From: Phycisphaerae bacterium
GTDB lineage: Bacteria; Planctomycetota; Phycisphaerae; JAJVII01
DNA: 55,540 nt
Direction: 5' to 3'
Assembly (NCBI GenBank): GCA_022072085.1
Contig: JAJVII010000029.1
Location: 1 to 55,540 of the forward strand
The notes below the pieces were generated by a model. The model did no database searches, was not told the origin of the DNA, and saw only the letters and a list, made by a program, of their open reading frames with translations. Made by a program: the position numbers and the translations under genes. Below, piece by piece: positions 1 to 55,540 of the stretch; the first letter of the stretch is position 1, and each line of letters starts with the position of its first letter.

Positions 1-1
1 C

Positions 2-1339
2 TGCCGCGGCAAGACGCAGCCCCCGCCGCCGGCGGCCGCGGGGCAGGGCGGTTCGCAGCAGGCCCAGCCGCCTGCGCCTGCGCTGACCCGCCCGGCCGGC
101 TGGGACGAGAACTGGCCCGCCTTCCGCGGGCCGACCGGCGACGGCGTCGCGCCGGCGTCTGCTGATCCGCTCGTGCAGATCGACCTGGCCCGCGACCTGC
201 GGTGGAAGGTCGCCGTGCCGGTCGCAGGCAACAGCTCGCCGATCGTCTGGGGCGACCGCATCTTCCTCACCGGCGAGGGCGAGCGGGTGCTGGCCTTCGA
301 CCGGCGCAGCGGCGACTTGGTGTGGAACGTGAAGCTGGACGCGCCCGAGAAGCTGTTGCCCGACGAAGAGCCCGGCGAAGGGGAGGGCGACGCCGCGGAA
401 GCGTCGCAGTACGAGGACACCGGCACCGCCGCCCCGACCGCCTGCACCGACGGCCAGCGCGTCTACGTCTTCTACGGGTCGGCGGTGCTGGGAGCGATGA
501 ACGTCGACGGCAAATCGCAGGCCTGGTGCGATCGGCTGACCGACAAGCCGGACAGCACCTACGGACTGGCTGTCAGCCCGGTCTTCTACGACGGCGTGGT
601 CTACGTGCAGCTCGACGAGGGGAAGGACGAGACGCTCTCCCCGTCGAACCTCTACGCCTATCGCGGCAGCGACGGCAAGCAGCTTTGGCGCAAGGTCCGC
701 TCGGTCAGCAGCAGTTGGACGACGCCGCTGATCGTCGCGGGCGACGGGCGGGCCGAACTGATCACCACCTCGCGGCCGTGGGCGATTGCCTACGCGTTGC
801 CCGGGGGCGACGAGCTCTGGCGGGGCGGCGAAATGGACGGCGACGTGGCCGCCTCGCCGGTGGCCGCGGGCAATCGCATCTTCGCCGCCAGCGGCGAGGG
901 CGGCGACCTGCTGGCCCTCGACGCCGGCGGCAGCGGCGACGTGAGCAAGACGCACACCGCCTGGACGGCCCGACGACCGCCCGTGCCCGACGTCGCCAGC
1001 CCGGTGACGGACGGCCGGGTCGTGGTGCTGCTGGGCGCCCGCGGGATCGTCACGGCGCTGAACGTCTCCGACGGCAGGCAACGCTGGCAGCGGAAGGACT
1101 TCGCCGACCTCTTCTGGGCGTCCCCGGTGTGCGTCGGCAGCCGCGTGTATGCGATCGACAAGCAGGGCACGCTGTGCGTGTTCGCGATGGACGACGGCCG
1201 GGCCCTGGCCGACCCCGTGAAACTCGACGAGGCCACGGTCGCTTCGCCGGCCTTCGTCGGCCGATACATCTACGTCCGGACTGCCGGCCACCTGCTCTGC
1301 ATCGGTCCGCCCGGGCCGGCGGACGCGCCCAAGCCGTAA
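2..1339 (+). CDS. PQQ-like beta-propeller protein, 5' end outside window
   Basis: The frame is open from base 2 to the stop at 1337-1339, giving 445 visible residues; the true start is left of the window. The visible protein begins with a Cys, then a low-complexity Pro/Gln/Ala stretch and the motif WPAFRGPTGDG, typical of planctomycete secreted PQQ-binding-like beta-propeller proteins. Repeated blades follow, with phrases such as VLAFDRRSGDLVW, LYAYRGSDGKQLW and VTALNVSDGRQRW, which match the PQQ/quinoprotein-like repeat consensus. Such proteins are usually exported and act as scaffolds or quinoprotein-like domains; no catalytic residue is identified here. The leading Cys followed by a flexible linker could be a lipobox cysteine, but the upstream hydrophobic segment is not visible. 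The gene lies 19 bp before the URO-D gene and may head that operon. Confidence 0.85.
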   Translation, partial: CRGKTQPPPPAAAGQGGSQQAQPPAPALTRPAGWDENWPAFRGPTGDGVAPASADPLVQIDLARDLRWKVAVPVAGNSSPIVWGDRIFLTGEGERVLAFDRRSGDLVWNVKLDAPEKLLPDEEPGEGEGDAAEASQYEDTGTAAPTACTDGQRVYVFYGSAVLGAMNVDGKSQAWCDRLTDKPDSTYGLAVSPVFYDGVVYVQLDEGKDETLSPSNLYAYRGSDGKQLWRKVRSVSSSWTTPLIVAGDGRAELITTSRPWAIAYALPGGDELWRGGEMDGDVAASPVAAGNRIFAASGEGGDLLALDAGGSGDVSKTHTAWTARRPPVPDVASPVTDGRVVVLLGARGIVTALNVSDGRQRWQRKDFADLFWASPVCVGSRVYAIDKQGTLCVFAMDDGRALADPVKLDEATVASPAFVGRYIYVRTAGHLLCIGPPGPADAPKP

Positions 1340-1358
1340 TGCCCGGAGCCATTTCCAG

Positions 1359-2447
1359 ATGACGCACCGACAGCGCATCCTGAACGTCCTGAACGGGCGC
1401 GGCGGTGACAACGACCGTCCGCCCTACTTTCCAGACCTCTCCTACTGGCACGAGGTCCGCACGCAGTCGGGCACGATGCCGGCTGGGCTGGCCGGGCTGT
1501 CGCTGCTTGAGCTTCATAGGCGGCTGGACTGCGGCCTGCCGGTTCACCTCTACACCGACACGCTCTATACGACGGCCTATGAGGGCGTCGAGGTGACGGT
1601 GCGGTCCGGCGAACTGGCCCAGACGCACACGATCCGCACGCCGGTCGGCACGCTGACCGGCCGGCGCGACCGCCCGCACAGGCACGAGTCCTGGTTCTGG
1701 CGCGAGCACCTGGTCAAGACGCACGCGGATCTGGCGGCCATCGAGTACATGGTAAGCCATCGCACGCTGACCCCCACGCCGGCGAAGGTGCAGGGGGTGC
1801 TGGACGAACTGGGCGGGTGTGGCTTCGTGGATCTCGTGCTGCCGCGCTCGCCGATGCCGCGACTTCTGATCGACTGGGCGGGCATCGAGACCGGCCTGCT
1901 GCTGATGCACGACGACCCGGGCAGGTGTCAGGCGTTCTTCGATTGCGTGGCCGAGGCGGACGACGCGGCGTTCGAGCTGATCGCGAAGCTGCCGGGCTCG
2001 GTCTGCATCTTCGGCGACAACGTGGACGAGGTGATCGTCAGCCCGCCGATGTATCGCCGCTGGTCGCTGCCCTATTACCGGCGGCGCAGCGCCCAACTGC
2101 ACGCGGCGGGCAAGCTGGTCGCCTGCCACATGGACGGCCGCCTGCGCGGGCTGCTGCCGATGGTCGCCGACACGGGGCTGGACATCCTGGACGGCCTGAC
2201 GCCGGCGCCGATGAACGACTGGCAGCTCGACGACGCGTTGCGGGCGATGGCGCCGTCGCAGCGGCTGTGGTGCGGCGTGCCGTGCAGCCTGTTCTGCGAC
2301 GGCACGGCCGGCGCGGAGCAGATCCGGGCGTTCGGTCGGCGGATCCTCGACACGTTTGGCCCGCGCGTCGTGCTCAACGTTGGCGACCAGGTCCCGCCCA
2401 ACGCCGACATCGACCTGGTGGCCGCCCTGGGCGAGGTCGTGCGATGA
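1359..2447 (+). CDS. Uroporphyrinogen decarboxylase (URO-D) family protein
   Basis: A 362-residue protein beginning MTHRQRILNVLNGRG and followed by PPYFPDLSYW, the opening typical of the broad URO-D superfamily rather than of HemE itself. The C-terminal half has a (beta/alpha)8-barrel pattern, with a VCIFGDNVDEV segment and an HMDGRLRGLLPMVADTGLDILDGLTPAP segment read in two parts (HMDG; GLDILDGLTPAP). Relatives include corrinoid-dependent methyltransferases and many uncharacterised enzymes next to sugar-catabolic genes in Planctomycetes and Lentisphaerae, so heme synthesis is unlikely. The stop overlaps the start of the next gene in an ATGA arrangement, implying translational coupling. The substrate is unknown. 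Confidence is high for the family and low for the reaction. Confidence 0.85.
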   Translation: MTHRQRILNVLNGRGGDNDRPPYFPDLSYWHEVRTQSGTMPAGLAGLSLLELHRRLDCGLPVHLYTDTLYTTAYEGVEVTVRSGELAQTHTIRTPVGTLTGRRDRPHRHESWFWREHLVKTHADLAAIEYMVSHRTLTPTPAKVQGVLDELGGCGFVDLVLPRSPMPRLLIDWAGIETGLLLMHDDPGRCQAFFDCVAEADDAAFELIAKLPGSVCIFGDNVDEVIVSPPMYRRWSLPYYRRRSAQLHAAGKLVACHMDGRLRGLLPMVADTGLDILDGLTPAPMNDWQLDDALRAMAPSQRLWCGVPCSLFCDGTAGAEQIRAFGRRILDTFGPRVVLNVGDQVPPNADIDLVAALGEVVR

Positions 2448-3484
2448 ACGCTGCGCGGCTTTGCGTCGTCGGCTGCGGCGATTGGGCCCGACGGATGCAC
2501 TGGCCGGCGATGGCGCGGCTGTCGGCGACCGGTCTTGCGCGATGGGTCGGCGCGTGCGACCTGGACGCGGCAGCCGCCGGGGCCTGCGCCGAGGCGCTGG
2601 CGGCCGACGCGACCTTCACTGACAGCGATGCCATGCTCGACCGCTGTCGACCCGACGGCGTGGTCCTGCTACTGCCGCCGCCGGCGACGGCCGGCATGAT
2701 CGCCCGCGTTGCTGCCCGCGGCCTGCCGTTCCTGACCGAGAAGCCGCCCGCGCCGGACGCCGCGACGCACCGTGACCTGATCGCCCGCGTGGGCGGGCTG
2801 GCGCACCTGGTCGGCTACAACCGCCGCCACGCGCCGTACCTGACGCGGGCCCGCGAATGGCTGGCCGGCCGGGCGATCCAGGCGGTTACGGTGCTGTTCA
2901 CCCGCCATCGCCGCCGCGAGCCCGACTTCTCGACGACCGCGGTCCACGCGATCGACACCGGCCTGTTCCTGACGGGCGATCGGCCGCGGCAGTTGGACCT
3001 TGCCTGCCGGACGGCCGGCGTCGTCAGGAACCTGTTCGTCAGCGGCTGGTCGGCCGGCGGCGCCCGCATCGAGATCGCCGTCCTGCCCGACACCGCCTCG
3101 GCGATGGAGCACTACTGCGTCGCGTCGTCCGACCGCTCGGTCCGCATCGCCTATCCGCAGTCGAACATGCACGACCTGCCGGGCTTCGTCGAACTGCACG
3201 AGGGCAACCGTGTGGTCGAGCGTCTGGGCCCGGGAGATTTCGGCCTGAACGACGATGACCTGCCGGGGCTGGGGGGCATTGCCACGGAGCACGAGTTGTT
3301 CGCGCGGGCGCTGGCCGGCGGGGCGGCCGTCGAATCGACGCTGGCCGCTACGCTGGCAACCCAGCAGGTCCGCGACGCATTCGGTCGGCTAGGGGGGCTG
3401 GAAGGCGGCGGTCGATCGCAGTTATACTTTGGGCCCTCAGGCGAAGTCCGCGAATCCTCTATCGATGGAGCATTCCGTGAGTGA
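2444..3484 (+). CDS. Gfo/Idh/MocA family oxidoreductase
   Basis: The start is the ATG of an ATGA overlap with the URO-D gene; the frame is open further upstream but that part is shadow sequence. The 346-residue product opens with RLCVVGCGDWARRMHWPAM, a variant of the GxGxxG Rossmann NAD(P)-binding motif (here GCGDWA). It continues with FLTEKPPAPD, equivalent to the EKP motif that positions the nicotinamide and the catalytic lysine in Gfo/Idh/MocA enzymes. A C-terminal alpha/beta domain follows. Family members oxidise or reduce sugars, inositols and related polyols. The neighbouring lyase-like and FAD-oxidoreductase genes suggest a role in processing an unusual sugar. The substrate cannot be told from sequence. 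Confidence 0.85.
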   Translation: MNAARLCVVGCGDWARRMHWPAMARLSATGLARWVGACDLDAAAAGACAEALAADATFTDSDAMLDRCRPDGVVLLLPPPATAGMIARVAARGLPFLTEKPPAPDAATHRDLIARVGGLAHLVGYNRRHAPYLTRAREWLAGRAIQAVTVLFTRHRRREPDFSTTAVHAIDTGLFLTGDRPRQLDLACRTAGVVRNLFVSGWSAGGARIEIAVLPDTASAMEHYCVASSDRSVRIAYPQSNMHDLPGFVELHEGNRVVERLGPGDFGLNDDDLPGLGGIATEHELFARALAGGAAVESTLAATLATQQVRDAFGRLGGLEGGGRSQLYFGPSGEVRESSIDGAFRE

Positions 3485-5321
3485 ACCCAGGCTCAGCGAC
3501 TGGTATCTCGGTCGCATCCTCCTGAACACCCGCCTCATCCTCGAATACTGGAACGACCGGTCGGGCCGGTTCGAAGACGCCACCGGGCCCAGCCCGAACT
3601 ACAACCACTGCCTGCGGGCGCTCGCGTGGCTGTATCTCAATGAGACGCCGGGCAACCCGCATTTCGGCGACCGGTGCGTGCTGGAGATCATTCGCACCGC
3701 CGGCGACAACATGATCGCCGACTGTCGCGCCGAGAACGATCCGGGCACGACCGGCCTGCTGGGCCCGGAGTGGCTCGCCCTCAACATGCTGGAGTGCGTC
3801 GAGATGCTCGGCGACAGGCTGGGCCCCGAGCGGCTGGCCGCCTGGCGGGCGGCTCTGGTCGAGCACCTGGACTGGATGTCGCGGATCAACAACTACATCG
3901 TGGCTGCGCCCAATCATATCGTCTGGCGGATGGCTCTGCTGCACAAGGGCGGCGAGGTGCTGGGCCGGCCCGACTACTGCCGCGTCGCGCGCATGGTCGC
4001 CCGGCAGGGCTGCCGAATGCAGACGCACGACGGCTACTGGGACGAGAGCCGCCGCGGGCACGGGCCGTCGCCCAACTATCACCGCACTCACATCCACGGC
4101 CTGGACCTCTACCAGCGATGGAGCGGCGACGAAGAGGTCCTGCCCACGCTGCTCAAGGGCATCGAGTTCGCGGTGCGGTCGGCCTACCCCGACGGCACGC
4201 CGATCGAGGCGTTCGACGGGCGGCAGCCGTACCTCGCGGCGTTCGCCGTGGGCATGGCCGCCAACGCCCTGTCGCGCACGGCCGACGGGCGGCGGCTGCT
4301 GCGGCTCCAGCAGCGGCGCCTCGACGAGCTGGAACTGACCTGCGGGGACAAGCCCACGGGCTTCGCGGTGCTGTGGTATCTGTTCGCCTCGACCGACTTC
4401 ATGTTCGACTGCTTCCGCTATGCCGCCGACGGCGACGAGCGGCCGCTGCCCCAGGAGTCGGACGGGCACACCGACACGTTCCGCTTCAGCGGCGACGGCC
4501 GGGTGGGCGGCGGGCTGGTGCGGCGGTGCGGCGATTGGCTGCTGGCCGTCAGTGCGGCCGAGAGCGACATCCCCAAACTGACCAACCACGTCTACAACTG
4601 CGAGCGGCAGAACGGGATCAGCCTGTGGCACGCGGGGGCCGGGCTGATCGTCGGCGGCGGCAACCGCACGCGCAATCACGTGCCGCTGTGCAACGCCCAC
4701 GTCATCACCGGCTGGTGCGGCGTGGACTGCGTCGGCGGGCGCTACGCCGACGAACTGGTCCCCAATGGCGGCATGCCGATCCTTTCCAACGGCCGCGACA
4801 CCTCCGCGTCCGATCCGGTAAAGAGCTGCTATCTGCCGATCCAGCGACAGTGCGAATCGACCGGCGACGGGGCCAGGCTGACGCTGCGGTTCACCCACGC
4901 GACGGTGGAGTTGATCCTGCGGACGCTGGACGACTCGCGGGTGGCGGTGGACTACGCGTGGGAGTCGGCCGGCGTGACCAAGGTGCTGCTCCAGGTCCCG
5001 GTGCCGGTCTTCTGGCCGGGCGCGTTCACGCTGGACGGCGTCGCGAAGAAGCTGGGCGACATGGAGAACGTCGTGAGCGACCCGCTGGCGTCCATGATGA
5101 CGATGCCCGCGCGGGCCGGACGCCGCGTGTCGTATCGTCTGGCCGGCGACGCCCCGACGAGGGTCACCTGGCCGCTGGAGCCGATCAAGAACTGGAAGAT
5201 CAAGTCGATGAACTACGTGCCGGACCTGCGCTATGCGCCGCTGTACTTCGTGGCGGTGATCAGTCGCGAGTTCCACGGCGACGCCGGCAGTGGCCGGCTG
5301 CTGACGGTCGAGGTCGGCTGA
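3477..5321 (+). CDS. Putative alpha/alpha-toroid lyase-like protein (heparinase/alginate-lyase type)
   Basis: About 614 residues. I place the start at GTG 3477 because GGAG at 3467-3470 lies 6 nt upstream; an in-frame ATG at 3465 is the alternative. The start region overlaps the end of the oxidoreductase gene. The first 350 residues are helical and Trp/Tyr/His-rich, with NYIVAAPNHIVWRMALLHKG, DGYWDESRRGHGPSPNYHRT and HIHGLDLY, resembling the (alpha/alpha)n toroid and Asn/Tyr/His active-site segments of polysaccharide lyases. A beta-rich C-terminal half follows, as in heparinase II/III and PL8-like enzymes. No signal peptide is visible, so an intracellular oligosaccharide lyase is possible. 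I cannot assign a PL family; a hydrolase of similar fold is not excluded. Confidence 0.6.
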   Translation: MSEPRLSDWYLGRILLNTRLILEYWNDRSGRFEDATGPSPNYNHCLRALAWLYLNETPGNPHFGDRCVLEIIRTAGDNMIADCRAENDPGTTGLLGPEWLALNMLECVEMLGDRLGPERLAAWRAALVEHLDWMSRINNYIVAAPNHIVWRMALLHKGGEVLGRPDYCRVARMVARQGCRMQTHDGYWDESRRGHGPSPNYHRTHIHGLDLYQRWSGDEEVLPTLLKGIEFAVRSAYPDGTPIEAFDGRQPYLAAFAVGMAANALSRTADGRRLLRLQQRRLDELELTCGDKPTGFAVLWYLFASTDFMFDCFRYAADGDERPLPQESDGHTDTFRFSGDGRVGGGLVRRCGDWLLAVSAAESDIPKLTNHVYNCERQNGISLWHAGAGLIVGGGNRTRNHVPLCNAHVITGWCGVDCVGGRYADELVPNGGMPILSNGRDTSASDPVKSCYLPIQRQCESTGDGARLTLRFTHATVELILRTLDDSRVAVDYAWESAGVTKVLLQVPVPVFWPGAFTLDGVAKKLGDMENVVSDPLASMMTMPARAGRRVSYRLAGDAPTRVTWPLEPIKNWKIKSMNYVPDLRYAPLYFVAVISREFHGDAGSGRLLTVEVG

Positions 5322-5347
5322 GGCGCAGTCCCGTGCCCCGAGGTTCC

Positions 5348-6634
5348 ATGATGACCCGTGCAGCAGCGGAGTTCGACGTGATGGTCGCCGGCGGCGGACC
5401 GGCCGGCATCTGCGCGGCGGTGCAGGCTGCCGGGGCGGGGGCTCGGACGCTGCTGGTCGAGAAGACCGGCTCGCTCGGTGGGACGACGGTGAATGCGGGC
5501 GTCGATATCCCCGGCCTGTTCCACGCGTGGGGGCGCCAGGTGATCGCCGGCGTCGGGTGGGACCTGGTGCGGCGGACGGTCGAGGCGACAGACCCGGCGT
5601 CGATGCCGGATTTCACGCAGGACGTGGGAGGCGAACACTGGCGGCATCAGGTCCGCGTGGACCGGACGATCTTCGCGGCGCTGGCTGACCAGACCGTCCG
5701 CGACGCGGGCGCGACGCTGCTGCTGCACGGGATGATCGCGGCGGCGGCCCCGGCCGGCGGCGGGTGGGAGGTGACGCTCTGCCTGAAAGAGGGACTGGCG
5801 AACTTCCGGGCGAGCGTGCTGATCGACTGCACGGGCGACGCGAACGTCTTCGCCGTTGCGGGGCTGGCCCGGGAGCGCAACGTCGAACTTCAACCGGCGA
5901 CGCTCGTGTGCCAGGCCGACGGCTATGACCCGAGCGGGCTGGACTACGACGCGATCAACCGGGCGATCGCGTCGGCCGTTGCGTCCGGCCGTCTGCTTCG
6001 CAGCGATTTCGGATGGGGGAGCGATCCGGCGCGGTGGTGGCTGCGGGGCAAGGGCGGCAGCCGCATCCACGTCGTGGGCGTCGACGGCTCGACCAGCGCC
6101 GGGCGGACCGAGGCCGAGGTGCAGGGCCGGGCCGTGCTGCTGCGTCTGTTCCGGTTCTTCCGCGAGCAGCCCGGGCTGGGGGGATTCCGCTACCGCTGGA
6201 CCGCGGCCGAGTGCGGCATTCGCGAGAGCTGGACGATCGTCGGGCGGGAGAAGGTGACGCGCGAGGACTACGTGGGCGGGCGCGTCTGGCCGGATGCACT
6301 GTGTTACAGCTACTACCCGATCGACATCCATACCGGCGGGGGGACGGGCCTGGACCTGTGCCGCATCCCGCGTGGCATCGTGCCGACGATCCCGCGGGGG
6401 GCGATGGTGCCGCCGGGCGACGCGCGGATCGTCGCGGCCGGCAGGTGCATTTGCGCCGACCGCGCGGCGTTGTCGGCGGCGCGAGCGCAGGCGAGTTGCA
6501 TGGCCATGGGCCAGGCCGCTGGGGCAATTGCTGCGCTGGCTGTGCGCGCCGGCTGCGGCGTGGCCGACGTCCCGATCGCCGACGCGCGCGATCTGCTCCG
6601 CGCCCACGGCGCGATCGTCCCGGCCGGAGCGTGA
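5348..6634 (+). CDS. FAD-dependent oxidoreductase (FAD_oxidored type)
   Basis: A 428-residue protein. Two ATG codons lie at 5348 and 5351; GAGG at 5340-5343 fits either, with slightly better spacing for the second. The N-terminus holds the dinucleotide-binding motif VAGGGPAGICAAVQAAGAGA followed by VEKTGSLGGTTVNAGV, typical of the FAD-dependent oxidoreductases of Pfam PF12831. Later motifs VLIDCTGDANVFAVAG, ESWTIVGREKVTREDYVGG and the C-terminal ARAQASCMAMGQAAG close the FAD domain, as in fumarate-reductase-like and ThiM-like relatives. In Planctomycetes these proteins are common beside glycan-degradation genes, but the substrate is usually unknown. The gene follows the lyase-like gene by 26 bp in the same direction, consistent with one operon. 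Confidence 0.85.
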   Translation: MMTRAAAEFDVMVAGGGPAGICAAVQAAGAGARTLLVEKTGSLGGTTVNAGVDIPGLFHAWGRQVIAGVGWDLVRRTVEATDPASMPDFTQDVGGEHWRHQVRVDRTIFAALADQTVRDAGATLLLHGMIAAAAPAGGGWEVTLCLKEGLANFRASVLIDCTGDANVFAVAGLARERNVELQPATLVCQADGYDPSGLDYDAINRAIASAVASGRLLRSDFGWGSDPARWWLRGKGGSRIHVVGVDGSTSAGRTEAEVQGRAVLLRLFRFFREQPGLGGFRYRWTAAECGIRESWTIVGREKVTREDYVGGRVWPDALCYSYYPIDIHTGGGTGLDLCRIPRGIVPTIPRGAMVPPGDARIVAAGRCICADRAALSAARAQASCMAMGQAAGAIAALAVRAGCGVADVPIADARDLLRAHGAIVPAGA

Positions 6635-6747
6635 CCCAGGCCTGGGACCGGCCGGATTGCTGCCAGGGACCGCGACGTTTCGCACGTAGAATGGTGGCGG
6701 AGATGGCGACAGGGAACGGGCTCGGATTCCACGCAAGGGAGGCGCCG

Positions 6748-8586
6748 ATGTTCAAGGGGATGATGGCGGCGGTGTGCGTCCTGGTGTTCGCGGGGGGATC
6801 GTCAGCCGACGTTACGATGAACGAACCGACGACCCGGCCGGCCACGCAGCCGGAGGCCTCGGCGGACCGTGCTGGCAACCATTCACGTGAAGCCGACGCG
6901 GTCATTCTCATCGATGGCACTCTGTCCATGGCCCGGCGGTCGGGTGAGACAACTGCGTTCGAGTGTGCCAAGGGCGAGGCCACCAGGCTGCTGGATCGCC
7001 TGCCAGGATCGACGGTTGTCCGGGTTGTTTACCTGGGGGACTCGCCCCGCCTTGTCGGCGATCGCAGCGAGGATGCCGCCGGTACGGCTTGGGAGATTGG
7101 AGTCCTGCAACAGGCATGGGCGACGGGCTCAATGGCCAAGGCCCTCGAATTGGCGGCTGCACCGCTGTCCGGTCGCGGGCGGGGCCGGGCGGCGTTGTAT
7201 GTCTTCTCGTGCTTCGACGCCGAGAGCGGACGAGCGATCAGTACGCCGCACAGCGACGCCAGCCGGGCGATGCTGGAGGAAATGGGGAAGCGATTCGACG
7301 TACACTGCGTCGAGGTGGGGGCCCCGGTGAAGTGGAACTATGCCGTCACCTCGTTGCGCCGGGGAAGGCCGGCGCCAACCATTGACTTTCCGGTCGAATT
7401 CCAGGTGACGGTGAAGGTGCAGGGCGATGCAGCGGACGCGCCCGCGCCAAAGGTGTCCCTGTTCGTGAACGGGAAGGAGGTTGAATCGAGGGCCCTGGCC
7501 ATAGGCAAGACAGGACGGGAAACCCTGCTGTTCACGCACAAGCTGAATGGGCCTGGAGAATCCCTGGTCGAAGCGCGTGTCAGCGGCGATCGGTTTGAGC
7601 CGGACAATCGCCGCCTGCTGCTCTGCTCGGCGCCTGCGGCCCGGCGGGTGCTGATCGTGGACGACTCGCCCGGCGGCAAGCCGGGGGACCGGGCGAGCTT
7701 CTTCGTGACGGTTGCGTTGAATCCGGTCCGCCCGGGCGAGCCGGACGCTTCCCCCTTCTCCGGAAAGGTGATCAAGCCTGACGAACTGACGCCGGAGAAC
7801 ATGGCAGGGGCGTCGGCCGTCGTCATGGCCGGCGTCGGCGGAGTGGACGAGGCGCTCGCGAAGCGACTGGAGGCTTTCGTCCGCGAGGGAGGCGCGGTTT
7901 GGCTGTTCGTCGGTGATCGGGTGAAGCCGGACCTCTACAACAAGCTGCTCTACCGTGACGGTAAAGGCCTGCTCCCGGCGCGGCTGGGGAAGATCGAGCA
8001 TGTAACCCCGGAGCAGGACCGGGAGAAGCCGGTGCGGATCAAGTTGCGCGACGTGTCACACCCGGCCTTCTCAGAATTCAAGGAAATGCTCGGGCGCTCC
8101 GACAACATCAGAGTGATGGCGTATTTCGAACTGGGAGATCTGCCGGAGGACGATCAGAACACTCGCGTGGCGATTCGAATGACCAACGGCCGGCCTTTCC
8201 TCGTCGAGAAGCGGTTGGGACGTGGGCGAGTGTTCCTGACAACTTCCTCATGCGACGCTTCGTGGAACGTGCTGGTCACAAGGGTTGCCTTCCTGCCGCT
8301 GCTGTGTTTGGGGCTCGACTACATCATCGGCGACCCGGACAAAGCCGTCAACCTGGATATCGGCGATCGCTTCATCCAGGAAGTCCGCGTAGGCACGGTG
8401 CCGATGCTGCTTCGACGTCCGGATGGGACGACGGCCCGCATCAACCCGATGAAGGTCGGCGATGCCGGAGAGTCATGGGTGATCCGGTATGGCGATACGG
8501 ACACGCCCGGTCTCTATGAACTCGATGTGGCGCCCGTTAGGGTCGAGCGGCGCCGGTTCGTAGTCAACTTCAAGGCGGCGGAGTGA
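6748..8586 (+). CDS. Secreted VWA-like / BatA-type protein with GATase-like C-terminus
   Basis: The start at ATG 6748 is set by AGGGAGG at 6736-6742, 5 nt upstream; the open frame further upstream is a shadow. The 612-residue product has an N-terminal signal peptide (cleavage probably after SSA-20). A von Willebrand factor A-like domain follows, starting AVILIDGTLSM at residues 51-61, where the usual DxSxS metal site reads D56-G-T58-L-S60. After a beta-sandwich segment there is a class I GATase-like or Rossmann-like region (RRVLIVDDSPGG, AVVMAGVGGVDE, VREGGAVWLFVGD) and a final domain with VFLTTSSCDASWNVLVTR. This matches planctomycete BatA-type proteins, but without their N-terminal membrane segments. 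Function unknown; probably periplasmic. The 113-bp gap from the preceding gene suggests separate expression. Confidence 0.7.
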   Translation: MFKGMMAAVCVLVFAGGSSADVTMNEPTTRPATQPEASADRAGNHSREADAVILIDGTLSMARRSGETTAFECAKGEATRLLDRLPGSTVVRVVYLGDSPRLVGDRSEDAAGTAWEIGVLQQAWATGSMAKALELAAAPLSGRGRGRAALYVFSCFDAESGRAISTPHSDASRAMLEEMGKRFDVHCVEVGAPVKWNYAVTSLRRGRPAPTIDFPVEFQVTVKVQGDAADAPAPKVSLFVNGKEVESRALAIGKTGRETLLFTHKLNGPGESLVEARVSGDRFEPDNRRLLLCSAPAARRVLIVDDSPGGKPGDRASFFVTVALNPVRPGEPDASPFSGKVIKPDELTPENMAGASAVVMAGVGGVDEALAKRLEAFVREGGAVWLFVGDRVKPDLYNKLLYRDGKGLLPARLGKIEHVTPEQDREKPVRIKLRDVSHPAFSEFKEMLGRSDNIRVMAYFELGDLPEDDQNTRVAIRMTNGRPFLVEKRLGRGRVFLTTSSCDASWNVLVTRVAFLPLLCLGLDYIIGDPDKAVNLDIGDRFIQEVRVGTVPMLLRRPDGTTARINPMKVGDAGESWVIRYGDTDTPGLYELDVAPVRVERRRFVVNFKAAE

Positions 8587-8642
8587 CTCGGCTCATCATT
8601 CGCCGCAGCGGGCGAGACGCCAGTTGACGTCCAAGCCCGAAC

Positions 8643-9962
8643 TCACACCCCGATGACCGCGTTCTCGATGTCCTTCAACTCGCCGGCGAGGTAGGCCTGG
8701 TAGGCGGTCATGTCGAAATGGCCGTGGCCGGACAGGTTGAACAGAATGTTCTTCGGCTCGCCGGTCGCCTTGCACTCCAACGCCACGTCGATCGCGGCGC
8801 GGATGGCGTGGCTGGACTCCGGCGCGGCGATGATGCCCTCGGTCTTCGCGAACTGCATTGCGGCTTCGAAGCAGCCGACCTGGTGCTTGGCCTGGGCCTC
8901 GATCAGCCCGAGGTTCGCCAGCTTGCTCACCAGCGGGGCCATGCCGTGATAGCGCAGCCCCCCGGCGTGGATGGCCGGCGGAATGAACGCGTGGCCGAGT
9001 GTGTACATCTTCAGCCTGGGCGTCAGGCCGACCACGTCGCCGAAGTCGTACTCGTAGCGGCCCTGCGTGAGCGAGGGGCAGGCCCAGGGCTCGACGGCGA
9101 TGATCCGCAGGTCGCGGCCGGCCAGCTTGTCGGGGATGAACGGGAAAACCAGGCCGGCGAAGTTGCTGCCGCCGCCGGCGCAGCCGATCAGCACGTCGGG
9201 CTGCACGCCGATCTTGGCGAAGGCCGCCTTGGCCTCCAGGCCGATCACCGTCTGGTGCAGCATGACGTGGTTGAGCACGCTGCCGAGGGAGTAGTTGGCG
9301 TCGTCGTGGGTGGCGGCGTCCTCGACGGCCTCGCTGATGGCGATTCCGAGGGAGCCGGAGGTGTCGGGCTGCTCGGCGAGGATCTTGCGGCCGGAGTTGG
9401 TGCGGTCGCTGGGGCTGGAGATGCACTCGGCGCCCCAGATCTGCATCATCACCTTGCGGAACGGTTTCTGCTGGTATGAGCAGCGCACCATGTAGACGGT
9501 GCATTCCAGGCCGAACTGGTGGCAGGCCAGTGCCAGGGCGCTGCCCCATTGGCCGGCGCCGGTTTCGGTGGTCAGCCGCTTCAGGCCCGCCTGGGCGTTG
9601 TAGTAGGCCTGGGCGGTTGCGGTGTTGGACTTGTGGCTGCCGGTCGGGCTGACGCCCTCGTACTTGAAATAGATGCGGGCCGGCGTGCCCAGGGCCCGCT
9701 CCAGGTGGACCGCCCGGCCCAGCGCGCTCGGCCGCCACAGGTACATCTTTTCCAGCACCGGTTCGGGGATGTCGATCCAGCGGTCGGTGGACATCTCCTG
9801 CTCGATGAGCGAGGCCGGGAAGATGGCGGCCAGCGCGTCGGGGCCGATCGGCTTGTCGTCGGGCCCCAGCGGCGGGTCCAGCGGCTCGGGCAGATCGGCG
9901 GCGACGTTATACCAGCGGCGGGGAATCTCGTCCTGGTCGAGAAAGATACGCGTGGTTTCCAT
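8643..9962 (-). CDS. trpB: Tryptophan synthase beta chain, TrpB2 type
   Basis: A 439-residue PLP enzyme. [11 protein letters not shown] places the Schiff-base lysine at K111, and [11 protein letters not shown] is the phosphate-binding glycine loop. The phrases [31 protein letters not shown] and the long N-terminal region are those of TrpB2 ('TrpB-like') rather than classical TrpB1. TrpB2 enzymes make tryptophan from indole and serine, or from O-phosphoserine in some archaea, and often work without a tight TrpA partner. No trpA is in the window; trpE lies about 22 kb away on the same strand. AGGAA seven bases upstream supports this start. Convergent with the VWA gene across a 56-bp gap that holds only a weak 5-bp hairpin (8600-8615). 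Confidence 0.92.
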
Positions 9963-10082
9963 CGGCGGGTTCCTGTCAATACGGGTGTCGAATCGCAGAT
10001 AGACCCCACACGTTAGGACGTGGCGGCGGGGCCGTCAAGAAGCGAGCGACGCGCGAGAGGACTTTCGGTACGCGGGGGGAAG

Positions 10083-10208
10083 AGGAACGCGGATTACACG
10101 GGCGGAACACGGATTTCACGGGGGGAGCGATTGAACGAGTCAAGACTCCTCGGACCAATCCAGGTCTCCATCCGTGCAATCCCTCGAATCCGTGTAATCC
10201 GTGTTCCT
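10083..10208. repeat. Phrase-type inverted repeat, locus A
   Basis: In the 251-bp gap between the transporter stop and trpB. The left arm (10083-10133) and right arm (about 10155-10208) are imperfect reverse complements; 10083-10102 matches the complement of 10189-10208 at 18 of 20 bases. Each arm is made of near-tandem variants of GGATTACACGG and ACACGGATTTCACGG. The 18-mer GGAACACGGATTTCACGG (10104-10121) recurs exactly at 30967-30984 and, inverted, at 47934-47951. The hairpin starts 6 nt after the transporter stop codon and could end its transcript, but no U-tract is seen. Confidence 0.85.
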
Positions 10209-10213
10209 CCGAT

Positions 10214-11764
10214 TCACACCAGGTGGAAGACGAAGAAGACGAAGTTGAGCAGGATGAAGATCGGGATGAGGATGCCGATCGAGTAGAGCATGTATCCGAA
10301 GAAACTGGGCATGCGGATGCCACGCTCCTCGGCGATGGCCTTGACCATGAAGTTGGGTCCGTTGCCGATGTAGGTCATCGCGCCCATGAAGACGGCGCCC
10401 AGGCTCAGGGCAGCCAGCAGGTCGACGCGGATGAAACTGCCGTCCAGCAGTTGCATGATGCCCGGTCCGGCGTGGGTGGTGAGCGAGTTGGCTGTCTCGA
10501 AGAAGACCACATAGGTCGGTGCGTTGTCCAGGAAACTGCTCAGCGAGCCGGTGGCCCAGAAGAACTGCCAGGGCTGGTTCAGGCCGAGCGCCGGGCCCTG
10601 GACCTTGAGGATCCCGATGGCCGGCTGCATGGTGATGAAGATGCCGATGAACAGGGCCGCGACCTCGGCGATGGCGGCGTAGGTGAACTTGTTGGCCTTG
10701 CGGACGCCGCCGGGGGTGATCAGCAGGCTGACGCCGACCAGGGCGAGCATGACGCCCTCGCGGAAGAAGTCGGGGACGGCCGGTATCTTCGCCAGGCCGA
10801 GGAAATGCTTGTGCGGCACCAGCAGTGCGACGGCCAGCACGATGCCCAGCAGGAGCAGGAGGTTCCGCTTGCCTTCGAGGCGCAGCGGCTCGACATGCGT
10901 TTCGTCGCGGCGGATTTCGAACGGGCCTTCCTTGCGGTAGGCGGCCAGGTCCCAGAAATAGTAGACGACCAGCAGGATGCCGCAGGCGATGGCCCACTCG
11001 GCCGTCAGGTGGAAGGTCCACAGGAACGGCACGCCGCGGAGGTAGCCCAGGAACAGCGGCGGGTCGCCGATCGGCAGCAGGCAGCCGCCGACGTTGCACA
11101 CGAGGAAGATGAAGAAGATCACCGTGTGCTTGACGTGCTTGCGCTCGGCGTTGGTGTGCAGCAGCGGGCGGATGAGCAGCATGGCCGCCCCGGTCGTGCC
11201 GATGAAGCTGGCCAGCAGTGCCCCCACGCCCAGGAACGTCGTGTTGGTCGCCGGGTGGGCCGGCAGGTCGCCGCGCAGGCGGATGCCGCCGCTGATGACG
11301 TAGAGGCTGAACAGCAGCACCATGAACGGGATGTATTCCGCCAGGATCGCGTGCGAGAGCATCTTGCCCAGCGTGGGCAGGCCCCGGGCCGCGATGGTGT
11401 GGGTCTCGTGGTCGTACCAGCCGGGATGGCCGAACAGGTAGAACAGGATCACCGGCACCGCCAGCAGCAGCGCCAGCAGCAGGCGGTTGCGGTTGTGGTG
11501 CCACCAGTGCGAGGTGAACGGGATCAGCGGCAGCACCGCGATGCAGATCAGCAGCGCGACGAAGGGCAGCACGGTGATGTAAGTCGGCTGGTAGTGCTCG
11601 CCGGCTTCGTGCGGACCGGGGGCCGCCTCGTGATCGCCCGGCGCCGATGGGGCGGCTGCGGCCGCGGGCTGAGTGAGCGACGTCGTTGGCTCATCAGCCA
11701 ACAGGACCGTGGCCGACAGGGTCGTGCACACGGCGGAGAGAAGAACGATGCTGCGGAGTTTCAT
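10214..11764 (-). CDS. CitMHS/NhaD-like sodium:proton antiporter or anion transporter
   Basis: A 516-residue polytopic membrane protein. An N-terminal signal-like segment (to about residue 23) and a hydrophilic His/Pro/Ala-rich stretch precede about 11-12 hydrophobic helices. Recognisable ion-transporter superfamily motifs are SFIGTTGAAMLLIRPLL, CNVGGCLLPIGDPPLFLGYL, ATGSLSSFLDNAPTY and AMTYIGNGPNFMVKAIAE. The paired GTTGAA and IGNGPN loops are the re-entrant substrate-binding hairpins seen in NhaD, CitM and ArsB relatives. It likely exchanges Na+ for H+ across the inner membrane, though citrate or another anion is possible. It lies 79 bp downstream of nadB on the same strand and may be co-transcribed. 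The 3' side is bordered by repeat locus A. Confidence 0.75.
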   Translation of the reverse strand: MKLRSIVLLSAVCTTLSATVLLADEPTTSLTQPAAAAAPSAPGDHEAAPGPHEAGEHYQPTYITVLPFVALLICIAVLPLIPFTSHWWHHNRNRLLLALLLAVPVILFYLFGHPGWYDHETHTIAARGLPTLGKMLSHAILAEYIPFMVLLFSLYVISGGIRLRGDLPAHPATNTTFLGVGALLASFIGTTGAAMLLIRPLLHTNAERKHVKHTVIFFIFLVCNVGGCLLPIGDPPLFLGYLRGVPFLWTFHLTAEWAIACGILLVVYYFWDLAAYRKEGPFEIRRDETHVEPLRLEGKRNLLLLLGIVLAVALLVPHKHFLGLAKIPAVPDFFREGVMLALVGVSLLITPGGVRKANKFTYAAIAEVAALFIGIFITMQPAIGILKVQGPALGLNQPWQFFWATGSLSSFLDNAPTYVVFFETANSLTTHAGPGIMQLLDGSFIRVDLLAALSLGAVFMGAMTYIGNGPNFMVKAIAEERGIRMPSFFGYMLYSIGILIPIFILLNFVFFVFHLV

Positions 11765-11843
11765 CGGATGGCACTCTCACTCTTGGGATCGTGGGCTTCC
11801 GTCCTGGACGCGTCGCGTCGATCGGGTGGCGAGCATTCAGGGA

Positions 11844-13511
11844 TTATCGGCTGGCGGCCCTGCCGGCCTTTGGGGTTTGGACGGGGCGAAGTTCGGTCTC
11901 CCTGCCCCGGGCGACGTCCAGGTGGCACTGCCAGTTGGCGTCGTCGGTCTGGGGATGATCCAGGCGATAGTGTACGCCCCGGCTCTCGGTCCGCCGCATC
12001 GCCGAGGCGACCAGCAGGCGGCTGACGGTGAGCATGTTCTGGAGTTCCCAGCCGACCGGATCGGTGAAGGTCTTGTCCATGACGTAGCGGGCCCAGAAGT
12101 CGATGATCTCAGCCGACTCGGTCATGCGGGCCCCTTCGCGTTCGACGCCGAGGTTGCGGCCCATCAGGCTGCGGAGGCTGTTGCGCACGTCCGTGATGTC
12201 CAGCGGGGTCCGTTCGCTACGCTTGATGGCGACTTCGAGCTTGCCCATCGCGGCGTTGGATCGCCCGGCCGCCTCGGCGCCGGCGGCTGCCCCGGCCCGG
12301 GCGCCGAAGACCATGCCCTCCAGCAGCGAGTTGCTGCCCAGGCGGTTGGCCCCGTGCAGGCCCGACGCCGTCGCCTCGCCGCAGGCGTAGAGCCCGGGCA
12401 CGGTCGTGCGGCCGTCCATGTCCACCTTCAGCCCGCCGATCATGTAGTGGGCCGCCGGCCGCACGGGAATCGGAGTGGTCCCCACGTCGATGTCGAAGCT
12501 CTCCAGCAACTCGTAGATGCCCGGGAACCGCCGGGCGAAGGTCTGCCGCCCGATATGCCGGCAGTCGAGCTGCACGTAGGTCGAGTGCGTCTGCTCCATC
12601 CGCTGCACGATTGCCCGGCTGACGATATCGCGCGGGGCCAACTCGGCCTGCGGGTGCAGGGCGGGCATGAACCGCTCGCCGTTGCGGTCGATCAGGTAGG
12701 CGCCTTCGCCGCGGACGGCCTCGGTGATCAGCGCCCGCGACGCGCCGGCGACGTAGAGCGTGGTCGGGTGGAACTGGACCATCTCCATGTCCGAGAGCGT
12801 CGCCCCGGCCCGCCAGGCGATGGCGTGCCCGTCGGCGGTGGCGACAGCGGGGTTGGTCGACTCGCGATAGAGCTGGCCCGCGCCGCCGCTGGCCAGCACG
12901 GTCGCGCCGGCCCAGATGATGAAGACGCCGTGGTCCTTCCGCCACGCGACGACGCCCCGGCAGCGGTCCCGCTCGTCGGTGATCAAGTCGACCACGAAGG
13001 TGTGGTCCATCAGCTCAATGGCCGGGTTGCGTCCGGCGGCTGCCAGCAGCGAGCGGGCGATCTCCTTGCCCGTGGCGTCGCCGTGGGCGTGGACGATGCG
13101 GCTGTGGGTGTGCCCGCCTTCGCGGGTGAAGACGAGGTGGCCGTGATCGCTGTCGAAGACCGCGCCCCAGTCGATCAGTTCGCGGACCCGCCGGGGGCCC
13201 TCGTCGACGACGACGCGGACGACCGGCTCGTCGCACAGCCCCGCGCCGCCGATCAGTGTGTCCTGGAGGTGGGACTCGACCGTGTCGCCTTCGCTGAGGA
13301 CGGCCGCGACGCCGCCCTGGGCGTAGAAGGTGTTGGACTCGGTGGGCGAGTCCTTGGTGACGACCAGGGCCTGGCCGAACCTCGACGCCTCGACCGCGGC
13401 CCGCAGCCCGGCCACGCCGCTGCCGATGATCAGGCAGTCGGTGAAATGGTGATTGAGCCGGCGGCTGTCCAGGCCCAGCAGGTATCGACGTTCCTGAAAG
13501 ATGTTGTTCAT
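11844..13511 (-). CDS. nadB: L-aspartate oxidase
   Basis: A 555-residue flavoprotein that oxidises L-aspartate to iminoaspartate, the first step of de novo NAD synthesis. I use ATG 13511 (MNNIFQERRYLLG); the open frame continues upstream, but that part is Arg-rich shadow sequence. Motifs: FAD-binding DCLIIGSGVAGLRAAVEA; NTFYAQGGVAAV; the active-site segment REGGHTHSRIVHAHGDATG; MVQFHPTTLY; and HGANRLGSNSLLEGMVFGAR. GVHYRLDHP near the C-terminus is the usual NadB ending rather than that of succinate dehydrogenase, which also lacks partner subunits here. nadA and nadC are not in the window. Transcription appears to run on into the transporter gene. Confidence 0.95.
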   Translation of the reverse strand: MNNIFQERRYLLGLDSRRLNHHFTDCLIIGSGVAGLRAAVEASRFGQALVVTKDSPTESNTFYAQGGVAAVLSEGDTVESHLQDTLIGGAGLCDEPVVRVVVDEGPRRVRELIDWGAVFDSDHGHLVFTREGGHTHSRIVHAHGDATGKEIARSLLAAAGRNPAIELMDHTFVVDLITDERDRCRGVVAWRKDHGVFIIWAGATVLASGGAGQLYRESTNPAVATADGHAIAWRAGATLSDMEMVQFHPTTLYVAGASRALITEAVRGEGAYLIDRNGERFMPALHPQAELAPRDIVSRAIVQRMEQTHSTYVQLDCRHIGRQTFARRFPGIYELLESFDIDVGTTPIPVRPAAHYMIGGLKVDMDGRTTVPGLYACGEATASGLHGANRLGSNSLLEGMVFGARAGAAAGAEAAGRSNAAMGKLEVAIKRSERTPLDITDVRNSLRSLMGRNLGVEREGARMTESAEIIDFWARYVMDKTFTDPVGWELQNMLTVSRLLVASAMRRTESRGVHYRLDHPQTDDANWQCHLDVARGRETELRPVQTPKAGRAASR

Positions 13512-13663
13512 TGCAGTGTCCAGGTCGCTTGTGCTGGTCGCCGACGGCCGACGCCGCCGGGGCGATGTCCCGCGCAATTCCAACCCAGTGAGTCTATCGA
13601 GCCGACGGGCGATGGCAAGGCCGAAGCGCCCGAGGACGGAATTACCGAGCTTGACACGAGGAT

Positions 13664-13772
13664 TCTCCATCACTACGGAGGCACGGAGAGATTCGGGAAT
13701 CCGAAGAATGCCGCGAATTCTCTGATGTCCAGAGAGTTTCTCTCCGTGTCCTCTGTGCCTCTGTGGTGAATG
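13664..13772. repeat. Phrase-type inverted repeat, locus B
   Basis: In the 380-bp gap between nadB and the HDOD gene. The left arm (CATCACTACGGAGGCACGGA, around 13669-13688) faces a right arm whose complement reads CACCACAGAGGCACAGAGGA. Inside are smaller perfect stems such as TCTCTG-ATGTC-CAGAGA and the near-palindrome around 13691-13709. Both genes are on the minus strand, so the structure would lie downstream of the HDOD stop and upstream of nadB. Apart from this, a GAATGC-CTC-GCATTC hairpin just downstream and the hairpin at 13816-13833, I see nothing gene-like in the gap. Confidence 0.75.
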
Positions 13773-13815
13773 CCTCGCATTCGGGATTCAACAGGCCAGG
13801 TCGGCGCGCGGGACA

Positions 13816-13833
13816 AGCCCGGCAGGCCGGGCT
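13816..13833 (-). terminator. GC-rich hairpin after HDOD gene
   Basis: AGCCCGGC-AG-GCCGGGCT is a perfect 8-bp stem, about 60 nt past the stop of the minus-strand HDOD gene. It has no U-tract on the minus strand, so it may be a weak terminator or a simple inverted repeat. Confidence 0.4.
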
Positions 13834-13891
13834 CTCCCGTGGGGCAGGACTCGCAGCCTACGAGGCCGCGGCAGTCACTCACGGCTGTCAA

Positions 13892-15649
13892 TCAAGTTGT
13901 CTCTCGTCTGCGGGCGGCCGGCTCCTGGCGTTCCAGTTCCAGCACTCTTTCAAGTTGGCTCACCCATACCGGCGCGGTCAGGAACCGGGCCGAGCGGGTC
14001 CAGGGGCCCTGGGCCCGGGCGATCTGGTCGCTTCGAGCCAGGACGACGAGTCGCCCCGGCCCGGTCGGCGGATCGCTCCAGTGATCCAGCTTGAAGAACG
14101 CCCGCTCAACGCTCGGACTGGGCAGGAGGTTGACCAACCCGCGAGTCGAGGGGCCGTCCTCGGCCAACTGGCCGATGAACGCGTCGGCGTCGGTCGTCAA
14201 CGCGAACTTGCGATGCCTCAATCGAAGGAACATCTCGAACACGTCGAACTTTACCGATCGCGGCCGCAGGTAAAGCAGCGGCGTCTGGCTGACCGGGCAG
14301 GGCCGGTCAACCAGCGTCAACGACGGCAGATAGGTCAGCATGAGCATCTTCAACTCGCGGATCTCAGCCGGCAGGACGTCGCGAAGCGCGGACAGCGTGT
14401 CATCGTCCAGACCGAAGTCGTCCGCAAGGCCGTCGGGCACGTGGACCAGCGAGAGCAGCCGCTTGTCCCCGAGCCCGACGCAGGCGGCGATCTGCTCGGC
14501 CAGCAGGACCAGGGCCGCCCAGCGCCGCCGCGGCGCCGTCTGGGTCAGCAGGGCGGCCGACGGCAGGCGATAGTCGCCGACGGGGGCGGTCATCGCGTCG
14601 GGCAGACGCCAGCGGGCCATGACCGCCCGGGCCAGCGTGTTGTGCGGCACGCCCATGATCCGGCGCTCCGTGCCCGGACCCATGATGCGATCCGACCCGG
14701 TCCACTCCAGCAGGCGGCCGAGGGCGTCGGGATAGAACTCGTCCTGGATCAGCCGGCCGATCTGGTGCAGCAGGCCCAGCACGAAGGCGAGCGATTCGTC
14801 CAGGTCCGCGTGTTCAGCCAGCCGACGGGCGACGCAGGCAGCGGCGAAGGTGTGTTCCCAGAAGTGGACGCGCTGGATGCCGACGCTCTGGTCGGCGTCG
14901 CGGCTGAACAGGTCGATCAGGCCCATGCCCAACGCCGCCTGGCGGACCGATTCGAAGCCGATGTTCTTGACGGCGGCCGCCAGGCTGGTGACGGGGTCGC
15001 GCCCGCGGCTGTAGAGCGAGCTGTTGGCGATGGCCAGCACCTTGGCCGTCATCGCCGGGTCCGGCTCGATCGCCCGCACAAGCTGGTCGGCCGTCGAGAA
15101 CTGGCTGCGCGACAGCGTCAGCACCTGGGGGATGACGAAGGGCAGGGCCCTGACCTGGCTGATGCGCTCGACCTCCTGTGGCAGGTTGGCGCGGGTGACC
15201 GCCGGCGGGCAGGAGAGCAGGTCCGCCGGCACGCCGTCGTCGGCGGCGGGCGGATCGCCCTCCCCGCTGTCGGCGGATGCCGGGACGAACTGGGCGATCT
15301 TCCTGAGGAACCGGCGGGTGTCGAAACCGTTCTTGACGATGTAGTCGCTGGCCCCGGCCCGGGCGGCGGCGACGACCTCCTCGCGCTGGTTGACGCCGGT
15401 GAGAATGATGGCCGGCATGTGCCAGCCGCGCTCGCGGCGCAGGCGGCGGAGCAGCGAGATGCCGTCCAGCCTCGGCATGCGGATGTCCAGCAGCAGCAGG
15501 TCCGGGGTGATGCGGTCGGCCAGTTCCAGGGCCTCCAAGCCGTCACGGGCCTGCTGGACGGCGTAGCCCGCACGGCTGAGCAGGAGCGCGAGCATCTGGC
15601 GGAGGCTTTGCTGATCGTCTGCGAGCAGGATGACTGGCTTGTCGCTCAC
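13892..15649 (-). CDS. Response regulator with receiver and HDOD domains
   Basis: A 585-residue signalling protein starting at GTG 15649, with a G-rich Shine-Dalgarno-like stretch just upstream. Residues 1-120 form a CheY-like receiver: acidic pair D11-D12, phospho-acceptor D55 in LLLLDIRMPRLDG, Thr in AIILTGVNQ and the conserved Lys in DYIVKNGF. From about residue 160 an HDOD domain runs through ALPFVIPQVLTLSR, AIEPDPAMTAKVLAIANSS and VFWEHTFAAACVAR-type segments (here VHFWEHTFAAACVAR). HDOD domains resemble degenerate HD phosphohydrolases and usually act as protein-interaction modules. The last 150 residues match nothing I recognise. No histidine kinase is adjacent, so this is an orphan regulator. 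Its output is unknown. Confidence 0.9.
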   Translation of the reverse strand: MSDKPVILLADDQQSLRQMLALLLSRAGYAVQQARDGLEALELADRITPDLLLLDIRMPRLDGISLLRRLRRERGWHMPAIILTGVNQREEVVAAARAGASDYIVKNGFDTRRFLRKIAQFVPASADSGEGDPPAADDGVPADLLSCPPAVTRANLPQEVERISQVRALPFVIPQVLTLSRSQFSTADQLVRAIEPDPAMTAKVLAIANSSLYSRGRDPVTSLAAAVKNIGFESVRQAALGMGLIDLFSRDADQSVGIQRVHFWEHTFAAACVARRLAEHADLDESLAFVLGLLHQIGRLIQDEFYPDALGRLLEWTGSDRIMGPGTERRIMGVPHNTLARAVMARWRLPDAMTAPVGDYRLPSAALLTQTAPRRRWAALVLLAEQIAACVGLGDKRLLSLVHVPDGLADDFGLDDDTLSALRDVLPAEIRELKMLMLTYLPSLTLVDRPCPVSQTPLLYLRPRSVKFDVFEMFLRLRHRKFALTTDADAFIGQLAEDGPSTRGLVNLLPSPSVERAFFKLDHWSDPPTGPGRLVVLARSDQIARAQGPWTRSARFLTAPVWVSQLERVLELERQEPAARRRETT

Positions 15650-15724
15650 CGTCTGCCCCTGTCCCCCTGCGCGCCGGTCGCCTGACTGAGCGAGATGCGG
15701 ACAGACCGATACCGTTTGCCATGT

Positions 15725-15759
15725 GCGGGCGGGCGAGCGGGAAATCTCGGCCCGCCCGC
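15725..15759. repeat. Perfect GC inverted repeat upstream of HDOD gene
   Basis: GCGGGCGGGC (15725-15734) pairs exactly with GCCCGCCCGC (15750-15759), extended by GAG/CTC inside with one bulged G. It lies 75 bp upstream of the HDOD start in the 552-bp divergent gap before leuS. It could be an operator or a hairpin in the HDOD leader. Between it and the leuS promoter (15760-15976) I see nothing recognisable beyond locally AT-richer sequence around 15780-15925. Confidence 0.6.
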
Positions 15760-15976
15760 GTCACGGCTCTCGCTCAAAGGCAGGCGGTCATTGGCAATTC
15801 GCTGAATTCGGAACGGTCGCCTGACAGACTCGATTTCAACCGTCCGACATTCTGCATATCGAACGCTGCGGGGGGTCCTTTAATCATATAGTGGGAATTT
15901 TGTCAGATTTTCTGAAGTTGGCGTTTTTGTGGGAAACAGGCTGAAATCCAGGCCGTTCCGGGCCTCCAAATAGTCC

Positions 15977-16005
15977 TTGCCGGGCGCGGCGCCGACCGAT
16001 ATAAG
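15977..16005 (+). promoter_or_regulatory. Candidate sigma70-type promoter for leuS leader
   Basis: TTGCCG (15977-15982), a 17-bp spacer and TATAAG (16000-16005) fit a housekeeping promoter, with transcription expected to begin near 16012. This would give a leader of about 190 nt before leuS. Confidence 0.5.
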
Positions 16006-16011
16006 GAGAGC

Positions 16012-16154
16012 AGAGGTGACAATTGGCCACGAGCCGCACGCCCATGCCCCTACGCCTATCGCGGGGGTCGCGCTGCGCCCGGGGCCAGTAGGGTTGCCCC
16101 ACCCGTCCCAGACGCAGTCGGACCCTCCAGGAGCCTGGCAGGGCTCTTTTTTTT
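16012..16154 (+). promoter_or_regulatory. leuS leader, candidate attenuator or independent small RNA
   Basis: About 143 nt run from the predicted transcription start to an intrinsic terminator. The segment is GC-rich and can fold locally (for example GGGT-TGCCCC-ACCC at 16091-16104). AGGGT at 16090-16094 can pair with ACCCT at 16122-16126, the 5' arm of the terminator, which would give an antiterminator. The frame is open through to leuS but encodes no leucine run, so a classical leader peptide is not apparent, and the T-box consensus is absent. It may regulate leuS or be a free-standing RNA with its own terminator. Confidence 0.45.
16121..16154 (+). terminator. Intrinsic terminator inside the leuS leader
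   Basis: CCCTCCAGG (16123-16131) pairs with CCTGG-C-AGGG (16134-16143), with one bulged C, and is followed by CTC and eight T residues (16147-16154). This is the best rho-independent terminator in the window, yet it sits only 47 nt upstream of the leuS start codon, as expected of an attenuator. Confidence 0.75.
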
Positions 16155-16201
16155 CCGGGACACGCAGGACACCAGACACGCACTCGCGGGGAAGTCGGAC
16201 C

Positions 16202-18778
<2,577 letters not shown>

Positions 18779-18780
18779 AA

Positions 18781-18795
18781 CCGGCTGCAAGCCGG
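18781..18795 (+). terminator. Short hairpin after leuS
   Basis: CCGGCT-GCA-AGCCGG begins two bases after the leuS stop. It is a perfect 6-bp stem without a U-tract, so termination is uncertain. Confidence 0.35.
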
Positions 18796-18834
18796 CGAGC
18801 GTTGGCCGACGCCGCCGGCGGGAGGGGTGACGCC

Positions 18835-19389
18835 ATGTCTTCTCAACCCATCCTGCGGACCGCCAGGCTGGTCCTGCGTCCCTTCACGATGGAGGACGGG
18901 CCGCGCGTGCGCGAGCTGGCCGGCGACCAGCGCATTGCCGAGACGACGCTGCACATTCCGCATCCTTACCCCGATGGCGCGGCGGAGGAATGGATCGCGA
19001 AGCATCAGGAGGCGTTTGACGCGGGCAGGATGGCCGTCTTTGCCGTCACGCTGAGTGAGACGGGGGAACTGATCGGCTCGATCGGCCTGGAGATCCGCCG
19101 ACAGCACAACCACGCCGAGATGGGCTACTGGATCGGTGCCGACTACTGGGGCCGCGGCTACTGCACCGAGGCGGCTCGCGCGGTCGTCGATTATGCCTTC
19201 GACGAGTTGGGGCTTGTCCGGGTCCACGCCCACTATCTAGCCCGCAATCCCGCTAGCGGCCGCGTGATGCAGAAACTCGGCATGCGCCACGAGGGGACGC
19301 TGCGGTCGCACGTGCTCAAGAACGGGCGTTACGAGGACTGCGAGGTCTACGGCCTGCTGCGCGAAGAGCGCGTTGGCGGACACCCGTAG
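18835..19389 (+). CDS. GNAT-family N-acetyltransferase, RimJ/RimL type
   Basis: The start at ATG 18835 is supported by GGAGGGG at 18821-18827, 7 nt upstream. The 184-residue protein opens with ILRTARLVLRPFTMEDGPRV, the RimJ/RimL signature of strand 1 and helix 1. It has GYWIGADYWGRGYCTEAARA as the acetyl-CoA pyrophosphate-binding loop (Q/R-x-x-G-x-G/A) and NPASGRVMQKLGMRHEGTLR near the end. Such enzymes acetylate the N-termini of ribosomal proteins or small molecules; the substrate is not predictable. It follows leuS by 56 bp and ends one base before the convergent DUF2207 gene. Confidence 0.9.
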   Translation: MSSQPILRTARLVLRPFTMEDGPRVRELAGDQRIAETTLHIPHPYPDGAAEEWIAKHQEAFDAGRMAVFAVTLSETGELIGSIGLEIRRQHNHAEMGYWIGADYWGRGYCTEAARAVVDYAFDELGLVRVHAHYLARNPASGRVMQKLGMRHEGTLRSHVLKNGRYEDCEVYGLLREERVGGHP

Positions 19390-19390
19390 G

Positions 19391-21163
19391 TCACCACGAC
19401 CCTCCGCCGCCTCCGCCGAAGCCGCCGCCGGAGGATCCGCCGCCCCCGGAGAACCCGCCGCCGAACCCGCCACTGCTCCAGCCGCCCCCGCCCCCGCTGC
19501 CGCTCCCGCCGCTGGATCGCGGCGCCGCCGGCAGGCTCGCGCTCATCGCCGTGATCGAGTGGTTCAGCGAGCCGATCAGCAGGGCGGTGGAAAACAGGCC
19601 CGGCGAGTCCATCTGATACCAGTCCGGCGGCGCGGTGTAGAGCCCCTGGAACTTGCGGGCCCAGCGCTCGTGCAGATTCAGGGCGATGGCGTACGGAAGC
19701 AGCCTCTCGAAGACGCCTCGGCGGTCGCCGGCGTCGATCTGGTCCAGTTCCGCCCGGCGGATGAACTCCTCCAGGCCGAGAATCTGCTCCAGGGCCACGC
19801 GGCCTTTGCGGGTCCTGCGCGGCATGACGCGGCCGGTGACAAAGAGCACGATGCCCGACAGCAGTCCGGTGATGATCACGGGCACGAAGAACACACGGCC
19901 GAGCAGCTTGAACTGGAGCATCGACAGCCCGATCAGCGCCAGCAGGGTCATCGCCAGACCGCCGCCGAAGAACCGCGTGCGGATCACGTCGGGGTTGCCG
20001 TCGAAATACCTCTGGCGCGTCAGCCCGTCGTAGATCATCATCCGCACGTCGCGAACGACGGGGTAGAACTCGAACCGCAGGTTGCTCAGCAGCACCTCGT
20101 CGCCGAAGTGGAACAGCTCATCGTAGATCCGCTTCTCATAAGGTTTGAGATCCTGCGGCTCGTTCTTCTTTCGGAAGATGTAGTCCCGGTGGGCCGTCAG
20201 CAGCCCGCGGTCCTCGATCTCCTCGATGGTCAGGAAGCCGCGGACCGCGAAGTCGATCAGGATCGACGAGAGGTCGCGCATGTCGAACCGCTCGTCCACC
20301 AGCGTGCCGACCTCGCAGGGGCCCAGGCCCGGCGGCGGCTGGTATTCCACCATGACGCTGCCGCGGCCGGGCAGGTCGCGGCCGTGAATCCACCAGGAGG
20401 CGGCGCACGCGAAGACCACCGCCAGCAGCAGGCCGTAGACGAAGTTGTCGGTGAGGAACCACTTGGCCCGCTTGGCCAGGCTCGGCCGGGCGATTGCTCC
20501 GGCCGGCACGTCCACGCGGACGGTGATGCCCTCGTGCGCGTCCAGGACGCCGGTGGCCAACTGGAGCGTCTGGGCGTCCACGCGGGCCTTGGTGGCGTTG
20601 CTTGCGCGCGAGCCGAACGCCCCGGTCCAGGCGCTGTAAGTGACCTCCTCGTCGGTCATCTCCCGCGGCAGGCGGACAGTCACGACGGCTGCGCCGATCG
20701 GCACGCCCCACTCGGTTCCCGTGGCGTTCCATCGCAGGCTGCAATAGTCCTGCTCCCAGATGAACGCCCGCTGCACGCTGTAATGGATGCGGTAGACCTG
20801 CTTGCCCTTGAGCACCTTGTCCGCGTCGCCGATGCGGATGAGCACGACGTTTTCGCGATACTCCTCTTTGTGCGTCAGCGGGCGCTGCTGCCCGTCCGTG
20901 ACGCCCAGCAGCGCGAACCGCAGTGAGTAGACGTGCGCGTGCACGATGTAGTGAATCGGGATCGTGCGATAGATGCCGTGCTTGGCTTCCTGGAAGTCGG
21001 CCGAGATCGTCTCGGTCACGTCCAGCGTGCCGTCGGCGTCCATCTTGAGCAGGATCTTAAAGTCGTCAATCCGCCAGCCGCGGGCCTCCTCCTGGGCGCG
21101 GGCCTGGCCGTCGCTCAGGGCCGCGAAGACCACCACGGCTGCCGCGAGGGTGATCCGTCGCAT
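19391..21163 (-). CDS. DUF2207 membrane protein with Gly-rich tail
   Basis: 590 residues from ATG 21163, chosen because AGGAG lies 6 nt upstream; ATG 21169 sits directly against that site. A signal peptide (cleavage near ARA-23) leads into the extracytoplasmic DUF2207 domain, with GWRIDDFKILLKMDADGTLD and ISADFQEAKHGIYRTIPIHY typical of PF09972. A transmembrane helix follows near residue 240 (YGLLLAVVFACAASWWI), then a cytoplasmic part with a second hydrophobic pair around LAMTLLALIGLSML and VFFVPVIITGLLSGIVLFV. The last 40 residues are almost only Gly and Ser with a final Trp, a common ending of DUF2207 proteins. Function is unknown. The lemA stop is 4 bp upstream of the track-start ATG and overlaps the ribosome-binding site, so the two genes are coupled. 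Confidence 0.85.
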   Translation of the reverse strand: MRRITLAAAVVVFAALSDGQARAQEEARGWRIDDFKILLKMDADGTLDVTETISADFQEAKHGIYRTIPIHYIVHAHVYSLRFALLGVTDGQQRPLTHKEEYRENVVLIRIGDADKVLKGKQVYRIHYSVQRAFIWEQDYCSLRWNATGTEWGVPIGAAVVTVRLPREMTDEEVTYSAWTGAFGSRASNATKARVDAQTLQLATGVLDAHEGITVRVDVPAGAIARPSLAKRAKWFLTDNFVYGLLLAVVFACAASWWIHGRDLPGRGSVMVEYQPPPGLGPCEVGTLVDERFDMRDLSSILIDFAVRGFLTIEEIEDRGLLTAHRDYIFRKKNEPQDLKPYEKRIYDELFHFGDEVLLSNLRFEFYPVVRDVRMMIYDGLTRQRYFDGNPDVIRTRFFGGGLAMTLLALIGLSMLQFKLLGRVFFVPVIITGLLSGIVLFVTGRVMPRRTRKGRVALEQILGLEEFIRRAELDQIDAGDRRGVFERLLPYAIALNLHERWARKFQGLYTAPPDWYQMDSPGLFSTALLIGSLNHSITAMSASLPAAPRSSGGSGSGGGGGWSSGGFGGGFSGGGGSSGGGFGGGGGGSW

Positions 21164-21173
21164 CGTCATCTCC

Positions 21174-21743
21174 TTATGGCAGTTCCACTGCCGGGGCCGA
21201 CCGCTCCCGGGCGTCGAGTTGGAAGAACTCCCGCGGCTGGACGCGGACGAGCCCGCCGATCAGGTTCGGCGGAAAGCTCGCCCGCAGCGTGTTGAGGTCG
21301 CGGACCACGGCGTTGTAGTAGCGGCGGGCGTACTGGATCGTGTCCTCGATCTCGACCAGCGACTTGTGCAGCTGGCGGAAACTCTCGTTGGCCTTGAGGT
21401 CGGGATAGGCCTCAGCCACGGCGAACAGGCCCTTGACCGCCGCCGCCAGTGCCTGCTCGGTCTGCCCGCGCTGATCGACTCCGCCGGCCGGCGTCGCCCG
21501 GCTGTGCTGCATCGCCTGGTTGCGGGCCTGCACGACCTGTTGGAGCGTCTGCTTCTCGTGCGCGGCGTAGCCCTCGACCGTCGCCACCAGCGAGGGAACA
21601 AGGTCCCATCGCCGCTTGAGCTGCACGTCGATGTCGCTCCAGGCGCCGTCGGCCCGCTGGCGCAGGCTGACGAAGCGGTTATAGGTCCACGCCGTCCAGC
21701 CGACCGCGAGCACCACGGCCGCGATTGCGATCCATCCCCACAT
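21174..21743 (-). CDS. lemA: LemA family membrane-anchored protein
   Basis: A 189-residue protein from ATG 21743, with AGGGAGA upstream. It has one N-terminal membrane helix (WIAIAAVVLAVGWTAW), then the LemA coiled-coil domain: YNRFVSLRQRADGAWSDIDV, LKRRWDLVPSLVATVEGYA, AVAEAYPDLKANESFRQLH and IQYARRYYNAVVRDLNT. LemA proteins present a four-helix bundle outside the cytoplasm and are often encoded beside TPM or DUF2207 proteins, as here. Their biochemical role is not established. A promoter (21781-21808) lies upstream on the minus strand. Confidence 0.93.
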   Translation of the reverse strand: MWGWIAIAAVVLAVGWTAWTYNRFVSLRQRADGAWSDIDVQLKRRWDLVPSLVATVEGYAAHEKQTLQQVVQARNQAMQHSRATPAGGVDQRGQTEQALAAAVKGLFAVAEAYPDLKANESFRQLHKSLVEIEDTIQYARRYYNAVVRDLNTLRASFPPNLIGGLVRVQPREFFQLDARERSAPAVELP

Positions 21744-21780
21744 GCCGGTCTCCCTTGCCTCTGGAGAATTGCCGTCCTCA

Positions 21781-21808
21781 AGTCTAAGCCGCCCAGCCGA
21801 CCGTGCAA
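21781..21808 (-). promoter_or_regulatory. Candidate lemA promoter
   Basis: Read on the minus strand: TTGCAC (21808-21803), a 16-bp spacer and TAGACT (21786-21781). The expected start leaves a leader of about 30 nt with a good ribosome-binding site before lemA. Confidence 0.5.
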
Positions 21809-21875
21809 GATGAAACGTCTGTGCGGGCGCGCCGCGCAGGGCAGGCGTCCAATAATCCGAATTCCCCGTCCCAAT

Positions 21876-21904
21876 TTGCCCGCCGCCCGTTCGCATCGTA
21901 ATCT
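21876..21904 (+). promoter_or_regulatory. Candidate promoter of small membrane protein gene
   Basis: TTGCCC (21876-21881), a 17-bp spacer and TAATCT (21899-21904) on the plus strand, divergent from the lemA promoter. The start would leave a leader of about 28 nt. Confidence 0.5.
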
Positions 21905-21938
21905 TGAAGCACAGGGACTCTTGGAGTTGGAGGCAGAC

Positions 21939-22355
21939 GTGAGGATTATTGGGGTCGCCATCTCGCTTGGCCTGGCAGCCGCCATCTTTGTCGGCTCCGG
22001 GCTGTATCACTGGGCGAAGACGGTTCCCCTCGATCAGGCGGGTCCGCAGGCTTTGAACTTCGCCCGCGAATCGACAGGCCGGGTTGCCCGGGCCGTCGAG
22101 GCGTTCCGCGCGCCGGGCGAGCAGAAGGATCAGGCGACAGCCGAACTGGCCGAGGCGGCTGCCCCGGTCGTGCAGGCGATCGTCCAGCGGGCGGCCATCC
22201 CCGCGCCGGCCGGCGTCGTCGCTCAGGCAGGCCCCGCTCGGCCGCAGGCTGTTCCCCAGGTCCAGCCTGCTCCCGTTCGCCAGGCCGCCCGGATTCCCGC
22301 CCGCCGCAGCGGCAACTACCAGGCCCGCTTCGGTCCGCCCGAGCAGACCGACTGA
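21939..22355 (+). CDS. Small single-pass membrane protein, unknown
   Basis: I do not recognise this 138-residue protein. GTG 21939 is supported by GGAGG at 21929-21933, 5 nt upstream, and by the promoter at 21876-21904. The N-terminus (RIIGVAISLGLAAAIFVGSG) is a membrane helix or uncleaved signal. The rest is Ala/Gln/Pro-rich and probably disordered, ending in Arg-rich phrases such as RIPARRSGNY. It may be a periplasmic tether or linker. It is convergent with the glycosyltransferase gene. The promoter and ribosome site raise confidence that it is real despite its low complexity. Confidence 0.6.
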   Translation: MRIIGVAISLGLAAAIFVGSGLYHWAKTVPLDQAGPQALNFARESTGRVARAVEAFRAPGEQKDQATAELAEAAAPVVQAIVQRAAIPAPAGVVAQAGPARPQAVPQVQPAPVRQAARIPARRSGNYQARFGPPEQTD

Positions 22356-22399
22356 CCCCCGCCCATCGCGGCGCAATCCCCATCCAGATGAACGCTGGA

Positions 22400-22418
22400 C
22401 CTCTTTCGGCTGAAGAGG
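22400..22418. terminator. Hairpin between convergent genes
   Basis: CCTCTT (22400-22405), a 7-nt loop and AAGAGG (22413-22418) lie between the stops of the small membrane protein and the glycosyltransferase, so the hairpin could serve both strands. No strong U-tract follows. Confidence 0.4.
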
Positions 22419-22421
22419 CTG

Positions 22422-23456
22422 TCACACCGGCGCGTCAATTCCTTTGAGGGCCCCTGGCCGCGCGGGCACGAGGTAGCCGGCTGCGCGGGCGAAGTGAAGG
22501 CAGGCGAGCAGGGCGGGAACAATGACCAACACGGCCAGCCGCCGCGTTCGCAGCAGGCCGACCAGGCCGACAACCAGCAGCGCCGCCGCGTAGAGCCCGG
22601 CGCCGCCGATCAGTGCGACCCGCGCCGCCGGGACGAAAAAGGCGGCGACCGCCAGCAACAGCCCGGCCATCAGCCCCCCGGCCAGCAGGCGGTGCGGGCC
22701 GCGGCGGATGCCCAGCCGGCGGCTGGTGCGGGCCAGGAGGAACTCGCGGCCGACGATCGCGCCGAAGGTCGTGTCGCGGCGATGGCGGACGATCAACTCG
22801 GGGGCGAAGGCGACGCGCCGCCCGGCGGCCTCGATCCGTCGGCCGAGTTCCAGATCCTCGCAGACCTCCAGCGAGTCGTCGAACAGACGCAGGCCCGGCG
22901 GGCCGTCGCCGGGCAGGGCGGCCGCCTCGGCGACCGCGCGGGGCAGGGCCATGTTCCACAGGCGGGGGCAATACCGCGCCAGCCGCGGACCCCGGCCGCT
23001 TCGCGCCCCGCCGCTGCCCAGCAGGGAATGCAGGATACAGTCGAACGCCACGTCCAGCGCCCGTGGGCGGTCTGCCAGCCGGTCCGGTCCGCCGACGATG
23101 CCCAGGTCCGGGTCGGCCCGAAAGAGATCGGTCAGCTTGTCCAGCCAGCCGGGCACGAGGACCACGTCGTCATCGACGAAGGCGAACAGTCGGCCCCGGG
23201 CCTGCGCGCAGGCGGCGTTGAGCAGCGCGGCCCGTCGAGCACAGGGCGCCGGGACGTAGCGGATGGGAAATCCGGCGACGGCCGCTTCGTCGGCGACGAT
23301 GCGACGGGAGGCCTCGTCGTCGGCCGGCCCGGCCACCAGCAGTTCCAGCCGGGCCGAGTTGTCGGTCTGGGCGCGGGCTGAGGCGAGCATCTCGCGCAGC
23401 ATGGGCCCGCTGTGGTAGATCGGCACGATCAGGCTGATGTCGGGCGAGTCGATCAT
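22422..23456 (-). CDS. Family 2-type glycosyltransferase
   Basis: A 344-residue membrane-attached glycosyltransferase with a GT-A fold. From ATG 23456 it reads DISLIVPIYHSGPMLREML. The nucleotide-sugar/metal motif is FAFVDDDVVLVPGWLDKL, and the catalytic-base region is LEVCEDLELGRRIEAAGRRV followed by VRHRRDTTFGAIVGREF. Two or three hydrophobic helices end the protein (LLAGGLMAGLLLAVAAFFV and the segments after it). It most likely transfers a sugar onto a lipid or glycan at the cytoplasmic membrane face; donor and acceptor are unknown. A perfect TATAAT lies only 6 nt upstream of the start codon, suggesting a leaderless mRNA. Confidence 0.85.
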   Translation of the reverse strand: MIDSPDISLIVPIYHSGPMLREMLASARAQTDNSARLELLVAGPADDEASRRIVADEAAVAGFPIRYVPAPCARRAALLNAACAQARGRLFAFVDDDVVLVPGWLDKLTDLFRADPDLGIVGGPDRLADRPRALDVAFDCILHSLLGSGGARSGRGPRLARYCPRLWNMALPRAVAEAAALPGDGPPGLRLFDDSLEVCEDLELGRRIEAAGRRVAFAPELIVRHRRDTTFGAIVGREFLLARTSRRLGIRRGPHRLLAGGLMAGLLLAVAAFFVPAARVALIGGAGLYAAALLVVGLVGLLRTRRLAVLVIVPALLACLHFARAAGYLVPARPGALKGIDAPV

Positions 23457-23462
23457 GGCTGG

Positions 23463-23468
23463 ATTATA
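23463..23468 (-). promoter_or_regulatory. -10 box of glycosyltransferase gene (leaderless)
   Basis: On the minus strand TATAAT occupies 23468-23463, and the ATG begins at 23456 after six bases. A normal transcription start 6-7 nt downstream would coincide with the start codon. The -35 region is weak. Confidence 0.5.
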
Positions 23469-23499
23469 CCCGGCGATCCAGCGGTTCCCGAGGCCGGCC

Positions 23500-23528
23500 T
23501 TGACGCCGTTCCGCATCGCGCTTAGACT
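23500..23528 (+). promoter_or_regulatory. Candidate strong promoter for ileS leader
   Basis: TTGACG (23500-23505), a 17-bp spacer and TAGACT (23523-23528) form a near-consensus promoter. Transcription should start around 23535, giving a leader of about 258 nt before ileS. Confidence 0.6.
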
Positions 23529-23534
23529 CTTCCC

Positions 23535-23745
23535 GAGACCTTGTGTCGGGAGGCTGGACGTGCGGACGCTGCGAAAGACCGGTCGGCGAAATTTACCCGC
23601 TGTCGCGGGCGCCGCACGGGCTCTGCGCGTCCGCGGGGGCATCAGCGAGATTGCCTGAAGCGTCCAGCCCCGGCCGGTCCGCACTTACGTGATGACAACC
23701 ATCGGCCCCGGGGCTATCTTTCCAGCTTCGGGGCCGTCCTGTTTC
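23535..23745 (+). promoter_or_regulatory. Structured ileS leader, possible riboswitch-like or small RNA
   Basis: The transcript can form a three-way junction. P1 is GGCTGGACG (23552-23560) with CGTCCAGCC (23661-23669). P2 is GCGGACGC (23562-23569) with GCGTCCGC (23627-23634). P3 is GGCA with TGCC (23638-23641 and 23652-23655). A small 5' hairpin (CCCGA/TCGGG) precedes it. A second strong hairpin, CGGCCCCG (23703-23710) with CGGGGCCG (23729-23736), follows and is trailed by TCCTGTTT, a weak terminator-like ending. I find no T-box AGGGTGG motif and no riboswitch class I recognise. Confidence 0.5.
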
Positions 23746-23792
23746 CGCCCCTGCGGGCGACGGCCGAACACCTTCTCTTTCCGAGACCTGCG

Positions 23793-26618
23793 ATGAGCGA
23801 CAAAGCGAACGGCAAGAAGTACAAGGACACGATCATCCTGCCGAAGACCGATTTCGGCATGAAGGCCAACCTCGCCCAGCGCGAGCCCGAGCAGATCGCC
23901 CGATGGGACGCGATGGACGTCTACGGCCGCATCCGGGCCGAGCGGCGCGGCGCGCCCAAGTTCATCCTGCACGACGGACCGCCCTACGCGACCGGCGACC
24001 TGCACGTCGGCACGGGGCTGAACAAGGTGCTCAAGGACTTCGTCGTCCGCTACAAGACGATGGCGGGGTTCGATTCGCCGTACCGGCCCGGCTGGGACTG
24101 TCACGGCCTGCCCATCGAGCACAAGGTGGCCAAGGAACTCGGCCCGCGGGCCCGCGACATGGCCACCGCGGACATCCGCAAGCTCTGCCTCGACTACGCG
24201 ATGAAGTTCTTCGCCCGCAACCGCGACGACTTCAAGCGGCTGTCGATCTTTGGCGAGTGGGACACGCCCTACCTCACCGTCAACCACGACTATGAAGCCG
24301 GCGTGCTCGACCTGTTCGCCGAGATGGTCGCCGGCGGGTACGTCTACCGCTCGCTTCGGCCGATCCACTGGTGCATCACCGACCGCACAGCCCTCGCGGA
24401 GGCCGAGCTGGAATATGACGACATCACCAGCCCGTCGGTCTACGTGCGATTCCCCCTGACCGACGAGTCGCGGGCCCGCGCAAGCGAACTCTTCGGGGCC
24501 GCCGGCGACGCCGTCGACCTGGTCATCTGGACGACGACCCCCTGGACCCTGCCGGCGAATCTGGCGATCGCCGTGCATCCCGAGTTCGACTACGCGTTGT
24601 TCGCCGCGGCCGCCGCGGATGGGCAGCCCTTCACTGGCATCGTGGCTGAGGGCCTGCTCGACACGCTGGCGGCCAGGGGGCTGCTGGCCGACGCGAAAAA
24701 ACTCGGCACGTGCAAGGGCCGCGACCTCGAAGGCCTGACCTACCGTCACGTCTTCATGGACCGCGTCGGCCCGGTCGTGCTGGCTGATTACGTCACGCTC
24801 GAAGGCGGAACCGGCTGCGTTCACACCGCGCCCGGCCACGGGCGCGAAGACTTCGAGACCGGCCGGCGCTACGGCCTCGAGCCGGTCAGCCCGGTCGACG
24901 CCTCGGGCCGATTCACCGACGCCGGCGGGCCCTTCGTCGGCCAGCAGGTCTTCGAGGCCGACCCCCACGTCGTCAAGCTGCTGCAAGAGAAGGGGGCATT
25001 GCTCGCGGCCGCACCCGTCAAGCACAGCTACCCGCACTGCTGGCGCTGCCACGAGCCGGTCATCTTCCGCGCGACCGAGCAGTGGTTCGTCAACGTCGAG
25101 CACGCCGACCTGCGCAGCCGACTGATCGGCGAGGTCGACAAGGTCGACTGGATCCCCGACTGGGGCAAGGCCCGCATCCTGGGCATGGTGAACACGCGGC
25201 CGGACTGGTGCATCAGCCGACAGCGGAGCTGGGGCGTGCCGATCCCCGCGTTCTACTGCGTTGGCTGCGGGCAGACCGTGCTGACCGCGGACAGCGTGCG
25301 CCACGTGCGCGACCTGTTCGCCGCCCACGGCAGCGACCACTGGTTTACGCACGAAGCCGCGGAACTGGCTCCGCCCGGCCTGGCCTGCCCCAAGTGCGGC
25401 GGGAAGACGTTCGAGAAGGAGAACGACATCTTCGACGTTTGGTTCGAGAGCGGCAGCTCGCACTGGTCCGTCGTCCGGCCGGACGGGCGGATGCAGTGGC
25501 CCTGCGACCTGTACCTGGAGGGCAGCGACCAGCACCGCGGCTGGTTCCAGGTGTCGATGATCACCGCGATGTGCGCCCGCAACGACGCGCCGTACCAGGC
25601 CGTGCTGACTCACGGCTTTGTCGTGGACGAGAAGGGCGAAAAGATGTCCAAGTCCCGCGGCAACTTCATCAGCACCTCCGACGCGGTCAAGGCCGTCGGG
25701 GCCGACATCTTCCGGCTGTGGGTCGCGTCGGCCAACTTCCGCGACGACATCAACACCTCGATCGCCCTGATGCAGAACGCGGGCGAGAGCTATCGCAAGG
25801 TCCGCAACACGATCCGGTTCATCCTGGGCAACCTGCACGACTTCGACCCGTCAGCCGACGCCGTCGCTCCGGCTGACATGCTGCCGATGGATCGCTGGGC
25901 CGTCGCGAAGGCAGCGGAACTGCACCGCGAGGTCCGCGGCCACTACGACGCCTACGTCTTCCACCGCGTCTTCGGCGAGTTGTTCACGTTCTGCGACACG
26001 ACGCTCTCGGCGTTCTACCTGGACGCGCTGAAGGACCGGCTGTACTGCGACGGGCGGGACTCGCGCTCGCGCCGCAGCGCCCAGACGGCCATCTACCACT
26101 GCCTGGTACAGTTGATCCAGTTGCTTGCGCCGATCTGCCCGTTCACCGCGGAGGAGGCCTACGCCGCGATGCCCCACAAGTGGGCCCAGGCCGACAGCGT
26201 CCACCTGCTGACCTTCGCGCCGGTCGAGGGTGACTGGGTTGATCCGGAGTTGATTGAGAAGTTCCGCGAGTTGTTCACACTGCGGGACGCAGCGCTGGAT
26301 CAGTTGGAGCAGTTGCGTAAGAGTAAAGAAATCGGAAGTGGACTTGATGCTCGGGTGACTTTGCGGGTCGCCGGAACGGAACTTCTAAAGGATTACCGAT
26401 CTTGCAGTGAGTTGCTTCCGGGCCTTTTCGGTGTTTCAGAAGTTGAGATAGCGGAAGTGGCCAAGAAGACCGGCGCGCCTGACGAAGTTCAGGTGGATGC
26501 CGCCCGTTCGACTTCTCCGCGATGCGACCGCTGCTGGCGGCACCTGGAGTCGGTCGGAAGCGACACAGAGCACCCGACCCTCTGCGCCCGCTGCGCGGCG
26601 GTGGTCAAGGCTCTGTGA
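23793..26618 (+). CDS. ileS: Isoleucyl-tRNA synthetase
   Basis: A 941-residue class I synthetase for tRNA-Ile. ATG 23793 gives MSDKANGKKYKDTIILPKTD, the usual bacterial IleRS opening. The HIGH motif in DGPPYATGDLHVGTGLNK reads HVGT (71-74). The CP1 editing domain has DLVIWTTTPWTLPANLAIAV. FDVWFESGSSHW is the IleRS core signature, and [11 protein letters not shown] places KMSKS at about 617-621. A C-terminal zinc finger is present (C911, C914, C931, C934). The stretch encoding roughly residues 815-905 has visibly lower G+C (two 60-base lines at 53%) than its surroundings. The next gene, purN, starts 11 bp downstream. A long structured leader precedes the gene. Confidence 0.96.
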   Translation: MSDKANGKKYKDTIILPKTDFGMKANLAQREPEQIARWDAMDVYGRIRAERRGAPKFILHDGPPYATGDLHVGTGLNKVLKDFVVRYKTMAGFDSPYRPGWDCHGLPIEHKVAKELGPRARDMATADIRKLCLDYAMKFFARNRDDFKRLSIFGEWDTPYLTVNHDYEAGVLDLFAEMVAGGYVYRSLRPIHWCITDRTALAEAELEYDDITSPSVYVRFPLTDESRARASELFGAAGDAVDLVIWTTTPWTLPANLAIAVHPEFDYALFAAAAADGQPFTGIVAEGLLDTLAARGLLADAKKLGTCKGRDLEGLTYRHVFMDRVGPVVLADYVTLEGGTGCVHTAPGHGREDFETGRRYGLEPVSPVDASGRFTDAGGPFVGQQVFEADPHVVKLLQEKGALLAAAPVKHSYPHCWRCHEPVIFRATEQWFVNVEHADLRSRLIGEVDKVDWIPDWGKARILGMVNTRPDWCISRQRSWGVPIPAFYCVGCGQTVLTADSVRHVRDLFAAHGSDHWFTHEAAELAPPGLACPKCGGKTFEKENDIFDVWFESGSSHWSVVRPDGRMQWPCDLYLEGSDQHRGWFQVSMITAMCARNDAPYQAVLTHGFVVDEKGEKMSKSRGNFISTSDAVKAVGADIFRLWVASANFRDDINTSIALMQNAGESYRKVRNTIRFILGNLHDFDPSADAVAPADMLPMDRWAVAKAAELHREVRGHYDAYVFHRVFGELFTFCDTTLSAFYLDALKDRLYCDGRDSRSRRSAQTAIYHCLVQLIQLLAPICPFTAEEAYAAMPHKWAQADSVHLLTFAPVEGDWVDPELIEKFRELFTLRDAALDQLEQLRKSKEIGSGLDARVTLRVAGTELLKDYRSCSELLPGLFGVSEVEIAEVAKKTGAPDEVQVDAARSTSPRCDRCWRHLESVGSDTEHPTLCARCAAVVKAL

Positions 26619-26629
26619 AAGGCGGAAAC

Positions 26630-27250
26630 ATGACAGACCCCGTTCGGCTGGGCGTGCTGATTTCCGGGTCGGGGCGGACGATGGTCAACTTCGCCGAGCG
26701 GATCGCCGCCGGCACGCTCAACGCCGAGATCCGCGTGGTCGTCGCGTCGCGCGACTGCTCCGGCGTCGAGAAGGCCCGCGCCCTCGGCCTGCCCGTCGAG
26801 GTCATCCCGCGCAAGGCCTTCGACAGCGCCGACCCGTTCTCCGACGCGGTCACCGAATGCCTCATCCGCCACGGCGTCGAGTTGGTGACGCTGGCAGGGT
26901 TCCTCTCGCTCTATCGCATCCCCGACCGCTACGCCGGCCGCGTCATGAACATCCATCCCGCGCTGCTGCCGAAGTTCGGCGGGCAGGGGATGTACGGCCA
27001 CAAGGTCCACGAAGCCGTGCTGGCGGCCGGCGAGGCCGAGAGCGGCTGCACGGTTCACTTCTGCAACAACGAATATGACGCCGGCCCGATCATCCTCCAG
27101 CGTAAGACGCCCGTGAAACCCGGCGACACGCCGGACACGCTGGCGGGCCGGGTCTTCGAGCAGGAACTGATCGCCTTCCCCGAAGCCATCAACCTCTTTG
27201 CAGCCGGGCGACTGCGGATCGACGGGCGCAGGGTGGTTGTCGGCGGGTAA
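26630..27250 (+). CDS. purN: Phosphoribosylglycinamide formyltransferase (PurN)
   Basis: A 206-residue folate-dependent GAR transformylase of purine synthesis. ATG 26630 follows ileS by 11 bp; the upstream open frame is shadow. The N-terminus RLGVLISGSGRTMVNF holds the phosphate-binding GSGR loop. ELVTLAGFLSLYRIPDRYAG leads into the catalytic NIHPALLPKFGGQGMYGHKV segment with the Asn and His pair, and CTVHFCNNEYDAGPIILQRK carries the third catalytic residue, the Asp of YDAGP. Length matches the family. Probably co-transcribed with ileS. Confidence 0.93.
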   Translation: MTDPVRLGVLISGSGRTMVNFAERIAAGTLNAEIRVVVASRDCSGVEKARALGLPVEVIPRKAFDSADPFSDAVTECLIRHGVELVTLAGFLSLYRIPDRYAGRVMNIHPALLPKFGGQGMYGHKVHEAVLAAGEAESGCTVHFCNNEYDAGPIILQRKTPVKPGDTPDTLAGRVFEQELIAFPEAINLFAAGRLRIDGRRVVVGG

Positions 27251-27314
27251 GCGAACACTGGCGGTTGGCGAGAACCAAGCGACACCCAGACGAACGATGC
27301 GGATCAGTCCAGCG

Positions 27315-27357
27315 TCCCTCCCTCGCCCTGGCCCCTGACCTCTGATCCCTGACCCCT
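27315..27357. repeat. Phrase-type repeat, locus C (single arm)
   Basis: In the gap between convergent purN and argJ. On the minus strand it reads as near-tandem variants of GGTCAGGG (CAGGGGTCAGGGATCAGAGG and onward). It shares the exact 16-mer AGAGGTCAGGGGCCAG with locus D, 2.4 kb away. No complementary arm is found nearby. Confidence 0.7.
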
Positions 27358-27362
27358 GTTTA

Positions 27363-28571
27363 TCACGTGTGATAGTCGGCGTTGATCGTGATGTACTCGC
27401 GGCTGAGGTCGCAGGTGAGGATGGTCTTGCTCGCCCGGCCGGCGCCGAGGTCCACGGCGATCGAGATATCGTCGGCGGCCATGAGCCTGGCGACCTTCTT
27501 CGCGTCGTGGGCGACGGGCTGGCCGTTGCGGAAGATGGTCACCGGCCCGATGCTGCACTTCATGTGGCCCGCGTCGCACTTCGCACCGCTGTAACCGGCA
27601 GCCGACGTGAACCGGCCCCAGTTCGGATCGCTGCCGTGCAGGGCGCACTTGGCCAGCGGGCTGTCGGCGATAGCCCGGGCGGCCCGCTCGGCGTCGGCGA
27701 CGGTCGCGGCGCCGCTGACGGTGACGCGGACCAGCTTGGTCGCGCCCTCGCCGTCGCGCACGATGGCCTCGGCGAGCTGGCGGCTGGCGTCGGCGATCGC
27801 GGCGGCGAGTTTCCGGTAGCCCGTGTCGCGTTTGCGGATCGGCCGATTGCCGGCCAGCCCGCTGGCGAGCACGGCCAGCGTGTCGTTAGTCGAGTTGTGC
27901 CCGTCCACGGTGATGGCGTTAAAAGTGTCGGCGGCGGCGTCGACAATCGCGGCGTGCAGCAGCGACGGCGCGATGTCCGCGTCCGTCGTGATGTAGGCCA
28001 GCATCGTGGCCATGTTCGGCGCGATCATGCCGGCGCCTTTGGCGCAGCCGGCGACGCGGACGGTCGCCCCGCCGATCTTCACCTCGGCGAAGGCCTCCTT
28101 GGCCCGCGTGTCGGTGGTCATGATGGCGGTCGCGAAGGCGTGGCCGGCCTCGGCGGAGGCGTTCAGCCTGCCCGCGGCGGCGGCGATGCCGGCCTCGATC
28201 GCGTCCATGGGCAGCGGGCGGCCGATGATGCCGGTGCTGCTCACAAGCACGCCCTCCGCTTTCGCGTCCGTAGCCACCGCGGCAAGTTCCGCCATCTTCT
28301 GCGCATCACGGTCGCCGCGGCGGCCGGTGCAGGCGTTGGCGTTGCCGGAGTTGACGACGACCGTCTCCAGCCGCCCGTGGCCGCGGGGCATGAGCCGCAG
28401 GCTGCGGCGGACGGGGGCGGCCTTCATCACGTTGGTCGTGAAGATCGCGGCGGCGGCGGCTGGACGCTCGCACATCAGCATCGCCAGGTCCGGCTTGCCC
28501 GAGACCTTGATCCCGCAGGCGACCCCGGCGGCGAGGAACCCGTGCGGCGCGGTGACGGTTCGATTGGCCAT
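27363..28571 (-). CDS. argJ: Bifunctional ornithine acetyltransferase / N-acetylglutamate synthase
   Basis: A 402-residue enzyme that recycles the acetyl group in arginine synthesis. ATG 28571 (MANRTVTAPHGFLAAGVACG) has AAGGA seven bases upstream. Diagnostic segments: VVVNSGNANACTG; EGVLVSSTGIIGRPLPMD; the autoproteolysis site in KGAGMIAPNMATMLAYITTD, where the chain is cut before T189, the N-terminal nucleophile; TVDGHNSTNDT; and HGSDPNWGRFTSAAGYSGA near the end. Whether it has synthase activity besides transacetylation cannot be told. It lies 47 bp downstream of argC on the same strand. Confidence 0.95.
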   Translation of the reverse strand: MANRTVTAPHGFLAAGVACGIKVSGKPDLAMLMCERPAAAAAIFTTNVMKAAPVRRSLRLMPRGHGRLETVVVNSGNANACTGRRGDRDAQKMAELAAVATDAKAEGVLVSSTGIIGRPLPMDAIEAGIAAAAGRLNASAEAGHAFATAIMTTDTRAKEAFAEVKIGGATVRVAGCAKGAGMIAPNMATMLAYITTDADIAPSLLHAAIVDAAADTFNAITVDGHNSTNDTLAVLASGLAGNRPIRKRDTGYRKLAAAIADASRQLAEAIVRDGEGATKLVRVTVSGAATVADAERAARAIADSPLAKCALHGSDPNWGRFTSAAGYSGAKCDAGHMKCSIGPVTIFRNGQPVAHDAKKVARLMAADDISIAVDLGAGRASKTILTCDLSREYITINADYHT

Positions 28572-28618
28572 TTTGCGTTCCTTGCTCGCGAAGGGAACCC
28601 CGGCGCGAGCGACGGGGC

Positions 28619-29668
28619 CTAGATCAGTCCGGCCGTCTCGTCGAAGCCGAACATCAGGTTCATGTTCTGGATCGCCTGGCCGCTGGCGCCCTTGATGAGG
28701 TTGTCCAGCGCGGTGAAGACGATCACGCGGCCCTTGGCGACGCGCACGGCCACGTCGCAGAAGTTGGTATAGGCGACATACTTGGTCGCCGGCAGCACGT
28801 CCGTCCGCACGCGGACGAAGGGGGCCTTGGCGTAGGCGTCCTGGAAGACCTGGGTCAGTTCCTCGGCCGACTTGCCGGCGCCGGCGGCTGTCGGGCGGGC
28901 GTAGATGCTGCACAGCATCCCGCGGTCCATCGGGCACAGGTGTGGCTGGAAGAGCAGTTCGACCGGCTGGCCGATGATCGCCGCCAGCGTCTGCTCGATC
29001 TCGGGCATGTGCCGGTGGTTGCCCACGCCGTAGGGCTCGAAGCTCTCGTTGCGCTCGGGGTAGTGGTTGGCCAGTTTGGGCGTCCTGCCGGCGCCGCTGA
29101 CGCCGCTGATGGCGTTGACGACGATGCCGGCCGGCTCGATCAGCCCGGCCGCCAGCAGCGGGGCCAGGCCCAGCGCGCTGCACGTCGGGTAGCAGCCGGG
29201 GTTGGCGATGAGCTTGGCGGTGCGGATTTCGTCGGCGAAGTATTCCGGCAGGCCATAGACGGCCTCGGCCAGGTTGCCGGTGTCGGTATGCTCGTGGGCG
29301 TACCACTTCTTGTATTCGTCGGCATCGCGCAGGCGGTAGTCGGCGGACCAGTCGATGACCCGCAGCCCCTTCTTGCGCAGGGCGGGCACGTAGTTCATCG
29401 CGATCACGTGCGGCACGCAGAGCAGGGCGACGTCGGCGCCGACGGCGGCGACCTTGTCGGCGTCGAACAGTTCCTGGCTGAGCGTCACCTGGCCGCTGAG
29501 CAGGGGGTAGAACTTCTCCATCGGACCCAGTTCGTTGGGCGGTCCGTAGATGCCGACCAGTTCGACGCCGGGGTGCCGCAGCAGCCAGCGGATGGCCTCG
29601 AAGCCTGCGTACCCGCTGCCGCCGATGAGGACCGCGCGAATCTTTCCGGCTGACTTGCGATTGGACAT
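28619..29668 (-). CDS. argC: N-acetyl-gamma-glutamyl-phosphate reductase
   Basis: A 349-residue NADPH-dependent reductase, the third step of arginine synthesis. RAVLIGGSGYAGFEAIRWL is the cofactor loop. LIANPGCYPTCSALGL carries the catalytic cysteine (C159). ISGVSGAGR, NRHMPEIEQ-like (here NHRHMPEIEQ) and FQPHLCPMDRGMLCSIYA are family signatures of ArgC type 1. Together with argJ it forms a two-gene operon; argB and argD are not in the window. Repeat locus D lies between this gene and the ribosomal-protein pair upstream. Confidence 0.95.
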   Translation of the reverse strand: MSNRKSAGKIRAVLIGGSGYAGFEAIRWLLRHPGVELVGIYGPPNELGPMEKFYPLLSGQVTLSQELFDADKVAAVGADVALLCVPHVIAMNYVPALRKKGLRVIDWSADYRLRDADEYKKWYAHEHTDTGNLAEAVYGLPEYFADEIRTAKLIANPGCYPTCSALGLAPLLAAGLIEPAGIVVNAISGVSGAGRTPKLANHYPERNESFEPYGVGNHRHMPEIEQTLAAIIGQPVELLFQPHLCPMDRGMLCSIYARPTAAGAGKSAEELTQVFQDAYAKAPFVRVRTDVLPATKYVAYTNFCDVAVRVAKGRVIVFTALDNLIKGASGQAIQNMNLMFGFDETAGLI

Positions 29669-29710
29669 GGAGGACGCCTCCCGTGGGCTCTGCGAATGGG
29701 ACGAGATGGG

Positions 29711-29836
29711 GAAAGAGGCTAGAGGCTAGAGGTCAGGGGCCAGTGGCGGAACCCGGCTTCCCGTTGTTCGGGACACGTCGGGGGCCGCCGCTGATCACTA
29801 GCCTCTGGTCTCTAGCCTCTAGCCTCTGTGGTTTCC
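29711..29836. repeat. Phrase-type inverted repeat, locus D
   Basis: In the 176-bp gap between rpsI and argC. AGAGGCTAGAGGCTAGAG (29714-29731) has an exact 18-nt inverted partner at 29810-29827, and the arms extend imperfectly to 29745 and from 29796. The left arm also holds AGAGGTCAGGGGCCAG, shared with locus C. On the minus strand the hairpin would follow the rpsI stop by only a few bases and may separate ribosomal-protein from arginine transcripts. Confidence 0.85.
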
Positions 29837-29844
29837 AATGTCGA

Positions 29845-30339
29845 TCAGCGCTTGGAGAACTGGAACCGCTTGCGGGCGCCCTTCTGCCCGTACTTCTTGC
29901 GTTCCTTCATGCGGCTGTCGCGGGTCATGTAGCCCGCGTCGCGGAGCATCTGCTCGAAGCCCTCGTAGACGTCACACAGGGCGCGGGACAGGCCCAGCAG
30001 GATCGCGCCGGCTTGGCCCGTGAATCCGCCGCCACTGGCGTTGACCATGATGTCGAACCGGCACTCGGTGTGGGTCACCTTCAGCGGGGCGATGACGGCT
30101 TCGCGGTCCTTGGGCTCGTGGAAGTAGTCGTTGACCTCGCGGCCGTTGACCAGGATCTTGCCCTGGCCGGGCTTGACGCGGACGCGGGCGACGGCGGTCT
30201 TGCGCCGGCCGACGCCCCAGTAGAATCCGCCCGGCAGGGAACTGGGGGCCAGGGCGACCTGCTGCGTCTGCTCGCCGGCGGGCGCCTGCTGCATGGCGGG
30301 GTTGGTGATCACGGGCGTTGTTGCCTGCTCTTCGGCCAC
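29845..30339 (-). CDS. rpsI: 30S ribosomal protein uS9
   Basis: A 164-residue protein. The conserved uS9 core starts at GVGRRKTAVARVRVKPGQG and ends with the Lys/Arg-rich tail KKYGQKGARKRFQFSKR, which reaches the decoding-site tRNAs. Residues 1-40 are an Ala/Gln/Pro-rich extension absent from typical 130-residue S9 proteins; such extensions occur in several planctomycetes, and its role is unknown. It follows rplM by 55 bp, the normal L13-S9 operon order. Confidence 0.96.
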   Translation of the reverse strand: MAEEQATTPVITNPAMQQAPAGEQTQQVALAPSSLPGGFYWGVGRRKTAVARVRVKPGQGKILVNGREVNDYFHEPKDREAVIAPLKVTHTECRFDIMVNASGGGFTGQAGAILLGLSRALCDVYEGFEQMLRDAGYMTRDSRMKERKKYGQKGARKRFQFSKR

Positions 30340-30394
30340 GTATGCGACTCCTGCTCAGACCGCCCCGGAGCGGGGCGTGGTTGGGAACTCAGAC

Positions 30395-30829
30395 TTACTG
30401 CGTCTCCAGCGGCGTCGGGCGATGGTTGGCGTGCGGGTGCTCGGCGCCGGGGTAGACCTTCAGTTTCAGAAACATCTTCTTGCCCAGGCGGGTCTTGGGC
30501 ATCATCCGCCGAACGGCCAGCTCGATCACCCGCTCGGGGTGCTTCTCCAGCATCCGCTCGAAGGTGACGACCTTGCGGCCGCCGGGGTAGCTGGTGTAGT
30601 GGGCGTAGAGCTTGGTCTTCCACTTGCTCCGCCAGTCGGTCTTGATCTTGGAGGCGTTGACCACGACGACGTAGTCGCCGCAATCCACGCTGGGGGTGTA
30701 GCTCGGCTTGTCTTTGCCCATGAGGGTGCGGGCGACGCGGGTCGCCAGGCGGCCGAGAACCTTGCCCTCGGCGTCGACGATCCGCCAGCCGGGGACTGCT
30801 TCTTCTTTCTTGACCAACGTCGTGCTCAT
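30395..30829 (-). CDS. rplM: 50S ribosomal protein uL13
   Basis: A 144-residue protein with GWRIVDAEGKVLGRLATRVA, GDYVVVVNASKIK, HYTSYPGGRK, RMMPKTRLGKK and VYPGAEHPH, all diagnostic of L13. It is the first gene of the rplM-rpsI operon. A consensus promoter is at 30899-30927, and a hairpin (30872-30890) in the short leader could be an autoregulatory target, as known for L13 leaders in some phyla. Confidence 0.97.
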   Translation of the reverse strand: MSTTLVKKEEAVPGWRIVDAEGKVLGRLATRVARTLMGKDKPSYTPSVDCGDYVVVVNASKIKTDWRSKWKTKLYAHYTSYPGGRKVVTFERMLEKHPERVIELAVRRMMPKTRLGKKMFLKLKVYPGAEHPHANHRPTPLETQ

Positions 30830-30871
30830 AGCGCCTCACGCTCAGTTGTCTGTGCAGCGGGGGTACAGTGC

Positions 30872-30890
30872 TTCCTCGACCCCCGAGGAA
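30872..30890 (-). promoter_or_regulatory. Hairpin in rplM leader
   Basis: TTCCTCG (30872-30878), a 5-nt loop and CGAGGAA (30884-30890) form a perfect 7-bp stem in the roughly 60-nt leader of rplM. Its place next to the start of a ribosomal-protein operon suggests an L13-binding or mRNA-stabilising element; this is inference. Confidence 0.45.
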
Positions 30891-30898
30891 AACGTCGT

Positions 30899-30927
30899 AA
30901 TATAGAGCCGGGCGAAGGGGTTGTCAA
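30899..30927 (-). promoter_or_regulatory. rplM-rpsI promoter
   Basis: On the minus strand: TTGACA (30927-30922), a 17-bp spacer and TATATT (30904-30899). This is the closest match to the sigma70 consensus in the window, fitting a highly expressed ribosomal-protein operon. Confidence 0.75.
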
Positions 30928-30965
30928 TGCAATTCAAGGCCTTCCGGCGGCTTGGAAAGGGGGGC

Positions 30966-31118
30966 AGGAACACGGATTTCACGGATGGAAACGGATTGCA
31001 CAGGGGGGAATGCCAAATGGAGAATGAGAATTGAAGGATGGCCGATGGCGGGCGCCCCCGGGCTCTTCAATTGACCATCTTGCATTTCCCATTTTGCATT
31101 TCGCATTTCCTCAGGCAT
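30966..31118. repeat. Phrase-type repeats, locus E (two phrase classes)
   Basis: In the 344-bp divergent gap between rplM and coaD. First comes a single arm of the ACACGGATTTCACGG class (30966-31001), holding the 18-mer shared with loci A and I. Then comes a hairpin of the AAATGGAGAATG class: left arm 31006-31041, right arm about 31067-31118, whose complement reads GGAAATGCGAAATGCAAAAT and onward. The right arm runs into the -35 region of the coaD promoter. Confidence 0.75.
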
Positions 31119-31136
31119 GGCCGACGGGGTTATAAT
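31108..31136 (+). promoter_or_regulatory. Candidate coaD promoter
   Basis: A perfect TATAAT at 31131-31136 with a weak -35 (TCCTCA, 31108-31113) 17 bp upstream. The -35 lies at the edge of the repeat arm of locus E. The leader would be about 30 nt and contains AGGAG before the start. Confidence 0.55.
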
Positions 31137-31173
31137 CCGCCCGCGCGACGACGGCCTCTTGCAGGAGCATCCC

Positions 31174-31695
31174 ATGAACCGCGAAAAGATCGCCATCTTC
31201 CCCGGCACCTTCGACCCGATCACTCGCGGACACCTGGACGTCATCCAGCGCGGCGCCCGGCTGTTCGACCGGCTCATCGTGGCCGTCGGGCAGAACCCCG
31301 AAAAGGCCCCGCTGTTCACGGCCGAGGAACGCGTCGGCCTGATCCGCAAGGTCGTTGCCGACCTGCCCAACGTGTCGGCTGACTCCTTCCGCGGGCTGAC
31401 CGTCGAGTTCGCCCGCAAGTGCGGGGCGACGGCTATCCTCCGCGGCATCCGCAGCACCATCGACCTCAGCCACGAACTGCGGGCCGCCTACACCAACCGC
31501 GCCGTCAGCAACGTCGAAACCGTCTTCGTGCTGACGACCGAGGAATACTCGATGATCAGCTCGACGCTCATCAAGCAGGTGGCCGACCTGGGCGGCGACG
31601 TGAGCAAGCTGGTCCCCGGCCAGATCATCGAGCCCCTGCTGGCCCGCCTCAAGACGGTCCGCAAAACGATAGACCCGGAGAAGCTGGACGACTGA
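31174..31695 (+). CDS. coaD: Phosphopantetheine adenylyltransferase
   Basis: A 173-residue enzyme that adenylates 4'-phosphopantetheine to dephospho-CoA. ATG 31174 has AGGAG seven bases upstream. The nucleotidyltransferase motif is in FPGTFDPITRGHLDVIQRG (T17-R-G-H20). Later features are AILRGIRSTIDLSHEL for substrate binding and YSMISSTLIKQVADLGGDVS, the ISSTxxR/K motif. Length equals typical bacterial CoaD. Stands alone between two divergently placed repeat-bearing gaps. Confidence 0.96.
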   Translation: MNREKIAIFPGTFDPITRGHLDVIQRGARLFDRLIVAVGQNPEKAPLFTAEERVGLIRKVVADLPNVSADSFRGLTVEFARKCGATAILRGIRSTIDLSHELRAAYTNRAVSNVETVFVLTTEEYSMISSTLIKQVADLGGDVSKLVPGQIIEPLLARLKTVRKTIDPEKLDD

Positions 31696-31708
31696 GGGGG
31701 AAGGGGGG

Positions 31709-31771
31709 CAATGTCGAATGGCGAATGTCGAATGTCGAATCAATGACGAAGGCCGAATGACGAATGAAGAC
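31709..31771. repeat. Phrase-type repeat, locus F (tandem, single arm)
   Basis: Near-tandem copies of GAATGTC/GAATGAC (such as GCGAATGTCGAATGTCGAAT) follow the coaD stop in the gap before convergent trpE. About eight imperfect units of 6-10 nt are visible; I find no complementary arm. Confidence 0.75.
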
Positions 31772-31827
31772 GTGAACCCGTCGCGGCTTCCTCAATCCGC
31801 TCGTCACCGCCGCCACCGACGCGGCGT

Positions 31828-33345
31828 CTACTGGCCGCCTGATTGACGGCCGCCCCCGAAACCGGCTTCCGCGATCGCGATCGCACGCAGCAGGGCCTTG
31901 GCCTTGTTCATGGTCTCCTCGTACTCGGCCGGCGGGTCGCTGTCGGCGACGATGCCGCCGCCGGCCTGCACGTAGACCTTGCCCCCCGCGATGACCATCG
32001 TCCGCAGGGCGATGCAGGTGTCCATGTTTCCCGAGAAGTCCACGTAGCCCACGGCGCCGGCGTAGGGTCCGCGGCGGGTCGGCTCGACCTCGTCGATGAT
32101 TTCCATCGCCCGCACCTTGGGGGCCCCGCTGACCGTGCCCACCGGCAGCGTCGCGCGGAGCGCGTCGAACGCGGTCTGGCCGTCGGCCAACCGGCCGCGA
32201 ACGTTGGAACAGATGTGCATCACGTGGCTGTATTTCTCGACGACCATCACGTCGCTCAGTTCGATCGAGCCGGGCTGGGCGACCTTGCCCACGTCGTTGC
32301 GGCCGAGGTCCACGAGCATGATGTGCTCGGCCCGCTCCTTGGGGTCGGCCAGCAGCTCGCGGGCCAGGGCCTCGTCCTCGGCGTCGGTGCGGCCGCGGCG
32401 GCGGGTGCCGGCCAGCGGGCGGTTGGTGACCACGCCGTCCTCGACGCGGCACATGATCTCCGGCGAGGCCCCCACCAGCGTCACCTGCGGGCTCTTGAGC
32501 AGGAACATGAACGGCGACGGGTTCACCATCCGCAGGGCGCGGTAGATGCTGAACGGGTCGGCCCGGGTCTCGACGGTCAGCCGCTGGCTGGGCACGACCT
32601 GAAAAATGTCGCCGGCGCGGATGTATTCCTTGCACTTCTCGACCGCGGCCTCGTAGTCGGCGCGGGCGAAGTTGCTGGCGAACGCGGGCAGCCGCCCGGG
32701 CTCGGGAATCTCGCCCACGCCCACCTCGATGGGGTGGTTGAGCTGGCCGATCAGCTCGTCGATGCGCCGGCAGGCGTCGGCGTAGGCGGCGTCGGGGTCG
32801 CCCTGGACGTGGCCGTTGCACAGCACGTTGATCGTCTTGGAGACGTGGTCGAAGATGACCATGCTCTCGTAGAGCCCGAACATCAGGTCGGGCAGGCGGC
32901 GGTCGTCGGGGGGGGCGGTGTCGGCCAGCCGGTGCTCGGTGTAGCGGATCACGTCGTAGCCGGCGTACCCGACGATGCCGCCGACGAACCGCGGCAGGCC
33001 GGGCAGGTGGACCGCGCGCCGCCCGGCCAGCAGCTTCTGCACGTCGCTCAACGGGTCGTCGTGCTCGTATTCGCGCGTGCCGCCAGCCGTCGTGTGCCGG
33101 ACGCGGCGGCCGTAGGCGAGGTAGCCGGCTGACGGCGACGTGCCCAGGAAACTGTAGCGGGCGATGTTCTCGCCGCCGACGACGCTTTCGAGCAGGAACG
33201 CGTGCTCGGCGTGCCGCTCGATCCGAAGGTAGGCCGTCACCGGCGTAAGCTGGTCGGCCAGCAGCCGGCAGTAGACCGGTATCGTGTTGCCGCCGGCAGC
33301 CAGGCGGCGGAATTCATCCAGGCTCGGGTAGTAGACGCGACTCAT
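31828..33345 (-). CDS. trpE: Anthranilate synthase component I
   Basis: A 505-residue chorismate-utilising enzyme, first step of the tryptophan branch. The N-terminal feedback-site motif LLES is at 51-54, which favours TrpE over PabB. The catalytic domain shows PLAGTRRRGRTDAEDEALA, ERAEHIMLVDLGRNDVGK, TVSGAPKVRAMEIIDEVE and GYVDFSGNMDTCIALRTM. The glutamine amidotransferase partner (trpG) is not in the window. The start overlaps the stop of the upstream coiled-coil protein by four bases (ATGA), so translation is coupled. The feedback motif suggests inhibition by tryptophan, known for the family. Confidence 0.95.
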   Translation of the reverse strand: MSRVYYPSLDEFRRLAAGGNTIPVYCRLLADQLTPVTAYLRIERHAEHAFLLESVVGGENIARYSFLGTSPSAGYLAYGRRVRHTTAGGTREYEHDDPLSDVQKLLAGRRAVHLPGLPRFVGGIVGYAGYDVIRYTEHRLADTAPPDDRRLPDLMFGLYESMVIFDHVSKTINVLCNGHVQGDPDAAYADACRRIDELIGQLNHPIEVGVGEIPEPGRLPAFASNFARADYEAAVEKCKEYIRAGDIFQVVPSQRLTVETRADPFSIYRALRMVNPSPFMFLLKSPQVTLVGASPEIMCRVEDGVVTNRPLAGTRRRGRTDAEDEALARELLADPKERAEHIMLVDLGRNDVGKVAQPGSIELSDVMVVEKYSHVMHICSNVRGRLADGQTAFDALRATLPVGTVSGAPKVRAMEIIDEVEPTRRGPYAGAVGYVDFSGNMDTCIALRTMVIAGGKVYVQAGGGIVADSDPPAEYEETMNKAKALLRAIAIAEAGFGGGRQSGGQ

Positions 33346-33848
33346 GAGTTCGGCTTCTCCCGCAGGGCCAGGATCAGTTCGACTTCGCCGACGTCCCGTC
33401 CGACCTGGGAGGCGATCTGGACGGGCGTTCGGCCGGCGTCGGCCAGGTTGTAGACCTTCTCATGCTCGGGGTTCACCGGCGCGGGCCCGGGGTCGGCCTG
33501 CGGCCCGGCGGACGGGCGGGCCTGTGCGTCCTTGAGCAACTGTTCCATCCGGGCGATCCGCTCGTCGGCCTGCTCGATCAGCACCTCCAGCTTGACCGAG
33601 CGGGTCTCGATCGTCGCGTTGGACTCGCGGGCCAGTTCCTCGAGCTGGACCATCAGCTCGTCGAGCTGGTCGCGAATCTGCTGGGCGGCGCGGGCGCCGG
33701 AGCGCGTGTCGGCGGCGTCGTCGGCCGGGGCCCCGATCGCCCTGCGGTTGGCCAGCTTCTGGCGGTTGGCCCGCAGCAGGAAGAAGACCAGGACCGCCAC
33801 CCCGGCGACGAGGATCCAAGTCTGGCTGTTGGTCATGGCCAGTTGCAT
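33342..33848 (-). CDS. Membrane-anchored coiled-coil protein, DUF6115/DUF2802-like
   Basis: About 168 residues from ATG 33848; ATG 33836 is a possible later start, and neither has a clear ribosome site. It has one N-terminal membrane helix (TWILVAGVAVLVFFLL), then a long coiled coil (QIRDQLDELMVQLEELARES and beyond), a Pro/Ala linker and a C-terminal helix-turn-helix-like segment VYNLADAGRTPVQIASQVG. That ending, with GEVELILALR, resembles DUF6115 and DUF2802 proteins, whose function is unknown. The four-base overlap with trpE and closeness to larC place it in a minus-strand operon, perhaps by chance of packing. Confidence 0.75.
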   Translation of the reverse strand: MQLAMTNSQTWILVAGVAVLVFFLLRANRQKLANRRAIGAPADDAADTRSGARAAQQIRDQLDELMVQLEELARESNATIETRSVKLEVLIEQADERIARMEQLLKDAQARPSAGPQADPGPAPVNPEHEKVYNLADAGRTPVQIASQVGRDVGEVELILALREKPNS

Positions 33849-33907
33849 AGCGATGGTATACCCGCCTGGGGCCAAAGAAGGAATTGCAAATTGCCCGTGC
33901 CGGCCCG

Positions 33908-35212
33908 TCAGCCGCGTTTTCTGCGCCGCCAAGCCTCGACGGCGGCCAGGCGGACCTCCTTGAGCGGGACGCCGGCGGTCTCGGCGGCCTTGCGGCAGTC
34001 CTCGAACTCCGGCGCCGCCCGCACCACCTCGCCGTCCAGCGTGCCGACCTTCACGCGGACCGGTCCGAAGGGCGTGTCCACGCTGACCTGCTCGCGGGCG
34101 AGCTTGCGGCGGGCCATCCGCGTCTCGCGCACGCCGAAGGTCGAGGTGTGCCGGAACAGCACGCCGCGGCAGGCGGCCTCTTTGTCGCTGCCCGACTCGC
34201 ACATCACCGAGAGCATGTAGGCCGGACGGTTCTTCTTCATCACGATCGGCGTCGCCCAGACGTCCAGGGCCCCGGCCCGCAGCAGCAGCTCGAAGCAGTG
34301 GCCCATCGCCTCGCCGTCCATGTCGTCCAGGTTCGTCTCCATCACCGTGACGGTGTCGGCGGTCGGGCCGGACTCGTCAGCCGGGGCGGCTTCCGATTGG
34401 CCGATCATCAGCCGAAGCAGGTTGGGGACCTGGCGGCCCTCGCGCGTGCCGGCGCCGACGCCGATGGCCGACAGCGTCATCCGCGGCGGCGGGGCCGGGC
34501 TGAACTCGTCGGCGAGCGTGGTCAGGATGGCTGCCCCCGTGGGCGTCAGCAGCTCGCCCGGATTGCGGTTGGGCGCCAGCGGCACGCCCTTGAGCAACTC
34601 GGCCGTCGCGGGCGTGGGCACGGGCATTTCGCCGTGGGCGCACTTGACGGTCCCCGAGCCCGGCGGCAGCGGCGAGCAGACGATCCGCGACAGGTGCAGC
34701 AGCTCGACGCCGATGCTCGCGCCGACGACGTCGACGATCGCGTCCACCGCGCCGACTTCGTGGAAGTGGACCTCGTCCACGCCGATGCCGTGGGCCCGGG
34801 CCTCGGCCTCGGCCAGCCGCGTGAAGATGCGCACCGCGCGCTGCTTGACCGGCGTTGCCAGGTCCGAGCCCTGGATGATGCGGCGGATGTCGTCGAGGTG
34901 GCGGTGCGGGCCGGCGTGGTCGTGGCTGTGCGAGCGCTTGCCGTGGGCGTGCGGCTGCGGCTCGGGCGGCGGTTCGAGGTCGGGGTGCTCAGCCAGGTCC
35001 ACCGGCTTGCCCGTCTCGGGGCTGAGAACCTCGAACTGCGTTGCGGCGAAGCCCTGCTTGACGACCTTGGCGGCGCGAATCCGGAAGCCCGGCAGGTGCA
35101 GCCGGTCGAGTTCGGCGGCCAGCAGATCGGCGTCCAGCCCCGCGTCTATCATCGCCCCCAGGATCATGTCGCCGCTGGCGCCGGTGTAGCAGTCGAAGTA
35201 TGCGATGGCCAC
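33908..35212 (-). CDS. larC: Nickel-pincer cofactor cyclometallase LarC
   Basis: A 434-residue protein from GTG 35212, with GGAG eight bases upstream. It opens with AIAYFDCYTGASGDMILGA, the LarC (DUF111) signature. A His-rich loop at residues 88-105 (HAHGKRSHSHDHAGPHRH) probably binds or stores nickel. EVHFHEVGAVDAIVDVVG and LLTPTGAAILTTLADEF are further family motifs, and METNLDDMDGEAMGHCFELL begins the C-terminal half. LarC inserts Ni into the pincer cofactor of lactate racemase and related enzymes. It is one uninterrupted frame, unlike the lactobacillus larC1/larC2 frameshifted pair. No larA, larB or larE is in the window. Confidence 0.93.
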   Translation of the reverse strand: MAIAYFDCYTGASGDMILGAMIDAGLDADLLAAELDRLHLPGFRIRAAKVVKQGFAATQFEVLSPETGKPVDLAEHPDLEPPPEPQPHAHGKRSHSHDHAGPHRHLDDIRRIIQGSDLATPVKQRAVRIFTRLAEAEARAHGIGVDEVHFHEVGAVDAIVDVVGASIGVELLHLSRIVCSPLPPGSGTVKCAHGEMPVPTPATAELLKGVPLAPNRNPGELLTPTGAAILTTLADEFSPAPPPRMTLSAIGVGAGTREGRQVPNLLRLMIGQSEAAPADESGPTADTVTVMETNLDDMDGEAMGHCFELLLRAGALDVWATPIVMKKNRPAYMLSVMCESGSDKEAACRGVLFRHTSTFGVRETRMARRKLAREQVSVDTPFGPVRVKVGTLDGEVVRAAPEFEDCRKAAETAGVPLKEVRLAAVEAWRRRKRG

Positions 35213-35229
35213 TGCGCGTCTCCGAAAAA

Positions 35230-35272
35230 GGCAACCGCCAGGGCGCCCAGAGAAGGACGCCAAGGCCGCCAA
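35230..35272. repeat. Phrase-type repeat, locus G (single arm)
   Basis: Between larC and the secreted protein gene: near-tandem variants of ACGCCAAGG/CGCCAGGG (such as GGACGCCAAGGCCGCCAAG). About four imperfect units; no complementary arm is seen. Confidence 0.6.
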
Positions 35273-35316
35273 GTAGGATAAGGGGACTCGCGGCAAAAGA
35301 CCAGAGGAGGAAGCGC

Positions 35317-36258
35317 CTACGGCTTGGCGGGGGGCGACGGCTTGGGCGGGATGAGCAACTCGAAACGCAACTTGCCCAGGTGGTGGACGCGGAGGCCTCG
35401 GACGTTTTCGTACTTCGTGATCAGGTCGTCCAGCACCTTGGGATTCTCCGCCAGCACCCGCGTGAAGCCGGGCGGCAACTCGGCGGCCGCCTGCGTGGTC
35501 GGCGGGGCCTTCGATGCGGCGTCGGCCTGCTGCTTCATCCTGGCCAGTCCTTCGGCCTGGGCGGCCTGGCCCAGCACGACGTGTTCGACGTAGGGCAGGT
35601 CGGCCAGCGGTTGGCCCAGCTCGCCCTTCTGCCGCTCGTGCAGGATGAAGCGGACGGGGTCGTCGCTGCCGGGCGGCAGGACGTAGATCGGCTGCTGCAC
35701 CGTGCCGGCGATCTTCATGCCGTTGACCAGCGTATAGGTGAACTCCAGCAGCCGGGCGGGATAGGTTCGGCCGGTGTAGACCTTCTCGTCGCTGCCGCCT
35801 TCCTTCCACCGCCACTCCGGCTGGTCGCGCTCCCAGATCAACTCGACGTCGATGCGGGCGACGACGACCGGCGGGATGCGGCGGAAGCTCTTGCTCGCGG
35901 CGTCGTAAACGCTCCAGGGCTTGTCGCGGGTCGTGTAGATGCGGCCGGCCAGCACGCGGCTGTCGCTCAGCTCGATGTAGCCGGGCAGCAGGTCGCGGCG
36001 CCCGACGCCCGGATCGGCAAAGGGGGACTCCGGCTGCGTGGTCGCCTCGTCGTCGGGTTGCGAGGCGGCGGCTGGCTGCGTCGTTGCGTGCTCGGCGATG
36101 GTTTCGGTCAGGTCCTTCGGTTTGTGCTGATACTTCTGGGCCTCAGCCGGGTCGAAGAGCTTGTCATAGTCGTCGTCAGCCGCCCGGGCCGTCGACGCCG
36201 CGGCCGCCAGGGCGATCAGCATCGCCGGCAGCAGACGAGTTGAAAGGATTCGCTTCAC
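35317..36258 (-). CDS. Secreted protein of unknown function
   Basis: A 313-residue protein starting at GTG 36258. A signal peptide (RILSTRLLPAMLIALAAAAS) is probably cleaved after ARA-26. A Thr/Gln/Pro-rich linker (residues 55-80) leads to a compact domain with LLPGYIELSDSRVLAGRIYT, VYDAASKSFRRIPPVVVARI and a long Trp/Glu-containing stretch. It ends in VRGLRVHHLGKLRFELLIPP and a Pro/Lys-rich tail. I do not recognise the family; the IELSDG-like start of the domain resembles planctomycete periplasmic proteins of unknown role. No clear ribosome site. It may be first in the larC-trpE string, separated by 104 bp and repeat G. Confidence 0.75.
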   Translation of the reverse strand: MKRILSTRLLPAMLIALAAAASTARAADDDYDKLFDPAEAQKYQHKPKDLTETIAEHATTQPAAASQPDDEATTQPESPFADPGVGRRDLLPGYIELSDSRVLAGRIYTTRDKPWSVYDAASKSFRRIPPVVVARIDVELIWERDQPEWRWKEGGSDEKVYTGRTYPARLLEFTYTLVNGMKIAGTVQQPIYVLPPGSDDPVRFILHERQKGELGQPLADLPYVEHVVLGQAAQAEGLARMKQQADAASKAPPTTQAAAELPPGFTRVLAENPKVLDDLITKYENVRGLRVHHLGKLRFELLIPPKPSPPAKP

Positions 36259-36286
36259 GCGAGACCCGATCGAAAAACGAAGACCT

Positions 36287-36533
36287 TCACCACGGAGCCA
36301 CGAAGAACACAGAGAAGAAACTCATCCGCAGATTACGCTGATTGCGCAGATTCAGAAGAGAAGACTGCCCACGAAGGGCCACGAAGGACCACGAAGAGAG
36401 AGACCGAAATTCAAATCAGAATCTTCTCTGCTTCAGAACTTCGTGGTTCTTCGTGGCCCTTCGTGGGATCTCTGTCTTGTCCGAAATCTGCGAAATCTGC
36501 GTAATCTGCGGACGCCTTCTCCGTCTTCGCGGA
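36287..36533. repeat. Phrase-type giant inverted repeat, locus H
   Basis: Fills most of the 333-bp divergent gap before tilS. The inner stem pairs 36368-36396 (near-tandem CCACGAAGG units) with 36439-36467; 28 of 29 bases complement. The outer stem pairs 36325-36352 (CGCAGATT units) with 36485-36512 at 26 of 28. A third, looser layer pairs GAGCCACGAAGAACACAGAG on the left with CTTCTCCGTCTTCGCGG on the right. The loop is about 42 nt. The whole could form a hairpin with arms of about 100 nt. Confidence 0.9.
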
Positions 36534-36562
36534 TTTACAAGCGACCGGGCGCATCATATCAT
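36534..36562 (+). promoter_or_regulatory. Candidate tilS promoter
   Basis: TTTACA (36534-36539), a 17-bp spacer and TATCAT (36557-36562). It begins directly at the end of repeat locus H and leaves a leader of about 23 nt containing GGGAGA before tilS. Confidence 0.6.
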
Positions 36563-36591
36563 ACGGGGCGCATCTCCGGGAGAGCCGATCC

Positions 36592-38076
36592 ATGCGGATG
36601 GGACGATTCCTTCGACAACTGCACCGCGCCGCCACCGAGCAGTCGCTGATCGCGCCGGGCGATGGCGTGCTGCTGGCTGTCAGCGGCGGGCCGGACTCGA
36701 TGGCGTTGCTGCACGGCATGGCCGGGGTCAGCCAGGCCTACGCGATGGGCCTGCGCCTTGTCGTCGCCCACCTCAACCACCAGACGCGGGGCGAGGCCTC
36801 CGACGGCGACGAGGCGTTCGTCATCGAGCAGGCCGGTCGGCTGGGCCTGCCCGTCGTGACGCGGCGGGTGGACGTGCCGGCCCGCACGGGTTCCGACGGC
36901 GGCGGCTTCGAGCTGGCGGCTCGCGTGGCCCGCTACGACTTCTTCGCCCAGGCGGCCCGCGAGCACGACTGCGTCGCCGTCGCGACCGGGCATCACGCCG
37001 ACGACAACGCCGAGACGATCCTGCACCGCATCCTCCGCGGCACCGGCCCGCGCGGACTGGCGGGCATCCCGGCCAGCCGGCCGCTGGCGGCCGGGGCGCT
37101 GCTCGCGGACGGCCGGGCGATCCGGCTGATCCGCCCGCTGCTCTCGTTCCGCCGACGCCTGCTCGCCCGCGTGCTGGAGGTGAACGCCATCCCCAGCCGA
37201 ACCGATGCGAGCAACCTGGCCAGCGAGCCGACCCGCAACTGGATCCGCAATGAACTGATGCCGCTTCTGGGCGTGGTGGCCAACCCCGGCGTCGTCGGGG
37301 CGCTGCTGCGGCTGGGCGAACTGTCCGGCTGGGTCGATCAATACATCGGCGAGACGGCCCGGCGGATGCTCGGCACGCTGGTCGTCGACCGGACCGACGT
37401 GGAACTGAGCCTGAACGCCCGCGGGCTGACGGGCAAGCGGCTGATCCTCCAGGCCGAGCTGATCCGCCAGGCGATCATCTCGCAGGGCTCTGGCGAAGCG
37501 GAGATCGGCCTTCGGCACCTCAAGGCGGTCATGCGGCTGGCCGCCCAGGACGCCGACGGCAAACAGGTCCACCTGCCGGGCAAGCTGGTGGCCGAGCGCC
37601 GCGGCCCGCTGCTGGTGCTGCGGCGGGGCGGGGAGGAGGATCCGCAGTTCCGACTCCAGGCCGAGTGCGAGGGCAGTCTGGCGGTGAACTGGCCCGGCCG
37701 AACGGAACTGCCGCTGCGCCGGATGGCGTTGGTCGTGAGCACGGAGCAGAATCGGCCCGGGCTGCTGGAGGAGTTCCGGGCGACCAAGGGCCCGCGCGAG
37801 GAGCTGATCGACGCCGAGCGGGTCCGCCCGCCTGTGATCGTGCGGCACTGGCAGGCGGGGGATCGCTTCTGGCCGCTGGGGGCGCCGGGAACCAAGAAGG
37901 TCAGCGACTTCATGACCGACCGCAAGGTCCCGATGCACGAGCGGACGCTGACCTGCCTGCTGTGCGACCAGCTCGGCCCGATCTGGGTGATGGGCCAGCG
38001 GATCGACGAGCGCGTCCGCGTGCACGGCCTGACGCAAACGGTGGCCCGGCTGAGCCTGGAAGACTTCGATCGGTGA
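36592..38076 (+). CDS. tilS: tRNA(Ile)-lysidine synthetase
   Basis: A 494-residue N-type ATP pyrophosphatase that converts C34 of tRNA-Ile(CAU) to lysidine so that AUA is read. The PP-loop SGGPDS is at residues 31-36 (LAVSGGPDSMALLHGM). VVAHLNHQTRGEASDGDEAF and VATGHHADDNAETILHRILR are core motifs. The C-terminal TilS domain has VRHWQAGDRFWPLGAPGTKK and VSDFMTDRKVPMHER. The protein has the full long form with the extra C-terminal domain. Promoter at 36534-36562. Confidence 0.95.
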   Translation: MRMGRFLRQLHRAATEQSLIAPGDGVLLAVSGGPDSMALLHGMAGVSQAYAMGLRLVVAHLNHQTRGEASDGDEAFVIEQAGRLGLPVVTRRVDVPARTGSDGGGFELAARVARYDFFAQAAREHDCVAVATGHHADDNAETILHRILRGTGPRGLAGIPASRPLAAGALLADGRAIRLIRPLLSFRRRLLARVLEVNAIPSRTDASNLASEPTRNWIRNELMPLLGVVANPGVVGALLRLGELSGWVDQYIGETARRMLGTLVVDRTDVELSLNARGLTGKRLILQAELIRQAIISQGSGEAEIGLRHLKAVMRLAAQDADGKQVHLPGKLVAERRGPLLVLRRGGEEDPQFRLQAECEGSLAVNWPGRTELPLRRMALVVSTEQNRPGLLEEFRATKGPREELIDAERVRPPVIVRHWQAGDRFWPLGAPGTKKVSDFMTDRKVPMHERTLTCLLCDQLGPIWVMGQRIDERVRVHGLTQTVARLSLEDFDR

Positions 38077-38164
38077 CCGGGCTGCGCGAAATCCTCTGTT
38101 CCATCCGGCGGCGGGTCGGTTACCATAGGCGCGAACCGAACCTGGCACGAGACACTGACCGCCG

Positions 38165-41100
38165 ATGGACATACAGAACGACCTGAGACGACGCACGCGG
38201 AGGCGGCGGTTGCTGGCCGCCCGGCGATATCGCAGCCGCCGATTCTGGCGGACGATTTCGCGCCGCCGCCGCACCATCGGCCTGCTGCTGCTGTTCGTGC
38301 TGATCTCGGCGGTCTGGGCCGGCTTCTACTACACCCGCCCGACGCGCGTCGAGAAACTGACCGAGGAGTTCCTGACCAAGCTCACCGGCCTGGATGTGCG
38401 CATCGGGCGGGCGAGCTTCTCGCCGTTCGAGGGGATTCGTCTCTACAAGGTCGTCGTGCTGCCCAGGAGCGACCAGGGGCGCAAATACTACGACGTCAAC
38501 CGCGACGCGATGTTCATGGCCGACGAGGTGCTGCTGGAGGTCGACCCGGCGTCGCTGGTGCGCGGGCAGTTGAAGGTCAGCCGCATGGTCGCCCTGCGCC
38601 CGACGCTGCGCCAGGTGCTGCTGTCGGGCGAGACGCCGAACTCGCAGCCGGACGTGCTGGGCCCGCGGCGGGATAGGATCGACATCACGCAGTTTCCGAT
38701 CATCGAGCTTCGCGAGGCCCGCTACGTCCGCTACGTGCGGATGGAGGGCGAGGCCCATTCCGACGACGACCAGGTGGACCGGGAGCTGGCGCTCAACGTG
38801 ACGCTGACGCCCGATCCGGACCGGCCCGAGGCCTATGTGATCCGCGGCCAGATGGGGCGAACGGCCGAGGAACTCGAGCCGCTGGAGGGCGGCGTTTCGC
38901 TCAACCCGCTGAGCATCTGGGCCAAGGCCGAGAACCTGGAACTGACCAAGCTGCCGCTGATGGTGGAGGTGGAGCAGGCGATCCGCAAGTTTGGCATCGA
39001 GGGGTCGCTGGGGGCCAGCGGCCGATTCGACGCCCAGTCCGGCGCCAGCGTGGGCACGATCGACCTCAAAGGCAACCGGATGCTGCTGCCGCTGGACACG
39101 CTGGGGCTGCGCGGCGAGAAGCGAAGCGACGGAACCTGGGCGTCGCCGCCGCCGCTGGAGCTGACGCGGGTGTTCGGCCGGATCGTCGTGACCCGCGAGG
39201 CCGTCCGCCGCACGTCCGACGGGTCGGCCCCCGAGCCGCGGCGCGAGGAGATTCGCTTCGAGGACGTGCACGGCCTGGTTCACGGGCAGGCGTTCACGCT
39301 CTCGGGCAGCTACGGCGCGTTCCGCGACACGTCGGCGCCGTTCGACCTGCACCTGGAGATGCCCCGTTTCGAGTTCCGGGCCGAGGACCGCGAGTTCTTC
39401 TCGAGCATCGACCCGCAGGTGCGCCGCATCTGGAACCAGTTCGACCCGCGTGGGTTGGCCTGGGTGGGGGTGGACATCGAGCGCAAGTTCACCGGCGGCC
39501 CCGAGGACGTGCACGTTGTGGCGTCGGTGCACCTGCTGGACGCGTCGGCCAGCTACCGATGGTATCCCTACCGGTTCGAGCACCTGACCGGCACGGTCGT
39601 GGTGGACAACATCCTGGGCGCGGCCGTGCTGACCAACATCCGCGGCACGCGGCCGGACGGCGGGCGGCTGCGCGTCGACGGGGCGGTCCACTTCAAAGGC
39701 CGGTATCAGCATCCGATGGACGTCCACGTCGTCGGCGAGAACCTCGTGGACAGCCAGAAGGACATGGAGCAGGTGCTCTCGGTTTCCCAGGCGAAGTACC
39801 TGGACGTGATCCGGGAACTGGGGCTCAGCGGCGGGCGGTTCGACTTCGACTGCCGCGTCACCAGCGAAGACAGCCCCGACGCCCACAGCCGCACCGAGTT
39901 CTCGATCCGGCTGCACGACGTGAACATGACGTTCGAGAAGTTCCCCTATCCGGTCCGCGTCGTCTCCGGGGAGGTCACGCTGATCCCCAACGGCGTGGCG
40001 CTGGGCAAGATGCTGCTGATGCCGCTGCACCTTCAGCCTGACGACGTGCTGGGCAAGGTGATGATGGACGGCCGAATCATCCGCGGGCCCGACGGCGCGG
40101 ATGTGAAGCTCGACGTGGTCTGCCCGTCGGCGTCGCTGGACGACACGCTCTGGAACGCGCTGCCCGAGGACATCGCCGGGACGCTGCGGCAGTATCACAT
40201 CAGCGGGAGGGCCGAACTGGTCGGCAGCATCGTCAAGAAGCCCGGCGGCCCGCTGGCGCTGGACATCTATGGCAAGCTGACCAGGGGGCGTCTGAACTAC
40301 GACGGCTTCCCCTACGGACTGACCGACATGACCGGGCGCGTCCACCTGACGTCCGGGCGGCTGGAGCTGTCGGACATCGAAGGCCAGCACAACGGCGTGC
40401 CGATCAGCGGGCAGGGGGGGATCGGCCTGGCCCGCGGCGAGAAGACGCGGCTGATGATCCGCTCCGACCGCGTGCCGCTGGACGACGACCTCTACAAGGC
40501 CCTCAAGCCGGGCGCCCAGGAGCAGTGGCGGCAGTTCAACCCCTCCGGCTGGGTCGGACTGGACGTCGCCATCAGCCAGGGGGCGGCGCCGGCGCCCGAC
40601 AAGCCCCGGCCGGAGATGGACGTCGTCGTCACCGTCACCTGCCTGGGCAACGGCATCCGCTACGCCCAGTTTCCCTACCCGCTGGACCGCGTGACCGGGC
40701 AGGTCATCATCCATCCCGGCGACGTGACACTGCTGGACGTCACCGAGGAGCAGGGCAAGCGGCAGATCAGCGTGGCCGGCAAGGTCTGGCCCGGCGTGGA
40801 CAACCTCGACCTCCAGCCCGGACAGACGGCCAAGCCGAAGCTGGACGTCAAGATCGTTGCCCGCAACATGCGGTTCGACGAGACGCTGCGGCGGACGATT
40901 CCCTGGCGGGCGCGGCGGAAGTGGAACACGATCCTGCCCGGCGGCGACTTCGACCTGAACCTGACGCGGCTGGTCTACACGCCGCTGGGCGAGACCGGGC
41001 AGTGGTATTACCAGGGACGCCTGGACCTGCGCAACGCGCGGGCCGTGATGGGCATCCGCCTGGAGGAACTGACCGGGACGATCTCGGGCAAGGGCATCCT

Positions 41101-41938
41101 GATCCCCGGCGCGTCGTCGGGTTTCGTCGGGCAGCTCAACCTGGCTGAGGTGACCGCGTCCGGCCATCGCCTGACCGACGTGCGCACCCCCGAAGGCGGC
41201 ATGGTGCAGGATGCCCGCAGCGACGAACTGAGGATCGGCGGGCTGACCGGCCGGGCCTACGGCGGACAGTTCAACGGAATGGCCCGTTTCGGCAGCGGCG
41301 AGGGCGACCTGCCTTACGCCGTGTCGCTGGCGGTCCACGACCTGGGCATCAACGAACTGATCAACCGCGGTCGTCAGCCTGACGACCGGGTCAAGGCGGC
41401 CGGCCTGCTGTCGGGCAACATCAACGTCAACGGCAAGGCCAACCGCGGCAGCCGCTATGGCGACGGGGAGTTCCAGTTGACCCGGGCGCAGATCTACGAG
41501 GTTCCGACTGTGCTCAAGATTCTCAACGCCGGCAACCTCGTCCGCAAGCCGGGCTCCAGCCAGGCGGCCCAGATGGTCTTCCACTTCAACGGCGACCGCG
41601 TGACCTTTGAGGAGATCGTCATGCGCGACCCGGTGCTGGCCCTGCGCGGGACCGGGACGATGAACTGGGGCGACAAGAAGCTCGACATGACGCTGGTGGC
41701 TGGCGAGCCCAACAAGTCCGGCAGCGGGACCAACGTGCTGGAGGAACTGTTCAGCGGCGCCGGCGAGGAGCTGATGAAGTATCGCGTGACCGGGACGATG
41801 GAGAAACCGGAAGTCGAGGCGATCCCGCTGCACACCGTGCGGGACGCCATCGAGGAACTGGCGGCGGCCAGGCGACGCTACGAGGAGGAGCAGCGCCGCC
41901 ACAATCCGCCGCCGGCGGTTAACGGACAGCAGCAGTGA
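38165..41938 (+). CDS. Large AsmA-like membrane-anchored protein
   Basis: 1257 residues. A very basic N-terminus (about 14 Arg in 36 residues) precedes one membrane helix (38-56, IGLLLLFVLISAVWAG), then a long beta-rich extracytoplasmic region. Four repeats begin with an aromatic-Pro-Tyr phrase at about residues 467, 592, 715 and 836 (YPYRFEHLTGTV, FPYPVRVVSGEV, FPYGLTDMTGRV, FPYPLDRVTGQV), a period near 123. The C-terminus (LRGTGTMNWGDKKLDMTLVA; YRVTGTMEKPEVEAIPLHT) matches the AsmA-like C-terminal domain. AsmA/TamB relatives bridge inner and outer membranes and carry lipids. No ribosome-binding site is seen; a possible promoter is TTCCAT-16-TACCAT (38099-38126). Confidence 0.8.
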   Translation: MDIQNDLRRRTRRRRLLAARRYRSRRFWRTISRRRRTIGLLLLFVLISAVWAGFYYTRPTRVEKLTEEFLTKLTGLDVRIGRASFSPFEGIRLYKVVVLPRSDQGRKYYDVNRDAMFMADEVLLEVDPASLVRGQLKVSRMVALRPTLRQVLLSGETPNSQPDVLGPRRDRIDITQFPIIELREARYVRYVRMEGEAHSDDDQVDRELALNVTLTPDPDRPEAYVIRGQMGRTAEELEPLEGGVSLNPLSIWAKAENLELTKLPLMVEVEQAIRKFGIEGSLGASGRFDAQSGASVGTIDLKGNRMLLPLDTLGLRGEKRSDGTWASPPPLELTRVFGRIVVTREAVRRTSDGSAPEPRREEIRFEDVHGLVHGQAFTLSGSYGAFRDTSAPFDLHLEMPRFEFRAEDREFFSSIDPQVRRIWNQFDPRGLAWVGVDIERKFTGGPEDVHVVASVHLLDASASYRWYPYRFEHLTGTVVVDNILGAAVLTNIRGTRPDGGRLRVDGAVHFKGRYQHPMDVHVVGENLVDSQKDMEQVLSVSQAKYLDVIRELGLSGGRFDFDCRVTSEDSPDAHSRTEFSIRLHDVNMTFEKFPYPVRVVSGEVTLIPNGVALGKMLLMPLHLQPDDVLGKVMMDGRIIRGPDGADVKLDVVCPSASLDDTLWNALPEDIAGTLRQYHISGRAELVGSIVKKPGGPLALDIYGKLTRGRLNYDGFPYGLTDMTGRVHLTSGRLELSDIEGQHNGVPISGQGGIGLARGEKTRLMIRSDRVPLDDDLYKALKPGAQEQWRQFNPSGWVGLDVAISQGAAPAPDKPRPEMDVVVTVTCLGNGIRYAQFPYPLDRVTGQVIIHPGDVTLLDVTEEQGKRQISVAGKVWPGVDNLDLQPGQTAKPKLDVKIVARNMRFDETLRRTIPWRARRKWNTILPGGDFDLNLTRLVYTPLGETGQWYYQGRLDLRNARAVMGIRLEELTGTISGKGILIPGASSGFVGQLNLAEVTASGHRLTDVRTPEGGMVQDARSDELRIGGLTGRAYGGQFNGMARFGSGEGDLPYAVSLAVHDLGINELINRGRQPDDRVKAAGLLSGNINVNGKANRGSRYGDGEFQLTRAQIYEVPTVLKILNAGNLVRKPGSSQAAQMVFHFNGDRVTFEEIVMRDPVLALRGTGTMNWGDKKLDMTLVAGEPNKSGSGTNVLEELFSGAGEELMKYRVTGTMEKPEVEAIPLHTVRDAIEELAAARRRYEEEQRRHNPPPAVNGQQQ

Positions 41939-41969
41939 CAGCCGACACCCGTTCCAGCGAGGAGGCATG

Positions 41970-42860
41970 ATGGCGGCAGGCAGCGACGTGCAGCGTCTGG
42001 GGATCATCGGCGGCTCGGGGCTGGGTCAGGCCCTGCGTGAGCAGTCCGACGGCCAGTGGGTCGAGGTCGGCACCCCCTTCGGTCCGCCCAGCGACCGGAT
42101 CCTGCTGACCGAATGGTCCGGCACGCCGGTGGCGTTCATCTCGCGTCACGGGCCGGGCCACCTGCTCAACCCGTCGCAGGTTCCCTACCGCGCGAACATC
42201 TACGCGCTCAAGACGCTCGGCGTGCGCCACCTGATCGCCAGCGGCGCCACCGGCAGCCTGCGCGAGGACATCCATCCCGGCGAACTGGTCGTCGCCGACC
42301 AGGTGATCGACAAGACGTTCCGCCGGGCGTCGACGTTCTTCGACCGCGTGGTCGGACACGTCGAGTTCGCCGACCCGTTCAGCGACGTGCTGCGCGATCT
42401 TCTGATCGACTGCGCCTCGGAGGTCAAGGCCCGCGTGCATCCCAAGGGAACCTACGTCTGCATGGAGGGCCCGCAGTTCTCCACGCGGGCCGAGAGCCTC
42501 ATGCACCGCGCCTGGGGCGGCGACCTGATCGGCATGACCTGCATGCCCGAAGCCAAGCTGGCCCGCGAAGCCGAAATCTGCTACGCCCTGGTCGCCCTGC
42601 CGACCGACTACGACTGCTGGCGGCCGACCCCGCCGGGCGAGAGCAAGGAACAACTGCTCTCGACGATCATCGGCAACCTGAACCGGGCGACCGAGGCGGC
42701 CATCAGCCTGATGCGGGCGGCGGCGCCGCGCGTCCGCGACCTGCCGCCCGACCCGGCCTGCGAGGAGGCCCTGAAGCTGGCGGTCTGGTCGGACAAGTCC
42801 AAGGTCGACCCGGCCGAGGTGGAGAAGCTTCGCCCGATCCTGGGCCGGTATTTCCAGTAG
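41970..42860 (+). CDS. mtnP: Methylthioadenosine phosphorylase family protein
   Basis: About 296 residues from ATG 41970 (AGGAGG ends 4 nt upstream; ATG 41967 would be too close). The PNP/MTAP fold is clear: LGIIGGSGLGQAL is the phosphate loop; VAFISRHGPGHLLNPSQVPY corresponds to the GRHG phosphate-binding motif; HLIASGATGSLREDIHPGEL follows. VCMEGPQFSTRAES and IGMTCMPEAKLAREAEICYA hold the nucleoside-binding Met and purine-binding segment, and ALPTDYDCW the Asp. This favours MTAP (5'-methylthioadenosine plus phosphate to adenine and methylthioribose-1-phosphate), though a related purine specificity is possible. It follows the AsmA-like gene by 31 bp. Confidence 0.9.
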   Translation: MAAGSDVQRLGIIGGSGLGQALREQSDGQWVEVGTPFGPPSDRILLTEWSGTPVAFISRHGPGHLLNPSQVPYRANIYALKTLGVRHLIASGATGSLREDIHPGELVVADQVIDKTFRRASTFFDRVVGHVEFADPFSDVLRDLLIDCASEVKARVHPKGTYVCMEGPQFSTRAESLMHRAWGGDLIGMTCMPEAKLAREAEICYALVALPTDYDCWRPTPPGESKEQLLSTIIGNLNRATEAAISLMRAAAPRVRDLPPDPACEEALKLAVWSDKSKVDPAEVEKLRPILGRYFQ

Positions 42861-42893
42861 CCGGCCGCCAGCCTCCACTCTGTAACAGACTGT

Positions 42894-42950
42894 ATTGGCC
42901 TGTATTCTAATATGTTGGGCCGCAAGGATTTGGAAAATAGCCCGGCCAAT
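42894..42950 (+). other. AT-richer stem structure after mtnP
   Basis: ATTGGCC (42894-42900) pairs with GGCCAAT (42944-42950), with an inner GGGC/GCCC (42917-42920 and 42940-42943). The span includes the AT-rich string TGTATTCTAATATGTT, rare in this GC-rich window, which could be promoter DNA or a loop. It may end the mtnP transcript; no U-tract is seen. Confidence 0.4.
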
Positions 42951-43061
42951 GCGATCTGACGCGATCGGCCGGGGCGCGTCGACCCGGGGTCGATCGAATC
43001 GGCCTCGTCGATCCTGCGCAAAGGAAACGCCCTTGGCATGCATTCTGTGTTGAGGGGGGCG

Positions 43062-43159
43062 CGGCTGAGGGGCCTGTTGCGGCCGGGCTTACGCGGACGC
43101 AGGGGAACTCGCCGAGACCGGGTGCGTCCAACCGCAAGTGGCCGGGGAAATCGCAGCCG
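43062..43159 (+). ncRNA. Candidate structured RNA in the gap before the TPR/propeller gene
   Basis: Nested complementary segments: CGGCTG (43062-43067) with CAGCCG (43154-43159); GCGG (43079-43082) with CCGC (43132-43135); GGACGCA (43095-43101) with TGCGTCC (43123-43129). It sits in a 396-bp gap with no convincing ORF. I recognise no RNA family. Elsewhere in the gap are a TCGACCC-G-GGGTCGA palindrome near 42979-42993 and the -10 box at 43191-43196. Confidence 0.35.
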
Positions 43160-43190
43160 AAGGGGTGTTAGATTTGGCCCGGCAGTGCGT

Positions 43191-43196
43191 TATGAT
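43191..43196 (+). promoter_or_regulatory. -10 box upstream of TPR/propeller gene
   Basis: TATGAT at 43191-43196; the -35 (TTAGAT, 17 bp upstream) is weak. The roughly 54-nt leader contains a CTCCC-ACG-GGGAG hairpin. Confidence 0.4.
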
Positions 43197-43256
43197 ATGA
43201 AGATGTCTCCCACGGGGAGTCACGGTGGATTCCCTGCACCCAATCCGAGTCGTGCC

Positions 43257-46200
43257 ATGAATAAGACCCACTTCCTATCGCTGTTGGCCGTCGCATTGCT
43301 GGCGATGATTCTGCACGCTGTAGTCTGGGCTCAGCCGGCCCAGAAACAGGCCCAACAGGCGGACGGATCCGACGGATCTCGCATGTTCACCTCCGGCGTC
43401 TACGTGCCCGAGAGCGGCGAGGCGATGGAGAAAATCAAGCGTGCCAAGCGGCTGGCCGACGCGAAGGAATGGGAACAGGCGGCGCTTCTGCTGAACGAGG
43501 TCCAGGAGAAGTACGGCGACAAGCTGGTCGCACAGGATCAGGACGTCTACATCAGCGTCGCGGAGTACGTCAGCCGCGAGTTGGCCTCCTGGCCGTTCGA
43601 CGGCATCGCGGTCTATCGCCGGTTGTACGACGCGGTTGCCCGCCAGGCCTACGACGACGCCCAGGCGTCGCACGACCCGGCGCGGATGGCCGAGGTCGCA
43701 CGGCTCTACTGGATCAGCAGCATCGGGGCCCAGGCGGCGGACCAGGCGGCGGAGCGGGCGATGGAGGCCGGCAGGATATCGATGTCCATCGACCTGTGGC
43801 GGCACCTGCTGGCCGACGAAACCCTCACCCGCAAGGGGCTGGGCAGCGTCGCGCCGATCGTGGCCAAGCTGGCCGTCGCACTGAGCTGGGACGGTCAGAA
43901 GGACGAGGCCAAGGTGATGCGCGACCGGCTGGCGCACGAGTTCGCCGACCAGCCCAATCTCTTCGGCGACCGGTCAGGCAAACTGGCCGACTGGGTCGAG
44001 CGCGAGAGCGTGGTGCAGACGCCCAGCGACACGCACCGCCTGCGTCCGGGCGAATATCCGACCCTCGGCGGCGGGACCGACCGGACCAGCGTGTCCGACG
44101 TCTATCTCGACTTCGGCGCGGAGATGTGGCATTTCGATCAGCACAAGAGCAGCGAGCAGGACAAGCGGAACGACGTGCAGCGGGCCCGCTACGGCACCCA
44201 GTCGCTGCGGGTGCGGGCGCTGATCCAGCCGGTCATTCACAACGAGGTCGTCTACGTGACTTCGCCGGCCGGGGCGTTCGCCTTCACCTCCACCAGCGGC
44301 ACGCCGCTGTGGCGCAACGACAACATCCTGCCCGGCAGCGGGGCGATGGTGCAGTATTACGGACGGGCTGCATTTGTCCCCGAACTGTTCAGCCCGACGT
44401 ACTGTGACGACCGGCTGTACATCACCTACAGCCACCCGAGCAGCTACAACCCCTACAACCGCGGGGGCACGGCCCCGCCGGCCGGCCTGGTCTGCCTGGA
44501 CGCAACCAGCGGGCGCGAATTGTGGCGGTTCGACGTCAACAGCGTGCCCGATCTGCTGGGGGCCAGTCTGGGCGGTTCGCCCCTGGTTCACCGCGGCACG
44601 GTCTACTTCGTCTGCCGCGTGCTGCGGGCACAGGTGTTCGAGAGCTGCCACCTGATTGCCATCGACACCCGCAGCGGCAAGTGCCTCTGGCACCGCCAGC
44701 TCATCGAGTCCTCCACCGGATACGGCTACGGCTACGTCCCTTCGACGACCGTGCCGATCGCGTCGGCTGACGGGAACACGGTCTATGTCACCACCAACCT
44801 GGGGGCGGTGGCGGCGGTGGCGGCCGACAACGGCCTGGTCCGCTGGCTGAGGCTCTACGATCGCAACGTGCCCAAGACCGATCCGCGTTACCGCTACATG
44901 GCCGCCCCCCAGGGCGACACCGGCAAGAACTGGCGGATGGCCCCCACGCTGCTGTGGAACGGGCGGGTCGTCAGCCTGCCGACCGACGGCAAGAGCCTGC
45001 TCGTGCTGGACAGCCAGACCGGCCGCGTCATTCACACGATCAGCCGAAACAAGGACCTCTTCGACGCCGGCGAGTTGTACGGCATCGTCAACGGGCGACT
45101 CTACGCCTGCGGCACGCAACTGATCTGCTGGGACCTGGTGAGCAACCGCCGAGCATGGGCCGAGTCGCTCGGCCACGATCCGGTCGCCCGCGGATTCCTG
45201 ACCCAGCGCTACCTCTACATTCCGACGGACCGGCAGTTGCTGCGGGTGGCGCTGGACCCCGACGCCAAGGAGCGCCAGGAAGGCTTCATGTGGAAGAGCG
45301 AGGTGGCCGGCTCGATCGTGCTGACCGGCATGCACATCATCACCGCCAACAGCCAGCGCATCAGCGGGTTCGCCGAGTGGGAGGTCGCCAAAGCGACGGC
45401 CGAGAGGGCAATCGCCCGCAATCCGAACGACCCCAAGAACTACCTGGACTACGGCCAGCTTGCCTACGCGACCGGACGGATGGAACTGGCTCAGGCCCAG
45501 TTGACCAGGGCGGTCGAGGTGGCCGGCGGCTTCGCGTCGCTGACCGATCCCAAACTGAAGCGCGAGGTGTTCAGCTACGCCCTCAAGTTCGCCCAGCGGA
45601 CCTGGAACAAGGACGCCAAGTCGACACTGGAACTGCTGACGATGGCCAGCCTCTGCCCGCCGGACGTCGAGGGCTACGTGCTCTATCGCATCCGGCTGGC
45701 TGAATACTGGGAAGACCAGGGCGACCCGGCCAAGTCGGTCGGATACTTCCAGGAGATCATCACCGACCCGGAGATGCGGGCGTCGATCTACCATCCGGAT
45801 CCGTCGGCCGTCATGGACGCCGGGCCCTACGCCCAGGACCAGATCGACCGGCTGATCGCCCGCAACGGCTATGACGTCTACCACGCGGTGGCCGTCCGGG
45901 CCGGCCTGGACTACGACCAGGCCCTCGCGACGAACAACTGGGACGAACTGGCCAGGCTGGTCGACCGCTATCCCAACGCGACGCGGACGCGGGACGAGAT
46001 ATTCCGGCTCGCGGCCCACTACGCCCAGGCGACCGAATACGATCCGGCAACCGAGTTGCTCCGCGGCTTCCGGCGCGAGTACTCGGCCGTGCTCGAAACC
46101 AACCCGCAGCAGGACATCCAGGCGCTGACGCTGCTGGCGACCTATCAGCTCCAGCAGAGCGCCAAGCTCGCCGCCAACCCCGGGCCCGATCCGCGGCTGT

Positions 46201-47786
46201 CGGCCATCTATTCCCGCCGGGCGATCAGCAAGGCGTTCTCGTTCGTCAACGCCGGGCGTCGGAACTACGGCGACGTGAAGGTGCTGCTCGAAGGACGCGA
46301 GATGAGCTTCGAGGACCACTACGCCCGGATGAAGAAGGAACACCCGGGGATGCTCGCTCTGCTGCCCAACGTTCAGACGGACTTGAAGATCGGGCCCAGC
46401 TTGACCGGATCGGGCAACTTCCGGCTGCTCACCCCGCTGATCGGCACCAGTGCCGGGGCGTTCGGCGAGGTGGCGATGGTGTCGGCCTGGACCGGCGCCG
46501 GGTGGGAGCTGCGCGGCTACCGGCTGGAGAAGGGCGACAAGCAGATCTGGAAGCGCGAGGCCGACCGCAGCAGCATGGCCCAGCTTGTGACCTACCACGA
46601 CGACAAGGCCATCATCGCCCAGCTCCATCGCATCAAGGCGATCGACCCGGAGACCGGCGACGTCGTCTGGTCGGTCGAGAGCAAGAACGGCGTGCCCAAC
46701 GAGCCGCTTCGCTACTTCGCCCGGCACGAGAACCTGCTGCTGGCACTGCCGATGCGCGGGCGGGGGTTCATCGTCGACCTTGACCGCGGCCGGCTCCAGA
46801 GCGAGTTCAACCTGCCGGCCATGGTGAACTTCATGCCGTTCGTCAACGAGCGCGTGGCCTGCTACATTTCCCGCGAAGGCAACGGCATGTTGCTCCAGGT
46901 GCTGGACACGCGGACGGGCAACTCGATGCACAAGATGACGCTGCCCAACTTCACCTTCAACTGGTGCGGCGCCGACGCGGAGGGGCGCATCGCGGTCGCG
47001 GCCGGTCGAAACCAGATCATCGCCTTCGACATCGCCACCGGTCGGCAGGCCTGGAGCATCGACCTGGACTTCATGGTCGTCAATCCGCAGACCAGCCTGG
47101 CGGTGACCGACGACGGGGTGATCGCCACGGGCAATTTCGGAACCAAGGTCCGCGTCGCCAAGTACAGCTTCGATCAGAAAGGCAAGTGCGTCTGGCAGGA
47201 GGACATCCCGACCTTCCACCACGGCGCGATCAACGGCTACCCGAGGCTGATCTACAGCGGCGAGGATGTGTACGTGTTCGCCAACAACCTGCTGGCGTGC
47301 GTCGACGCCGAGCGCGGGCGGCTGAGCTGGAACGCCTCCATCCTGGAGCAGGACATCATCCGCGATGTCGTGCTCAGCCAGGACTACCTGGTCGCCTCGG
47401 TGCAGAGCAACGGAGGCCGCCCGGTGATGGCCAACGGCCGCAACGTCTTCGAGATGTCGGTGAACTTCTACGACCGGGCCCCCGGGCGCGGGCGGTGCGA
47501 GAAGAAGATTCCGATGAAGGTGACCAACAGCGCCCAGTTCCAGCTTGCCCCGATGAGTCCGGGCGTGGCCGTCCAGGACCACTACAACCGGGTCACGTTC
47601 CTCGTGCCGCAGAACTCGACGCTCAAGCCGACCGAGGACGACGGCAACGACAACAACAACCTCCGCAACGGCGTGATCATGCCGATGAACAACGGTCAGA
47701 TCATCATTCGCCAGCAGATCCAGGTGCAGGGCAACGTCCAGATCATCCAGAAGCAGGTTGAGAAGCAGCAGGCCCAAGACAAGTGA
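43257..47786 (+). CDS. Large secreted TPR plus PQQ-like beta-propeller protein
   Basis: 1509 residues from ATG 43257 (MNKTHFLSLLAVALLAMILH), a signal peptide probably cut after VVWA-25. Residues 40-300 are helical with TPR-like pairs (AKRLADAKEWEQAALLLNEV). A first PQQ-like beta-propeller follows (residues about 350-720: LVCLDATSGRELWRFDVNSV, LLVLDSQTGRVIHTISRNK). A second helical TPR-type section (about 720-1050: YLDYGQLAYATGRMELAQAQ) and a second propeller (about 1080-1480: KAIDPETGDVVWSVESKNG, LACVDAERGRLSWNASI) complete it. The C-terminus is Asn/Gln-rich with repeated QIQVQGNVQIIQKQ-type strands. Probably an envelope scaffold; no enzyme activity is predicted. Locus I lies just downstream. 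Confidence 0.85.
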   Translation: MNKTHFLSLLAVALLAMILHAVVWAQPAQKQAQQADGSDGSRMFTSGVYVPESGEAMEKIKRAKRLADAKEWEQAALLLNEVQEKYGDKLVAQDQDVYISVAEYVSRELASWPFDGIAVYRRLYDAVARQAYDDAQASHDPARMAEVARLYWISSIGAQAADQAAERAMEAGRISMSIDLWRHLLADETLTRKGLGSVAPIVAKLAVALSWDGQKDEAKVMRDRLAHEFADQPNLFGDRSGKLADWVERESVVQTPSDTHRLRPGEYPTLGGGTDRTSVSDVYLDFGAEMWHFDQHKSSEQDKRNDVQRARYGTQSLRVRALIQPVIHNEVVYVTSPAGAFAFTSTSGTPLWRNDNILPGSGAMVQYYGRAAFVPELFSPTYCDDRLYITYSHPSSYNPYNRGGTAPPAGLVCLDATSGRELWRFDVNSVPDLLGASLGGSPLVHRGTVYFVCRVLRAQVFESCHLIAIDTRSGKCLWHRQLIESSTGYGYGYVPSTTVPIASADGNTVYVTTNLGAVAAVAADNGLVRWLRLYDRNVPKTDPRYRYMAAPQGDTGKNWRMAPTLLWNGRVVSLPTDGKSLLVLDSQTGRVIHTISRNKDLFDAGELYGIVNGRLYACGTQLICWDLVSNRRAWAESLGHDPVARGFLTQRYLYIPTDRQLLRVALDPDAKERQEGFMWKSEVAGSIVLTGMHIITANSQRISGFAEWEVAKATAERAIARNPNDPKNYLDYGQLAYATGRMELAQAQLTRAVEVAGGFASLTDPKLKREVFSYALKFAQRTWNKDAKSTLELLTMASLCPPDVEGYVLYRIRLAEYWEDQGDPAKSVGYFQEIITDPEMRASIYHPDPSAVMDAGPYAQDQIDRLIARNGYDVYHAVAVRAGLDYDQALATNNWDELARLVDRYPNATRTRDEIFRLAAHYAQATEYDPATELLRGFRREYSAVLETNPQQDIQALTLLATYQLQQSAKLAANPGPDPRLSAIYSRRAISKAFSFVNAGRRNYGDVKVLLEGREMSFEDHYARMKKEHPGMLALLPNVQTDLKIGPSLTGSGNFRLLTPLIGTSAGAFGEVAMVSAWTGAGWELRGYRLEKGDKQIWKREADRSSMAQLVTYHDDKAIIAQLHRIKAIDPETGDVVWSVESKNGVPNEPLRYFARHENLLLALPMRGRGFIVDLDRGRLQSEFNLPAMVNFMPFVNERVACYISREGNGMLLQVLDTRTGNSMHKMTLPNFTFNWCGADAEGRIAVAAGRNQIIAFDIATGRQAWSIDLDFMVVNPQTSLAVTDDGVIATGNFGTKVRVAKYSFDQKGKCVWQEDIPTFHHGAINGYPRLIYSGEDVYVFANNLLACVDAERGRLSWNASILEQDIIRDVVLSQDYLVASVQSNGGRPVMANGRNVFEMSVNFYDRAPGRGRCEKKIPMKVTNSAQFQLAPMSPGVAVQDHYNRVTFLVPQNSTLKPTEDDGNDNNNLRNGVIMPMNNGQIIIRQQIQVQGNVQIIQKQVEKQQAQDK

Positions 47787-47817
47787 GCGCGGCCCCTGTC
47801 GTCCCGCCTGGCGGCCG

Positions 47818-47966
47818 ACGGCGCGGGGGAGCGCGGACTTCACGGATGGACGGGGATTGCTGGGGCGGGGCAGTCTACTCAAGGAATCTCTGCGGGCCCG
47901 CCTGACTGTCCGCCGGCGGAATCCGCATCTGGTCCGTGAAATCCGTGTTCCGCCGGCCTGGCGCGG
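47818..47966. repeat. Phrase-type inverted repeat, locus I
   Basis: In the 318-bp gap between the propeller gene and ffh. The left arm (47818-47869) reads GCGCGGACTTCACGGATGGA and onward. The right arm (47918-47966) contains the inverse of GGAACACGGATTTCACGG (47934-47951), the 18-mer shared with loci A and E. The arms pair imperfectly around a 48-nt loop. Confidence 0.8.
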
Positions 47967-48002
47967 CGGACTCGACGGCCCGGCGTTCGGGCCCGAAAAG
48001 TG

Positions 48003-48031
48003 TTGAATAACCCCTAACCCAACCTTAGAAT
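48003..48031 (+). promoter_or_regulatory. ffh operon promoter
   Basis: TTGAAT (48003-48008), a 17-bp spacer and TAGAAT (48026-48031) in a locally AT-rich stretch. The predicted leader holds a CCCGCC-TTG-GGCGGG hairpin at 48041-48055 and GGAG just before the ffh start. Confidence 0.65.
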
Positions 48032-48104
48032 ACGCGATTCCCGCCTTGGGCGGGAGACGGGTAATCCCTGCGCCCCGGCGGGCGACTGGAATGGGCGGAG
48101 CAGG

Positions 48105-49550
48105 ATGTTCGAGGCGCTCCAGGACAAGTTCTCCGGCGTGCTGCGGCGACTGAGCGGGCGGGGCAAGATCTCCGACGCCAACGTCGCCGAGGCGATGGCC
48201 GAGGTCCGGACCGCCCTGCTGGAAGCCGACGTCAACTTCCAGGTCGTCCGCAGGTTCTGCGACCAGGTGATGGAAAAGGCCCGCGGGCAGGAGGTCATCA
48301 AGAGCCTCCACCCCGGCCAGTTGATGATCAAGATCGTGCACGATCAGCTCGTCGAGCTGATGGGGCCGGTGGACTCGAAGATTCACTTCGTCTCCCCGGG
48401 CCCAACCGTGCTGATGCTGGCCGGCCTCCAGGGCTCGGGCAAGACGACCACGGCCGCCAAGCTCGCGGTCTTCTGCAAGAAGCGCGGCAAGCGGCCGGCC
48501 CTGGTGGCGGCGGACCTCCAGCGTCCGGCGGCCATCGACCAGTTGCAGACGCTCGGCGACCAGATCGAGGCCCCGGTCTACCGCGACGACCGGACGAAGA
48601 ACGCCGTCGCTGTCGCCCGTGACGGGGTGAAGTTCGCCCGCGACCAGGGCTGCGACGTGGTGATCGTCGACACGGCCGGCCGACTGCACGTCGACGCCGA
48701 GCTGATGGACGAGGTCGGCAAGATCGCCGCGGTCGTCCAGCCGCACCAGATTTACCTGGTGGCTGACGCGATGACCGGGCAGGACGCGGTCAACAGCGCC
48801 AAGGCGTTCAACGAGCGTCTGGAACTGGACGGCGTGATCCTGACGAAGTTCGACTCCGACGCCCGCGGCGGCGCCGCCCTGAGCGTCAAGGCCGTCACCG
48901 GCAAGCCGATCAAGTTCATCGGCGTCGGCGAGAAGCTCGAGGGGCTGGAGGAGTTCCACGCTGACCGGATGGCCGGCCGCATTCTCGGCATGGGCGACGT
49001 GCTCACGCTGGTCGAGAAGGCCCAGCAGGAGCTGGACGCCGAGAAGCAGGCCGAGATGGCCGAGAAGCTCGAAAAGGGCCGACTGACCCTGGACGACTTT
49101 CGCGACCAGCTCCAGCAGATGCGGAAGATGGGCCCGCTCAAGCAGATGCTCAGCATGATCCCGGGGCTGGGCGATCAGATGAAGGGCCTGGACATCGACG
49201 ACCGGGAGATGGACCAGACCGAGGCGATCATCTCCTCGATGACCCGCCAGGAGCGGGAGCGGCCGGAGGTGATCGACGGTTCGCGGCGGAGGCGGATCGC
49301 CGCCGGCAGCGGCACCGAGCCCGCCGACGTCAGCCAGTTGCTCAAGGGCTTCGAGCAGATGCGGCGGATGACCAAGATGATGGCCGGCCAGGACATGCGA
49401 GGCCGGATGCAGATGATGCAGCAGATGGGCAAGATGGACCTGCTCGGGGCCAAGATGCCCAAGATCAAGGGCGGGCCGAAGCTGGGGACCTCCTCAGCCG
49501 GCAAACTGAGCAAGAAGGAACGCCGCCAGCATCGCAAGCGGCGCAAGTAA
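48105..49550 (+). CDS. ffh: Signal recognition particle protein Ffh
   Basis: A 481-residue SRP GTPase that binds signal sequences and 4.5S RNA and delivers ribosomes to FtsY. The N domain (MFEALQDKFSGVLRRLSGRG) is followed by the G domain: P-loop GLQGSGKT at 107-114, DLQRPAAIDQL, VDTAGRLHVDAELMDE, and TKFDSDARGGAALS as the NKxD-type region. The M domain is Met-rich as expected (QMRKMGPLKQMLSMIPGLG; GRMQMMQQMGKMDLLGAKM) and ends in a basic tail. Complete length. It starts an ffh-rpsP-trmD-rplS-yraN run; no SRP RNA gene was found nearby. Confidence 0.97.
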   Translation: MFEALQDKFSGVLRRLSGRGKISDANVAEAMAEVRTALLEADVNFQVVRRFCDQVMEKARGQEVIKSLHPGQLMIKIVHDQLVELMGPVDSKIHFVSPGPTVLMLAGLQGSGKTTTAAKLAVFCKKRGKRPALVAADLQRPAAIDQLQTLGDQIEAPVYRDDRTKNAVAVARDGVKFARDQGCDVVIVDTAGRLHVDAELMDEVGKIAAVVQPHQIYLVADAMTGQDAVNSAKAFNERLELDGVILTKFDSDARGGAALSVKAVTGKPIKFIGVGEKLEGLEEFHADRMAGRILGMGDVLTLVEKAQQELDAEKQAEMAEKLEKGRLTLDDFRDQLQQMRKMGPLKQMLSMIPGLGDQMKGLDIDDREMDQTEAIISSMTRQERERPEVIDGSRRRRIAAGSGTEPADVSQLLKGFEQMRRMTKMMAGQDMRGRMQMMQQMGKMDLLGAKMPKIKGGPKLGTSSAGKLSKKERRQHRKRRK

Positions 49551-49598
49551 GGCAGGGGTTTGGCACGCGGGCCGAAGCAGGCCTGCAAAGGAGATTCC

Positions 49599-49859
49599 GT
49601 GGCAGTCAAGTTGCGACTCAAGAGATTTGGGCGGCGTCACCGGGCTTACTACCGGCTCAACGCCATCGACGGCCGCAGCCCGCGCGACGGGCGCGTCATC
49701 GAGCAGTTGGGCACCTATGACCCGATCGAGAAAGACCCGGCCAAGGCTGTCCAGGTCGACCGCGAGCGGGTCGAATACTGGCTCGGCGTCGGCGCGGTCC
49801 CGTCCCAGACCGTTGCCAAGCTGCTGAACAAGCAGGGCATCGCGGCCAAGAGCAAGTAG
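49599..49859 (+). CDS. rpsP: 30S ribosomal protein bS16
   Basis: 86 residues from GTG 49599, set by AAGGAG with a 5-nt spacer; the longer upstream frame is not part of the gene. [38 protein letters not shown] and [15 protein letters not shown] are S16 signatures. It lies 48 bp after ffh. Confidence 0.96.
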
Positions 49860-49881
49860 CTTCTCGCGTCGGCCTGCTCGT

Positions 49882-49912
49882 TCGGCCGCGACCCGAAGGG
49901 GAGCGCGGCCGA
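49882..49912 (+). promoter_or_regulatory. Stable hairpin between rpsP and trmD
   Basis: TCGGCCGCG (49882-49890) pairs exactly with CGCGGCCGA (49904-49912) around a 13-nt loop. It lies where rimM is often found in other bacteria. Without a U-tract, it may lower trmD expression relative to rpsP or protect the mRNA; both are inference. Confidence 0.5.
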
Positions 49913-49950
49913 CCAGACCGGTTGAGCGCGTCAGGCCTCTGAGGTCGCCC

Positions 49951-50643
49951 ATGCGGATCGACGTGCTGACGCTGTTTCCCGCGGTCATCGACGGCGCGTG
50001 CCGCCACTCGATCGTGGGACGGGCCCGGTCGGCGGGCCTGCTCGACTTGGTCTGCACCGACATCCGCGATTTCGCCCGCGACCGCCACCGCAGCGTGGAC
50101 GACAAGCCGTTCGGCGGCGGGCCGGGGATGGTGATGATGCCCGCGCCGGTTTGCGAGGCGATCGACGCGGTCGCCGCGACGCACCCGGCGCTGCCGATCC
50201 GCATCTTGCTGACTCCGCAGGGCCGGCGGTTCGGCCAGGAGCTGGCGGAGACGCTGGCCCGGCACGAGCGGCTGATGCTGATCGCCGGGCACTACGAGGG
50301 ATTCGACGAGCGGATCCGCCAAGCCGTGGATCTGGAGATGAGCGTGGGCGACGTGGTGGTCAGCGGCGGGGAGGTTCCCGCGCTGCTGGTGATCGACGCC
50401 CTGACGCGGCTGATCCCCGGGGCCCTGGGGGCCGAGGACGGCGCCCACGAGGAGTCGTTCCGCCCGCTGGGCCCTGACGGCGAGCGGTTGCTGGAGTATC
50501 CGCAGTACACCCGCCCGCGGAGCTATCGCGGGCTGGACGTGCCGGAAGTGCTGATCGGCGGGGACCACGCGAAGGTGGACCGCTGGCGAATGGAACAGGC
50601 CCGGCTGCGAACCGAACAGCGTCGGCCGGACCTCTTGGATTGA
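49951..50643 (+). CDS. trmD: tRNA (guanine-N1)-methyltransferase
   Basis: A 230-residue SPOUT enzyme that makes m1G37 in tRNAs, preventing +1 frameshifts. [20 protein letters not shown] is the usual start. [20 protein letters not shown] holds the Gly-rich loop (55-60), [20 protein letters not shown] the knotted SAM site, [20 protein letters not shown] follows, and [19 protein letters not shown] leads to the C-terminal domain. Length is normal. No rimM precedes it. Confidence 0.96.
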
Positions 50644-50666
50644 GACTGAGCATTCAGACAGACAGG

Positions 50667-50686
50667 CCCCGTCACGTGCGGCGGGG
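50667..50686 (+). promoter_or_regulatory. Small hairpin before rplS
   Basis: CCCCG (50667-50671) and CGGGG (50682-50686) close a 10-nt loop, 21 nt before the rplS start codon and just ahead of its AGGAG site. It might be a ribosomal-protein feedback element, but it is short. Confidence 0.3.
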
Positions 50687-50707
50687 AAAGGCAAAGGAGA
50701 ACCCGTC

Positions 50708-51121
50708 GTGCAGAACCAACTGATCGAGGCCGTCGAGGCCAAGAGCCGCAAGCAGCAGACCCCCGCTTTCGAGATCGGCGACACCGTCGACGTGTCGGTC
50801 AAGATCGTCGAGGGCGAGAAGGAACGCGTCCAGGTCTTCAGCGGGACGGTCATCGCCCGCAAGGGCAGCGGATTGAACGAGTCGGTCACCGTCCGCCGCA
50901 TCGTCAACGACGAGGGCGTCGAGCGCGTCTTTCCGATTCACGCCCCGACCGTGCTGGATATCCAGGTCAAGCGTCACGGCCAGACCCGCCGGGCCAAGCT
51001 CTACTATCTCCGCGAGCGCGTCGGCAAGGCCGTCCGTCTCAAGGAACGCCGCGGCGCCGCCGCGCCCGCCCCGGCCACCAAGGCGGCCAAAGGTAAGAAG
51101 GCCGCCGCCAAGGCCGAGTGA
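50708..51121 (+). CDS. rplS: 50S ribosomal protein bL19
   Basis: 137 residues from GTG 50708, with AGGAG seven bases upstream. FEIGDTVDVSVKIVEGEKER, VFSGTVIARKGSGLNESVTV and VERVFPIHAPTVLDIQVKRH are L19 motifs; the core ends at RAKLYYLRERVGKAVRLKER. The last 25 residues are an Ala/Lys-rich tail beyond the usual 115-residue protein, likely flexible and RNA-binding. The yraN gene begins three bases after its stop. Confidence 0.96.
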   Translation: MQNQLIEAVEAKSRKQQTPAFEIGDTVDVSVKIVEGEKERVQVFSGTVIARKGSGLNESVTVRRIVNDEGVERVFPIHAPTVLDIQVKRHGQTRRAKLYYLRERVGKAVRLKERRGAAAPAPATKAAKGKKAAAKAE

Positions 51122-51124
51122 CCC

Positions 51125-51571
51125 ATGTTCGCCTGGCTCAAGGGCCTGCTGGCTCGCCGCCTGGTGCGTCCGGGCGACGCGCCCGGTAAGGACGAACTGG
51201 GCCGCCTCAGCGAACGCACCGCCCGCACGTTCCTCGAACGTGCGGGCTTTTCCATTGTCGCAGCCAACTACCGCTGCCCGCTGGGCGAGATCGACCTGGT
51301 TGCCGAGGGGCAGGGCCGCCTCGTCTTTGTCGAGGTGAAGGGCCGCCGGCTGGCCGCCGACGGCTCGCAGGCCTCGCGCCCGGAGTCGGCCGTCACGCGC
51401 GACAAGCAGCGGAAGATCGGCCGATCGGCCAAGTATTTCTGCCGCCGCCATCGCCGGTATCGCGGATGGACCGTGCGGTTCGACGTGATTGCGATCGACT
51501 GGCCCGCCGAGGGGCAGTCGGGCGACCCGGTCATCCGCCATCACGCCGCCGCGTTCCGCCCGGACGTGTGA
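51125..51571 (+). CDS. yraN: YraN family (UPF0102) nuclease-like protein
   Basis: 148 residues. The central GEIDLVAEGQGRLVFVEVKG is the YraN signature, resembling the D-ExK core of Holliday-junction resolvase-type nucleases (E55, D57, E70, K72). ERTARTFLERAGFSIVAANY precedes it, as in the family. The cellular role of YraN is not settled. Starting three bases after rplS, it is almost certainly co-translated. Convergent with the Nfu-like gene, four bases away. Confidence 0.92.
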   Translation: MFAWLKGLLARRLVRPGDAPGKDELGRLSERTARTFLERAGFSIVAANYRCPLGEIDLVAEGQGRLVFVEVKGRRLAADGSQASRPESAVTRDKQRKIGRSAKYFCRRHRRYRGWTVRFDVIAIDWPAEGQSGDPVIRHHAAAFRPDV

Positions 51572-51575
51572 CGAG

Positions 51576-51854
51576 TCACCCCAGCACTTCGTGAATGCGG
51601 GTCTGGATGGCCGGGCCGATCTGCCGCCAGTCGGCCTGCGGCTCTTTGCGGATGCGGATGAAGTTGCCCAGCAGGTAGACCCGCTGCACGCCGCCGATGC
51701 GGAACAACGCCCCCGCCAGGGGGTGGCCGGCAGCCCCCTGCGGGGAGTCGAAGTTCTCGCCGGCGCTCTCCAGGCCCCGGCTGGCGGTGATCTTCATCTC
51801 GTCGGGATCGGTGGTCGGCTCGACGGTCAGGCGCAGCGGTCTGGACTGGCTCAT
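51576..51854 (-). CDS. Stand-alone Nfu/NifU N-terminal-domain protein
   Basis: 92 residues from ATG 51854. LRLTVEPTTDPDEMKITASR, HPLAGALFRIGGVQRVYLLG and NFIRIRKEPQADWRQIGPAI match the Nfu N-terminal domain (PF08712), often called the scaffold protein Nfu/NifU N-domain. The C-terminal CxxC NifU-like domain that binds the Fe-S cluster is absent, so this is not a complete Nfu scaffold. Short single-domain versions are known in bacteria, but their role is unclear; a regulatory or partner-binding role in Fe-S assembly is possible. Divergent from tatD across 52 bp. Confidence 0.88.
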   Translation of the reverse strand: MSQSRPLRLTVEPTTDPDEMKITASRGLESAGENFDSPQGAAGHPLAGALFRIGGVQRVYLLGNFIRIRKEPQADWRQIGPAIQTRIHEVLG

Positions 51855-51892
51855 GGTGTTGGTTCTCCGTGGAACGATCCGGCTGTCCCTTC

Positions 51893-51898
51893 TATCAT
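51893..51898 (+). promoter_or_regulatory. -10 box of tatD (leaderless)
   Basis: TATCAT at 51893-51898, with weak -35 TGGAAC (51870-51875) 17 bp upstream. Only eight bases separate it from the tatD ATG, and there is no ribosome-binding site. Confidence 0.45.
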
Positions 51899-51906
51899 AG
51901 CCCGGC

Positions 51907-52686
51907 ATGAAGATCGTCGACTCGCATTGTCACCTCACGCACGAGAAGATCGCAGTCCAGCTCGACGACGTGCTGGCCCGGGCGCGGTCGGCCGGCGTGG
52001 GGGCGTTCCTTACCGTCGGCTGCGGGCCGGAGGACGCCGCCCGGGCCGTGGCGCTGGCAGCCGGGCACGACGACGTCTGGGCGGCCGTCGGCATCCACCC
52101 CCACGACGCCGAGACGTTTTCCCCCGACGCGATGAGCCGCATCACTCCGCTGCTGGAACACGATCGCGTCGTCGCGGTCGGCGAGATCGGACTGGACTAC
52201 CACTACGACTTCTCGCCGCGAGTGGCCCAGCAGGAGGCGTTCGCCGCGCAGCTGGAGGTGGCGGCCCGGGCGGACCTGCCGGTGATTATCCACTGCCGCG
52301 AAGCCATCCCCGACGCGCTGGCGACCATCGCCCGCTGCCGGGCCGACGGCCTGGCGGTCCGCGGCGTGTTCCACTGCTTCACCGGCACGGCGGCGGAGAT
52401 CGTGCAGGTGGTCGCCGCAGGGTTCCATGTCTCGCTGGCCGGGATGGTGACTTTCAAGAAGAGCGACGAATTGCGCGACGCCGCCAGACTGATCCCGGTC
52501 GACCAACTGCTGCTGGAGACCGATTGCCCCTACCTCTCGCCCGAGCCAGTGCGCAAGGTAAAGGTGAACGAACCGGCGCATCTGCTGCACACATTCCGCT
52601 TCCTGGCCGACCTGCTGGGCGCGAGCGAACAAGAACTGGCTGAGCGAACCAACGCGAACGCGCAGTCGCTGTTCGGCATAGGCTGA
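51907..52686 (+). CDS. tatD: TatD family metal-dependent hydrolase
   Basis: A 259-residue TIM-barrel hydrolase of the TatD/YcfH DNase family. MKIVDSHCHLTHEKIAVQLD carries the first metal ligands (H7, H9). VAVGEIGLDYHYDFSPR holds the bridging Glu; LPVIIHCREAIPDALATI and GVFHCFTGTAAEI add His ligands; LLLETDCPYLSPEPVR carries the catalytic Asp. Members have 3'-5' exonuclease or D-aminoacyl-tRNA-related activity; the exact substrate is not predictable. The short distance from the -10 box implies a leaderless mRNA. Repeat locus J follows the stop. Confidence 0.94.
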   Translation: MKIVDSHCHLTHEKIAVQLDDVLARARSAGVGAFLTVGCGPEDAARAVALAAGHDDVWAAVGIHPHDAETFSPDAMSRITPLLEHDRVVAVGEIGLDYHYDFSPRVAQQEAFAAQLEVAARADLPVIIHCREAIPDALATIARCRADGLAVRGVFHCFTGTAAEIVQVVAAGFHVSLAGMVTFKKSDELRDAARLIPVDQLLLETDCPYLSPEPVRKVKVNEPAHLLHTFRFLADLLGASEQELAERTNANAQSLFGIG

Positions 52687-52692
52687 GAGCGC

Positions 52693-52893
52693 GGAATTGC
52701 AGATTGAAGATTTCAGATTGCAGATTGGGGACTCGCCCGTCCCGTTCCTGGACTGGGGGTTCTGAAAAAAACCTGGGAGAAGGGGTCCGGCACGCTTTTC
52801 GCCCCCGAGCCGGCGAAAAGCGAGCCAGACCCCGGGGTTTTTCAGAACTCCCGATTTCGAATCTGCAATCTCCAATCTGAAATCTGAAATTCC
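52693..52893. repeat. Phrase-type nested inverted repeat, locus J
   Basis: Fills the gap between tatD and moxR. The outer arms are GCAGATTGAAGATTTCAGATT-class repeats (52693-52730 and 52853-52893). The middle stem pairs 52755-52773 (GGGGGTTCTGAAAAAAACC) with 52834-52852. The inner stem pairs 52782-52803 with 52812-52833 at 20 of 22 bases (GGGGTCCGGCACGCTTTTCG class), with an 8-nt loop. The inner GGGGTC...GACCCC phrase resembles sequences found with REP-associated tyrosine transposases. Confidence 0.9.
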
Positions 52894-52923
52894 TCCCCCC
52901 ATTCCCCCAGGGCGATCTTCCCA

Positions 52924-52952
52924 TTGATTCCGCCGGGCCCCCCCGGTAGTCT
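52924..52952 (+). promoter_or_regulatory. moxR promoter (leaderless)
   Basis: TTGATT (52924-52929), a 17-bp spacer and TAGTCT (52947-52952). The ATG at 52960 is seven bases past the -10, so transcription should start at or next to the start codon. No Shine-Dalgarno site is present. Confidence 0.6.
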
Positions 52953-52959
52953 GATTCCC

Positions 52960-53970
52960 ATGTCCCAGGCCTCCCCTCAACAGGCCGAGCAGCGGCTGGA
53001 GCGGTTCTCCGCGACCTACGCCGCGATCCGCAGCCAACTCGCCCGTGTCATTGTCGGGCACGAGCAGGCCGTCGGCGAGGTGCTTATCGGCCTGCTGACC
53101 GGCGGCCACGTGCTGCTCGAGGGCGTGCCCGGGCTGGGCAAGACGCTGCTGGTCCGCACGGTGGCCGACTGCCTGGACCTCTCCTTCTCGCGCATCCAGT
53201 TCACCCCCGACCTGATGCCGGCCGACATCACCGGGACTGACATCGTCGTCGACGATCCCGCCGGCGGGCGCGATTTCAAGTTCCGCCCCGGGCCGATCTT
53301 CGCCAACATCGTGCTGGCCGACGAGATCAACCGGGCCACGCCCAAGACGCAGTCGGCGGTGCTGGAGGCGATGCAGGAGCGTTCGGTCACGGTCGGCCGA
53401 TCGACGCACACGCTGGCTGAGCCCTTCTTCCTGATGGCCACGCAGAACCCGCTGGAGTTGGAGGGGACTTATCCGCTGCCCGAGGCCCAGCTCGACCGGT
53501 TTGCCTACAAGGTGCTGGTCGGCTCGCCGGACGCGGAGGAACTGGTGGAGATATTCAGCCGCACGACCGTCGGCGAACAGCCGCGTGCCCAGCGCGTCGC
53601 CGACGGCCAGGCGCTGCTGGCGATGCAGCGGCTGGTGCGCGAGGCGGCGGTCGCGACGGCCGTGTCACGTTACGCCGCGGAAATCGTGCGGGCGTCGCAT
53701 CCCGAGAGCCGCAGCGCGCCGAACCTCGTCCGTCGGTATGTGCGTTACGGGGCGTCGCCGCGGGCGGGCCAGGCAATGCTGCTGGGCGGCAAGGCCCGGG
53801 CGCTGGCCGACGGACGGTTCCAAGTCGGCCTGGAGGACGTGCGGGCGCTGGCCGGCCCGGCGATGCGGCATCGGTTGATCCTGAACTTCGACGCCGAAGC
53901 TGACGGTGTCACATCCGAATCCATTCTCGCCGAGTTGCTTGCGTCCGTCCCGACGCGGGCCGATCTGTGA
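52960..53970 (+). CDS. MoxR family AAA+ ATPase
   Basis: A 336-residue AAA+ chaperone-like ATPase. ATG 52960 is preferred; a longer TTG start at 52924 would lie inside the promoter. Walker A is GVPGLGKT at 55-62, Walker B is NIVLADEINRATPKTQSAVL, and sensor 1 lies in FFLMATQNPLELEGTYPLPE. QLDRFAYKV is typical of MoxR. MoxR proteins usually work with VWA or DUF58 proteins encoded beside them to activate metal enzymes or complexes; the DUF58 gene here is about 1 kb downstream, after an epimerase gene. Confidence 0.94.
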   Translation: MSQASPQQAEQRLERFSATYAAIRSQLARVIVGHEQAVGEVLIGLLTGGHVLLEGVPGLGKTLLVRTVADCLDLSFSRIQFTPDLMPADITGTDIVVDDPAGGRDFKFRPGPIFANIVLADEINRATPKTQSAVLEAMQERSVTVGRSTHTLAEPFFLMATQNPLELEGTYPLPEAQLDRFAYKVLVGSPDAEELVEIFSRTTVGEQPRAQRVADGQALLAMQRLVREAAVATAVSRYAAEIVRASHPESRSAPNLVRRYVRYGASPRAGQAMLLGGKARALADGRFQVGLEDVRALAGPAMRHRLILNFDAEADGVTSESILAELLASVPTRADL

Positions 53971-54008
53971 AGCGAACATTCACTTAGGCTTGACAAGAGG
54001 TAGGTTCC

Positions 54009-54950
54009 ATGCAGGTTCTGATCACCGGCGGCGCGGGCTTCGTTGGATCGCACCTGACGGACCACTTCCTGGCCCATGGCCATGACGTGCGGGTGTTCGA
54101 CAACTTTGCCACCGGCCGGCGGGAGAACATCGCCCATCTGGCCGGCAAGAAGCGGTTCGAGCTGATCGAAGGCGACCTGCGACAGCCCGAGCAGGTCGCG
54201 GCCGCCTGCAAGGGCGTGGACGTCATCAGCCACCAGGCGGCGATCCCCTCGGTGCCGCGGTCAGTGGCCGACCCGGCGCTGACGCACGACGTGAACGTGA
54301 ACGGGACGTTCAACCTGCTGATGGCGGCGCGTGACGCGGGCGTGCGGCGGGTCGTCTATGCGGCGTCCAGTTCGGCGTATGGGGACGTGGAGGTCAGCCC
54401 GAAGGTCGAGACGCTGCGTCCGCGGCCCAAGAGCCCGTATGCGGTCCACAAGCTGCTGGGCGAATACTACATGAAGGTATTCAACGACCAGTTCGGCGTG
54501 CAGGCCGTCTCGCTGCGGTACTTCAACGTCTTCGGCCCGCGGCAGGACCCCAAGAGCCAGTACGCCGCGGTCGTGCCGGCGTTCCTGACCAACATGCTGG
54601 CCGGCAAGTCCCCGCTGATCTACGGCGACGGCTTGCAGAGCCGCGACTTCACGTTCATTGAGAACGTCAAGCAGGCCAACTATCTGGCCGCCACCGTCGA
54701 CGCCGTCAACGGCGAGTCGGTCAACATCGCCTGCGGCGCGTCCGTGACGCTGCTGGAGATGGTTGCGGTGATCAACAAGATGCTCGGCACGCAGATCAAG
54801 CCCCGCCACGACCCCGAGCGGGCCGGCGACGTGAAGCACAGCCTGGCGGACATCACGGCCGCCCGGGAGTTGCTGGGATACGCTCCGGTCGTGGAGTTCG
54901 AGGAAGGCCTCAAGCGTTCGCTGGACTACTACCGCTCAGCCAAGGCCTGA
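54009..54950 (+). CDS. NAD-dependent sugar-nucleotide epimerase
   Basis: A 313-residue extended short-chain dehydrogenase. GGAGFVG at residues 7-13 binds NAD (MQVLITGGAGFVGSHLTDHF). The catalytic triad is in VYAASSSAYGD and Y144-x-x-x-K148 (SPYAVHK). VSLRYFNVFGPRQDPKSQYA and PLIYGDGLQSRDFTFIENVK are UDP-glucose or UDP-N-acetylglucosamine 4-epimerase features; the QSRDFT form is typical of WbpP/GalE-like enzymes. Likely makes a sugar nucleotide for surface glycans. AGAGGT precedes the start. It lies between moxR and the DUF58 gene, an unusual position for an epimerase. Confidence 0.9.
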   Translation: MQVLITGGAGFVGSHLTDHFLAHGHDVRVFDNFATGRRENIAHLAGKKRFELIEGDLRQPEQVAAACKGVDVISHQAAIPSVPRSVADPALTHDVNVNGTFNLLMAARDAGVRRVVYAASSSAYGDVEVSPKVETLRPRPKSPYAVHKLLGEYYMKVFNDQFGVQAVSLRYFNVFGPRQDPKSQYAAVVPAFLTNMLAGKSPLIYGDGLQSRDFTFIENVKQANYLAATVDAVNGESVNIACGASVTLLEMVAVINKMLGTQIKPRHDPERAGDVKHSLADITAARELLGYAPVVEFEEGLKRSLDYYRSAKA

Positions 54951-54964
54951 CCGCGGGCAGGCCG

Positions 54965-54993
54965 TTGGCTTCCCGCTGCGACGGCGGTACGAT
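54965..54993 (+). promoter_or_regulatory. DUF58 gene promoter (leaderless)
   Basis: TTGGCT (54965-54970), a 17-bp spacer and TACGAT (54988-54993). Six bases separate the -10 box from the ATG at 55000, again predicting a leaderless transcript. Confidence 0.5.
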
Positions 54994-54999
54994 GGATTC

Positions 55000-55540
55000 A
55001 TGGCCAAGCCCCCCAAGCGAGAAGAACTGTTCGACGCCGAGTTTGTCCGGCGGCTGCGGCGGCTCGCGCTGGCCGGTCGGCGGATTCTGACCGGCGCCGG
55101 CGGCGGGCGGCACCGCGCGACCGACCTGGGCGACGGGCTGGAATTCGCCGACCATCGCGAATACACCCCCGGCGACGAACTGCGATACGTCGACTGGAAC
55201 GTGTTTGGGCGGCTGGATCGCCTCCAGATCCGCCTGTTCCACCGCCACAGCGAGCAGCAGATCCACCTGCTGCTGGACGCGTCGGCGTCGATGGCCGTCG
55301 GCGACCCCTCCAAGGGAATCTTCGCCAAGCGGTGCGTCGCCGGCTTGGCGTATCTGGCCTGGAGCAATCTCGATCACGTCGCCATCGCCGCCTGGGGCGA
55401 CCGCTCGCGGGAGCACAACCCCGGCCGAGGACGCGTCGGGCGTTTCTCGACCATCCTCGATTTCCTCCGCGACGTGCCGATGGGCGGGACGTGCGACCTG
55501 GCCGACGCGGTCCGGCGATGGGCCGGGGCCGACCGCGCCC
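55000..55540 (+). CDS. DUF58 domain protein, 3' end outside window
   Basis: The frame is open from ATG 55000 to the window edge (180 residues visible). LEFADHREYTPGDELRYVDW matches the DUF58 signature (RxYxxGDxxRxIDW). LLLDASASMAVGD is a von Willebrand A metal site in its canonical D-x-S-x-S form. DUF58 proteins pair with MoxR ATPases, as the moxR gene 1 kb upstream suggests. No membrane segment is seen at the N-terminus, so this is the short soluble type. The C-terminal part is missing because of the window edge. Confidence 0.9.
   Translation, partial: MAKPPKREELFDAEFVRRLRRLALAGRRILTGAGGGRHRATDLGDGLEFADHREYTPGDELRYVDWNVFGRLDRLQIRLFHRHSEQQIHLLLDASASMAVGDPSKGIFAKRCVAGLAYLAWSNLDHVAIAAWGDRSREHNPGRGRVGRFSTILDFLRDVPMGGTCDLADAVRRWAGADRA

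Follow-up and report, generated by a model that had tools for sequence, protein, structure and literature searches.

A dispersed family of GGGGTC hairpins in a Phycisphaerae bacterium, with one copy probably inserted in an older heptad palindrome

REPs and REPINs are thought to be spread by RAYTs. The REP hairpins of E. coli carry a conserved mismatch bulge that is required for cleavage by TnpA_REP (PMC8266576), and the motif GGGGWSAS has been described for the TIRYT transposases (Di Nocera et al. 2013, PMC3733652), the motif of TnpA_Y1 subclass 2.1 being given as GGGG[AT][CG]A[CG] (PMC6006769). Here we analyse a composite hairpin with a GGGGTC core that is located in the genome of a Phycisphaerae bacterium, within a stretch of 55,540 nt (contig JAJVII010000029.1 of assembly GCA_022072085.1; hereafter the window). 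The reading that we favour, with a probability of roughly two in three, is that a 97-nt non-autonomous hairpin element landed in the loop of a pre-existing heptad palindrome. The element itself is best read as belonging to a non-autonomous TIR-pair (REPIN/MITE-like) hairpin family that is now orphaned.

Nested hairpin between tatD and moxR

The composite hairpin (52693-52893) begins 7 nt past the end of tatD (51907-52686, + strand; Pfam PF01026, E 9e-79, with TIGR00010 above its cut-off) and is followed by a gene for a moxR-type AAA ATPase (52960-53970, + strand, ATG at 52960; Pfam PF07726, E 6e-62). An inverted-repeat search identified two outer arms on the + strand (52693-52726 and 52860-52893), each 34 nt in length and 85% complementary, of which the left comprises the words GATTGCA, GATTGAA, GATTTCA and GATTGCA followed by GATT. 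These enclose middle arms (52755-52777 and 52830-52852, 83% complementary) and core arms (52782-52803 and 52812-52833, 91% complementary) around a loop of 8 nt. When folded as single-stranded DNA the region reaches -64 kcal/mol, compared with -38.5 +/- 3.8 kcal/mol for shuffled sequences (z -6.64; 0 of 200 shuffles attain the observed value), which bears out the nested hairpin that the initial annotation had described. Contrary to what had been proposed, the arrangement is not symmetrical, since the left spacer between outer and inner arms measures ~29 nt and the right one 7 nt, and only the 5' side has a bulge of 8 nt (TGGGAGAA) between middle and core arms. The suggestion that three unrelated classes of word are stacked here also fails, and a scheme of three independent layers was rejected, because middle and core arms form one unit in the long copies of a repeated element. 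The locus thus consists of two layers, a 97-nt unit (middle plus core) within a separate heptad palindrome.

The 97-nt element and its copies

Searching the genome itself (5.49 Mb in 72 contigs, ~97% complete), we detected the middle plus core stretch in eight further places by blastn, and a tenth long copy (L047) was recovered with a covariance model. The element in the window (52756-52852, + strand) is therefore one of 10 long copies, with nine other intergenic sites, and these represent a dispersed family with a single conserved fold. In the alignment of nine copies the unit of ~97 nt reads as the outer-arm consensus GGnnCTCTGAAAGnCCCC, then TGGGAGAG, GGGGTCAGGCACGCTTTTCGCC, an 8-nt loop, GGCGAAAAGCGAGCCAGACCCC and the outer arm GGGGnCTTTCAGA. 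The common fold comprises an 18-bp outer stem, the 8-nt 5' bulge, a 22-position core stem mismatched at positions 7 and 11, and the 8-nt loop. In the window the outer 5' arm, which corresponds to the middle layer described above (52756-52773), pairs with 52834-52851 of the outer 3' arm (52834-52852), and these arms covary among the copies (helix 1). The bulge conserved in the copy alignment lies at 52774-52781, followed by the core 5' arm GGGGTCCGGCACGCTTTTCGCC (family consensus GGGGTCAGGCACGCTTTTCGCC) and the core 3' arm GGCGAAAAGCGAGCCAGACCCC; both core arms were delimited by inverted-repeat search and alignment, and comparison with the TIRs of TIRYTs identifies a TIR-like word in the 5' arm. 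The foot of the element is TGGGAGA(A/G), and no unpaired GTAG or CGTC tag occurs there in the copy alignment.

Long copies are not uniform. For example the L002 copy lacks the 5' outer arm, L047 has a core of the short type flanked by long arms, and the L005 copy was placed within a predicted ORF, yet its sequence reads as the junction of two minus-strand genes. The covariance model also detects ~18 shorter hairpins (GAGAGGGGGACCGGTCCCCTTTTCGCGAAGACGCGAAAAGCGGACCAGTCCCC) without outer arms in this genome, frequently within tandem composites beside other repeats. At L061, L062, L063 and L065, short-form hairpins combine with GAGTGC heptads and one CCCTCTCCCTCGC.GCGAGGGAGAGGG hairpin into tandem composites of ~185-200 nt that resemble the mosaics of BIMEs. 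Beyond this genome the element was unmatched by blastn in 60 relatives, and of the 149 other class genomes searched with the covariance model 6 gave matches, all of them shorter relatives or weak. An exact search for GGGGTCAGGCACGCNTTTNGC returned no match in 84,980 species genomes, a collection that may not include the genome of origin. The element represents a new family of TIRYT-type TIR-pair hairpins that is restricted to its lineage and which at present probably serves the host in no way beyond that of an intergenic or 3'-end hairpin.

Covariation was scored on a 38-pair structure of the aligned copies, in which 89% of cells are paired and nine pairs have changed on both sides. Such changes occupy 22 cells, a count reached by 0 of 500 shuffles, while structures slid along the alignment give at most 6; the covariation score is 0.178 compared with at most 0.087 for the slid structures. 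This signal could arise from selection, from spread of the copies from templates, or from template switching between arms. The last can produce covariation among paralogous palindromes, a point that counts against our preferred explanation. In the L006 copy (1485-1584; G000:C2:10177-10276) the element's own 3' outer arm (GGGGGCTTTCAG) seems to have been copied over the 5' core arm, which is likely to be the footprint of a template switch.

The core arms are conserved in sequence, beyond what pairing alone requires, and the two stem mismatches are recurrent. Position 7 is C52788 versus A52827 in the window; most copies have A versus A, and L008 has T versus G. Position 11 is A52792 versus A52823, and the aligned long copies have A versus A. 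Both mismatches are also present in shorter hairpins (GGGGACAGGCACC...GGAGCCAGTCCCC) from two other genomes of the class, one of them the sole family-level relative, although position 7 is paired in the relatives' hairpin at L072, and the short form of the present genome retains the mismatch at 7 and not that at 11. By analogy with the REP bulge of E. coli, the mismatches at 7 and 11 might represent recognition features. A covarying long stem combined with conserved mismatches offers a testable model of recognition.

TIRYT transposases and the GGGGTC word

The genome contains three Y1_Tnp genes, one of which encodes a RAYT-like TIRYT (L031:1468-2169) whose 74.9 bits against NF047646 fall slightly short of the curated cut-off (80). 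Among 198 genomes of the class 97 encode homologues of this resident TIRYT, so that the expected Y1 transposase does occur in the lineage, and homologues are also found in records labelled Planctomycetota, Nitrospira, Proteobacteria and Patescibacteria-type bacteria. The initial annotation had further suggested looking for a RAYT/Y1 gene flanked by the inner phrase; among the three Y1 genes of this genome none is flanked by the GGGGTC phrase, and the sole TIRYT has AGTGGACC ends, with AGTGGACCAGGTCCACT palindromes, two on each side. The cognate enzyme of the GGGGTC element is consequently absent from the assembly, and we therefore file the element as TIR-type rather than as an established TIRtron member.

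The resident TIRYT gene carries AGTGGACCWGGTCCACT palindromes at both ends (L031:1392-2193; G000:C54), with ~14 further exact sites elsewhere. Counting the four beside the gene, the palindrome has 18 exact sites genome-wide, several of which form pairs ~26-39 nt apart; at two or fewer mismatches the count is 25, compared with 3 for the control. The palindromes have dispersed beyond the gene, often as closely spaced pairs, as would be expected of a TIR or REP family spread by its own enzyme, and they look like a live, REPIN-like family. This one genome harbours a live-looking TIRYT family (AGTGGACC) beside a GGGGTC family that is probably orphaned.

We examined 72 named TIRYT loci with both flanks available for inverted repeats (score of at least 13) directly around the gene, using flanks ~600 nt away as controls. 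Such repeats surround the gene at 52 of the 72 loci and at none of 52 control flanks. They include the perfect inverted repeats AGGGGTCAGGAACCTTTTTTG, AAAAAGGGGTCAGGTACCTTT and AATTAAAGGGGTCAGACACC, and 44 of the 52 TIR-bearing loci contain GG[GT]G[AT]C (AAAAGGGGTCAGG..., AAAAGGTGTCAGG..., AAAGGGGTCGGGAGTC...), the stricter GGGGWSAS fitting 11. Within the class, 24 of 29 TIRYT loci have inverted repeats and 15 have the motif; at other Y1 loci of the class inverted repeats were found in 20 of 30, with wider flanks searched, and the motif in 0 of 30. Some relatives encode TIRYTs whose ends are GGGGTCAGG..ACCTTTT (e.g. genes in L112 and L124). The family consensus GGGGTCAG fits GGGGWSAS, and the window copy (GGGGTCCG) is one base off. 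On these sequence comparisons the core word of the element (GGGGTCAGGCAC.CTTTT) belongs to the TIR word family of the TIRYTs, HUH enzymes of TnpA_Y1 subclass 2.1. The link drawn at the outset between a GGGGTC core and RAYT-like Y1 transposases accordingly holds at the level of the word family, and the counts agree with both published motifs (PMC3733652, PMC6006769). The TIRs of TIRYTs are mostly perfect and lack the asymmetry at positions 7 and 11, so that joining two TIRs does not by itself give the hairpin; this too weighs against our preferred explanation, as do the lack in this genome of a Y1 gene with these exact ends and the missing exact match among the species genomes.

Order of events and relation to known systems

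Palindromes of degenerate 7-nt words of the GATTGCA class are found at many intergenic places in the genome, often a few bases past a stop codon, the outer heptad words being detected by blastn in dozens of places. Where the loop detector worked, the loops of element-free heptad palindromes measure ~21-45 nt; it failed at L014 and L018, and at L022 it picked out a longer pairing further inside, whose loop is 7 nt. Other word classes with periods of 7-10 form palindromes of the same type (CACGAAGG, CGAATGGACG, CACAGAGG, GAGTGCT, GTTCGAA and CTAGAGG), and most of the 28 strong inverted repeats in 455 kb are palindromes of this type. A 400-kb sample of stretches was used here in place of the whole genome. 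Nesting recurs in this genome: three nests occur in the 455 kb (52693-52893, window 36325-36512 and L139 13226-13409), two of which represent one repeat palindrome within another. In these two, CAGATTACG-type palindromes surround another class of word (CACGAAGG, CGAATGGACG), with 36325-36512 enclosing 36368-36467 and 13226-13409 enclosing 13262-13361. A literature search for heptameric inverted repeats in planctomycetes yielded no clear description, and the abundant, seemingly nested palindromes of period 7 to period 10 could prove more broadly interesting than the element itself.

Heptad palindromes occur without the element and the element occurs without them, so that the partial nesting states predicted by the initial annotation exist in this genome. 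Scripted excision of the 97-nt unit leaves a palindrome with 34-nt arms and a 36-nt loop, a normal heptad palindrome, and the parsimonious history is therefore heptad palindrome first, element second. Of the order originally proposed, outer first is plausible, with no orthologous empty site to polarise it, and the arrival of the core last as a separate insertion does not stand, since the long copies carry core and middle arms together. No orthologous tatD-moxR junction or empty site was found in the relatives examined; the sole relative in the family has parS-like palindromes, not moxR, downstream of tatD, and the others that we looked at have different neighbours there. The parS-like word TGTTCCACGTGGAACA occurs at 82 sites in that family-level relative (G001), often clustered (e.g. 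L238 2357-2600; G001:C628), far above the usual number for a ParB loading site, and at 11 sites in the present genome, where the reversed control gave 0. At first impression heptad words surround 4 of the 10 elements (window, L002, L003 and L047); a true enclosing inverted repeat after excision is present for two of the ten at score 13, where 4.7% of intergenic bases lie in such palindromes, and for one of the ten at the stricter score of 16, where 3.7% do. These figures do not show preferential landing in palindromes, the excess being not significant, and the more general idea that single-strand-DNA elements use the hairpin loops of the abundant heptad palindromes as landing pads, with palindromes stacking in a readable order, is distinctly improbable.

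The compensatory changes among copies would also be expected of a transcribed structured RNA or 3'-end element (a terminator or mRNA stabiliser) maintained by selection on RNA structure and with no history of mobility, and the long copies do sit between genes or at gene ends, some of them a few bases away. Such an origin seems unlikely, as there is no T-run after the hairpin, orientation relative to the adjacent genes varies, and Rfam at gathering threshold gives no family for the element (only two tRNAs were returned across nine sources); the conservation of core-arm sequence beyond pairing and the match of the core word to a transposase TIR word also argue against it. Replication errors (template switching or quasi-palindrome correction) could build nested palindromes without any transposase, and would account for outer arms that match within a copy and differ between copies, for the apparent arm overwriting in L006 and for the two further nests. 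We judge this quite doubtful, since it leaves unexplained both the match to TIRYT ends and the recurrence, at ten unlinked places, of a 97-nt unit that shares its core, bulge and ends.

Three separate insertions, of a heptad palindrome, then a middle palindrome, then the core, would fit with the short-form hairpins that lack middle arms and with the short-type core inside the long arms of L047. Core-less middle arms (TCTGAAAGCCCC...GGGGCTTTCAGA) were nowhere seen and the long copies have a core with homologous middle arms, so that the two parts are separable only between subfamilies and this history is very improbable. Under the favoured reading of one 97-nt element inserted in a heptad palindrome, a TIRYT would have recognised the folded single-stranded form of the GGGGTC hairpin, perhaps through stem mismatches akin to the E. 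coli REP bulge. It would have cut and rejoined the hairpin, spreading copies much as RAYTs are proposed to spread REPs and REPINs. The cognate enzyme may since have been lost from the lineage, or may lie in the missing ~3% of the assembly, and at the tatD-moxR locus the heptad palindrome would have come first and the element second. We infer mobility, mismatch recognition and the order of events from these comparisons.

To our knowledge, the TIR families of TIRYT enzymes have been little studied. Like MITEs, the element is non-coding, ~100 nt in length and bounded by terminal inverted repeats, although no target-site duplication is seen by eye and no DDE transposase is implied. It resembles the REP/REPIN families of RAYT (TnpA_REP) in being a short intergenic palindrome whose hairpin has conserved mismatches, and it is likely to depend on a Y1 HUH enzyme. 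In contrast to these, it has no GTAG foot, its outer stem is much longer, its copy number is low (10 long and ~18 short), and the flanks of the other Y1 loci in the class are different. The TIR repeats of TIRYTs (PMC3733652; subclass 2.1, PMC6006769) differ from the element in its 97-nt long form, covarying outer arms, 8-nt bulge and A-versus-A mismatches, and no gene with its exact ends is present in the genome. The two nevertheless share a core word that fits GGGGWSAS at the level of the family, an arrangement as a close inverted pair of words (a dimer) and dispersal at moderate copy number, and the TIRYT enzyme family is present in the lineage of the element.
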